Assembly (NCBI GenBank): GCA_016936755.1
Contig: JAFGXF010000025.1
Location: forward strand, 1-41,583
Length of the DNA stretch: 41,583 bases
From: Anaerolineaceae bacterium
GTDB lineage: Bacteria; Chloroflexota; Anaerolineae; Anaerolineales; Anaerolineaceae
Direction: 5' to 3'
In this document: one piece after another, positions 1-41,583 of the stretch
Position numbering within the stretch: the first letter of the stretch is position 1
Layout of the letters: every line of letters begins with the position of its first letter
Made by a program: the position numbers and the translations under genes
Notes under the pieces: generated by a model
The model's input: the letters and a program-made list of their open reading frames with translations, nothing else
The model's database searches: none
What the model was told of the DNA's origin: nothing

Positions 1-96
1 AACCACACTCTGTGCCGGTGGGGTGCCATTCATCAGATATGCCAGGCGCGCCTTCTCTACAGGAGTACCATATTTTTCAATATATGTAAATTGCAT
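1..96 (-). CDS. N-terminus of an unidentified protein, cut by the left edge
   Basis: An open frame runs from an ATG at 96-94 to the left edge, giving 32 residues that start MQFTYIEKYGTPVEKARL. It has no stop codon. A TATAAA box with a preceding TGG lies only 6 nt upstream of the ATG and there is no convincing Shine-Dalgarno sequence, so the transcript could be leaderless. The short stretch recalls the start of helical-repeat (alpha-toroid, prenyltransferase-like) proteins, but 32 residues are too few to assign a family. It is real only if the frame continues beyond the window. Confidence 0.5.
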   Translation of the reverse strand, partial: MQFTYIEKYGTPVEKARLAYLMNGTPPAQSVV

Positions 97-102
97 GCTT
101 AT

Positions 103-108
103 TTTATA
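103..108 (-). promoter_or_regulatory. Extended -10 box for the left-edge gene
   Basis: Read on the minus strand the site is TGG-TATAAA, which fits an extended -10 element, and it ends 6 nt before the ATG at 96. That spacing would put the transcription start at or next to the start codon. No good -35 hexamer is visible. Confidence 0.35.
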
Positions 109-123
109 CCACTTAAAATCATT

Positions 124-1377
124 TTATTCCAGTTTTCTGACCTCGGGAAAGTGGATCCAAATGAATAGGAAGTAAAAGGCTAACATCCCGGCTGCCAGCC
201 AGACTGCGAAAGGTGCATTTACCTGTTCCGCCAACCACCCCATTAACAGCGTGCCGATTGGCAAAGCGCCAAACACAACCAGTATGTACAATCCCATTAC
301 CCTGCCACGCAACGCATCAGTAACGCGCAGTTGCACCAGAGCATTGGAGGTGTTCATGATGGTCAGGAAAGCCCAACCCACCAGCACCATTGCGAAAAGA
401 GATAAAGGTACGGCCCTCATAAATGAGAAAAGCAGCATTAAGCAGGGGAGCAGTATGCTGCCAGCCGACCATAACTTGCCACGCACAGCCCGGGCGCTGA
501 ACGCGGCCACTGTAAGAGCTCCCATCAGAGCGCCTACCCCCCGTGCAGATAGCAGCCAACCGTTGGTTTTTACATCCCCTTTAAGCACATCCACTGCCCA
601 GGCAGGTATGAGCGATGTGAGGCTCATCCCGAACATACCAACCATGAAGATGGATGCCAGAAGAAGGATGATATCTTTTTTTTGTTTGACAAATCGGAAA
701 GCCTCACCCAGTGCCTGTATGGTTGATTTACTCGCGGGAATGGTCACCTGTGGTTTCAAACGCATCAGCGCAAGAGCCAGAATAACAGCTATAAAGGAAA
801 TGGCATTGATCGTAAAACACCAGGCTGGACCAAAAGCGGCATATGTAATGCCTGCCACAGCAGGACCGATGGCATTGGCGGATGTGAACATGGAGGAGTT
901 CAGTGCTATTGCATTGGCCAGGTCGTCATGACCGACCAGTTCCACCACGAAAGACTGTCTGGCCGGCGCATCGAAACTGTTGCCGATACCAAGCAAAAAG
1001 GCCAGTACGATGACATGCCAGGGTTGGACAAGCTTTGAGAACACCAATCCGGCCAGAATAATGGCCAGAGTCATCATATAAGCCTGGGTGATGATCAACA
1101 GTGTCCGGCGGGGTACACGATCGGCCAAAACCCCGCCATACAGCGTCAGCATAAAGGTTGGAAGACCGGCAGCAAAACCGACATAGCCGAGATATGCCGG
1201 GGAATGTGTGAGTTCGTATACCAGATAGCCTTGAGCAGTGATCTGCATCCAGGTCCCAATCAGCGAAACCAATTGTCCTGTAAACCATAGACGATAGTTG
1301 GGATGCTTCAGCGCTGCAAAAGTATTCCTGAGGAAGGCTGGGGGGCGAAATGCGAATACCGGTTTGGTGTTCAACAA
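124..1377 (-). CDS. MFS transporter, EntS/MFS_3-type exporter
   Basis: This 417-residue polytopic membrane protein belongs to the major facilitator superfamily, in the branch that includes enterobactin exporter EntS (transmembrane secretion effector family). After a short cytoplasmic start it reads HPNYRLWFTGQLVSLIGTW, typical of the first helix of this branch, followed by the loop 2-3 motif GGVLADRVPRR and about twelve hydrophobic segments. Such proteins use the proton gradient to expel small molecules; the substrate cannot be read from sequence. The start is taken as TTG at 1377, because no ATG or GTG lies in frame between the upstream stop and the first helix, with a weak GAG-rich stretch upstream. 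It follows the patatin gene by about 48 nt on the same strand and may be read from the same transcript. Confidence 0.85.
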   Translation of the reverse strand: MLNTKPVFAFRPPAFLRNTFAALKHPNYRLWFTGQLVSLIGTWMQITAQGYLVYELTHSPAYLGYVGFAAGLPTFMLTLYGGVLADRVPRRTLLIITQAYMMTLAIILAGLVFSKLVQPWHVIVLAFLLGIGNSFDAPARQSFVVELVGHDDLANAIALNSSMFTSANAIGPAVAGITYAAFGPAWCFTINAISFIAVILALALMRLKPQVTIPASKSTIQALGEAFRFVKQKKDIILLLASIFMVGMFGMSLTSLIPAWAVDVLKGDVKTNGWLLSARGVGALMGALTVAAFSARAVRGKLWSAGSILLPCLMLLFSFMRAVPLSLFAMVLVGWAFLTIMNTSNALVQLRVTDALRGRVMGLYILVVFGALPIGTLLMGWLAEQVNAPFAVWLAAGMLAFYFLFIWIHFPEVRKLE

Positions 1378-1425
1378 TTGATCAATCTCATCTCGATGTA
1401 CAGTATTCCATACCCATATTAAATA

Positions 1426-2280
1426 TCATTCAGTCATTTTGAGAGCGGTCAGGATATCAGGCAACGATTGTCTGGCTGCTGATTCACCCGCCATGATGGC
1501 TTGATCAGCCTGGCTGAATCCGCCAAAGGATAACAAGTCATTTGGCAGGTCCGGTTCGATTACAAAATCAGGTGGTTCAAGAAGCAGACGCAGGCGGGTC
1601 TGCTCTGATATCATCATGGCTACATACCGGTAGATTTCTTGAAAACTGGCCGTGGGGGTGATCGTAATGGATTCCATACGATTGCCTGTAGTCATTTTTG
1701 AAAAGTCATGCCGCATGACATCCACCGCAAGGATAAATTCAGCACCCATTTCCCTGACATGATCGACCGGCAGGTTGTTCTTCACCCCGCCGTCCACCAG
1801 TTGGTGGTTGTTAACCACCTGGGGCACAAAAATCCCCGGAACAGCAATGGAAGCCATGACCGCATCCAGCACGTTCCCTTTGGTAAAAACCTTTTCGATG
1901 CCCTGGTCAAGATCAACGGAACAGACAGATAATGGTATCTGTAACTGCTTGAAATCCGTATCAACTCCGAGAATATCCGCTAAAAAGGCACGAACATGTT
2001 TACCAGACAGCAATCCGCGCCGGCCGCCAGCAAGATCAACCATCCGTATCAATTGGCGGGTTTTGGAAAATTTCTGTGCAATTGCGTTGATCTCAGCCGG
2101 CCGAATCCCTCGTGCAATACATGCGCCAATAATCGCCCCCATACTTGTGCCTGAGATATAGTCGATCGGAATACCTGCATCATCAAGGACCTTATATACA
2201 CCAATATGAGCCAGACCACGAGCACCGCCCCCGCTTAAGGCCAACCCGATCTTTTGGGTAGGCCGATGGCCGGATGTCAT
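1426..2280 (-). CDS. Patatin-like phospholipase, RssA/YchK type
   Basis: The 284-residue protein is a compact bacterial patatin, predicted to hydrolyse acyl esters of lipids in the cytosol or at the inner membrane face. The oxyanion-hole motif SGGGARG is at residues 16-22, the nucleophile elbow GTSMG at 44-48 puts the catalytic serine at 46, and the DGG motif at 163-165 supplies the catalytic aspartate, so the Ser-Asp dyad is complete. There is no signal peptide. Its ATG overlaps the stop of the upstream carboxymuconolactone-decarboxylase-like gene by 4 nt (ATGA), so the two are likely translationally coupled in one operon with transaldolase. The natural substrate is unknown. Confidence 0.9.
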   Translation of the reverse strand: MTSGHRPTQKIGLALSGGGARGLAHIGVYKVLDDAGIPIDYISGTSMGAIIGACIARGIRPAEINAIAQKFSKTRQLIRMVDLAGGRRGLLSGKHVRAFLADILGVDTDFKQLQIPLSVCSVDLDQGIEKVFTKGNVLDAVMASIAVPGIFVPQVVNNHQLVDGGVKNNLPVDHVREMGAEFILAVDVMRHDFSKMTTGNRMESITITPTASFQEIYRYVAMMISEQTRLRLLLEPPDFVIEPDLPNDLLSFGGFSQADQAIMAGESAARQSLPDILTALKMTE

Positions 2281-2633
2281 GTTGCATTTTCCTTTTTACG
2301 TACCAGGTCGAGGGTATCCACCGCATGACGCACATGCGGGATCGTAATGCTCCCACCAATCACCAGTGATACATTAAAAGCCTCGTACAACTCATCGTCT
2401 GTCCATCCAGCCTGAATACATTGCAGGATATGATAGTCGATGCAGTCATTGCATCGCAGCACCATGGAAGCCACCAACCCCAATAATTCCTTGACACGAC
2501 CTGGTAATGCACCGTCTTCGTATGCAGATGAATCCAGGTTAATGAAACGCTTGATTCCAAGGTGATTTATTGCAGCGATACGTTTATTCATCCGTTCGCG
2601 ATTTGCCTGAAAATCCTCAAGCTGGTTACTCAT
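2277..2633 (-). CDS. Carboxymuconolactone decarboxylase / AhpD-like protein
   Basis: The 118-residue protein matches the CMD/AhpD fold. The segment LRCNDCIDYH (residues 59-68) gives a CxxC pair at 61 and 64 and a histidine at 68, the signature of the thiol-active branch (AhpD-like peroxidase or disulfide reductase) rather than of true gamma-carboxymuconolactone decarboxylase. It sits between transaldolase and patatin, overlapping each by 4 nt, so all three should be made from one message. A redox role is inferred from the CxxC-H pattern; the electron donor and the partner are unknown. Confidence 0.85.
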   Translation of the reverse strand: MSNQLEDFQANRERMNKRIAAINHLGIKRFINLDSSAYEDGALPGRVKELLGLVASMVLRCNDCIDYHILQCIQAGWTDDELYEAFNVSLVIGGSITIPHVRHAVDTLDLVRKKENAT

Positions 2634-3280
2634 CGGAGCTCCTGGTAATTGATACCTTTGCCATTTTGGGTAAATTCAATGATTGACTGACGCGTCAGAT
2701 CATTCTCCGGCAGTGCTTTCAGGACTTCAAACGGAAGCGTCAGGTGGAGGGCGCCAGCTTTTACGGCGCTTACGGCATCTTCAGCAGATTTGATGCTGGC
2801 AGCCATTAACTCAGTCAGACCGTCCGCCAAAACCTGAGCACATGCCGAGGTGAGGGAATCCGCCTCACCCAGCAAACTGGCAGCTCGGTTGAAGTAAACA
2901 ATGACATAACGGGCTCCGGATTCAGCGGCCAATAAAGCCTGAGTCGGGCTGAATACTGCAGTCATGGCGCAGGCGAATTCCGGTACAAGCTGGTTGCAGG
3001 CTTGAAAGCCTGCTGCACTGGCTGGAATTTTGACCACCAGTTTCTTATCCAGGATTTCGCGTGCGCGGTGCGCTTCCAGGTACATGCCTTCCTGTGTTTC
3101 TGACATGAGTTGATAAAAAATCTCCCCATCCACCAGGTTGGCGATGGCCTTCAGGCGTTCCTCAGGTTTAACCTCACTTTTGCCCAGCAGACTGGGGTTG
3201 GTGGTGACCCCACTCACCCAACCCCAGGAAAAGGCTTCTTTAATCTCATCCAAGATCACTGAATCAAGATACAATGACAT
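2630..3280 (-). CDS. Transaldolase, small FSA/TalC type
   Basis: At 216 residues this has the length of the small transaldolase / fructose-6-phosphate aldolase subfamily, not the 310+ residue classical TalB. The protein starts with MSLYLDSV, whose Asp6 is conserved, followed by GVTTNPSLL at 24-32 and VVKIPAS, which places the Schiff-base lysine at 84. It would move a dihydroxyacetone unit between sugar phosphates in the non-oxidative pentose phosphate pathway, or act as an FSA-type aldolase; sequence alone does not separate these. It is the first gene of a three-gene operon with tight 4-nt overlaps. The ATG is preceded by a GGAGAG ribosome binding site, and a TATAAT box lies 40 nt upstream. 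Confidence 0.9.
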   Translation of the reverse strand: MSLYLDSVILDEIKEAFSWGWVSGVTTNPSLLGKSEVKPEERLKAIANLVDGEIFYQLMSETQEGMYLEAHRAREILDKKLVVKIPASAAGFQACNQLVPEFACAMTAVFSPTQALLAAESGARYVIVYFNRAASLLGEADSLTSACAQVLADGLTELMAASIKSAEDAVSAVKAGALHLTLPFEVLKALPENDLTRQSIIEFTQNGKGINYQELR

Positions 3281-3320
3281 ATCGTTCTCTCCGGGTCTGA
3301 CATGTATAAGTAATAACCGT

Positions 3321-3326
3321 ATTATA
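3321..3326 (-). promoter_or_regulatory. -10 box of the transaldolase operon
   Basis: A perfect TATAAT on the minus strand lies 40 nt upstream of the transaldolase ATG, in the divergent spacer shared with the YccF gene. No -35 hexamer with good spacing is evident, so the assignment rests on the -10 match and position. Confidence 0.45.
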
Positions 3327-3435
3327 ACTTGACCTTAAGGGGCAATTCCCGGTAATATGATAAACCGATTTCCTTTTGGAACTTACCTTTGATTCATGCG
3401 TATATGTACACATAGAAAGTGATTAAGGGCCATAT

Positions 3436-3864
3436 ATGAGTCAACAAGTGTTTGTAAAAACCAAAGAGAACCCTGGTTGCCTGTGGCAAATCCTGTGGTT
3501 TATCATCGTCGGATTGTGGCTGGGTCAGACCTGGATCTTTGTAGCCTGGATCTGCATGTTGACTATCATTGGCATCCCTCTCGGGATCACCATGGTCAAC
3601 ATGCTGCCAAAAGTACTGGCATTGCGCAACAAATCAGAACAGGTGATGATCACCCGACGTGAGGATGGGACTTTTTTGGAACAAAAAGTGCCTGTCAAAC
3701 AAGTGCATATCATATTGCGTGTTCTTTATTTCATCCTGGTCGGTTGGTGGTTGTCAGCAATTTGGATGGAAGCAGCTTTTCTGATCAGTGCCACCATCAT
3801 CGGTATGCCGTTGGGATTCTGGATGTTCGATCGCACACCAGGGTTGTTAACACTCAAACGCTAG
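3436..3864 (+). CDS. YccF-family membrane protein
   Basis: The 142-residue inner-membrane protein contains two copies of the YccF (DUF307) unit. Each has a hydrophobic helix rich in tryptophan followed by a TIIGIPLG or TIIGMPLG turn (about residues 44-51 and 116-123), so it looks like an internal duplication with four hydrophobic segments. The biochemical role of YccF is not known. The ATG is preceded by AAGGG at suitable distance. Its last 11 nt overlap the 3' end of the convergent AIR-synthase-like gene. Confidence 0.85.
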
Positions 3865-4891
3865 GAAATCCTGACCAGGAATTAAAGACTTTACCCATCT
3901 CATCCCGCTCTGGTCGTGGAAATTTGGTTCTGGTATTACCATCCCAGGCAATTACATTCGGGTCACCGTTTTCCGCATGACCGATCTCATTGCAGCGAAT
4001 ATTTGCAGCCTGGAATGCCTGTAGTATTGCTTTCGCATCCGATTGCGGAGTGGTCAGCAGCAAGGCTCCGGATGCCAGGCTGACAAACGGATCGATCTTG
4101 AAGCATTCACAAACCTCGGCGGCCAGATCGGTGATATAGACCTTGCTCGGTTCGATCACCAGGCAGCGACCACTGGCGTCTGCCATTTCCCAGAGTGCTG
4201 CTGCCAAACCACCCTCGGTCGGGTCATGCATGGCAGTTAACCTGCCCGCGTGAGTGGCGATATGTGCATCGCGAACAATGCTGATTCCCGGATCTGTCAG
4301 GTACCTGGCTGCCCTTTTTTGTTTATCATCCCCCAATGACTCTCTCATTTGCGCGGGAAATTCCCTCGCCAGAAGGGTGATAGCTTCAATTGGTATACCT
4401 TTGGTTAAAAGGATGCTGTCACCGGGTTGTGTGCCACGTGACGTGACCAGGTTTATTTTGGATACTTCGCCGATCATGGTACCGCATATGATGGGATGAT
4501 CGATGCCATGTGTTATCTCGGTATGTCCGCCGATAAGGCTGATACCCAAAGCAGTGCAGGCATCAGATAGTTGCCTGGCGATAAGCTGAATATCCAGCTC
4601 TGTTGTACCAGGTGGCAGCAGGCAGGTTGCCATAAACCAGCGCGGTTCTGCCCCACTGGTGGCGATATCATTGGCATTCACCTGTACCGCATACCAACCG
4701 ATTGCATCGCTGGCGAAGGTGACCGGATCGCTTTTGGTGACCAGCAACCGGTCACCCATCTCAATGACCGCACAGTCCAGCCCGATGCCGGGACCGACCA
4801 GAACGCGGTCATCCTGGATCGGGATATCCGCCAAAAGCCTGGCGAAAAATTCAGGTGGAAGCTTCCCAATTGGTAGTGCGGATTTCCCCAT
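3854..4891 (-). CDS. AIR-synthase-related protein, HypE-like without the Cys tail
   Basis: The 345-residue protein has the PurM/AIR-synthase fold used by PurM, ThiL, SelD and HypE. Visible signatures are [10 protein letters not shown] (residues 35-44), [13 protein letters not shown] (71-83) and [12 protein letters not shown] in the second half, all expected for ATP binding in this superfamily. It ends with a Phe/Ser/Gly/Pro-rich tail and lacks the C-terminal PRxC cysteine that HypE uses to carry the thiocarbamate, so a hydrogenase-maturation role is unlikely. It also lacks the N-terminal Cys/Sec of SelD. The start is ATG 4891, one nt after the stop of the GNAT gene; an in-frame ATG at 4957 would lie inside that gene. 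Its substrate is unknown. Pairing with an acetyltransferase suggests a joint small-molecule step. Confidence 0.8.
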
Positions 4892-4892
4892 G

Positions 4893-6005
4893 CTAGATAT
4901 CTTTCTGATAAACCCGGTAGCGCCGCAATGGTTTTGCACCGAGTTTTGACAGCGCATTATTCATACGGTCATCATCCTCCAGGACATAATTGATCTCCAG
5001 ACGTATATCCTTGCTATATAGGGCTTCATATGTGGCCTGATAGAGCAGTGTGTCAATCGCGCGTCCCTGGTATTCAGGTATAACACCCAGTGCCCACATG
5101 CGGTATTGTTTGAGTTTCGGCAGACCGATCAGCATCTTCAACCAACCAAAAGGCAGCAAAGATCCATGCATGCTTTTCAGCAGGATGTTGATATCCGGAA
5201 GTGACATTCCGAATCCAATCGGCCGGTTGTTCTCATCCTCAGCGATCACGATTGCTTTGGGATTTACGATTTGTTTGAGGTCGCGCGCCATTGCGCGTCC
5301 CTCATTCTCTGTAACCGGATAAAACCCCCAATTATTGGAGAGTGACTGGTTGGCCAACTCAACGATCGTAACCACATCGCGCTCAATGTTCTTCATGTCA
5401 ACCGGGCGTGTGTGGATGTGATACCTTTTCTTCACGAGTTCTGTCAGGGTCAGGTAGCGGTCATCTATCTCGTAGCCTTCCCGGGCGTCGATATAATAAA
5501 CCAACAAGTCTTTGGCTTTCTGTAATCCGAATGACAGGAACTGGTCATTGTACCAGGGGGGATTGTAGGGAGCCAAAATAACTGGCGCGGGTGAAAAGCC
5601 ATCTTGAACAAGGCCCCACTCCTGAGAAGCGAAACTCCAGGGACCCCGCATGACTTTTAAACCGTGTTTTTTCAACCAGTCCTGAGCTGTTTCAAGCAAC
5701 AGATGTGATGCACCGGCATCCTGAACGCACTCATATGACCCAAATAATCCGATCGGCTGCTGCCAGTGTTTAAGCGCCAGACGGTCAATGAAAGCAGACA
5801 CCCTGCCGATCACTTCACCACCGTCTTTTACCAGAAAGAGGGCGTATTCACAATGCTCCAGCATTGGATTCTGTCGAACATCATATTGATCCTTTTGTTC
5901 GCTTTTTAGCGGTGGAACCCATAGGGGGTCTGTACGGTAATGGCGATAAGGTAGCTCTATGAATTCCTTGAGGTCACTTCGCGATACGACTGGCTGAATT
6001 TGCAT
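4893..6005 (-). CDS. GNAT-family N-acyltransferase of about 370 residues
   Basis: This 370-residue protein belongs to a long GNAT family in which an N-terminal region precedes a C-terminal acyl-CoA N-acyltransferase fold. Visible elements include FLVKDGGEVIGRVSAFIDR in the N-terminal half, IVIAEDENNRPIGFGMSLP, and the CoA-binding-like strand and loop WALGVIPEYQGRAIDTLL in the C-terminal half. The ATG at 6005 is chosen because an AGGAG sits 6 nt upstream; an in-frame ATG at 6041 has no such site. It is followed at 1 nt by the AIR-synthase-like gene and is divergent from the ADP-ribosylglycohydrolase gene. The acceptor substrate is unknown. Confidence 0.75.
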   Translation of the reverse strand: MQIQPVVSRSDLKEFIELPYRHYRTDPLWVPPLKSEQKDQYDVRQNPMLEHCEYALFLVKDGGEVIGRVSAFIDRLALKHWQQPIGLFGSYECVQDAGASHLLLETAQDWLKKHGLKVMRGPWSFASQEWGLVQDGFSPAPVILAPYNPPWYNDQFLSFGLQKAKDLLVYYIDAREGYEIDDRYLTLTELVKKRYHIHTRPVDMKNIERDVVTIVELANQSLSNNWGFYPVTENEGRAMARDLKQIVNPKAIVIAEDENNRPIGFGMSLPDINILLKSMHGSLLPFGWLKMLIGLPKLKQYRMWALGVIPEYQGRAIDTLLYQATYEALYSKDIRLEINYVLEDDDRMNNALSKLGAKPLRRYRVYQKDI

Positions 6006-6107
6006 ATATGACTCCTGATGGTATGCATTTGTTGATGTCATTATAGTCTTTCAACTGTTTTTGAGTAATGGGAAAACCATGCCAACCGCGCCAGATTGTC
6101 CACATTG

Positions 6108-6113
6108 TATAAT
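6108..6113 (+). promoter_or_regulatory. -10 box of the ADP-ribosylglycohydrolase gene
   Basis: TATAAT lies 21 nt before the ATG at 6135, leaving room for a short leader with an AAGGAG ribosome binding site at about 6122-6127. No TTGACA-like -35 is present at the usual spacing. Confidence 0.45.
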
Positions 6114-6134
6114 TATGTAAGAAGGAGTATAGCC

Positions 6135-6929
6135 ATGCTGGGAGCCATAGCCGGTGATATTATCGGTTCGGTATATGAGCATCACAATGTCAGGCACAAG
6201 GATTTTGAGTTGATGTCACCGAATGCTTTTTTCACAGATGACACAGTCTTGACTGTCGCGTTGGCAGACTCCTTGTTGCATGGAACACCATATCTGGATA
6301 ATCTGATCCATTATTATCAGCTATACCCGCATGCGGGCTATGGTGGCCGCTTCCTTCGTTGGATACACTCTGGGGATACCCGGCCATATAACAGTTATGG
6401 TAACGGTTCTGCCATGCGGGTAAGCCCGGTTGGGTTTGCCATCAACGATCTGGATACCATCCTGCTGGAGGCGGAAAAGTCTGCAGCGGTTACCCATAAT
6501 CATCCTGAGGGAGTCAAAGGTGCTCAAGCCACTGCTGCTGCCATATGGCATGCCCGGCAAAGACACAGTAAAGCGGAAATCAAAGATTACATCGAGGACA
6601 GATTTGGGTATCAATTGGGTGATGACCTGGATTCCATTCGTTTGACTTATACCTATGATGTAACTTGCCAGGGAAGTGTGCCACAGGCGATCATTGCCTT
6701 CCTGGAATCCACAGATTACGAAGATGCAATCCGTAATGCTATTTCGATCGGGGGTGACAGCGACACAATTGCCTGTATCACTGGCGGGATTGCAGAGGCT
6801 TTTTATGGGGGAGTGCCCCTGCCGATCAGGAATTATGTGTTTGAAAGGTTGGATGCTTTCCTGACACAGACAGTATACTCTTTTATTGCACATTTCCAGT
6901 TGCTTGGCAGTGGCGCTAATCCATTATAA
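6135..6929 (+). CDS. ADP-ribosylglycohydrolase (DraG/ARH family)
   Basis: The 264-residue protein is a dinuclear Mg/Mn ADP-ribosyl hydrolase, predicted to cleave ADP-ribose from proteins or small molecules in the cytosol. It begins MLGAIAGDIIGSVYE, carries the metal-binding TDDT at residues 34-37, a YGNGSAMR segment, and GGDSDTIACITGG near the C-terminus with the second metal-binding aspartates, as in the DraG fold. The ATG at 6135 is chosen because AAGGAG lies 7 nt upstream; an in-frame start at 6096 would contain the -10 box. No ADP-ribosyltransferase partner is in the window. Which linkage it cleaves (arginine, serine, other) cannot be told from sequence. Confidence 0.88.
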   Translation: MLGAIAGDIIGSVYEHHNVRHKDFELMSPNAFFTDDTVLTVALADSLLHGTPYLDNLIHYYQLYPHAGYGGRFLRWIHSGDTRPYNSYGNGSAMRVSPVGFAINDLDTILLEAEKSAAVTHNHPEGVKGAQATAAAIWHARQRHSKAEIKDYIEDRFGYQLGDDLDSIRLTYTYDVTCQGSVPQAIIAFLESTDYEDAIRNAISIGGDSDTIACITGGIAEAFYGGVPLPIRNYVFERLDAFLTQTVYSFIAHFQLLGSGANPL

Positions 6930-6930
6930 T
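6925..6930 (+). promoter_or_regulatory. -10 box of the YgjP-like gene, overlapping the upstream stop codon
   Basis: TATAAT overlaps the TAA stop (6927-6929) of the ADP-ribosylglycohydrolase gene and ends 8 nt before the ATG at 6939. There is no Shine-Dalgarno sequence in between, so if this box is used the message would start at or very near the start codon. Confidence 0.45.
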
Positions 6931-6938
6931 AGCGGGCG

Positions 6939-7649
6939 ATGTCCTCCCAGATTCAATACACCATCCAGATCAGCCGGCGTGCCCGGCATGTTCGACTAAA
7001 GATCAGCCGGTTGGAAGGTTTGGTTGTGGTTATACCATCGGGTTTTGATCCCGGGCGGGTGCCACAGATCGTATCTGAAAAAGCAGACTGGATCAACCGC
7101 ACACAAAATAATCTGGCCAAACAACCACAACCCGCAAACCCCGAACTGGTGCATGCCTTGCCTGCCTGTATCCGCTTGCCTTTAACCGGGGAAACCTGGA
7201 AAGTGGAATATGTCCAATCGAAATCACGCGGGCTTACATTAACATATCCGGGTGACCTTACCATCCGGTTAACCGGAACTGTGACCAACAAGCCGCTCAT
7301 TCAGGCAGCACTCAGGCGGTGGATCAGGCAGCGGGCTAAAACCATATTACCAATGCTGCTAACTGATATGGCTCGACAGCTGGGTTTCAAGGTCAATGCT
7401 ATCACGATCCGTAATCAACGCACACGCTGGGGCAGCTGTTCAAGGAATAAAAACGTCAGCCTGAACCAGAAACTGATCTTCCTGCCTCAGGAGTTGGTTC
7501 GTTATATCATGCTGCATGAACTCTGTCATACCCAGGTGATGTCACATTCACAGCGTTTCTGGAGCCTGGTTGCTCGCCATGATTCGCAATATAAGATGAA
7601 AATCAAAGCACTGCGCACAGCAATGAAGTATCTGCCGGTATGGGCGTAG
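6939..7649 (+). CDS. YgjP-type zinc metallopeptidase (M48-like, DUF45)
   Basis: The 236-residue cytosolic protein matches the YgjP/DUF45 family. The N-terminal half carries the beta-rich segment typical of the family (RRARHVRLKISRLEGLVVVI). The C-terminal half has RWGSCSRNKNVSLN at 163-176, the zinc-binding HELCH at 193-197, and a further histidine at 203 (HSQRFW) that is the likely third ligand. YgjP-like proteins are predicted metalloproteases, but their substrates are poorly defined. The gene starts 9 nt after the upstream stop, and a TATAAT box sits 8 nt before the ATG. prfA follows after 66 nt. Confidence 0.85.
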   Translation: MSSQIQYTIQISRRARHVRLKISRLEGLVVVIPSGFDPGRVPQIVSEKADWINRTQNNLAKQPQPANPELVHALPACIRLPLTGETWKVEYVQSKSRGLTLTYPGDLTIRLTGTVTNKPLIQAALRRWIRQRAKTILPMLLTDMARQLGFKVNAITIRNQRTRWGSCSRNKNVSLNQKLIFLPQELVRYIMLHELCHTQVMSHSQRFWSLVARHDSQYKMKIKALRTAMKYLPVWA

Positions 7650-7669
7650 TCGTATTGAGGTCCGACTGG

Positions 7670-7675
7670 TATAAT
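7670..7675 (+). promoter_or_regulatory. Extended -10 box upstream of prfA
   Basis: TGG-TATAAT is a perfect extended -10 element, 40 nt upstream of the prfA ATG. It gives prfA its own promoter inside the gene cluster. A usable -35 is not seen, as is common for extended -10 promoters. Confidence 0.5.
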
Positions 7676-7715
7676 TATCCCCCTTGACTGAAAAACCCTG
7701 GACCAAGAAAAACCC

Positions 7716-8780
7716 ATGTTAGATAAATTATCCCTTGTTGAATCGCGCTATAACGAAATCAACCATCAGCTGGAGAACGTTGGTAATGACTATAAACGGG
7801 CCACCGAATTGGGACGTGAACGTGCTGAAATCGAAAAGTTGATCATAAAAGCCCGTGGATACCGCCAGGCTCTAAAACGACAGGAAGAAGCCAAAACCTT
7901 GCAGGATAGTGAAGATGCTGAGTTGCGCCAGCTGGCTGTAGCAGAATTGGAAGAGCTCAGCCCGGCTATTGATGCTCTTGAGAAGGATATCAGGCGGCTC
8001 CTGTTACCGAAGGACCCGCGCGATGACCGCAATGTAATTGTTGAGATTCGTGCCGGCACGGGTGGTGATGAAGCCGCTCTTTTTGCTGCTGATCTGTTTC
8101 GGATGTACATGCGTTATGCCGAGGGCAGGTCCTGGAAAACAGAAATCCTGTCTGAGAGTGATATCGGGATCGGTGGTTATAAAGAGGTGATTTTCAATAT
8201 TATTGGTGACGGTGCCTATTCGCGGTTGAAATATGAGTCGGGGGTGCATCGGGTTCAACGGGTCCCCACCACCGAGGCGCAAGGTCGGATCCACACATCC
8301 ACTGTGACCGTGGCGGTATTGGCAGAAGTTGATGAAGTCGAAATCGATGTTCCTGATTCGGATATTCGCCTCGATATCTATCGCTCCGCTGGAGCGGGTG
8401 GCCAAAATGTCCAAAAGAACGCCACCGCTATACGGATCACGCATCTCCCGACAGGGATCGTGGTTGCCTGCCAGGATGAGCGCTCACAATTACAAAATCG
8501 GCTGAGGGCGATGAGTATTCTACGTGCCAGATTATACGATATGGAAGAAGAAAAAAGGCAGCAGGAGGTTGATGAAACCCGCCGTCTACAGGTTGGCACA
8601 GGTGAGCGTTCTGAGAAGATCCGTACTTATAATTACCCCCAATCGCGGGTAACGGATCATCGTATTAATGTATCCTCTTACAACCTGCCGGCTGTCATGT
8701 CCGGTGACCTGGATCTGTTCATCGATGAGCTGGCGTTGAGAGATGATACTGAACGCTTGGCATCAAGTGGCATCAGGTGA
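7716..8780 (+). CDS. prfA: Peptide chain release factor 1
   Basis: The 354-residue protein is class I release factor RF1, which reads UAA and UAG on the ribosome and triggers peptide release. It has the coiled N-terminal domain, the PCRF domain with IRAGTGGDEAALFAADLFRM (111-130), the codon-recognition PxT motif as PTT at 184-186 (RF2 would have SPF), and the catalytic GGQ at 228-230 in GAGGQNVQKN. Length is normal. The PrmC enzyme that methylates the GGQ glutamine is encoded about 1.4 kb downstream; a membrane-protein gene separates them. The ribosome binding site is weak (AAGAAAAACCC before ATG). Confidence 0.97.
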   Translation: MLDKLSLVESRYNEINHQLENVGNDYKRATELGRERAEIEKLIIKARGYRQALKRQEEAKTLQDSEDAELRQLAVAELEELSPAIDALEKDIRRLLLPKDPRDDRNVIVEIRAGTGGDEAALFAADLFRMYMRYAEGRSWKTEILSESDIGIGGYKEVIFNIIGDGAYSRLKYESGVHRVQRVPTTEAQGRIHTSTVTVAVLAEVDEVEIDVPDSDIRLDIYRSAGAGGQNVQKNATAIRITHLPTGIVVACQDERSQLQNRLRAMSILRARLYDMEEEKRQQEVDETRRLQVGTGERSEKIRTYNYPQSRVTDHRINVSSYNLPAVMSGDLDLFIDELALRDDTERLASSGIR

Positions 8781-8858
8781 CATCAACCCATATATCGAAA
8801 CTTTTTTTGTATGATAGCGTAGACAGAAGCAGAATACACATCTGGCAAGGAGGCTTCT

Positions 8859-10097
8859 ATGTCTGATCGTAAACCCAGTGTCATCATCGGTATTTTGTTG
8901 ATCACGGTAGGGGTATTGATTTTCATCGGTGAGATCTTTAAATCAACCTTATTTCATTACTGGCCGGTATTTATCATTGCTTCTGGTTTGATATTTTTTG
9001 TGGCCATGGTATTGGCTGGAAAATCGACAGGATATCTTGCCATTCCTGGCAGCATTATCACCACAGTTGGCTTGATACTGCTTTTTCAGAGTATAACCAA
9101 CCGCTGGGAAACATGGTCATATGCCTGGGCACTGATTCCCTTCAGTGTTGGCGTTGGGATGTGGATCTTTGGCAGCTTCAGTGACCTGGATGAGTTGCGC
9201 AGGTCCGGACGGCATGTAGCCAATACCGGCCTGGTTCTATTCATTGTATTTGGTGTGTTCTTTGAGCTGTTGATCGGTATTTCAGGGACAAGCCGCACAG
9301 ACAACCTGCTCTGGCCGATGGCGCTGGTGGTTTTGGGGATTTACCTGTTATTCTCTCGCCTGATCTGGAAGGATGGCACTGCCGGCACGATGGGTGCCAC
9401 CGGAAAGACAACCAGGGACCATCAGGTGGTTGAGCCATCAGACTCTGTTCCCAGCGAAGCACGGACATTCTCCGGGCTGACAGGTGTACACCTTAAAGGT
9501 GTCGGCACCATGCTCATCACCCAGGCTGACAAGGATGAATTGCGCATCGAAGCGGACCCCGAAATCCGTTCAAAGATTGTCACAGAGGTTAAAGAGGGTG
9601 TTCTGGTTATCCGGCATGATCATGATTTTGTGGATTGGCTGAGGATGTGGACGAAAACGAGCGATCCTCTGCGCTTTTTCCTGACCATTAAGAATATCCA
9701 TTCCATCAAGTTGTCTGGCGCGGGCACCATTAAAGCGACAACGATAAAGAGTGAGTCATTACTCCTGATCAACAGCGGGGCCGGGAGTCAGGTGATTGAT
9801 AACCTGGAAGCCACCAGTTTTACGGTTGAATTAAGTGGGGCTGGCAGCATGGATGTCGCAGGCAAGATTGGCGAACAAATCATCAAACTTTCGGGAGCTG
9901 GGAGTTATAATGCCAGCCGGCTGGAAAGTCAGAAGGCCAAGGTCATACTGTCTGGTGTGGGCAACGCTAAAGTGTGGGTCCGGGAAAATTTGGATGCCAA
10001 TCTTAGTGGTATTGGTTCCGTGGAGTATTATGGCGAACCACAAGTGAGCAGGAAGGTTACAGGCCTGGGCAGTTTGAAATCACTGGGCAGCAAATAA
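8859..10097 (+). CDS. Membrane protein with LiaF-like helices and a DUF2807-type beta ladder
   Basis: The 412-residue protein has several hydrophobic helices in residues 8-170 that resemble the DUF5668/LiaI-LiaF-like transmembrane region. A soluble domain from about 200 onward resembles the DUF2807 (GIN, putative adhesin head) fold. The soluble part contains a regular ladder of SGAG, SGVG, SGIG or TGLG turns at residues 286, 306, 326, 345, 365, 383 and 401, spaced 18-20 residues, as expected for a beta-helix. The gene has a good AAGGAGG ribosome binding site. LiaF-type proteins act in envelope-stress sensing, which is only an analogy here. It ends in a strong terminator at 10120-10157. Confidence 0.75.
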   Translation: MSDRKPSVIIGILLITVGVLIFIGEIFKSTLFHYWPVFIIASGLIFFVAMVLAGKSTGYLAIPGSIITTVGLILLFQSITNRWETWSYAWALIPFSVGVGMWIFGSFSDLDELRRSGRHVANTGLVLFIVFGVFFELLIGISGTSRTDNLLWPMALVVLGIYLLFSRLIWKDGTAGTMGATGKTTRDHQVVEPSDSVPSEARTFSGLTGVHLKGVGTMLITQADKDELRIEADPEIRSKIVTEVKEGVLVIRHDHDFVDWLRMWTKTSDPLRFFLTIKNIHSIKLSGAGTIKATTIKSESLLLINSGAGSQVIDNLEATSFTVELSGAGSMDVAGKIGEQIIKLSGAGSYNASRLESQKAKVILSGVGNAKVWVRENLDANLSGIGSVEYYGEPQVSRKVTGLGSLKSLGSK

Positions 10098-10119
10098 CCC
10101 GCTGAAATGCATATTTTCA

Positions 10120-10157
10120 CAGGGCGCCTGTTTGAAGATCAGGCGCCCTGTTCTTTT
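10120..10157 (+). terminator. Rho-independent terminator between the DUF2807-type gene and prmC
   Basis: A perfect 11-bp stem (CAGGGCGCCTG at 10120-10130 with CAGGCGCCCTG at 10140-10150) has a 9-nt loop and is followed by TTCTTTT. The last T is also the first base of the TATAAT box of prmC. Confidence 0.88.
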
Positions 10158-10162
10158 ATAAT
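10157..10162 (+). promoter_or_regulatory. -10 box of prmC, leaderless-type spacing
   Basis: TATAAT ends 7 nt before the ATG at 10170, with no Shine-Dalgarno sequence between. A TTGAAG at 10132-10137, in the terminator loop, is a possible -35 with a 19-nt spacer. The promoter would thus run through the terminator hairpin. Confidence 0.5.
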
Positions 10163-10169
10163 TGATCGT

Positions 10170-11036
10170 ATGAAAACTGGTCAGCAAAGTTTATCCATAT
10201 CCGCGGCATTACTACAAGCAACCGCTGCGTTCAAAAAGCAGAGTGAGTCTGCACGATTGGATGCTGGCGTTCTCCTTGCGCATCTTCTTAACAAACCCCG
10301 CAGCTGGCTGACAACTCATATGGAAGAATTACTCACTGAGGATGAATGCACGCGCCTTGATCAGGCGTTAAAGCAGGTTGGCGAAGGACTTCCTTTACCT
10401 TATATCCTGGGTCATTGGGAATTCCATGGGCTTGAATTTGCGGTTGATCGTCATGTTCTGATACCTCGTCCTGAAACGGAGTTACTGGTTGATACAGCCT
10501 TGCAGTGGCTGTGTAGTCATCCAGAACAACGCCGGCTGGCTGACATCGGCACAGGTTCAGGCTGCATAGCCATAAGCTTGGCTGTGGAAGTGCTGGATTT
10601 ACAGGTTGAGGCAATAGAGCTTTCTGAGTCTGCATTAATGATTGCACAACTCAATGTCAAGCGTCATCGTGTAAGTGAACGTGTAAGATTGTATTGTGGA
10701 GATTTAACCCGCCCATTGACAGGAGCTGTGGATATAGTATGTGCCAATTTGCCTTATATTCCAACCAACATGTTGAAGACACTGCCTGTCAGTAATCATG
10801 AACCTTCCCTGGCATTGAATGGTGGGGTTGATGGTCTGAAAGTGATTCGTCGTTTGCTTGAGCTTTCACCTGCTTGTGTTAATCCAGGTGGATTGATTCT
10901 GCTGGAAATCGAAGCCAGTCTTGGGATGCAAGTGATCGACCTTGCCCGTTTGGTTTATCCATCTGCCGTGATTGATTGCCGGCAGGATTTTGCCGGTCTT
11001 GACAGATTGGTATCAATCGTGATTCCTGAAGCTTGA
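10170..11036 (+). CDS. prmC: Release factor glutamine methyltransferase
   Basis: The 288-residue protein is PrmC/HemK, which uses S-adenosylmethionine to N5-methylate the glutamine of the release factor GGQ motif. The N-terminal helical domain is followed by LIPRPETELLV (97-107), the SAM-binding ADIGTGSGC (124-132), and the catalytic NLPY (193-196), a variant of the usual NPPY. The ATG at 10170 is chosen over an in-frame ATG at 10107 because the latter lies before the terminator and the -10 box. Its substrate RF1 is encoded at 7716-8780, and tsaC follows closely, a gene order common in bacteria. Confidence 0.92.
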   Translation: MKTGQQSLSISAALLQATAAFKKQSESARLDAGVLLAHLLNKPRSWLTTHMEELLTEDECTRLDQALKQVGEGLPLPYILGHWEFHGLEFAVDRHVLIPRPETELLVDTALQWLCSHPEQRRLADIGTGSGCIAISLAVEVLDLQVEAIELSESALMIAQLNVKRHRVSERVRLYCGDLTRPLTGAVDIVCANLPYIPTNMLKTLPVSNHEPSLALNGGVDGLKVIRRLLELSPACVNPGGLILLEIEASLGMQVIDLARLVYPSAVIDCRQDFAGLDRLVSIVIPEA

Positions 11037-11068
11037 AGATCGATTACAAACACAATCAGCTGTTCTGA

Positions 11069-11074
11069 TACAAT
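11069..11074 (+). promoter_or_regulatory. Extended -10 box of tsaC
   Basis: TGA-TACAAT is an extended -10 element ending 15 nt before the tsaC ATG. It overlaps an ATCAG / CTGAT inverted repeat (11055-11059 and 11065-11069). Its use would give a leader of only about 9 nt. Confidence 0.4.
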
Positions 11075-11089
11075 TTCCTCCGGAAACCC

Positions 11090-11734
11090 ATGAAAACCTT
11101 TGTCCTTCTGCAAAGCGACCCACTTGCACTTCAAAAGGCATCAGAAATCATTATCGCCAGCGGATTGGTGGCATTTCCGACCGACACGGTTTATGGTGTC
11201 GGAGTCCGGGCGGATAAAGAAGAGGCCATTGAACAACTGTATATGATTAAAGCACGTTCTGCCGAAAAACCCATTCCAGTCATGCTTGGAAATATGAAGC
11301 AACTAAAAAAGGTGGTGCGTTTTATCTCACCAGCAGCCAGACGATTGGCGGAGCGATTCTGGCCGGGTCCGTTGACACTTATATTGCCGAAAAGACCTAA
11401 CCTGCCGGTAAATCTCACCAACCTGCCGGGAATTGGGGTCCGTATACCGGATCACCCATTTGCCCGGGCATTGTGTCTAAAATGTGGTCCACTGGCGGTC
11501 ACGTCAGCCAACCTGTCAGGCAACCCGGAAGCACTTAATGTTCAAGGGGTATTGCAACAACTGAACGGGAAGTTGGATTTGGTTGTGGATGGTGGAGATT
11601 CACCTGGTGGAGTGGCATCAACGGTTGTGGATATTACCGGTGAAAAGCCATGTATTATCAGATCGGGATTGGTGACCGGTGAGATGATCACCCAGGCTTT
11701 GTGGGTAGGCACAATAAAAAACCACAAGAGTTGA
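11090..11734 (+). CDS. tsaC: Threonylcarbamoyl-AMP synthase (Sua5/YrdC/YwlC family)
   Basis: The 214-residue protein makes L-threonylcarbamoyl-adenylate from threonine, bicarbonate and ATP, the first step of t6A37 tRNA modification. It is essentially a YrdC domain: PTDTVYGVG near residues 30-38, KARSAEKPIPVML around 54-66, GPLTLILPKRP and GIGVRIPDHP in the middle, and TSANLSGNPEA later. The extra Sua5 C-terminal domain is absent, so it is the short TsaC form. The partner enzyme TsaD is encoded at 32123-33157; TsaB and TsaE are not in the window. It is convergent with the beta-propeller gene. Confidence 0.92.
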   Translation: MKTFVLLQSDPLALQKASEIIIASGLVAFPTDTVYGVGVRADKEEAIEQLYMIKARSAEKPIPVMLGNMKQLKKVVRFISPAARRLAERFWPGPLTLILPKRPNLPVNLTNLPGIGVRIPDHPFARALCLKCGPLAVTSANLSGNPEALNVQGVLQQLNGKLDLVVDGGDSPGGVASTVVDITGEKPCIIRSGLVTGEMITQALWVGTIKNHKS

Positions 11735-11751
11735 TCAGTTCGTCAATATTC

Positions 11752-12927
11752 TCAGGGCGACCAGCCAAGCCAGGTCGCTTGGTTTGTTCTTTTCTCCAGC
11801 AGTAACTGCAACCTGTCATTTTGGGTGAGTTCTTTGATATATATTCGTGCATGGGGGAAAGGCAACTCTGCCATTGATATCCACTTGCCATCCGGTGACC
11901 ATTCCAATGGACGCAGGTAGTGATTCGGCTCCACGATTCCCAGGTCGATTGGAATACCAGCCAAGCCTTTTAACTCATATGTTTTCCATGTGGTGCCAGA
12001 TTGACTTGTGGAAGGCTGATTGATTAAAATACGCTGTCCATCTGGTGACCATATGGCGGTGAAGGCAGGCGGGGTTGTGAATAATCCGAGACCTACCGAG
12101 GCAATCTCGACATGTCGAGTGCCATCCAGACTCGAAAGTACCAGGAGTGCATTATCATTCCGAAAAACATCCATTAGAAGATATCCCCCACTGGGGCTTA
12201 ACCAGGCATTACGCAGCAGGTCGGTTTCAGGCAGGCTGAATCGTTCAATCCTTGATCCGCTTTCCTCTTTTAATGAGAAAACCGACCATCTCCCACTGGC
12301 TGAAAATGACAGGTAGACAAACTCCTTACCCCCGGATGCCCAACCCAGAGGTTTGATTTCTACCTCAGCACTTTCTTCTATGATCAGCGAAGTCTCCCGG
12401 GTAATCAGGTTTAACTTGATAATACGATTCTTTGCAGTGATCCCTTGGCTGGGTTCGATCATGTCGAATAATGCAAGAGCCTGGCTATCCTGACGCCATG
12501 TAAACCATGAACAGGGGTCATGACTGGCAGGTTGAAAGTAGCTGCCGTCTGTTCGCAGAAGCCACAGTTTTCCAACAAGATTGGAGTTATCGTCACTATC
12601 CGAGATTAAAAGGGCGATCAAATTCCCATCCGGTGACAGGCTGCCGGTGGGAAGAGTTCCAGTCCCGTGGTTAAACACAGCAATTATTTCATGTGAACCC
12701 ACATCAGCGGTGTTGGATTTAACGATCCAGGAAGTGGCGATTGATGGGTCTGTTTCGATGTAGAAGAACGAGATCGTTGTTGGGAGCGGGGTTGACGTGA
12801 CAATTTCTTGATCTGTTGATATGGTGGGTTTTACCAGGGCAACCGTTATTATAAAAGCCATGAATAACAATAAGGTGGATGCCTCGATCCAGAAAGACCG
12901 CGATTTCAACCAGGAAGGATCCCACAT
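11752..12927 (-). CDS. Membrane-anchored TolB-like beta-propeller protein
   Basis: The 391-residue protein has a single hydrophobic helix at about residues 12-33, then a Thr/Pro-containing linker and an extracytoplasmic domain. Repeated SPDG motifs (SLSPDGNLIALL, WSPDGQRILI, LEWSPDGKWIS) mark WD40-like/PD40 blades as in TolB. It probably binds a protein or glycan at the cell surface, but no catalytic residues are recognised. The start at ATG 12927 is chosen because the longer in-frame ATG (12984) would add residues before the helix and cover the divergent promoter region. It is divergent from the SpoIIM-like gene. Confidence 0.65.
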   Translation of the reverse strand: MWDPSWLKSRSFWIEASTLLLFMAFIITVALVKPTISTDQEIVTSTPLPTTISFFYIETDPSIATSWIVKSNTADVGSHEIIAVFNHGTGTLPTGSLSPDGNLIALLISDSDDNSNLVGKLWLLRTDGSYFQPASHDPCSWFTWRQDSQALALFDMIEPSQGITAKNRIIKLNLITRETSLIIEESAEVEIKPLGWASGGKEFVYLSFSASGRWSVFSLKEESGSRIERFSLPETDLLRNAWLSPSGGYLLMDVFRNDNALLVLSSLDGTRHVEIASVGLGLFTTPPAFTAIWSPDGQRILINQPSTSQSGTTWKTYELKGLAGIPIDLGIVEPNHYLRPLEWSPDGKWISMAELPFPHARIYIKELTQNDRLQLLLEKRTNQATWLGWSP

Positions 12928-12949
12928 GGTTATTACTTGACCGTAGTGT

Positions 12950-12957
12950 ACTATAAT
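12950..12957. promoter_or_regulatory. Overlapping divergent -10 boxes
   Basis: The plus strand has TATAAT at 12952-12957, facing the SpoIIM-like gene. The minus strand has TATAGT at 12955-12950, facing the beta-propeller gene, 22 nt before its ATG. The two boxes share four bases, so polymerase could bind only one direction at a time. Confidence 0.4.
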
Positions 12958-13032
12958 AATATCGAATCGGGAAATCAAATTCATCAGGAACTGGAAAAAT
13001 CGATTTTCCTAAATGAACAGACAGGGATTGAT

Positions 13033-13671
13033 ATGGGTTTTATTCGTGAAGCTTTTGTATTGATCAAAAACAACCGCAAAGTATTCAACCTGATTAATAT
13101 CGCTTACTTTAGTATCGTGATCGTTGGCATGTTGATCATCCGCACCAACATGGATTTGCGCATGCAGTTATTGGATCAGGTTGGCGACGCTTTTACCAGT
13201 GGCCCCATGCAAAATGTTACCGGTGCATATACGGATGGGCAAATCATCCTTGCCATTGGTCTCACATTTATTGTTAACCTGGTTCTTGGTTGCTTCATCA
13301 CGATTACCTTGCCATCATTGATCATCCCATTTAGCGGATTTATTATGGGGGTATATCGACCCTTGTTGTGGGGTTTCTTATTTTCTCCGGACATGGGTGT
13401 TCTGGATCTGACCAGAGTCTTACTGGGCATTGGAATTGGACTTCTGTTGGTATTAGAGGGTGAGGCGTATGTGCTGGCACTCTTTACGGCATTTCTTCAT
13501 GGTCGGGCGTGGGTGAAACCAGCTTCAGTCGGGGGGGGAAATCACCGGCAGGGATATTTGACTGGCATTCGCTTGACACTGCACATGTATCTGCTAATCA
13601 TATGCATGCTCCTGATTGCTGCCATCTATGAGGTCATCCTGGTTATCCTCGTTATGCCAGTCTTGAGTTAG
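13033..13671 (+). CDS. SpoIIM-like (DUF95) membrane protein
   Basis: The 212-residue polytopic membrane protein resembles the stage II sporulation protein M superfamily. It has an N-terminal cytoplasmic stretch followed by about five hydrophobic helices, and the conserved-type segment EGEAYVLALFTAFLHGRAW. Many non-sporulating bacteria carry such proteins and their role there is unknown. The ATG at 13033 has AGGG six nt upstream; a longer frame from 12937 would contain the TATAAT box at 12952. It is divergent from the beta-propeller gene. Confidence 0.65.
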   Translation: MGFIREAFVLIKNNRKVFNLINIAYFSIVIVGMLIIRTNMDLRMQLLDQVGDAFTSGPMQNVTGAYTDGQIILAIGLTFIVNLVLGCFITITLPSLIIPFSGFIMGVYRPLLWGFLFSPDMGVLDLTRVLLGIGIGLLLVLEGEAYVLALFTAFLHGRAWVKPASVGGGNHRQGYLTGIRLTLHMYLLIICMLLIAAIYEVILVILVMPVLS

Positions 13672-13742
13672 GTTCCCTGTATATAAAACTATTGATTTTG
13701 ATTGAGAGTATGTACATTTAAACATATAGATTATTTACTCTT

Positions 13743-13771
13743 TTGACTTTTAGTATCAATTATGCTATGCT
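13743..13771 (+). promoter_or_regulatory. Sigma-70-type promoter of the MBL-fold gene
   Basis: TTGACT (13743-13748) and TATGCT (13766-13771) are separated by exactly 17 nt. The ATG at 13803 follows 31 nt later. This supports 13803 as the start rather than upstream in-frame codons. Confidence 0.55.
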
Positions 13772-13775
13772 TGAC

Positions 13776-13788
13776 GGGAAAAATTCCC
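13776..13788. promoter_or_regulatory. Inverted repeat between promoter and start of the MBL gene
   Basis: GGGAA and TTCCC arms flank an AAA centre just downstream of the -10 box, about where transcription should start. The position suits a repressor operator, but no regulator is identified. Confidence 0.3.
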
Positions 13789-13802
13789 CAATAGAGTGGA
13801 TT

Positions 13803-14684
13803 ATGCTAAGAGAAAGAGTATCTGATAATGTTTATTGGTTCCAGAGTGAAATCTATGCTCAAGTGACAGCTGGTGTGATCGCCGGCCCGCAGTGGGTGGT
13901 GGTGATCGATACACTGGCCTTGCCCGAGGAGACACTGGTCATCCGTGAGTTCATCGAAACTGAACTGCGAATGCCTGTTCGATATGTGATCAACACACAT
14001 TATCATGCAGATCATTGCTGGGGGAACTATCTTTTCCCAGATGCAATGGTTGTTGGTCATAGTTTGAGCCGCAAAGAGATGCTCACGAGTGGCTGCAAAG
14101 CACTGGAGGCTGCTCGTCTGAATAAGCAGAACAATGTATACCGAAATGTACACATCATCCCTCCCCAGTTGACTTTTGATCAGGGAACGTTAACACTTAA
14201 AGTTGGAAAGAAGAACCTGATTCTCATGCCGATGGGTGGCCACAGTCACGATGGTATCGCGATTCTGGTCGAGGAGGACCGGGTATTATTTGCCGGGGAT
14301 TCTTTTATGCCGATGCCATATATCGTTGATGGTGATTTGGATGATACGGTTGTTTCCATCAAACGAATCGGGAAAATGGGACTTGAGAACATCATCCAGG
14401 GACATGGTGATATCATTTTACGTGGAGAGATAGAATCGGCGGTAAAAGAAAATTTGGCTTATCTTGCGAACATTAAGAAGGCGGCCAGGAAAGCTGCACG
14501 GCGCAGGAATCCATTTGAGCGCCTGGATGAGGTCAGTGTGGAATCTTGTGGTAAAAGTCGGGTTCTCCTGGGCGGGTTGGCTGAGGACCTTCATCGAGGT
14601 AACATGAAAGCACTAATACGGCAGATGACAGCTGACCACACCCGTACGAGCAAAGTAATTCCAAATGATGTTCGGATACTATAA
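13803..14684 (+). CDS. Metallo-beta-lactamase-fold hydrolase
   Basis: The 293-residue protein has the MBL fold. The motif NTHYHADH puts metal ligands at His66, His68, Asp70 and His71. Later GGHSHDGIAILV supplies the third histidine, VLFAGDSF the bridging aspartate, and QGHGDII the last histidine, so both zinc sites look complete. There is no signal peptide, which argues against a secreted beta-lactamase; a cytosolic hydrolase is more likely, substrate unknown. The C-terminal part (residues about 220-293) is basic and helical, beyond the core fold. The start is chosen from the promoter at 13743-13771 and a GAGTGG upstream. Confidence 0.85.
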   Translation: MLRERVSDNVYWFQSEIYAQVTAGVIAGPQWVVVIDTLALPEETLVIREFIETELRMPVRYVINTHYHADHCWGNYLFPDAMVVGHSLSRKEMLTSGCKALEAARLNKQNNVYRNVHIIPPQLTFDQGTLTLKVGKKNLILMPMGGHSHDGIAILVEEDRVLFAGDSFMPMPYIVDGDLDDTVVSIKRIGKMGLENIIQGHGDIILRGEIESAVKENLAYLANIKKAARKAARRRNPFERLDEVSVESCGKSRVLLGGLAEDLHRGNMKALIRQMTADHTRTSKVIPNDVRIL

Positions 14685-14699
14685 AGCAAAATGATGGGA

Positions 14700-15524
14700 T
14701 CAGGTAATCAATAAAGCGATCACCCAGGTTGCTCCCAAAACGGATAATGGTTCAATGAGCGCCTGACGTAATGGCAACCGATCTTCTATAGCAGCTGCCA
14801 GACCGGTCAGCGCGTAACCCAATCCCAAAAGAACCAATCCAAAGCGGGTGGCTGTCAAAGGCCAGTAGTAAAGGCCGATAGCAATCTGGCCAACCATCAG
14901 GGCGATACCTATTGCCCACCAGGTCATCCAACGGCCTTCCAGGCGCAGGTATAGTGCATGCAGGCTGACCAACCCGGAAGTGAAAACGACTGCTGGAACC
15001 ATGAGATATAAGCGCAAGCTGGCCGCCCGGATAGCGATTGCCATTATCAGGAACAAGGCAAAAGAAAGTGCAATTAATAATCCAGTGGATGCCGGGTGGC
15101 GCACATCTGAAACATCCACAACAGCATATTCAGCAATGAAGACCAGGACCAATAAACAGGCTCCCACTAAAAACACGGCCCACCAGGCTGGTGATGATGC
15201 CACGAAATTTAAAGGGACACTCAATAGGAAAGCAGTTAATGCGGGTAGCAGCCAGATTTGCAGTGTGTTGCGCCAACCGATTGTGATGCCCTTGAAAACC
15301 GGATGGTCCGATATCAACCAGATACTGCCACTGGCAGCCATGATGGCGACCACCAGCGCCACAAGGGTTTGAAAGTTGACTTTCAAAGGCAGTTCAATTC
15401 CAAACAGTGAGAGATCCAATACCAACGGTGGCAGGTTGATGAAACGCGCCAGTGTGTATGCCAGCAGAATGGCTGCCATCAGGATGCTCAAACGGTCCGG
15501 CTCGGGATAAGAACGAGGTCTCAT
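14700..15524 (-). CDS. Polytopic membrane protein of unknown function
   Basis: The 274-residue protein consists almost entirely of hydrophobic segments, about eight or nine transmembrane helices joined by short loops. I recognise no motif or catalytic residue. It is convergent with the MBL gene (15-nt gap) and divergent from another membrane protein gene. The ATG has an extended -10 box (TGA-TACAAT) 9 nt upstream and no Shine-Dalgarno sequence, so leaderless expression is possible. Confidence 0.7.
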   Translation of the reverse strand: MRPRSYPEPDRLSILMAAILLAYTLARFINLPPLVLDLSLFGIELPLKVNFQTLVALVVAIMAASGSIWLISDHPVFKGITIGWRNTLQIWLLPALTAFLLSVPLNFVASSPAWWAVFLVGACLLVLVFIAEYAVVDVSDVRHPASTGLLIALSFALFLIMAIAIRAASLRLYLMVPAVVFTSGLVSLHALYLRLEGRWMTWWAIGIALMVGQIAIGLYYWPLTATRFGLVLLGLGYALTGLAAAIEDRLPLRQALIEPLSVLGATWVIALLIT

Positions 15525-15533
15525 TTCAAGTGT

Positions 15534-15539
15534 ATTGTA
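15534..15539 (-). promoter_or_regulatory. Extended -10 box of the 274-residue membrane protein gene
   Basis: On the minus strand TGA-TACAAT ends 9 nt before the ATG at 15524. The intervening ACACTTGAA has no ribosome binding site. Confidence 0.4.
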
Positions 15540-15637
15540 TCAAAATAGATGGTCCTTAACATTGATTGACACATCCGAAAGTCACAGCCAAATCCATATC
15601 CAATGCATGGAAATGGAATGCTGTATCCCCTGTATGG

Positions 15638-15643
15638 TAAAAT
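15638..15643 (+). promoter_or_regulatory. Extended -10 box of the 333-residue membrane protein gene
   Basis: TGG-TAAAAT ends 10 nt before the ATG at 15654. The intervening CATCTGTCGT has no Shine-Dalgarno sequence, so the transcript would have almost no leader. Confidence 0.4.
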
Positions 15644-15653
15644 CATCTGTCGT

Positions 15654-16655
15654 ATGAACAGCCCTATAGAAACCGGTGCCATCACACCGCCGCGGCTTTT
15701 TCCCTCTCTCAAAGCCGGCTTTGATGCGGTCGCTTCCCATATCAGCTTGATCCTCTTCCCGATCGCGCTGGATGGGTTATTGTGGTTCGGGTATCACCTG
15801 CGCATAAAAACCTGGCTGATTCCCATTATGGAATCTTATTTGGAATTATCCTCGAGTGCCGCTTCGACTGAATTGAAGGAATTGTTGAATGCCTCCCGGG
15901 CAACTTGGACAGCCATTGCTGAAAACTATAATCTGGTAATTTTTCTGCGTAGTTACCCGCTTGGTATCCCCAGCCTGATCTCTGGATTACAACCAGCTGA
16001 GACTCCGCTGGGCCCAGCCCCCATTATCGATTTTACTTCTTCTCTGACTTCCATTGGGCTAATGCTGGTCTTCACGCTTGTTGGCATTCTGCTGGGGGCG
16101 CAATATTTTTTTCGGGTAGCCCGGGTAACCAATCGTGAGACAGAACCTGTCAGCGGAAGGACGATGCTATCCATATTATGGCAGGTGCTGCTTTTCAACC
16201 TGACCTTCTATGCTGTGATGTGCCTGGTCTGCCTTCCAGTTCTGATGATTACCACCATTATTGCCCTGATCAGTCCATCACTTGGGCAGATCGTCCTCAT
16301 GTTTTTGGTATTCATCCTGGCTTGGCTGTCGCTGCCGTTGATTTTTTCCATGCATGGTATCTTTACATACCGGCAGCCTTTCCGGGTGTCATTGGCCAAT
16401 AGCATTCGGTTGGGCCGCTATGCGGGACCACAGATTGCCACTTTTACGATTGTGGTTCTGATATTGGCTACCGGCTTGAATATTTTATGGTCCATTCCCG
16501 CTGCGGATGATTGGTTACTCGTCATCGGTATTGCCGGCCATGCGTATGTTTCTACAGCATTGCTTGCTGGAAGTTTTATATATTATCGATCAGCAATGCG
16601 TTGGGTGCAGGAAATCATTCAGCACCGACTGAATGCACAGAAACCACCGGCCTAG
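15654..16655 (+). CDS. Polytopic membrane protein of unknown function
   Basis: The 333-residue protein has about six hydrophobic helices: one near residues 28-48, one after an extended loop of about 85 residues, and four in the second half. It has no recognised enzymatic motif. The ATG at 15654 is chosen because the -10 box at 15638-15643 excludes the upstream in-frame ATG at 15603. Its stop precedes gyrB by 63 nt, and gyrB may be read from the same message. Function unknown. Confidence 0.7.
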   Translation: MNSPIETGAITPPRLFPSLKAGFDAVASHISLILFPIALDGLLWFGYHLRIKTWLIPIMESYLELSSSAASTELKELLNASRATWTAIAENYNLVIFLRSYPLGIPSLISGLQPAETPLGPAPIIDFTSSLTSIGLMLVFTLVGILLGAQYFFRVARVTNRETEPVSGRTMLSILWQVLLFNLTFYAVMCLVCLPVLMITTIIALISPSLGQIVLMFLVFILAWLSLPLIFSMHGIFTYRQPFRVSLANSIRLGRYAGPQIATFTIVVLILATGLNILWSIPAADDWLLVIGIAGHAYVSTALLAGSFIYYRSAMRWVQEIIQHRLNAQKPPA

Positions 16656-18632
<1,977 letters not shown>

Positions 18633-18685
18633 TTATTCTTCGAATCAGCGAATATTACATAGTCCCAAAATACCAAGGAGGCTGA

Positions 18686-21598
18686 ATGAGCCACCATTTT
18701 ATCCTGGATAAAGAAACCGCGATTCCAGAACTTGGATCGGTAGCGCGTCTATATCACCATAAGATCACCGGTGCACGCTTGCTTTCTATAATTAATGATG
18801 ATGAAAACAAATGTTTCTCAATTAATTTCCGTACTCCCCCTGTGGACTCGACCGGTGTGGCGCATATCCTCGAACATTCTGTTCTAAACGGATCAGAGAA
18901 GTATCCTGTCAAAGAGCCCTTTGTCGAATTATTAAAAGGCTCACTGGCCACCTTTATTAACGCCATTACTTATCCAGATAAAACATGTTACCCGGTTGCC
19001 AGCCAGAACACACGTGACTTTTACAACCTGATTGATGTATATATGGATGCTGTGTTGCATCCACTGATCAGCCCGTTAACCTTTCAGCAAGAAGGCTGGC
19101 ATTACGAGATCGATAAACCAGATGTTCCCCTTACCTACAAAGGTGTAGTATTTAATGAGATGAAGGGGGCATATTCCTCACCCGAGCGGGTCCAGGAGCA
19201 GGAAATATTAACGTCTCTATTCCAGGAGCATACTTATGGCTTGTCATCTGGTGGAGCTCCGGAACACATTCCTGACCTGACTTATGACCAGTTTAAACAT
19301 TTCCACGAGACATGGTATCACCCCAGTAATGCTTACATCTACTTTTATGGGGATGACGATCCGGAGGAGCGGCTGGAGTTGATGGAGGGATACCTGAAAT
19401 CTTATCAAGCGCTTGATATAGATTCCAAAATCAAGCCAGTTCAACCTTTGGAACATCCATCCAGGGTGGAAGTCGCCTATGATGCCGGTCAGGATGCAGA
19501 CGCAGGTAAGAAGGCTTTTTACACGATGAACTGGGTCCTGCCAGATCATTCAGATCCGATAATCCTGTTCAGCCTGGAAGTGCTGGCGCACATCCTGATC
19601 GGGACGCCAGCTTCCCCGCTGCGTAAAGCCTTGATTGACTCAGGTTTGGGGGAAGATCTGACCGGTCTTGGCTTGGAGGAGGTAGAACACCGCGAATTGT
19701 TATTCTCCACTGGTTTGAAGGGAATAAACAAGGTGGATGCCCCCCAGGTGGAAAAGCTGGTGAGGGACACCCTGGAAACACTCGTAAAAGATGGCATCGA
19801 CCCAAAAATGATCGAGGCGGCTCTTAATACGCTGGAATTCCATTTACGTGAAAATAACACCGGCGACTTTCCACGCGGACTCGCGATGATGGTACGTGTG
19901 ATGACCACCTGGCTTTACGGGCAGGATCCCTTGACGCCGATCGCATTCGAGCAGCCATTCAAGGCGATCAGGGAAAAGCTAGCTCATGAAAAACGTTATT
20001 TTGAAGCATTGATCCAGGAGCACTTGCTGGATAATCATTTCAGATCAGAAGTAGTATTGTTCCCGGATGGTAACCTGGCCAAAGCACGGGAGGAGGATGA
20101 AAAAGCCCAACTGTCCAGGATTCGCTTGGGTCTGTCTGATACAGAGATCCAGCAGCTCATCGAGAGCAGTCAGGTATTAAAGAAACGCCAGGAAACACCA
20201 GATACGCAGGAGGCGCTGGCAAGCTTGCCCGTACTAAAACTGGAGGATCTCGATAAGCAAATTAAAAGAATCCCTCTAATCGTGGAAACAGGCAAAGGTG
20301 TCAAAATATTACGACACGAGCTGTTTACAAATGGTATTGTCTATTTTGACCTTGGATTTGATTTATCTGTGCTGCCCTCGGACCTGTTACCAATGGTCAG
20401 TGTATTTGGTCGTGCGTTATTGGAGATGGGTACGGAAAAGGAAGATTACGTCAGTTTGTTGCAACGCATTGGACGGAACACCGGGGGCATAAGCAGCCAA
20501 CCGCTCTGCATGAGTGGTTATCAGAATGGCAGCAGTATTACCAGGCTCTTCCTGCGTTCAAAAGCCACCCTGATCCAATCCGGCGAGATGCTTGCCATCC
20601 TGTCAGATCTTTTACTGACAACCCGGCTGGATGATCCGGAGCGGTTCAAACAGATCGTGCTCGAGCAAAAAGCCGGCATTGAGACCCAGTTGGCCATGCG
20701 AGGAGATGTTTATGCATACAAACGCATGAGTGCACAGTTCAGCCATGCGGGTTGGGTATCCGAACAGATCGGTGGTGTCAGCAATCTCATTTTCCTTCGA
20801 AAGCTGGTGGAGGACATTGATCGGGATTGGCAAACAGTGCTTTCAGCCCTTGAACACATGCGTAAACTTCTGGTCACACGGCAAGGGCTGATCTGCAATG
20901 TGACGATTCCATCCGAAGAGTGGCCTCTATTTTCTAACAGTCTCCTTCAATTCCTGGACGGGCTTCCAGACCCGCTATCTCCGGTTGAGAAATGGGATCA
21001 TTCCCATTTACAGTCACAAGAAGGTTTGGTTATTCCATCACAAGTGAATTATGTGGGCAAGGCTGTAAATCTGTCTGCAGTGGGTTACCATCTTGATGGG
21101 TCAGTGGAAGTAATCGCAAATTTCTTGCGCACGGGCTACCTGTGGGAGAAGATTCGAGTTCAGGGTGGGGCTTATGGCGCTTTTTGTGTGTTTGATAAGA
21201 ATGCGGGTATCCTTTCGCTTTTATCTTTCCGGGATCCGAATATCGATGCCACATTGGAAAACTTCACCCGCGCAGGGGAGTTCCTGAGGGAGTTGGATAC
21301 CGAGAGACTATCGGTTGAGGAATTATTAAAGGGCATTATTGGCGCGATTGGCCAGTTGGATGCCTATCTGTTGCCGGACGCCAAAGGTTTTACTTCCATG
21401 CAGCACTATTTGAGCGAAGAAACCGATGAGAAACGTCAGGAATATCGTGCCCAGGTTCTGTCAACCACCCTCACAGATTTCAATGACTTTGGTCAGATAG
21501 TGACAAAAGCTATGGAAACGGGTTTTGTGGCGGCTGTAGGTGCCCAGGCGGCTCTTGAAAAATCAAAAGTTGGCCTGGTGATCATAAAAGTATTATAA
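18686..21598 (+). CDS. M16C zinc metalloprotease, PreP/Cym1-like
   Basis: The 970-residue protein has the size and layout of presequence protease-type M16C peptidases, which degrade peptides inside a large two-half chamber. The inverted zinc motif HILEH is at 60-64 (His60, Glu63, His64), and the distal glutamate ligand is Glu158 in VVFNEMKGAYSS. The C-terminal half retains the family segments such as RVQGGAYGAFCVFD, where Arg and Tyr help bind substrate. No signal peptide is present, so it is likely cytosolic. It has a clean AAGGAGG ribosome binding site, follows gyrB by 53 nt, and is closed by a terminator at 21625-21650. Confidence 0.92.
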   Translation: MSHHFILDKETAIPELGSVARLYHHKITGARLLSIINDDENKCFSINFRTPPVDSTGVAHILEHSVLNGSEKYPVKEPFVELLKGSLATFINAITYPDKTCYPVASQNTRDFYNLIDVYMDAVLHPLISPLTFQQEGWHYEIDKPDVPLTYKGVVFNEMKGAYSSPERVQEQEILTSLFQEHTYGLSSGGAPEHIPDLTYDQFKHFHETWYHPSNAYIYFYGDDDPEERLELMEGYLKSYQALDIDSKIKPVQPLEHPSRVEVAYDAGQDADAGKKAFYTMNWVLPDHSDPIILFSLEVLAHILIGTPASPLRKALIDSGLGEDLTGLGLEEVEHRELLFSTGLKGINKVDAPQVEKLVRDTLETLVKDGIDPKMIEAALNTLEFHLRENNTGDFPRGLAMMVRVMTTWLYGQDPLTPIAFEQPFKAIREKLAHEKRYFEALIQEHLLDNHFRSEVVLFPDGNLAKAREEDEKAQLSRIRLGLSDTEIQQLIESSQVLKKRQETPDTQEALASLPVLKLEDLDKQIKRIPLIVETGKGVKILRHELFTNGIVYFDLGFDLSVLPSDLLPMVSVFGRALLEMGTEKEDYVSLLQRIGRNTGGISSQPLCMSGYQNGSSITRLFLRSKATLIQSGEMLAILSDLLLTTRLDDPERFKQIVLEQKAGIETQLAMRGDVYAYKRMSAQFSHAGWVSEQIGGVSNLIFLRKLVEDIDRDWQTVLSALEHMRKLLVTRQGLICNVTIPSEEWPLFSNSLLQFLDGLPDPLSPVEKWDHSHLQSQEGLVIPSQVNYVGKAVNLSAVGYHLDGSVEVIANFLRTGYLWEKIRVQGGAYGAFCVFDKNAGILSLLSFRDPNIDATLENFTRAGEFLRELDTERLSVEELLKGIIGAIGQLDAYLLPDAKGFTSMQHYLSEETDEKRQEYRAQVLSTTLTDFNDFGQIVTKAMETGFVAAVGAQAALEKSKVGLVIIKVL

Positions 21599-21624
21599 CG
21601 ATCACCAGAGGATTTACTTTAGAC

Positions 21625-21650
21625 CCGCAAGCAATGAACTTGCGGATTTT
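21625..21650 (+). terminator. Rho-independent terminator after the M16C gene
   Basis: A 7-bp stem, CCGCAAG at 21625-21631 with CTTGCGG at 21639-21645, has a 7-nt loop and is followed by ATTTTGT. The stem is short but G+C-rich and well placed 27 nt after the stop codon. Confidence 0.65.
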
Positions 21651-21742
21651 GTACTTGTGGAAGTCTGTTCTCTGTAACTTAATCAGAAATGGATTTGAGG
21701 TAAAATATTCTCAGAAACCCCACTATATTCCGGAGGCATGTA

Positions 21743-22684
21743 ATGACGAAATGGAAGATCCTTTTGACGGATGGTCTTGAGGAAAACGGTCAGGAACTGT
21801 TGAGAGCTGTGGCGGATGTGGACAGCAACCCCACCATCACGGCTGATGACCTGCTGAAAGTAGTCGGAGACTATGATGCGCTGATCGTGCGCGGGCGCAC
21901 CAAGGTAACTCCGGCGGTTTTTGAAGCTGGAAATAAGCTCAGGGTTGTCGGTCGATCGGGGGTTGGCGTTGATAATATCGACCTGGCAGCGGCCAAAGCC
22001 AAAGGAGTGACGGTTGTCAATGCGCCCATTGCTACCACCTTGGCGGTGGCTGAGTTGACATTGGGTTTAATGCTCAGCCTGATGCGGGAGATTCCGCGTG
22101 GGGATGCCGGCATGAAATCGGCTAACTGGCTTAAAAAGGAATTGGTGGGTGGTGAGTTGTACCAGAAGACATTGGGTATCATCGGTTGCGGGCGCATAGG
22201 CTCGGCCGTTGGAGATCGTGCACGGGCATTTGGAATGCACGTGATTGGTTTCGACTCACTGTTATCTGAGATGAATATCCGTCAAAAAGGAATCGAGCCT
22301 GCCTCTCTGGAGAGCGTTTTTCAGCGTTCCGATATCATCACGATGCATGTTCCGCTCAACGATCAAACACGCAATATGGTAAATGGTGAAACTATAAAGA
22401 AAATGAAAAAAGGAGTTTACCTGGTATGCTCCGCACGTGGCAGTATCATTGACGAGGGCGCTCTGCTATCAGCGCTTGACTCGGGGCAAGTGGCTGGCGC
22501 CGGATTGGATGTATACAGCACCGAGCCGCCTGGTGATAGTGTACTGGCGGCACATTCCAAGGTGATTGCCACACCTCATATCGGTGCGCAAACCCGCGAA
22601 GCCCAGGAACGCTCAGCAGGAGATATCGCCAGTGAAGTGTTGGCCGCATTGAATAATGCCCCGTTGCGTTGGAGGGTCGCATAA
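21743..22684 (+). CDS. D-2-hydroxyacid dehydrogenase, short SerA-like
   Basis: The 313-residue NAD-dependent dehydrogenase has the D-isomer-specific 2-hydroxyacid dehydrogenase layout. The Rossmann motif GCGRIG is at 148-153 with Asp171 binding the adenosine ribose of NAD. The catalytic triad is Arg232 (CSARGS), Glu261 (STEPP) and His279 (ATPHIGAQT). It resembles 3-phosphoglycerate dehydrogenase without the C-terminal ACT regulatory domain, so serine synthesis is likely but another 2-hydroxyacid is possible. A GGAGG lies at good distance from the ATG, and a TAAAAT box is about 40 nt upstream. The M32 gene follows 1 nt after its stop. Confidence 0.88.
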   Translation: MTKWKILLTDGLEENGQELLRAVADVDSNPTITADDLLKVVGDYDALIVRGRTKVTPAVFEAGNKLRVVGRSGVGVDNIDLAAAKAKGVTVVNAPIATTLAVAELTLGLMLSLMREIPRGDAGMKSANWLKKELVGGELYQKTLGIIGCGRIGSAVGDRARAFGMHVIGFDSLLSEMNIRQKGIEPASLESVFQRSDIITMHVPLNDQTRNMVNGETIKKMKKGVYLVCSARGSIIDEGALLSALDSGQVAGAGLDVYSTEPPGDSVLAAHSKVIATPHIGAQTREAQERSAGDIASEVLAALNNAPLRWRVA

Positions 22685-22685
22685 T

Positions 22686-24188
22686 ATGTTAAAAGAACTT
22701 GACCTACTGAAAAGTCTGTTGGCAGAAGTGAGCGATCTGAATCGCACTTCTGCTGTACTAGGCTGGGACCAGCAAACCTACATGCCTCCAGGCGGTTCTG
22801 AAGATCGCGGGCATCAACTATCATTACTTGCCAAATTGGCTCATGAGAAGTTTGTTTCCAAAAAGATTGGGGATCTGCTGGATTCCTTACAGGAATATGG
22901 AAAACAGCTTGATCCAGATTCCAATGATGCCTGCCTGATCCGCCAAACCCGGCATGACTATCTGAAAGCCACCCGTGTACCCACTGAATGGGTGGCGGAG
23001 TTCAGCCAGTTGACATCCGTTGCACAGGATGTCTGGGTTAAGTCGCGCCCCAAATCCGATTTTAACGCTTTCAGGCCTCACTTGGAGAAAATCGTTGAAA
23101 TGCGGCGTCAGTACTCCGATTTCTTTAAACCCTTCGACCATGTGTATGACCCACAATTGGATGATTTTGAGCCTGGATTGAAGACAGCAGATGTGCAGGC
23201 CATCTTTAATGAATTACGTCCCCAACAGGTGGATCTGCTGAAACAGATCAATGCCAAACCCCAGGTCGATGATTCATTCCTGAAAGTAAAATATGATGAA
23301 CAAAAACAGTGGGATTTTGGGGTTGAGGTGATCACGGCCTTCGGATATGACTGGCAACGTGGACGTCAGGATCGATCTGCCCATCCCTTCACCACTTCCT
23401 TCGGCAGTGGTGACACGCGTATCACCACCCGCTTTGATCAACTGGGGATCGCATCTGCCCTTTTTGGAACCATGCATGAGTGTGGACACGCATTATATGA
23501 TCAGGGTATTTCCCATGAATTAAACCGAACTCCTTTACATGATGGGGCTTCAATGGCCGTGCATGAATCACAATCACGTATGTGGGAAAACCTCGTGGGA
23601 CGGAGCCAGCCCTTCTGGGATCATTTCTATGGACGACTTCAAAAAGCTTTCCCCGCGGAACTTGGAAATGTGCCACTGGATAAATTCTATAAGGGCATAA
23701 ACAAGGTTGAACCCTCTCTCATCCGCACTGAAGCAGATGAAGCCACTTACAACCTGCACATCATGCTGCGGTTGGAACTCGAGATAATGATGTTGGAAGG
23801 CAGTCTGGCAGTCAAGGACCTGCCGGAAGCTTGGAATAAGCGCATGGAGGAGTACATCGGCATTACCCCGCCAGGTGATAAGGACGGATGCATGCAGGAT
23901 ATCCATTGGTCATTTGGCGGCTTCGGTTATTTCCCAACTTATGCGCTGGGCAACCTGGTTTCATTGCAATTATGGGAATGTATACAACGAGACATCCCGG
24001 AATTGGATAAGCAAATCGCCGGTGGCAGGTTCTCTGAACTACTTGCTTGGTTACGTGAGAATGTTCATCAACATGGCCATAAATTCGAGCCACAGGCGTT
24101 GATCCAGAAAATCACCGGTTCCAAGATCGATCCGAACCCGTACATTCGCTACCTGAAACGAAAATTCGGAGAGATTTACGGACTGTAA
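22686..24188 (+). CDS. M32 carboxypeptidase (Taq type)
   Basis: The 500-residue protein is a metallocarboxypeptidase of family M32, like the thermostable carboxypeptidase Taq, releasing C-terminal residues from peptides in the cytosol. The zinc motif HECGH is at 264-268 and the third ligand is Glu294 in HESQSR; the family segments GWDQQTYMP (26-34), DTRITTRF and TYNLHIMLR are also present. Length is as expected. The ATG at 22686 has GGAGGG 9 nt upstream, inside the end of the dehydrogenase gene; an ATG at 22656 would overlap that gene by 29 nt without a better site. A terminator follows at 24207. Confidence 0.93.
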   Translation: MLKELDLLKSLLAEVSDLNRTSAVLGWDQQTYMPPGGSEDRGHQLSLLAKLAHEKFVSKKIGDLLDSLQEYGKQLDPDSNDACLIRQTRHDYLKATRVPTEWVAEFSQLTSVAQDVWVKSRPKSDFNAFRPHLEKIVEMRRQYSDFFKPFDHVYDPQLDDFEPGLKTADVQAIFNELRPQQVDLLKQINAKPQVDDSFLKVKYDEQKQWDFGVEVITAFGYDWQRGRQDRSAHPFTTSFGSGDTRITTRFDQLGIASALFGTMHECGHALYDQGISHELNRTPLHDGASMAVHESQSRMWENLVGRSQPFWDHFYGRLQKAFPAELGNVPLDKFYKGINKVEPSLIRTEADEATYNLHIMLRLELEIMMLEGSLAVKDLPEAWNKRMEEYIGITPPGDKDGCMQDIHWSFGGFGYFPTYALGNLVSLQLWECIQRDIPELDKQIAGGRFSELLAWLRENVHQHGHKFEPQALIQKITGSKIDPNPYIRYLKRKFGEIYGL

Positions 24189-24206
24189 TCGAACCTATAA
24201 TTAATG

Positions 24207-24246
24207 GGGCTGCCCGCAGTTTGGTGCGAGGGCAGCCCTAATTTTC
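24207..24246 (+). terminator. Rho-independent terminator after the M32 gene
   Basis: GGGCTGCCC (24207-24215) pairs perfectly with GGGCAGCCC (24230-24238) around a 14-nt loop and is followed by TAATTTTC. The T tract is short but the stem is strong. Confidence 0.75.
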
Positions 24247-24262
24247 TATCAATGCAAAAAAT

Positions 24263-25159
24263 ATGACTCGTGTACTGAGAGGTTTGACAGCAGGTATTCT
24301 ATTGATGATCTTTTTTGGCGTAACGGCATGCGGGCAACAGCAACCATTCAGTCATGCCACGCAGACACCAACCAGTTTTCCAACTGTGCTTGCCACTCTT
24401 ACAACTCACCCCATCACTCATCCAACGATGCAGCCTACACCCAGCCCCAGCAGAACACCGGAATACACATATGCCCCGGATGAGGGTGAACCGGTTTATC
24501 CGCTGGCAAAACTGCGCATCCTATCACCAGGTGAGGGATCCCGTTTAACATCGCCCATACAAACCGATCTTTCGATCCTGTTGGGAGTTGATAACTCAAT
24601 TGAGATAGAATTACTCAATATGAGGGGTGTCTTGTTGGTGAAAAAATTACTGCGGTTTGATACTGTTGATCCCACAAAACGTATCCTGATCCACCCATTG
24701 TTGGATTTCGAGATCGCTGGCGATGAGGAACCCGGCCGCCTGGTGGTAAAGACCTATGACAAGTATAACCGCCTGGTAGCATTGGCATCCTGCGACCTTG
24801 TGTTGCTTTCAAGCGGGGAAAATGCTCCAAAAGCCGGGCGTGTACCATATGAATCTTTTTTACTCACCCAGCCCGCGGCTGGTGCATATATCCAGGGCGG
24901 TGTTGTTTATATATCTGGATATGCCAGGCCTGTCAGCCAGTCTGCCATTGTTTTAGAGTTGATAGATGAAAACGGTGTGGAAGTTGCCAATCGGGTGTTG
25001 TTCTTAAAGGCAGATAACAGCGACATACCCACTGTCTTTTCCACAACGATTCCTTATCAGGTGGGTCAGGAGACGCCGGTGAGGTTGATCATCCGACAGA
25101 CAAAGGGTGGCATCCCCGTTCCAGCCATTGTATTTAGTATGTTATTAAGTATCCGATAA
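24263..25159 (+). CDS. Lipoprotein with Ig-like (Gmad2-like) domains
   Basis: The 298-residue protein starts with a basic-hydrophobic signal peptide ending in the lipobox VTAC, so Cys23 should be lipidated. A Thr/Pro/Ser-rich linker (about residues 30-66) follows. The rest has two beta-rich segments of similar layout, each opening with a line such as LRILSPGEGSRL or FLLTQPAAGAYIQGG. These resemble the Gmad2-type immunoglobulin-like domains of spore-germination-related and cell-wall proteins. No catalytic residues are seen. It is convergent with the L,D-transpeptidase gene, which makes an envelope role plausible. Confidence 0.6.
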   Translation: MTRVLRGLTAGILLMIFFGVTACGQQQPFSHATQTPTSFPTVLATLTTHPITHPTMQPTPSPSRTPEYTYAPDEGEPVYPLAKLRILSPGEGSRLTSPIQTDLSILLGVDNSIEIELLNMRGVLLVKKLLRFDTVDPTKRILIHPLLDFEIAGDEEPGRLVVKTYDKYNRLVALASCDLVLLSSGENAPKAGRVPYESFLLTQPAAGAYIQGGVVYISGYARPVSQSAIVLELIDENGVEVANRVLFLKADNSDIPTVFSTTIPYQVGQETPVRLIIRQTKGGIPVPAIVFSMLLSIR

Positions 25160-25164
25160 TGAAT

Positions 25165-25182
25165 AGGCGCTATCAAGCGCCT
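25165..25182. terminator. Short hairpin between convergent genes
   Basis: AGGCGCT (25165-25171) and AGCGCCT (25176-25182) form a 7-bp stem with a 4-nt loop. The stop codon of the L,D-transpeptidase gene lies in the loop. T tracts are weak in both directions, so terminator function is uncertain. Confidence 0.35.
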
Positions 25183-26354
25183 CCGGGACCGTAGTACGAT
25201 GGATCAGTGGGTGTCCTGCCGGAGGGATCCCATACATATACCCAATCACCCACGCTTGCCCAATCATATAACCAGTGAGCATCACCTGGTGAAAGATTGA
25301 TACAGCCATGTGATTGTGGATACCCGAATATGGTGCGCCAATACGCACCATGCAGGGCCCGGTTCTGATCATAATACATCGTCCATGGAACATCCTCCAG
25401 ATAATAGTAATCAGAGCGGTCGGCCTCAAAGGCACCGCTCATGGTTTCCAGTTCTTTCTTTTGTTGGATTTGGAAAAGCCCTGGACGGGTGAAAAACGGA
25501 TCTAGTCCGGTGGCAATCAAAGTGGCGAATACCAATTCGCGGCGGTCATAAACTGCAAGGGTTTGCTCATCAAGGTTTACTTCAATCCAACGATCACCAA
25601 AGACACCATCGGGTGGGGTGGTATTGACCAGCACTCTTTTTAGTGTTCGCCTTTCAACCCATTCCTCGGGTCCAATCATCAACCATTCTGTATCGCCGAC
25701 TTTGCGTATATCGAATACGGCGACCAAATTCTCGCGATAATAATGCTGACCTGTTATCGCTGCTGTGTAAGAAGGTGCCACACGGCTCCGTGTTTCTTCC
25801 ACGAACCAACCCAGATTACTGGTTGGTGTTTTTTGGAATAATTGTCCCTGGAATCGACCTGCATAGATACAACACCCGGTTCCAGCTGACCCGCCTTCCA
25901 CCCAACCACCAGCGCGCAGATGATAATAGATCGCATTATTATGTTCCAGGCGCTGGTCGATGGAAAGGTATTTCATGCCTGGGCTGAGGGTCTGGGATGT
26001 GCTCATCGCTTCAGCTGCAGCAAGTGAATCAAATAAAGGGATTGATTCTTTTCTGGCCGTGACATAAGTGGCTGGCATCAAGGAAAGTTCAGTGTCTGGG
26101 CTTTGAGTGGGCAGGGGACGTTCTGGAAGATACAAACCAAGACGTGCCAAGGATGTCAGGACCAGTGAAGGTCCTGCTGGTATGCAATCTGCTGGTTGTA
26201 TCAGGTACACCCCGGGCAGACATAGGACATTTATGTCAGCGGCCGGGGTAATTTCATCATCAGGCAGGATGGTCTTTGTTGACACACCGGCTTGTGACAG
26301 GACCATGGATAATACAATCAGAAGGGCAGATAATTGTTGCATTACTTCTGGCAT
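25173..26354 (-). CDS. L,D-transpeptidase with a YkuD domain
   Basis: The 393-residue exported protein has an N-terminal hydrophobic signal segment (about residues 5-23), a region of about 230 residues with SH3-like character, and a YkuD domain at about 255-375. The catalytic signature SHGCINLS gives His349 and nucleophile Cys351, with His335 in HGAYW. Such enzymes cross-link peptidoglycan stem peptides through 3-3 bonds or attach proteins to the wall. Two adjacent cysteines at 161-162 are unusual. The start is either ATG 26354 or ATG 26342; neither has a good ribosome binding site. A 12-bp inverted repeat with -10 boxes lies just upstream. Confidence 0.85.
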   Translation of the reverse strand: MPEVMQQLSALLIVLSMVLSQAGVSTKTILPDDEITPAADINVLCLPGVYLIQPADCIPAGPSLVLTSLARLGLYLPERPLPTQSPDTELSLMPATYVTARKESIPLFDSLAAAEAMSTSQTLSPGMKYLSIDQRLEHNNAIYYHLRAGGWVEGGSAGTGCCIYAGRFQGQLFQKTPTSNLGWFVEETRSRVAPSYTAAITGQHYYRENLVAVFDIRKVGDTEWLMIGPEEWVERRTLKRVLVNTTPPDGVFGDRWIEVNLDEQTLAVYDRRELVFATLIATGLDPFFTRPGLFQIQQKKELETMSGAFEADRSDYYYLEDVPWTMYYDQNRALHGAYWRTIFGYPQSHGCINLSPGDAHWLYDWASVGDWVYVWDPSGRTPTDPSYYGPGGA

Positions 26355-26357
26355 CGA

Positions 26358-26389
26358 ATAAGATATAATACTGATAAATTATATCTTAT
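26358..26389. promoter_or_regulatory. 12-bp perfect inverted repeat with TATAAT on both strands
   Basis: ATAAGATATAAT (26358-26369) and ATTATATCTTAT (26378-26389) are perfect inverted copies separated by 8 nt. Each arm contains TATAAT reading into the spacer (26364-26369 on plus, 26383-26378 on minus). The minus box is 23 nt from the L,D-transpeptidase ATG. It could be an operator, a divergent promoter pair, or both. Confidence 0.5.
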
Positions 26390-26425
26390 GTATCCAGGCA
26401 TCAGTGGGGTAGTAGAAGTGTCACG

Positions 26426-26452
26426 TTGACTCATCAAACCGACCCATATAAA
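26426..26452 (+). promoter_or_regulatory. Upstream candidate promoter of the Roadblock operon
   Basis: TTGACT (26426-26431) and TATAAA (26447-26452) are separated by 15 nt, slightly short. It would be the distal member of a tandem pair with the promoter at 26470. Confidence 0.35.
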
Positions 26453-26469
26453 CGAGTGATCAAGTTTTC

Positions 26470-26498
26470 TTGACACAGTCACCCGCCTGGGCTATAAA
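26470..26498 (+). promoter_or_regulatory. Strong sigma-70-type promoter of the Roadblock operon
   Basis: TTGACA (26470-26475) and TATAAA (26493-26498) are separated by exactly 17 nt, the best promoter match seen in the window. The -35 box overlaps a TCAAG / CTTGA inverted repeat (26460-26464 and 26469-26473). The GTG start of the first gene is 37 nt downstream. Confidence 0.75.
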
Positions 26499-26535
26499 TA
26501 GAGAAATTTAAATCTCAGTTTATGAGGAGACAGCC

Positions 26536-26907
26536 GTGAATGCTCCACGCTCACAATTGATTGTTGACCGACTTCACCAACTTCAAGCTTCTGTACCGGA
26601 TATCGAGGCTACGGCTGTTGTCAGTGCAGATGGTTTGACAATTGCTTCGGCTTTACCGAAGCAATTTGAAGAGGATCGTGTGGCAGCCATGTCAGCCGCG
26701 ATGCTTTCATTGGGTGAGCGTATCGCCAATGAATTACAACGAGGCACGCTGGCTCAAGTTTATGTAAAGGGTGAGGAAGGATATGTCATCCTGATAGCCA
26801 TTGGAGATGCAGCTGTTCTGACAGCTTTAACACAAGAAAGTGCGAAATTGGGGCTTGTATTGCTTGAAATGCGCAGGACTGCTGATGAAATAATGAAACT
26901 TCTCTAA
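26536..26907 (+). CDS. Roadblock/LC7 domain protein
   Basis: The 123-residue cytosolic protein is a single Roadblock/LC7 domain with the pattern VVSADGLTIASALP near residues 24-37 and GEEGYVILIAIGD near 76-88. In bacteria such proteins act as GTPase-activating or scaffold subunits for Ras-like GTPases such as MglA, but no such GTPase is in the window. GTG at 26536 is used as start, with AGGAG 7 nt upstream. It leads an operon with a V4R protein (11-nt gap) and a polyprenol-phosphate mannosyltransferase, under a strong promoter. Confidence 0.85.
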   Translation: MNAPRSQLIVDRLHQLQASVPDIEATAVVSADGLTIASALPKQFEEDRVAAMSAAMLSLGERIANELQRGTLAQVYVKGEEGYVILIAIGDAAVLTALTQESAKLGLVLLEMRRTADEIMKLL

Positions 26908-26918
26908 AAAACCGCAAA

Positions 26919-27566
26919 ATGCAACGCATCGAAAAATCTGGATTTCAATACCCCAATCTGATCGTTAATTCCATATTATTTACTTTTGAGGATGTTCTTG
27001 GATTGAATGGACTCAATACAGCATTGAAATTTGCCGGCTTATCTGAGTTGGTTAATAATTACCCGGATTCCAATCTGGAATTCGGAGCTGATTTTGCAGA
27101 TATTTCCTCCTTATTTCAATCCATCGAGGAAATCTATGGTATCCGGGGAAGCCATGCGTTATTGACAAGGGCAGGGAGAAGAATATTGGTTTCGTATCGT
27201 GATAAGTTCGCACCCTTGATGACTTTCTATAACCTCGAATTGAAGCCGCTCAGTCATGAAGAACGAATCAAACATGGACTCGACTACATCATCAAAATGC
27301 TCACACAAACCGGCAATCAGGAGGTCTCCTCTTTCGATACAAAGGATGCAATCATCTATCAGATCACGAATTGTTCCATCTGCTTTGGCCGGCCGAAAGT
27401 CGATCATGCCGTATGCCATATGACAGCAGGAATAATTCAGGAGGCACTTAACTGGGTCTCCGAAGGCAAGGAATACCAAGTGCTTGAAACTGCGTGCATG
27501 GCAAAAGGCGATCCTTATTGTGAGTTCCGCATCTCCAAAGAATCGGTCATTTCATCCAAGGCATAA
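26919..27566 (+). CDS. V4R (4-vinyl reductase) domain protein
   Basis: The 215-residue protein has a helical N-terminal region (about 1-145) that resembles heme-NO-binding or V4R-associated folds, and a C-terminal V4R domain at about 148-206. Cysteines at 152, 155, 166, 193 and 201 (CSIC, VCHM, TACMAKGDPYC) match the conserved cysteine set of the domain, which is proposed to bind metal. V4R domains bind small hydrophobic or tetrapyrrole-like molecules and often regulate. The ATG lacks a clear ribosome binding site, so translation may depend on the upstream gene. Its stop shares one base with the next ATG. Confidence 0.75.
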   Translation: MQRIEKSGFQYPNLIVNSILFTFEDVLGLNGLNTALKFAGLSELVNNYPDSNLEFGADFADISSLFQSIEEIYGIRGSHALLTRAGRRILVSYRDKFAPLMTFYNLELKPLSHEERIKHGLDYIIKMLTQTGNQEVSSFDTKDAIIYQITNCSICFGRPKVDHAVCHMTAGIIQEALNWVSEGKEYQVLETACMAKGDPYCEFRISKESVISSKA

Positions 27567-28291
27567 TGCTATTGAACATTACTATTGTGATACCTACATA
27601 TAATGAAGCAGAGAACCTGCCGATACTGGTGCAGGCTTTTTTTTCACTGCCAATTAAGAAGCTAAAACTGTTAATCGTGGATGACAACAGTCCAGATGGT
27701 ACCGGGGCAATCGCTGATCAACTTCAAAAAAAACATACCGGTCTTATGCAGGTGTTGCATCGACCTGGGAAAATGGGTTTGGGTACGGCTTATGTGACCG
27801 GATTCCAGATGGCGATCAAGGATGGCGCTGATGTTGTCGGTCAAATGGATGCGGATTTTTCACACCCTCCCGAAAAACTGGTCGAGCTGGCAGCGGCGTT
27901 GAATGAATGCGATGTGGCTGTCGGTTCGCGCTATATCGCCGGCGGTAGTGTTGATAAAAACTGGCCAATATGGCGGAAGATGCTGTCCGCATTTGCCAAT
28001 TGGTATGCGCGTTCCATACTTGGCATGAGGTTGAATGATGTCACGGGCGGGTTTCGTCTTTATCACAAGCGTGTCATTCAGACACTACCATTTCCGCGTA
28101 TCCGCTCCAGTGGTTATGTGTTCCAGGTGGAAACAGCTTACTTGATAACCCTGCTGGGGTTTAAGTTCAAGGAGGTTCCCATTTATTTCACCGAACGTCG
28201 GTTGGGAAAATCCAAGATGTCCTTCCGAATCCAGGTTGAAGCTGCCTTGCGGGTATGGCAATTGCTCTGGAATTATCGTGACCTTCGTTGA
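27566..28291 (+). CDS. Polyprenol-phosphate mannosyltransferase (DPM1-like GT2)
   Basis: The 241-residue glycosyltransferase family 2 protein begins IVIPTYNEAENLPIL and has VDDNSPDGTG at 38-47, the metal-binding DAD at 95-97 (MDADFSHP), GSRYIAGGSV, and RIRSSGYVFQVE, as in dolichol-phosphate mannose synthases. It should transfer a sugar, probably mannose from GDP-mannose, onto polyprenyl phosphate at the inner face of the membrane. It has no C-terminal transmembrane pair, so it is the short soluble form. The TAATG overlap with the V4R gene indicates translational coupling. A bidirectional terminator follows. Confidence 0.88.
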   Translation: MLLNITIVIPTYNEAENLPILVQAFFSLPIKKLKLLIVDDNSPDGTGAIADQLQKKHTGLMQVLHRPGKMGLGTAYVTGFQMAIKDGADVVGQMDADFSHPPEKLVELAAALNECDVAVGSRYIAGGSVDKNWPIWRKMLSAFANWYARSILGMRLNDVTGGFRLYHKRVIQTLPFPRIRSSGYVFQVETAYLITLLGFKFKEVPIYFTERRLGKSKMSFRIQVEAALRVWQLLWNYRDLR

Positions 28292-28293
28292 AT

Positions 28294-28327
28294 GATAAAA
28301 GCTCTGGCACTCGCCAGGGCTTTTATC
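28294..28327. terminator. Bidirectional terminator between convergent genes
   Basis: A 15-bp stem with one G-U pair (28294-28308 with 28313-28327) has a 4-nt loop, ACTC. The AAAA and TTTT ends of the stem give a T tract in each direction. It serves the mannosyltransferase operon on plus and the OsmC gene on minus, whose stop codon it touches. Confidence 0.85.
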
Positions 28328-28746
28328 TAATCCACTTCTTTTATTGAGATTTTGTGTTCGATTGGAAATGATTTTATCAGCATTTGTTGAGCACTGCAGT
28401 ACTTTGTCTCAGACAATTCCACTGCCTGCTCGACCGAGGCTGGATCGATATTTCTACCCTGAATAATATATTCAATCGTTGCATGCGTGAACACCTTGGG
28501 ATGCATATCACTTTGCTCTGCGTGAACGGTCACATCGAAGGATAGTATCTCAAGTCTCTTTTTCATCAAGATGGACATCACATCCATGGCAGTACAGCCA
28601 ATCAGTCCGAGCAATATCAGTTCCATTGGTCTGAAACCATCATTATCGCCACCAAATTGAGGTTGGCTTCCGAGAGGTAGACTGAAGCCGCTGTTGGCAG
28701 TTCCGTCAAAGGATAGTCTTTGCTTCCAGGTCACTTTTGCATCCAT
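28327..28746 (-). CDS. OsmC-family thiol peroxidase-like protein
   Basis: The 139-residue protein is of the OsmC/Ohr superfamily, which reduces organic hydroperoxides with paired cysteines. Cys51 in LIGCTAMDV and Cys117 in TKYCSAQQ correspond to the peroxidatic and resolving cysteines. The sequence is closer to the general OsmC/YhfA branch than to Ohr. The ATG at 28746 is chosen because GGAG lies about 6 nt upstream. It sits downstream of the sigma operon on the same strand, 56 nt after the zinc-ribbon gene, and could be co-transcribed; a redox theme shared with the zinc-binding anti-sigma factor is possible. Confidence 0.88.
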   Translation of the reverse strand: MDAKVTWKQRLSFDGTANSGFSLPLGSQPQFGGDNDGFRPMELILLGLIGCTAMDVMSILMKKRLEILSFDVTVHAEQSDMHPKVFTHATIEYIIQGRNIDPASVEQAVELSETKYCSAQQMLIKSFPIEHKISIKEVD

Positions 28747-28802
28747 TGTTATCTCCAATATACATCAAGATTATTCCATCCGAACCGGATGATGATTGAT
28801 CA

Positions 28803-29012
28803 TCAGGTAAACCCCCCACCTGATTGGATGAACCCACATTCCGGGCAGGTCAAATTCAGGCAGCCATCATATTCGAGATGGCCTCGCTGACAGTGTGGGC
28901 ATATTTGTTCAGACTTAACCGGGTCGCTTGCGTCAGGCCGGGCGATCTGCTTTCCTGATTGTTCCTTTACGATTTCGTTATCCGTGTCAGATTTGGTTGT
29001 TTTATCGGTCAT
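28803..29012 (-). CDS. Small zinc-ribbon protein
   Basis: The 69-residue protein has an acidic and charged N-terminal half and a C-terminal zinc ribbon with CPHC at 38-41 and CPEC at 56-59. It starts 11 nt inside the end of the anti-sigma factor gene, with GGAAG upstream, so it is translated from the sigma operon. It may bind nucleic acid or a protein, but its role is unknown. Confidence 0.7.
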   Translation of the reverse strand: MTDKTTKSDTDNEIVKEQSGKQIARPDASDPVKSEQICPHCQRGHLEYDGCLNLTCPECGFIQSGGGFT

Positions 29013-29280
29013 TGGCTTCCGGTTTATCGGGCTGAATCAAAAAACCCTCCAGATCCAGCCGTTTATAAAGGCGCTCCTTGACATCGGAGGGCGTTTTCTG
29101 TGAGTCACTACTGGATTGATACAATTCGATGGTTTTTCGGGTTGTATCCACCACTATCCTGCACTTTTCGCATTCTGCCATATGCCGTTCCAGCTCAGCA
29201 CATAATTCAGGGCTTAGTTCACCATCCAGGTAATCGGATAGCTCGGGCAGGTAATGAGAGCATTCATGTTCGTGACTCAT
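29002..29280 (-). CDS. Soluble zinc-binding anti-sigma factor
   Basis: The 92-residue protein has the ZAS/zf-HC2 motif: His33, Cys37 and Cys40 in HMAECEKC, with further Cys at 7 and 27 as candidate ligands. There is no transmembrane helix, so it resembles soluble redox-responsive RsrA/ChrR-type anti-sigma factors rather than membrane-anchored ones. Its ATG overlaps the stop of the sigma factor gene by 4 nt, and coupled translation would keep the two proteins in balance. By analogy it should hold the adjacent sigma factor inactive until a signal releases it. Confidence 0.82.
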   Translation of the reverse strand: MSHEHECSHYLPELSDYLDGELSPELCAELERHMAECEKCRIVVDTTRKTIELYQSSSDSQKTPSDVKERLYKRLDLEGFLIQPDKPEANDR

Positions 29281-29861
29281 GATATATTCTCCTTGCCGGG
29301 TTCGCGGAAGTAACGATTCAGGTATTCTCTTAACTTTAATCGCGCCCGCAATAAACGGATTTTCACTGTTCCTTCGGTGATACCCAGTGCATCAGCGGTT
29401 TCTTTTACAGAAAGGTGCTCCGTGTCGCGTAACAAAAATACGCCACGCAAGGTTTCGGGCAATCGCAGGATTGCATCAGATAGATGATGATTCATTTCCA
29501 TACTCATTAATGACTCTTCAGGCAATGGATCCCATGAGGCCACCTCACGTGGTGTGAGATCATCATCTTCATGATCATCATCCAATGAGTAGCCTTCCGG
29601 CTTGTGCTTTCTTAACAACATAAAGGCTTCATTCATGGCAATTCGGTAGATCCAGGTTGACAGACTGGAGTTACCCTTAAAACCTTCGATGTTTCTGAAC
29701 ACCTTGATGAAGGTTTCCTGTAAAACATCTTCTGCATCCTGTTCGTTTCCAGTCATCCTCAGGGCCATCCGGTACAATTTATCTGTGTAGGCTTCCACAA
29801 GTGCGGCATATTCCCTGCGGTCATGCTGGATCAGCCTGCCAACGTTTATTTCCGGTTGCAT
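29277..29861 (-). CDS. ECF-type RNA polymerase sigma factor
   Basis: The 194-residue protein has sigma region 2 at about 18-87, with EQDAEDVLQETFIKVFRNI and STWIYRIAMNEAFMLLR, and region 4 at about 125-180, with SVKETADALGITEGTVKIRLLRARLKLREYL split across its helix-turn-helix. It lacks regions 1.1 and 3, as in the extracytoplasmic-function class. The ATG at 29861 has AAGGAAAG 5 nt upstream; an in-frame ATG at 29951 would extend the protein with unlikely hydrophobic residues. It leads an operon with its anti-sigma factor and a zinc-ribbon protein. Palindromes upstream suggest extra control. Confidence 0.92.
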   Translation of the reverse strand: MQPEINVGRLIQHDRREYAALVEAYTDKLYRMALRMTGNEQDAEDVLQETFIKVFRNIEGFKGNSSLSTWIYRIAMNEAFMLLRKHKPEGYSLDDDHEDDDLTPREVASWDPLPEESLMSMEMNHHLSDAILRLPETLRGVFLLRDTEHLSVKETADALGITEGTVKIRLLRARLKLREYLNRYFREPGKENIS

Positions 29862-29895
29862 TAATACTTTCCTTATTAGATGTATAGAATTATCC

Positions 29896-29922
29896 CTGGT
29901 TACACCAGAGATCAAGCTTGAT
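29896..29922. promoter_or_regulatory. Two palindromes upstream of the sigma factor gene
   Basis: CTGGT-TAC-ACCAG (29896-29908) and the perfect 12-mer ATCAAGCTTGAT (29911-29922) lie 35-61 nt upstream of the sigma ATG. On the minus strand the first contains TGTAACC, somewhat like the -35 of ECF promoters, but a matching -10 is not certain. Confidence 0.35.
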
Positions 29923-30078
29923 GGTGAGATGATTATAATCCAGGCTGTCAAATGCTTTGACGGCCACAGTGCCTGGCTATTCAGGTTTCAACAGGTGGCG
30001 CTCATCGAAATGGACTGTAATATATACTTGTATATGATAATAACTGACAGGCTGGATGCAAAACCTGCTATGAACTGT

Positions 30079-30084
30079 TACAAT
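30079..30084 (+). promoter_or_regulatory. Extended -10 box of the DegV gene
   Basis: TGT-TACAAT is an extended -10 element 35 nt upstream of the DegV ATG at 30120. Confidence 0.4.
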
Positions 30085-30119
30085 TATTGATAAACCTATT
30101 GAACCAGGTAAAGAAGATC

Positions 30120-30956
30120 ATGACCATTCGCATTGTTGCCGACTCCACCTGTGATCTCCCCGAATTTCTGGCGCAAAAGTATGGAATTGCAGTTATTCCG
30201 ACATGCATTAATATCGGTAATAAAACCTATCTTGATGGCATAGACATGACTCGTGAACAGTTTTATGAGGGATTACCCTCTTTTCCGTCCATCGCCAGAA
30301 CATCAGCTCCGGGTCCTGATGCTTTTATCCGCACCTATGAGAGACTGGTTGGGGAAGGCGCCAGCCAGATCATTTCGATCCACCCGCCTGCCAATCTCAG
30401 TAATTTGTTTAATGTGGCGCAATTAGCCGCAGACGCCATTCGCAAAGTCAGAGTCGTCCCGCTTGATCTTGGGCAGGTGACACTTGGGTCGGGTCTGCTG
30501 GCGGTTATGGCCGCCAGGGCAGCTGAAGCCGGGGATACATTGGATGCCATTGTAAAAAGGCTTATTAGCCGGGCATCCAAGACATACACCTTCGCTGCGA
30601 TGGAAACGCTTGACTACCTCAAACGCAGCGGCCGCATCCCGGGTCTGGTTGCCAATATTGGCAGTCTGTTGAATATCAAGCCGGTGGTCACACTCACCAA
30701 TGGTGCCATCTCCATTACCAAGGTGCGCACCACTCGCTCAGCTACTGAACACCTGATCTGTATGATAAAAAATCTGGGTCCTCTTGAGGAACTCTCCATC
30801 GTTCACGCCCATGCACGGGCAAGAGCAGAGGGCTTGTTGAAATTATTGGAGGAGGCTTTACCAAGAGGGAAAGAGACCTTATTGGTTGAAGCCACACCTA
30901 TTCTTGGAGTGCATGTTGGTTTGGGTGCAGTGGGTGTCGTAGCTGTGAAGAAATAG
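30120..30956 (+). CDS. DegV-family fatty-acid-binding protein
   Basis: The 278-residue cytosolic protein is of the DegV family (FakB type), which binds a fatty acid so that a FakA kinase can phosphorylate it. It opens with MTIRIVADSTCDLPEFL, has the TSAPGPDAF motif near residues 61-69 that contacts the carboxylate, and a later SGRIPGLVANIG segment. No FakA is in the window, so the lipid-uptake role is inferred from the family. The ATG at 30120 follows a short AAAGAAG; an in-frame ATG at 30087 would lie just after the -10 box. Confidence 0.88.
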   Translation: MTIRIVADSTCDLPEFLAQKYGIAVIPTCINIGNKTYLDGIDMTREQFYEGLPSFPSIARTSAPGPDAFIRTYERLVGEGASQIISIHPPANLSNLFNVAQLAADAIRKVRVVPLDLGQVTLGSGLLAVMAARAAEAGDTLDAIVKRLISRASKTYTFAAMETLDYLKRSGRIPGLVANIGSLLNIKPVVTLTNGAISITKVRTTRSATEHLICMIKNLGPLEELSIVHAHARARAEGLLKLLEEALPRGKETLLVEATPILGVHVGLGAVGVVAVKK

Positions 30957-31000
30957 TGTACAGGGTTCATCAATTGAAACCTGTAATTAAAAAACGGATA

Positions 31001-32104
31001 TTATTCGGTAACGATTGGTTTGCCTCTCGATTTTATCAACAAATACAGGAATAACATGGCAAGCCCAAGTGCGAATACAATACCTGATTGAATAAGCAGG
31101 GCATCCCTGAATGATGCAACGATCTCCATAAAGATAGAGCGGATTGTTTTCAATAATCCGGGAGCAAGCCCAACCGTGTCTATGGAATCAAGAAGCAGGC
31201 TGTTTAGAATTTGTGATGCTAAAAGTGCAGACAAGGCTGTCAGAGCCCCGGTCACAGTCAGTGGAATACCCCACCAAATGAATAACGATTTAAAATTGCG
31301 CACAACCAGCAGGCTGATGATCAAAAGAAAGACAAGGGGAATGCCCGGGCTGATCAAAGCTGCCAGGCGTAATATTCGTATGGTTTTTTGAGCGACCACC
31401 AGGCTATCACCCACATGACCTGATGGTGGTTTGATCAGCTCAGAAGTGTCATCCGGCAGATTATCTGCTGTGGCTTTTAGCATACCGCGAATGGCACTTT
31501 CACCAAATATCATCACAGACTCGTCAGGCCGGCAAAGCTGGATCCTGCTGAGGTTCGCATTTTCCAATGCTGATTTCGTGAGATTCAACAAGTCCCCGGT
31601 TGTGCAGGGCTCCAGTGAATTTAATAATGAGCGGAACGCCTGGTAACCATCTTCACCTCCCAGCCTGGATTTTAATTCCAGCAGTGAAATGTTCAACATT
31701 AATGGTTGCCCTGGATGATTCAGGAAGGTGAAGAATTGATCAATGACGGATTCCAGTTCGGTTTTTAGCCAGGTCTCATCGATCACATATGAAAAAACGG
31801 TGGACCATTCCGATGCATCCACATTGGCAAGATAGGCGGGCGTGGTTTTCTGTTGTTCTTCCGTGCAACTGGTTGGATTTTGCAGACATGTGTTGTGGCT
31901 GAGTTGAAATACCAGCTGTTCACCCAGCAAGTCAGTGAGGTGATCATATATGCCAGCGCGGTTAATGGATTGCTTGTAGATTTCTGAATCGAATGCTTGA
32001 TTAAAAATGTTGTATACGACCAGGGCCGTCATTGCCGTGATTACGAAAAGTACTGTGAATAAAATTGCAAAAACCCTGGCAACCGGATTGGTTTTATGCT
32101 GCAT
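31001..32104 (-). CDS. Membrane protein with a large external loop, unknown function
   Basis: The 367-residue protein has one N-terminal transmembrane helix (about residues 10-32), an external region of about 200 residues, and three helices at the C-terminus (about 241-265, 273-296 and 335-360). No family motif is recognised. Two external cysteines close together (TCLQNPTSC) may form a disulfide. It has a good AGGAG ribosome binding site and starts 18 nt after tsaD, so it probably belongs to the M24 peptidase - tsaD operon. Its function is unknown. Confidence 0.75.
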   Translation of the reverse strand: MQHKTNPVARVFAILFTVLFVITAMTALVVYNIFNQAFDSEIYKQSINRAGIYDHLTDLLGEQLVFQLSHNTCLQNPTSCTEEQQKTTPAYLANVDASEWSTVFSYVIDETWLKTELESVIDQFFTFLNHPGQPLMLNISLLELKSRLGGEDGYQAFRSLLNSLEPCTTGDLLNLTKSALENANLSRIQLCRPDESVMIFGESAIRGMLKATADNLPDDTSELIKPPSGHVGDSLVVAQKTIRILRLAALISPGIPLVFLLIISLLVVRNFKSLFIWWGIPLTVTGALTALSALLASQILNSLLLDSIDTVGLAPGLLKTIRSIFMEIVASFRDALLIQSGIVFALGLAMLFLYLLIKSRGKPIVTE

Positions 32105-32122
32105 ATGGACTCCTGATACCGA

Positions 32123-33157
32123 TTAGGATAACGGCCAATTGGGCATTGCATCGAAATCAATATTGTCATGGTGCCCCATCACGTGGCGGAAATATCCGGC
32201 AGCGGCAACCATTGAGGCATTATCCGTACATAAATTCACTTCCGGGATGTGAACAGTGTAGTGTTTTTGATTGATAAATGCCTGGCGTAACGCCTGATTG
32301 GCTGAGACACCTCCGGCCACGATGATTTCTTTTACATGGTATGTTTCAGCTGCTTGCATGCTTTTTTCAAAAAGGGTTTCCACCACCGCTGCCTGGAAGC
32401 TGGCCGCCATATCCGCCACGGGCAGTTCATGTCCTTCTTCCTGATATTTCCTGACCTCGCGTAACACAGCAGTTTTCAGACCACTGAAGGAAAAGTCCCA
32501 TTTATTATCAGGACGGGCACGTGGGAAATTGAATCTCTGTGGGTCGCCATTTTTCGCGGCTTCCTGAATGGAAGGTCCACCCGGGTATGGCAAACCGAGC
32601 AATCGGGCTACTTTATCAAAAGCTTCCCCGGCCGCATCGTCAAGTGTCCCACCCAGCCTCTGGTAGTTGAGATGATCGCTCATCAGGATCAATTCGCTGT
32701 GACCCCCTGAAACCAGCAACGCCAGCAGGGGAAAACGCGGCTCGCGCGGCAGTTCCCCACCAGCCGGTACCAACCAGGCTGAATATATGTGCGACTCAAG
32801 GTGATTGATCCCGATGAGGGGTAACCCCGAGGCGAGTGCCATGCCTTTTGCCATATTAATACCGACCACCAGGGACCCAGCCAGACCAGGTCCGCGTGTC
32901 ACAGCGATTGCATCCAGATTGACCGGTTTTAAGTTGGCTTTTTCCAGCGCTTCCTGCACAACTGCATAGATCGTTTTGATATGCTGGCGGGAAGCCACTT
33001 CAGGAAAAACACCCCCATAACGGGCGTGCAGGTCGATCTGGCTGGCTACCACGTTGGATATTAACAACCTGCCATTTTCCACCACTGCCGCAGCGGTTTC
33101 ATCGCAGGATGTTTCTATTCCCAGGATGCGTGCATCTGGCAGGTTGTGTTTTACCAT
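32123..33157 (-). CDS. tsaD: tRNA N6-adenosine threonylcarbamoyltransferase
   Basis: The 344-residue protein is TsaD/Kae1/YgjD, which transfers threonylcarbamoyl from the TsaC product to A37 of ANN-decoding tRNAs. It has the ASKHA-fold opening ILGIETSCDETAAAVV, the metal ligands His119 and His123 in NHLESH, the GGHSEL segment, and AGGVSANQALR near the C-terminus. Length is normal. Its ATG shares one base with the stop of the M24 peptidase gene (TAATG), so translation is coupled. TsaC is encoded at 11090-11734; TsaB and TsaE lie elsewhere. Confidence 0.96.
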   Translation of the reverse strand: MVKHNLPDARILGIETSCDETAAAVVENGRLLISNVVASQIDLHARYGGVFPEVASRQHIKTIYAVVQEALEKANLKPVNLDAIAVTRGPGLAGSLVVGINMAKGMALASGLPLIGINHLESHIYSAWLVPAGGELPREPRFPLLALLVSGGHSELILMSDHLNYQRLGGTLDDAAGEAFDKVARLLGLPYPGGPSIQEAAKNGDPQRFNFPRARPDNKWDFSFSGLKTAVLREVRKYQEEGHELPVADMAASFQAAVVETLFEKSMQAAETYHVKEIIVAGGVSANQALRQAFINQKHYTVHIPEVNLCTDNASMVAAAGYFRHVMGHHDNIDFDAMPNWPLS

Positions 33158-34389
33158 TACTTACCTTTGACCTTTAACACCAGGTCGAATGGGTAATCAG
33201 CCAGGCATTCGACCCTGCCGTCAGGGGTAATACTGTAGCTGTCTTCTATACGCACCCCCAAACCCTTGTCAGGATAGTAAAGACCAGGTTCGATAGTGAA
33301 AGTGGACCCTTTGACCAGTTTATCCTTTGACATGACACCCATGAAAGGTTTCTCATGGATGTTCAGCCCGATGCCGTGTCCCAGCGAATGGTTGTAGCCG
33401 ATGACTGTATTGGGATCTGATTCGATGGTCGGGTGTCCCTGTGCAGCAAATAGTTCACATGCGCGATGCTGGTATCGGGATCCATACGAATTTACTTTCA
33501 ACTCACTGACAACCGTGTCGTATACATGCTTCACATCTTGATACAGCCGTTGAGCTTCATCCGGTGCATAACCCAGACACCAGGTGCGGGTGAAATCATA
33601 GAAGTACCCACCAAGCTGCTCGCATGGGAAAATATCGAAAATGATGGTTTTACCCAGTGACAATTCATCGTTTGGCGTTCCGGCAGAGTGGGGAATACCG
33701 GCATCCCGCCCGATGGAAAATATGGTACCTTCGGGGTTTTCCACGCCAGCCTCAGCCAGCCATAGGTTGATCCTGCTCTTAACTTCACCTATGGTTAATG
33801 GGGCGCCATTCCGTTTTACCAGGCGTCCCTTCTTGGCCTTGTGGGAGGTCAGGAATTCAGCTGTGCGTCCTACCACACGGGTTGTGATTACACCCATTGC
33901 GCGGATGCGCGCCAATTCAGTACTATCCTTGGTCAGCATGGCAGTTGGCAGGAGGATCTGCTTGACATCCCCGATGAATTCAATGCCCGGCATTGTCTTG
34001 CGCATGCTTTTTATAAATTCATACGTTAAACCAGCATCGACTTTACCGTACAACATGATCCGGCCTTTTGTTAATCCGAGATCAGCGAACATCCTTTTAT
34101 ATTGGATCGTGCGTGCTTTTAGCTGGTCACCCTTGGTTTGTTTGAGTAACTCCATGAAATTGTACCGGTTGTATCCGATGGTTCTCAACCCGGTTGCAGC
34201 TGCCTCTTCCCGTTCCATGGGGGAATGAAACAACACCGGTTTTTTACCGGCTATCTTGATCAGATCTGCGGCAGATATATGATGGCCTCCGGTGAAATAA
34301 TACATAAAGGGATTGTGATCAGCCGGGCCAATAACCAGTATGGCTGATAGATCGTTTTCACGCATCAGGCGATCGATGTCCTTTTTCAT
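33157..34389 (-). CDS. M24 (Xaa-Pro) aminopeptidase-like protein
   Basis: The 410-residue protein has a creatinase-type N-terminal domain and a pita-bread M24 catalytic domain. The five metal ligands are all visible: Asp252 and Asp265 (FDIFP and YDFTRTW), His338 (GHGIGL), Glu367 (TIEPGLY) and Glu382 (RIEDSY), so it should be an active di-metal peptidase. Proline-specific aminopeptidase activity is the usual assignment but is not proven. The ATG has CGGAG upstream. It heads an operon with tsaD and a membrane protein. The N-terminal His-rich loop GGHHIS is typical of the family. Confidence 0.9.
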   Translation of the reverse strand: MKKDIDRLMRENDLSAILVIGPADHNPFMYYFTGGHHISAADLIKIAGKKPVLFHSPMEREEAAATGLRTIGYNRYNFMELLKQTKGDQLKARTIQYKRMFADLGLTKGRIMLYGKVDAGLTYEFIKSMRKTMPGIEFIGDVKQILLPTAMLTKDSTELARIRAMGVITTRVVGRTAEFLTSHKAKKGRLVKRNGAPLTIGEVKSRINLWLAEAGVENPEGTIFSIGRDAGIPHSAGTPNDELSLGKTIIFDIFPCEQLGGYFYDFTRTWCLGYAPDEAQRLYQDVKHVYDTVVSELKVNSYGSRYQHRACELFAAQGHPTIESDPNTVIGYNHSLGHGIGLNIHEKPFMGVMSKDKLVKGSTFTIEPGLYYPDKGLGVRIEDSYSITPDGRVECLADYPFDLVLKVKGK

Positions 34390-34478
34390 GACACACTCCG
34401 TTTAACTGTTGATACCGTTATTATGATACAGAAGTGGCAACCATGCAACACCCCGATGATTGATGGAAAAATTCGGGA

Positions 34479-35837
34479 TCAGTCCAGTGTCTTTTGAAGG
34501 GCTGACAACAGGGCAGTATCCTGCGCTGGCAATACTGTTCGCGGGTCGAGCATCACTTGATCGTTTTCGATGCGGGCGATCACCGGTGGGTCCACCTGGC
34601 GCAGCTTAACCATGAAGTTGTGCGGATTGCGGACGTCCAGCGCCAGCAGGCTGGTGGGCAAGGTCTCTTCCGGCAGGCTGCCGCCACCCACGGTTGATAA
34701 ACCCCCGATGATCGTCCCGAAGTCAAGGGTTGCTTGCCATGCAGATGTTCTCAATTTCAACGATGCTTCAGTTTCCGATATCATACGCCAGACCGGGATC
34801 TGATTCTCTGCATCGCCTTTAAGGTAGTGGATCAAGGTGGCAGATAAAGCGGCCAGGCAGAGTTTATCCACTCTCATCGCACGTGCCAGCGGATGCTTTT
34901 TTAGTTTGGCGACCAATTCGTTTTTACCCAGAATGATCCCCGCCTGGGGACCTCCCAGTAATTTGTCGCCCGAAAAACATACCAGGTCACACCCGGCTGC
35001 CAGCGATTCCTGAACAGTGGGTTCATGACCCAGTCCGAAATGGGCGGTATCCAGCAAGGCTCCGGATCCCTGGTCGTCGATCATTAACAAGTGATTGCGA
35101 GACGCCAGGTCTGCCAGATCCTTCAGGGCAGGCTCAGATGTGAACCCGATGATCTTGAAGTTGGAGTGATGAGCGTGCAACAGGGCGATTGGATCTCTCT
35201 CCAATGCGCTTTCGTAATCCGCCAGTGAAACCCGGTTGGTGGTACCGACCTCGATCAATCTCGCACCGGATTGAGCCATCACCTCGGGAATACGGAAACC
35301 TCCGCCGATCTCAACCAGCTGGGTGCGCGAGATGACCACCCCTTTACGCCGGGCGAAGGCGCTGAGTACCAGCAGCATCGCCGCAGCATTGTTGTTGACC
35401 ACCAGCGCAGCTTCGGCACCGGTCAAGCGGCACAACAGGTTGGAAGCATGCACTGTACGCGACCCGCGACTGCCGTTTAACAGGTCGTATTCGAGTGTGT
35501 TGTATCCGCTGGCGGCAGCCAGCAGCGCCTGTTGTGCTGACTGACTGAGTGGGGCACGCCCCAGATTGGTATGCAGGATCACGCCGGTGGCATTGATGAC
35601 CGGGCACAAGGTGGGTGCAAGCCAGGATTGCAGCCGGACGGATGCGATTTTCAACAGCCGTTGATCGTTTAATGGTTCTGAAGCCTCATCAGGGGTCTTC
35701 AAGTGCATGCGGATATCATCCAGCGTGTCCCTGATGGCCGCCAGGGTCAATTCGCGACCGTATTGCTTGATTAAATCAGTGGCTTGATCAGCCCGCAGCA
35801 GGGTATCCACCGATGGCAGATGACTGAAGTCGTTCAT
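34479..35837 (-). CDS. selA: L-seryl-tRNA(Sec) selenium transferase
   Basis: The 452-residue PLP enzyme converts Ser-tRNA(Sec) to selenocysteinyl-tRNA(Sec) using selenophosphate. It keeps the N-terminal helical domain needed for tRNA binding, then INATGVILHTNLGRAPLS (81-98), EYDLLNGSRGSR (116-127), and FSGDKLLGGPQAG (288-300), in which Lys292 is the PLP lysine. Length matches bacterial SelA. ATG 35837 is chosen because it overlaps the stop of the upstream membrane protein gene by 4 nt (ATGA). No selB, selC or selD is present in the window, and I see no gene interrupted by an in-frame TGA. Confidence 0.94.
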   Translation of the reverse strand: MNDFSHLPSVDTLLRADQATDLIKQYGRELTLAAIRDTLDDIRMHLKTPDEASEPLNDQRLLKIASVRLQSWLAPTLCPVINATGVILHTNLGRAPLSQSAQQALLAAASGYNTLEYDLLNGSRGSRTVHASNLLCRLTGAEAALVVNNNAAAMLLVLSAFARRKGVVISRTQLVEIGGGFRIPEVMAQSGARLIEVGTTNRVSLADYESALERDPIALLHAHHSNFKIIGFTSEPALKDLADLASRNHLLMIDDQGSGALLDTAHFGLGHEPTVQESLAAGCDLVCFSGDKLLGGPQAGIILGKNELVAKLKKHPLARAMRVDKLCLAALSATLIHYLKGDAENQIPVWRMISETEASLKLRTSAWQATLDFGTIIGGLSTVGGGSLPEETLPTSLLALDVRNPHNFMVKLRQVDPPVIARIENDQVMLDPRTVLPAQDTALLSALQKTLD

Positions 35838-36250
35838 GATTCCTGTGGCGGCACCCATTTACTGCGCTCCCACATGCGCAGCAGTACCTCTACCAGGATC
35901 ACCACGATTGCCAGAATGCCGGCCAGAAAACTGGTCAAGACCCGTCCAAGTTGCAGCCAGGCGATCAGGCTGACATACACACCTCCCCAGATTCCCTCAC
36001 GCAGAATGACCGGCATGCTTACCGGTGGCTTGGACGGAAAGCGAATGTTGAGCAACAATGCGGCTGGCAGTGCCAGTCCGGTGGCTGCCAGTACGATGAA
36101 GAAATAAAATACCCAGCGTGGAAAAATGGTTGGCAGGCTGTACTGCATGAGGATGAATAATCCCAGGATGCCGGTTGCCAGCAGGAAAATGCTGAGGGGT
36201 AGAATGGAACGGATGGTGGGGGGGGAGCTATTCATATTATGGTTAACCAT
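35834..36250 (-). CDS. Small polytopic membrane protein of unknown function
   Basis: The 138-residue protein has about four hydrophobic helices and a short C-terminal tail ending in a charged, Trp-containing segment (MWERSKWVPPQES). No family is recognised. The start is uncertain: ATG 36250 lies in a perfect palindrome (ATGGTTAACCAT, 36239-36250) and has a weak AAAGAAA upstream, while ATG 36235 has none. It is sandwiched between the ATP-cone kinase gene (10 nt) and selA (4-nt overlap), so the three are likely co-transcribed. Confidence 0.65.
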   Translation of the reverse strand: MVNHNMNSSPPTIRSILPLSIFLLATGILGLFILMQYSLPTIFPRWVFYFFIVLAATGLALPAALLLNIRFPSKPPVSMPVILREGIWGGVYVSLIAWLQLGRVLTSFLAGILAIVVILVEVLLRMWERSKWVPPQES

Positions 36251-36260
36251 TCGGGTTTCT

Positions 36261-37601
36261 TTAATAAGTATACACACTGCCACCGATGAACTCACGGATG
36301 ACCGAATCACTTGGCACGACCCCGGTATCATCCAGTGGTGTGATCCATTTCAGGAAGTTGAAAGTGCGGCTGGCACGTTCGAAGGCATCTTTTTGCAGCG
36401 GGTCTTCGCGGTATTTCTCCACCCAGCCGGTAAACTGCTCGATCAAGCGCGGCTGGTAGATGGAGAGCTCATACGGCATGGCGCTGTTGATGATCACATC
36501 GGTGCTGGTAATGAATGGGATGATGAAGCGTTTCTCGCTGTTACGTACATAGTGCCAGTGCAGCAGGGTGCGGGTCGGGTCATATGCGCGGAAGGACGCA
36601 TCGCGTAACATGCGCCGCATCAGGCGGATATCGGTCCATCGGATGTATTCACCGGATGGTGTTTTCATCTGCAGCAGGGGTTCAAGATATAGTTTGAATT
36701 TTCGCTCATCCGAAATCCCCTGTGTCATATCTGGGAAAAGCCCGTGCAGGCTGTCGATCAAAATAACCTCATCCGCCCCGATACGCATGGGGGTATGATC
36801 CAGATGACGTTTTCCAGTTTTAAAATCATAAAAGGGGATTTTTACTTCCTCCCCGGCGATCAAGCGGTTGATGTGTTCGTTGACCAGTGGCAGGTCAAGT
36901 GCAAAGGGGGTTTCGAAATCATAGTCGCCAAATTCATCTTTGGGGTGCATTTCAAGGTCGAAGAAGTAGTGATCGACAGTGAGTGATACCAGCTTGATGC
37001 CGGCGCGCTGCAGTTTTTCACTGACCTTGATGGTTGTGGTGGTCTTCCCGGAAGATGAGGGCCCGGTGATGATCACCAGCTTGAGGTCCTTGCGGCGTTC
37101 CAGGATCAGGTTGCTGGCGTTTTCGATATCCTCGTGATAGGCTGCTTCCGATTCGGTGATGATGGCATCCAGGTCGCCGCGATTGACGCGTTCGTTGTAG
37201 CTGTCAATGGTATGGACGTCATGTGTGACCGCCCAATCCAACACGTGCCAGATCTTGGCCCACGGGACATTCTCAGAGGGGCGGTCGGTAGAGGCAACCC
37301 GGTCACTGCGTAGGCGGGCGCGTTCGTCGCGGTAAAGGATGTAGGCTTTGGCAACGCGGGCATGTCCATTTTCGATCAGAATTTTCTCCACTGCATCCTG
37401 GACCTCCTCCACCGTCGGTGTGGCGCCCGGTTTAACCTGCGTTTCGAGGTACTGCACCACTTCTCCTGCCAGTTGTTCCGAGAGCTGTTTGTCACGCCCG
37501 CCTACGGATACCGCCGCACGGTAAATCGCGTTGGCGATCCGTTCACTTTTGAATTCGACTACTTCGCCACTTCGTTTTTTGACCTGGGTGATGGTTGACA
37601 T
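36261..37601 (-). CDS. ATP-cone domain fused to a uridine-kinase-like P-loop kinase
   Basis: The 446-residue protein has an N-terminal ATP-cone domain at about 1-100 (VKKRSGEVVEF, RIANAIYRAA, VAKAYILYRDERARLR), a linker, and a kinase domain of the uridine kinase/phosphoribulokinase type. Walker A is GPSSSGKT at 180-187, and the later GDYDFETPFALD, FKTGKRHLDHTP and REFIGGS motifs match the nucleoside-kinase-like family that more often carries a TGS domain. ATP-cones sense ATP/dATP in ribonucleotide reductases, so allosteric control of the kinase is inferred. The substrate is unknown. It is first in an operon with a small membrane protein and selA. Confidence 0.85.
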   Translation of the reverse strand: MSTITQVKKRSGEVVEFKSERIANAIYRAAVSVGGRDKQLSEQLAGEVVQYLETQVKPGATPTVEEVQDAVEKILIENGHARVAKAYILYRDERARLRSDRVASTDRPSENVPWAKIWHVLDWAVTHDVHTIDSYNERVNRGDLDAIITESEAAYHEDIENASNLILERRKDLKLVIITGPSSSGKTTTTIKVSEKLQRAGIKLVSLTVDHYFFDLEMHPKDEFGDYDFETPFALDLPLVNEHINRLIAGEEVKIPFYDFKTGKRHLDHTPMRIGADEVILIDSLHGLFPDMTQGISDERKFKLYLEPLLQMKTPSGEYIRWTDIRLMRRMLRDASFRAYDPTRTLLHWHYVRNSEKRFIIPFITSTDVIINSAMPYELSIYQPRLIEQFTGWVEKYREDPLQKDAFERASRTFNFLKWITPLDDTGVVPSDSVIREFIGGSVYTY

Positions 37602-37691
37602 GCCTGCTCCTGACCGATGTGCATGAGTTGGCCGGGGATGGTGATCATATCACTGATGACACGCCCGGAGCTTCTATGATAGCATTAATCC

Positions 37692-38189
37692 ATGATACCC
37701 GACAACTTCATTTCGGTCATTAAATTACTTGCCAGCCAATGTGACCGGCTGGGGCTGCGCTGGGCCTTTACCGGCAGTCTAAACCTCGCTTTATGGGGTT
37801 TTATTCTCGAGCCGCATGATATCGACCTGGAGACCGACTGTTTTGGTGCTGAGCAGATCGATCTCTTGCATAACGATAAAGCAACCTGGCCGTTGCACCT
37901 GAGAGAGTCAGATTGCATGCGTTCCCACTTTGCGCGTTACGATATTGATGGCGTCCAGGTTGAGATCATGGGCGACTGCCAGTACCACCTGCCAGACGGC
38001 AGCTGGGTTAGGCAGCGCCCGCTGGAAAAGCGCATCCATCGCATCGAATGGAGGGGACTAAGCCTTCCCCTGTTGAAACTGCCGGATGAACAGGAGAGCT
38101 GTCAGTGGATGGGCCGGCTCGAAAAGGCTGAGCGGATTCGGGCCTGGCTGGCCGAACATCCCGATCCTTCCACGTCTATAATAAGGTGA
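37692..38189 (+). CDS. Nucleotidyltransferase-superfamily protein
   Basis: The 165-residue protein has the short nucleotidyltransferase signature: TGSLNLALWGF with Gly28-Ser29, followed by DIDLE with Asp43 and Asp45, and a likely third acidic residue in VEIMGD. This is the layout of minimal nucleotidyltransferases and of aminoglycoside-2''-type adenylyltransferase relatives, which transfer a nucleotide to a small molecule or protein. The substrate is unknown. Its stop is 4 nt before a membrane-anchored nuclease-like gene, so the two form a pair. The ATG has no strong ribosome binding site, and a TATGAT box lies 11 nt before it. Confidence 0.7.
   Translation: MIPDNFISVIKLLASQCDRLGLRWAFTGSLNLALWGFILEPHDIDLETDCFGAEQIDLLHNDKATWPLHLRESDCMRSHFARYDIDGVQVEIMGDCQYHLPDGSWVRQRPLEKRIHRIEWRGLSLPLLKLPDEQESCQWMGRLEKAERIRAWLAEHPDPSTSIIR
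38177..38182 (+). promoter_or_regulatory. -10 box inside the end of the nucleotidyltransferase gene
   Basis: TATAAT in the last codons of the nucleotidyltransferase gene ends 11 nt before the ATG of the nuclease-like gene. The 11 nt include AAGGTGAT, a ribosome binding site, so a start just downstream would leave too little leader to use it. Confidence 0.3.
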
Positions 38190-38193
38190 TCTG

Positions 38194-38760
38194 ATGAGCG
38201 ACTCCTCTTTGTTTTTATATATCATCCTGGGACTGGTGATCCTGATCCTGTTCATCTTCCTGATCGTGTTGACATACCTGTACATCCAGACACGCAATCA
38301 GATAGCCGGCCGTGCCCAGGAACTGTATGACCGCTGGCGGGAAGTGGATATCGTATATATACGCGAGGAACAGAACCGCCTGGCAAGCGCGGATGCCAGG
38401 TTGCGATTCGAAGAGTGGCTTCAGGAGAAGGAAAAAGGGATCCGTGAGGATGCCATCTCCAAGAGTCAGGCGGTGACGATGGGCAAGGTGACCGAGCACT
38501 TCATCCCCCACCTGCCTGAGTTTAAATTTAATCCGCAGGATGCGCGTTTCATCGGCAGTCCAATAGATTTTGTGGTCTTCGACGGGTTAAGCGAGGGAAA
38601 TCTGCGCCAGGTGGTGTTTGTCGAGGTCAAGAGTGGTGGATCAACGCTCACCACGCGCGAACGCCGGGTGAGGGATGTGGTGCAAGCCGGGAATGTGATG
38701 TGGCAACAGGTGAAAACGAAGGTGAAAGGATCTCTTATCGATGGGCAAAGGGGGTTTTAA
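38194..38760 (+). CDS. Membrane-anchored Holliday-junction-resolvase-related nuclease
   Basis: The 188-residue protein has one N-terminal transmembrane helix (about residues 7-30), a coiled-coil-like charged region (35-90), and a C-terminal domain resembling the Holliday-junction resolvase-related endonuclease family. The PD-(D/E)xK-like core is GSPIDFVVFDGL followed by VVFVEVKSG, then TTRERRVRDVVQAGNVMW. The catalytic Asp and Glu-x-Lys appear intact. DNA cleavage at the membrane is inferred, not shown. AAGGTGAT is a good ribosome binding site. It is convergent with the BMP-type lipoprotein gene, 2 nt away. Confidence 0.72.
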   Translation: MSDSSLFLYIILGLVILILFIFLIVLTYLYIQTRNQIAGRAQELYDRWREVDIVYIREEQNRLASADARLRFEEWLQEKEKGIREDAISKSQAVTMGKVTEHFIPHLPEFKFNPQDARFIGSPIDFVVFDGLSEGNLRQVVFVEVKSGGSTLTTRERRVRDVVQAGNVMWQQVKTKVKGSLIDGQRGF

Positions 38761-38762
38761 TC

Positions 38763-39812
38763 CTACGGGATCGGGCGGGTATCCTTCACAACCTGGATGT
38801 TGCCAGCGATGATCATTTCCAACAACTGCGAGACTTGTTCTTCGATCAAAGGATCCACATTGCTGAAGGGGAACTGCAAAGATTCTCCAGTAATAAAACT
38901 GAGGGGATAATAACCCCCGCTTTCTCCAGCCATGATCCTTTGAATGATATCCATAAGTGGGGCGCTGAAATCATATAGCAGGGAGGTAACATAATGATCC
39001 GGTGCAAAATCTGATTTATCGATGAATCTGGCGGTGATCAGAACTTGGCGCCCGGATGCGTTTTTTACAGCCTCAAAGGCACCAAACATACCCAGATTCA
39101 ATGATCCCATGATGAAATCGACGTTGTCGGCGATCAATCCATCTGCCAGTTCGCGTGCCATAAGCGGATCATTGAAATCCCCAACCCAGACGGCTTTCAA
39201 TTCGACTGATTCCTCGAGACCCAGATCACGGATCGCCTGTTCAATGGCATGGACTTCTGCATAACTGTAGGCCATTCGTTCTCCGCCCAGATACCCGATT
39301 TTTCCCGTCCGGGTGGAAAGGGCGGCGGTTGTTCCAATGAGGTAGTATCCCAACTGGAAGTTGCGGTCAATGAACCACAGATTGGCCGGCGGGTTCACCA
39401 GCGGTTCGTCACCCTCAGCAATGAAAAAGACATCTGGAAAATAATGGGCGATGTCAGCCGTGATTGTAACGAATTGCCCGCCATGCGTCCAAATGATGTT
39501 GTAGTCATCCGCGATGTATTTGCGAATGATGTCATATGCCATGGCTGCATCCACTTTTTCTTCATATACTGTCTCGATATCCAACTTGCGCTGGACCTCG
39601 TTGATGCCGATGTAACCCAGTGTGTTGAAATCCGCATCGGTAACCACACCCGGGAAGATGGCCGCCAGTCTGAAGTTGCTCTCGTGTGCAGTCACGGTTG
39701 GGGCAGCCACGTGTTGTGTTGCAGTCGCGCTGGCCCGAATCCCACCACATCCAGTCAGGAGGATTAACCCGATCGATACAATACCGGTCAAAAAAGACAG
39801 TCTTTTAGTCAT
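38763..39812 (-). CDS. BMP-family (PnrA-like) substrate-binding lipoprotein
   Basis: The 349-residue protein starts with a lipoprotein signal peptide and lipobox LLTGC (Cys22), so it should be anchored outside the membrane. After a Thr/Ala-rich linker comes a periplasmic-binding fold of the basic membrane protein family: FRLAAIFPGVVTDADFN, FPDVFFIAEGDEPL, KIGYLGGERMAYSY. Such proteins bind nucleosides for ABC import. No ABC ATPase or permease gene is nearby, so it is an orphan in this window and may act as a sensor or use a distant transporter. No ribosome binding site is evident. Confidence 0.8.
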   Translation of the reverse strand: MTKRLSFLTGIVSIGLILLTGCGGIRASATATQHVAAPTVTAHESNFRLAAIFPGVVTDADFNTLGYIGINEVQRKLDIETVYEEKVDAAMAYDIIRKYIADDYNIIWTHGGQFVTITADIAHYFPDVFFIAEGDEPLVNPPANLWFIDRNFQLGYYLIGTTAALSTRTGKIGYLGGERMAYSYAEVHAIEQAIRDLGLEESVELKAVWVGDFNDPLMARELADGLIADNVDFIMGSLNLGMFGAFEAVKNASGRQVLITARFIDKSDFAPDHYVTSLLYDFSAPLMDIIQRIMAGESGGYYPLSFITGESLQFPFSNVDPLIEEQVSQLLEMIIAGNIQVVKDTRPIP

Positions 39813-40122
39813 CGAATATGTGTGGCGAGAATAAGTGCATATGCATTAATCATTATTACCAGTATTGCTTGTTTGTCAATAGTCTATTTTATTCCAGGTC
39901 CATAATGGTTGTCTCCCTCGGTCGTGTTGGAAACCCGGGTGGCATTCCTGCCTCTTTTTGATTATTTTGCCTGTTCATGATTTTTTTCGTTATTACTGCT
40001 CACTCTCTGGCTATTGGAAACGCCTGGCATTTAATTTTTGGAATCACTCTCCATCAGTAGGGGATAAAGGGAAAGACAATAATGTGTATAATAGAACAAA
40101 ATAGCTAATTACGGAGGTTCTT
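39813..40122. other. 310-nt gene-free spacer with promoter for the downstream gene
   Basis: This divergent spacer contains T-rich stretches and a 10-bp palindrome TGCATATGCA at 39836-39845, 24 nt upstream of the lipoprotein ATG. It also holds the promoter and GGAGG ribosome binding site of the downstream plus-strand gene. I see no open frame, tRNA or stable RNA structure. Confidence 0.5.
40087..40092 (+). promoter_or_regulatory. -10 box of the alpha-toroid-like gene
   Basis: TATAAT lies 30 nt before the ATG at 40123, with GGAGG at about 40114-40118 between them. No convincing -35 is seen. Confidence 0.5.
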
Positions 40123-41082
40123 ATGACTGCTGTCTTGGATTGGTTGCTGGAAGGGCCTGCCTGGGTGGCTTACCGGGCCAGGCTGGATCTGATGGGGATA
40201 TCAGAGCAGGCGCCCGAGGGATTGGCTGTGCGTTCAGCCATGCTGGCTGATCCGGCTGTCAGGCAGTTGGTGTGTGACCTTGATGAATGGCCAGGTCCGG
40301 CCATCAAGAGCCATAAAGCAACAATGTTGTATCACAAGCTGGGTTTCCTGGCAGATATCGGCTGTCGCCATGATGACCCGGGCATCCACAAGGTGATTGA
40401 AGTCATATTGGGCAATCAATCCCCTGAGGGACCTTTTACAGTTCCAATCAATATACCAATCGCCTTCGGGGGGGATGGGGAGATCCATCAGACCTGGATG
40501 CTGACAGATGCACCCATGTTGTTATCCGCACTCATACGATTGGGTTTGGGAGCTGATGCGCGAGTGGTAAAAGCTACCGGTTACCTGGCTGGGTTGGTGA
40601 GGGATAACGGCTGGCCTTGTGCAGCAGCGCCGGAGTTGGGTCGGTTCCGTGGCCCCGGACGCAAGGATGATCCCTGCCCCTTTGCCAATCTGGGCATGTT
40701 GAGAGTGCTTGCAGACCTGCCGGAATGGCGTGATTCCAGCCAGGCACGCAGGGGAATCGATATGATACTCACCCAGTGGGAAAATCGACAGCAAAGCCAT
40801 CCATATTTATTCAAAATGGGCACAGACTTCTGCAAACTGAAAGTGCCCTTCATTTGGTATGACCTGCTGCATGTGTTGGATACCCTCAGCCGCTTTCCAG
40901 GGGCGCGTGCGGATGTGCGTTACCAGGAGATGGTTGCAGTATTGGACTTGAAGGCAAGCGCGGATGGATTTTATACAGCGGAGTCGATCTATCAGGTCTG
41001 GAAAAACTGGGAATTTGGGCAAAAGAAGGTCCCCTCCTATTGGATCACCTTTCTGGCTTTGCGTATCCTGGCACGTGGTTGA
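40123..41082 (+). CDS. Protein of unknown function, probably helical toroid fold
   Basis: The 319-residue protein has no signal peptide or transmembrane helix. It is predicted to be mostly alpha-helical, with repeated Trp- and Gly-containing turns (DNGWPCAAAPELGRFRGPG and WKNWEFGQKKVPS), a pattern like terpenoid-cyclase or protein-prenyltransferase alpha-toroids. Several His, Cys and Asp residues (for example GCRHDDPG, DDPCPF and TDFCKL) could bind metal or substrate. I recognise no catalytic DxDD or QW motif, so enzyme activity is uncertain. A GGAGG ribosome binding site precedes the ATG. Confidence 0.6.
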   Translation: MTAVLDWLLEGPAWVAYRARLDLMGISEQAPEGLAVRSAMLADPAVRQLVCDLDEWPGPAIKSHKATMLYHKLGFLADIGCRHDDPGIHKVIEVILGNQSPEGPFTVPINIPIAFGGDGEIHQTWMLTDAPMLLSALIRLGLGADARVVKATGYLAGLVRDNGWPCAAAPELGRFRGPGRKDDPCPFANLGMLRVLADLPEWRDSSQARRGIDMILTQWENRQQSHPYLFKMGTDFCKLKVPFIWYDLLHVLDTLSRFPGARADVRYQEMVAVLDLKASADGFYTAESIYQVWKNWEFGQKKVPSYWITFLALRILARG

Positions 41083-41138
41083 TCTCCCGGTACGAACCTT
41101 GCATCATTCCAGAAAGATCGTTTTGAAGGAGAGATGCC

Positions 41139-41495
41139 ATGTTTGAATACAATCCTGTATTTCTTGAACGCCACGTGCGCCGGCTGTATCGCAAGTCCCG
41201 CAGGAGCCTGATCACACCACCCCTGCTCCTGGCTGTGATCGGCGCGGTCATTGGTGCCGGTTTTGCCTATTACGGCAAGATGTACCTGGTCAAGGACCTG
41301 GTGGTGTACGGGGTGGTGGGTGTGGTGATTGGCCTGATGGTTGGCATTCTGGCTGGTCTGTCTGCATCGGCCAGGCTGCGTGAAGAAGCACAGCTGGCGC
41401 TGGCCATCCTGCGAATTGAGCAGAACACGCGCCCGGTCGCTGAGGAGATGGATACACCTGATTTTATACCGCTGGATACTGCCCAGGCCGCCTGA
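41139..41495 (+). CDS. Small two-helix membrane protein
   Basis: The 118-residue protein has a basic N-terminus (HVRRLYRKSRRS), two transmembrane helices at about 26-44 and 53-75 with glycine-rich faces (IGAVIGAGFAYYG and VVGVVIGLMVGILAG), and a soluble C-terminal tail. The function is unknown. A strong GAAGGAGAG ribosome binding site lies upstream. It follows the alpha-toroid-like gene by 56 nt, probably in one operon. Confidence 0.65.
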   Translation: MFEYNPVFLERHVRRLYRKSRRSLITPPLLLAVIGAVIGAGFAYYGKMYLVKDLVVYGVVGVVIGLMVGILAGLSASARLREEAQLALAILRIEQNTRPVAEEMDTPDFIPLDTAQAA

Positions 41496-41554
41496 CCCTC
41501 AACGCCATTGCAACCCCTGTAAAATATCTGCGTAGACAGGGTTGAGGAGTGACC

Positions 41555-41583
41555 ATGTCTGAACATTATTATCCAAATCCGCC
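41555..41583 (+). CDS. First codons of a gene cut by the right edge
   Basis: An ATG at 41555 with GAGGAG upstream starts MSEHYYPNP and runs off the window. A TAAAAT box lies about 30 nt before it. Nothing can be said about the product. Confidence 0.5.

Follow-up and report, generated by a model that had tools for sequence, protein, structure and literature searches.

The founding paper on the ATP-cone is reportedly that of Aravind (2000), and a "uridine kinase" with a ThrRS module is said to have been described by Wolf et al. in 2000 as an interkingdom fusion. The archaeal 2-phosphoglycerate kinase is an earlier case of a kinase that bears an ATP-cone. In the literature surveyed here, ATP-cones were studied in ribonucleotide reductases (RNR) and in NrdR, a zinc-ribbon transcription factor in which the cone serves as a sensor outside RNR. 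According to the accessible portion of PMC11226230, two dATP are bound by LbNrdB and by PaNrdA (Table 4), PcNrdD also takes two dATP per cone, and its residues Lys7, Arg8, Tyr83, Arg87 and Arg91 surround the triphosphates and the outer base.

For uridine-cytidine kinases (UCK), the available text of PMC9163393 gives Asp62 of UCK2 as the base; magnesium is held by Ser34, Asp62 and Glu135, the ribose hydroxyls by Asp84 and Arg166, while Tyr112 and His117 read the nucleobase. The numbering of Arg169 and Arg174 was taken from a table in the accessible part of PMC6274218. The ThrRS-module kinase of Thermotoga maritima (TmUK) formed no UMP from uridine, either whole or truncated, as reported in an excerpt of PMC10248530, and ATP phosphatase activity was recorded with uridine present; the authors considered that such activity without UMP formation fits a regulatory role. 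Autoregulation of translation by the ThrRS-type form has also been proposed in print.

Gene and domain organization

The window (41,583 nucleotides, positions 1 to 41,583 of contig JAFGXF010000025.1, assembly GCA_016936755.1, from an Anaerolineaceae bacterium) carries an intact open reading frame with an ATG start on its reverse strand (36261..37601), encoding a protein of 446 aa whose full-length relatives are 54-68% identical to it. An ATP-cone was identified at residues 6-95 (37317..37586, reverse strand, like all parts of the gene given below) by Pfam PF03477 (72.7 bits vs a cut-off of 25.8, E 3.7e-20), by alignment to PDB sequences and by its fold. A PRK/uridine-kinase P-loop domain followed at residues 177-373 (36483..37073; PF00485, 63.5 bits vs a cut-off of 22, E 3.1e-17), with UCK2 and Thermus UCK as best Foldseek matches. 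The first-pass annotation had proposed an N-terminal ATP-cone and a kinase half recognised by three motifs, and the Pfam search bore out both. The motifs are GPSSSGKT, the P-loop (residues 180-187, 37041..37064, kept in 58 relatives), GDYDFE (225-230) and REFIGGS (436-442); G180, K186, D228 and R436-G440 were among the invariant columns of 58 aligned relatives.

Between cone and kinase, a short linker (residues ~100-112, 37266..37304) had low confidence, with AlphaFold2 pLDDT down to 48 in block 101-110. It was followed by a helical extension (residues ~113-170, 37092..37265; helices 114-126, 132-140 and 144-168), common to the ThrRS-type kinases, which aligned to the ThrRS-type paralogues and lay outside the UCK alignments. 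The AlphaFold2 model, computed from 58 aligned sequences, had a mean pLDDT of 88.7 and dropped solely in the linker near residue 105. A kinase-only model (pLDDT 93.8) gave the same fold placement as the full-length one, and both halves are predicted with confidence to fold as expected.

No NCBIfam assignment covered the whole protein, and the RNR models of that collection matched the cone alone. The 2-phosphoglycerate kinase was considered and rejected: its model (NF003259, PRK04220) matched weakly and in the cone alone (residues 31-94, E 0.044; 13.1 vs a cut-off of 343), with no match in the kinase half.

Two alignments of relatives were prepared. A1 combined the window protein with 57 of the 80 fusion rows, chosen as single representatives of 85% identity clusters; A2 held 37 of the 80 fusion rows, the window protein and 20 of the 21 ThrRS-type rows, with L025 (nearly identical to L028) omitted. 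Residue counts over 96 distinct fusion sequences include one mis-extracted row (L035, branch length 10), which is probably the lone odd letter in most of them.

ATP-cone domain

The modelled cone was superimposed on LbNrdB (5OLK) with Z 16.4 over 97 residues and rmsd 1.4, and Foldseek and VIA-align both grouped the N-terminus with RNR cones. By sequence, the nearest PDB cones were LbNrdB, PaNrdA (5IM3) and PcNrdD (8P23), which share the fold and the nucleotide-contact residues with the cone described here, but sit on an RNR subunit instead of a kinase. Lys7, Arg8, Tyr83, Arg87 and Arg91 of the P. copri NrdD aligned with K9, R10, Y90, R94 and R98, the last lying just beyond the Pfam cone match. 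K9, R10, Y90 and R98 were each kept in 95 of the 96 fusion rows, while R94 was kept in 78 of them and is thus not invariant.

A tree of 45 cones placed the kinase cones with the RNR cones and apart from the NrdR cones (100/100); 14 of its cones were labelled as RNR by frame length alone (703-1152 aa). The grouping of the kinase cones themselves was weak (78/93, recovered in 75% of bootstrap trees, on ~100 columns). NrdR resembles the fusion in using an ATP-cone as a sensor outside RNR, but is encoded by a separate gene in the same genome.

Since the contact residues are kept and the kinase cones are placed with those of RNR, nucleotide binding by the fused cone is likely, and judged from its sequence the cone resembles the type that binds two nucleotides. 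The kept residues also support the earlier suggestion of a nucleotide-sensing domain. By analogy with ribonucleotide reductase, a cone loaded with ATP would allow kinase activity, while a dATP-loaded cone would drive cone-cone contacts and shut the kinase down; the direction of regulation and the oligomers are what we infer from that analogy. ATP binding in the fused cone might also have a structural role only.

Kinase domain and candidate substrates

UCK2 residues were mapped onto the fusion protein by profile alignment and MAFFT, with the numbers placed by us on the printed PDB sequence. In the fusion protein the PRK/UCK fold is present, together with the P-loop and the catalytic Asp. Asp62, Ser34, Glu135 and Tyr112 of UCK2 corresponded to D210, T187, D283 and Y258, and Arg166, Arg169 and Arg174 to R330, R333 and R338. 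Since the catalytic residues are kept, the chemistry looks intact.

The substrate pocket was altered. His117, Asp84 and Tyr65 of UCK2 were replaced by G263 (36813..36815), E230 and F213; hence only Tyr258 is left of the pair that, in the available part of PMC9163393, recognises the base. Gly263 occurred in all 96 fusion rows and in all 21 ThrRS-type rows. Beside the lid, the Arg at column 340 was changed to Tyr in 93 of the 96 fusion rows, and Tyr340 was found in 19 of the 21 ThrRS-type rows. In addition, compared with UCK, an inserted segment (residues ~308-323, 36633..36680) precedes the lid helix, with Gln311 invariant in cone-type and ThrRS-type kinases. G263, H286, Q311, D324, W349 and E356 were common invariants of the cone-type and the Chloroflexota ThrRS-type kinases (58 aligned sequences).

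UCK2, Thermus UCK and Udk share fold and catalytic residues with the fusion protein, but differ in the pocket, the inserted segment and the N-terminal extension. The TmUK-type ThrRS-module kinases share the kinase half, the helical extension and the C-terminal REF-GG motif, and differ in carrying a ThrRS module where the fusion has its ATP-cone; over the kinase part the Chloroflexota members (TmUK's own sequence was outside this comparison) were 33-38% identical to the window protein.

The label "uridine kinase-like" given in the first-pass annotation held for fold and sequence. It did not hold for the udk models TIGR00235 and NF004018, which scored below their equivalog cut-offs (84.4 vs 220.3 and 84.5 vs 180 bits). 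Given the altered UCK2 pocket and the absence of UMP formation by TmUK in the excerpt of PMC10248530, calling the fusion a uridine kinase is doubtful.

We therefore favour, with a probability of about 0.5, a small-molecule kinase gated by ATP or dATP in its cone, whose acceptor is probably something other than uridine. The protein would be a P-loop kinase that stands alone, a member of the phosphoribulokinase/uridine-kinase superfamily with its activity gated by adenine nucleotides bound in the N-terminal ATP-cone. The kinase half would use the gamma-phosphate of ATP to phosphorylate a small hydroxylated acceptor, probably neither uridine nor cytidine. The ThrRS-type paralogue in the same cells would combine the same changed pocket with another N-terminal module.

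The main competing explanation, which we hold to be about half as probable, is a salvage kinase for ribonucleosides or deoxyribonucleosides under dATP feedback, in which the altered pocket only shifts the base preference. The kinase half is nearest by sequence to UCK1/UCK2 and Thermus UCK, and an adenine-nucleotide sensor suits a salvage enzyme. Tyr258 and Arg330, which match Tyr112 and Arg166 of UCK2, are kept, and this also counts against a non-uridine acceptor. The loss of His117 by itself does not exclude nucleosides, because the canonical Udk of the same genome has Asp, not His, at that column. Against salvage stand the udk equivalog models far under their cut-offs, the replacement of His117, Asp84 and the column-340 Arg, the segment ahead of the lid helix, and the presence of that canonical Udk in the genome. 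The inactivity of the related TmUK on uridine, in the accessible portion of PMC10248530, points the same way, although the assay conditions may be responsible for it and TmUK is no more than a relative.

It is unlikely, though still deserving mention, that the kinase half is an ATPase switch or regulator and that the cone reports the nucleotide state to a partner. The excerpt of PMC10248530 speaks for such a switch, in that TmUK showed ATP phosphatase activity without UMP formation and its authors see this as compatible with regulation. Phosphoryl transfer is favoured, however, by the P-loop, Asp210, Asp283 and the lid arginines, which nearly all relatives retain, and no conserved partner gene was found.

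The structural comparison raised another candidate. Foldseek and VIA-align grouped the region beyond the cone with uridine-cytidine kinases and type I pantothenate kinases, and in VIA-align the kinase-only model matched pantothenate kinase with Z 15.6 (220 residues, rmsd 3.8, 14% identity) and UCK2 with Z 14.5 (186 residues, rmsd 3.4, 27% identity). Type I pantothenate kinase, with its N-terminal helices, stood at Z ~15 and 13-17% identity, nearly tied with UCK2. An acceptor such as pantothenate, D-glycerate or another acid would agree with the likeness of the helices before the P-loop to that enzyme, as pantothenate kinases came level with or just above UCK2 and the extension was aligned too, a pattern that recurred in both VIA-align comparisons. 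The Z values are only ~1 apart, and by sequence the protein resembles UCK and not pantothenate kinase, so that we regard an acid acceptor as quite improbable.

Genomic neighbourhood

On the same strand, an ORF for a small hydrophobic protein (35834..36331) without Pfam or NCBIfam match follows the kinase gene; if translation began at an internal ATG (36250), it would start 10 bases past the kinase stop. Further downstream lies selA (34479..35858, reverse strand), encoding L-seryl-tRNA(Sec) selenium transferase (TIGR00474, 538 bits vs a cut-off of 267.9). The two were treated as neighbours only.

A meaningful operon with selA, as had been suggested for this locus at first, found no support. Among 114 loci searched by tblastn (80 with up to 6 kb of flank and 34 with ~1.5 kb, many of them cut by contig ends), only the window's own locus gave matches to SelA and the small protein; the 113 others gave neither. 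A role of the fusion gene in selenium metabolism through its neighbour is suggested by the tight spacing to selA in this genome, and is very improbable in view of that 0/113 and of SelB: despite the full SelA gene, no SelB scored above the cut-off in the genome's own assembly (87% complete), with six sub-threshold matches. A selA-linked pathway was rejected on the same locus count, and the adjacency looks like a coincidence of this genome.

Other neighbours were not conserved either. When neighbours were clustered over 100 loci, the largest cluster occurred at 19 of them and ~5.7 kb away, which gives no conserved partner; the clustering of 80 loci likewise gave none, and among 20 further loci, taken from two other phyla, clusters reached at most 5/20. 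A conserved operon of any kind was rejected on the clustering over the 100 loci. Retention of the full-length fusion across three phyla, with no neighbour conserved alongside it, is what one would expect if the enzyme is self-contained.

The window yielded no tRNA gene, and no Rfam family exceeded its gathering score there; promoter- and terminator-like sites near the fusion gene were as many as in shuffled sequences. Divergent from the kinase gene, with ~90 bases between, lies a nucleotidyltransferase-like gene (37692-38189, forward strand; PF10706, E 1.5e-9). It is followed by a gene for a PF10107 protein (38194-38760, forward strand; E 2e-57), an endonuclease related to archaeal Holliday junction resolvase, with a hydrophobic N-terminus.

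Distribution and descent

The fusion was found in 79 of 147 genomes of the window's family and in 10 of 400 sampled across its phylum. It was also present in 36 of 124 genomes of the phylum to which the L133 genome belongs (deposited as Cloacimonadota), and in 30 of 395 genomes of that of the L109 genome (deposited as Bacteroidetes), where 31 genomes matched and one match was of the ThrRS type. Genomes were counted when the best match reached about E 1e-97 or better, or when a shorter fragment had at least 55% identity (G477 and G641); the kinase half alone was visible in G973 and G879, both among the 30 of 395, and in G418 of the window's own family. The source genomes are mostly metagenome bins, and the phylum names are those of the depositors. 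Identity to the window protein stayed at the level given above throughout, and the cultured Pelolinea submarina also carries the fusion (L100). A contig scan supplied 80 of 493 confirmed relatives to the locus set. The fusion is thus a real and widespread family, with a wide but patchy spread, and not an accident of one genome.

Two diverged fusion copies (L062 and L083, from one isolate, UBA11382) were seen in one metagenome bin among the matches listed. A viral carrier was also considered and discarded, with 34 pattern matches in viral contigs and no relative among them.

A tree was built from the kinase halves of 96 fusion and 21 ThrRS-type proteins, the latter all from one phylum, and each type formed one side of a branch in it (SH-aLRT 93; 97 with the 95 rows left after removal of the mis-extracted one). 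As one branch splits the two types, one joining event of cone and kinase is enough for the sampled set.

Paralogues and ribonucleotide reductases

The genome of the window also encodes a canonical Udk of 214 aa, a kinase of 584 aa with a ThrRS module, and NrdR. This ThrRS N-terminal module agrees with the first-pass statement that relatives commonly carry a TGS-type N-terminus. Cone-type and ThrRS-type kinases occurred together in many genomes, so the former does not replace the latter. The ThrRS-module paralogue (L138:2951-4705, own genome C60) lies tail to tail with a gene that by eye is recA-like, and the two ORF ends overlap by six bases.

Among 15 class II RNRs of fusion-bearing genomes (L145-L159), 14 started without a cone, as judged by eye from the N-terminal sequence and the Pfam cone count, while the fifteenth (L147) was cut by a contig end. 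The RNR of the window's own genome, beside a contig end, was readable only from inside the barrel. With RNRs that lack a cone in these genomes, control of the reductase's overall activity may rest elsewhere. The idea that the kinase carries a cone because the reductase lacks one was dropped: among 68 genomes of the window's family that lack the fusion, 50 had one cone and 4 had none. Since fusion-free genomes mostly have at most one cone, the absence of a cone from the RNR does not go with the fusion in particular, and no conclusion is drawn from it.

Four genomes of other phyla (G538, G539, G540 and G541, whose completeness is not given) had the cone of the kinase as the only ATP-cone detected, and no NrdR cone was found in them.

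Significance of the fusion

Full-text searches of one literature collection gave no published characterisation of the fusion, which is apparently without one; the architecture could nevertheless be on record in domain databases. Literature pairing the ATP-cone with uridine kinase held no description of the fusion, the sole co-mention being a reference-list entry. The first-pass annotation had raised the prospect that this domain order is universal and already characterised; the order proved to be common, and a characterisation was not found in these searches. What is new is apparently the pairing of known parts, an ATP-cone and a PRK/uridine-kinase-type kinase, as a conserved variant.

More tentatively, with a confidence that stays short of even odds, the fusions could form a separate class of dATP/ATP-gated metabolic kinases spanning at least three bacterial phyla, in which the control domain of RNR acts on a different phosphorylation. 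As the kinase cone is the only ATP-cone detected in the four genomes named above, a DNA-precursor signal would there act on metabolism at a step other than RNR. A kinase that is conserved and has an intact two-nucleotide cone would allow a test of whether the dATP/ATP signal steers other metabolism. The fusion would also be a handle on a subfamily annotated as uridine kinase, whose one tested relative, by the available text on TmUK, does not phosphorylate uridine.
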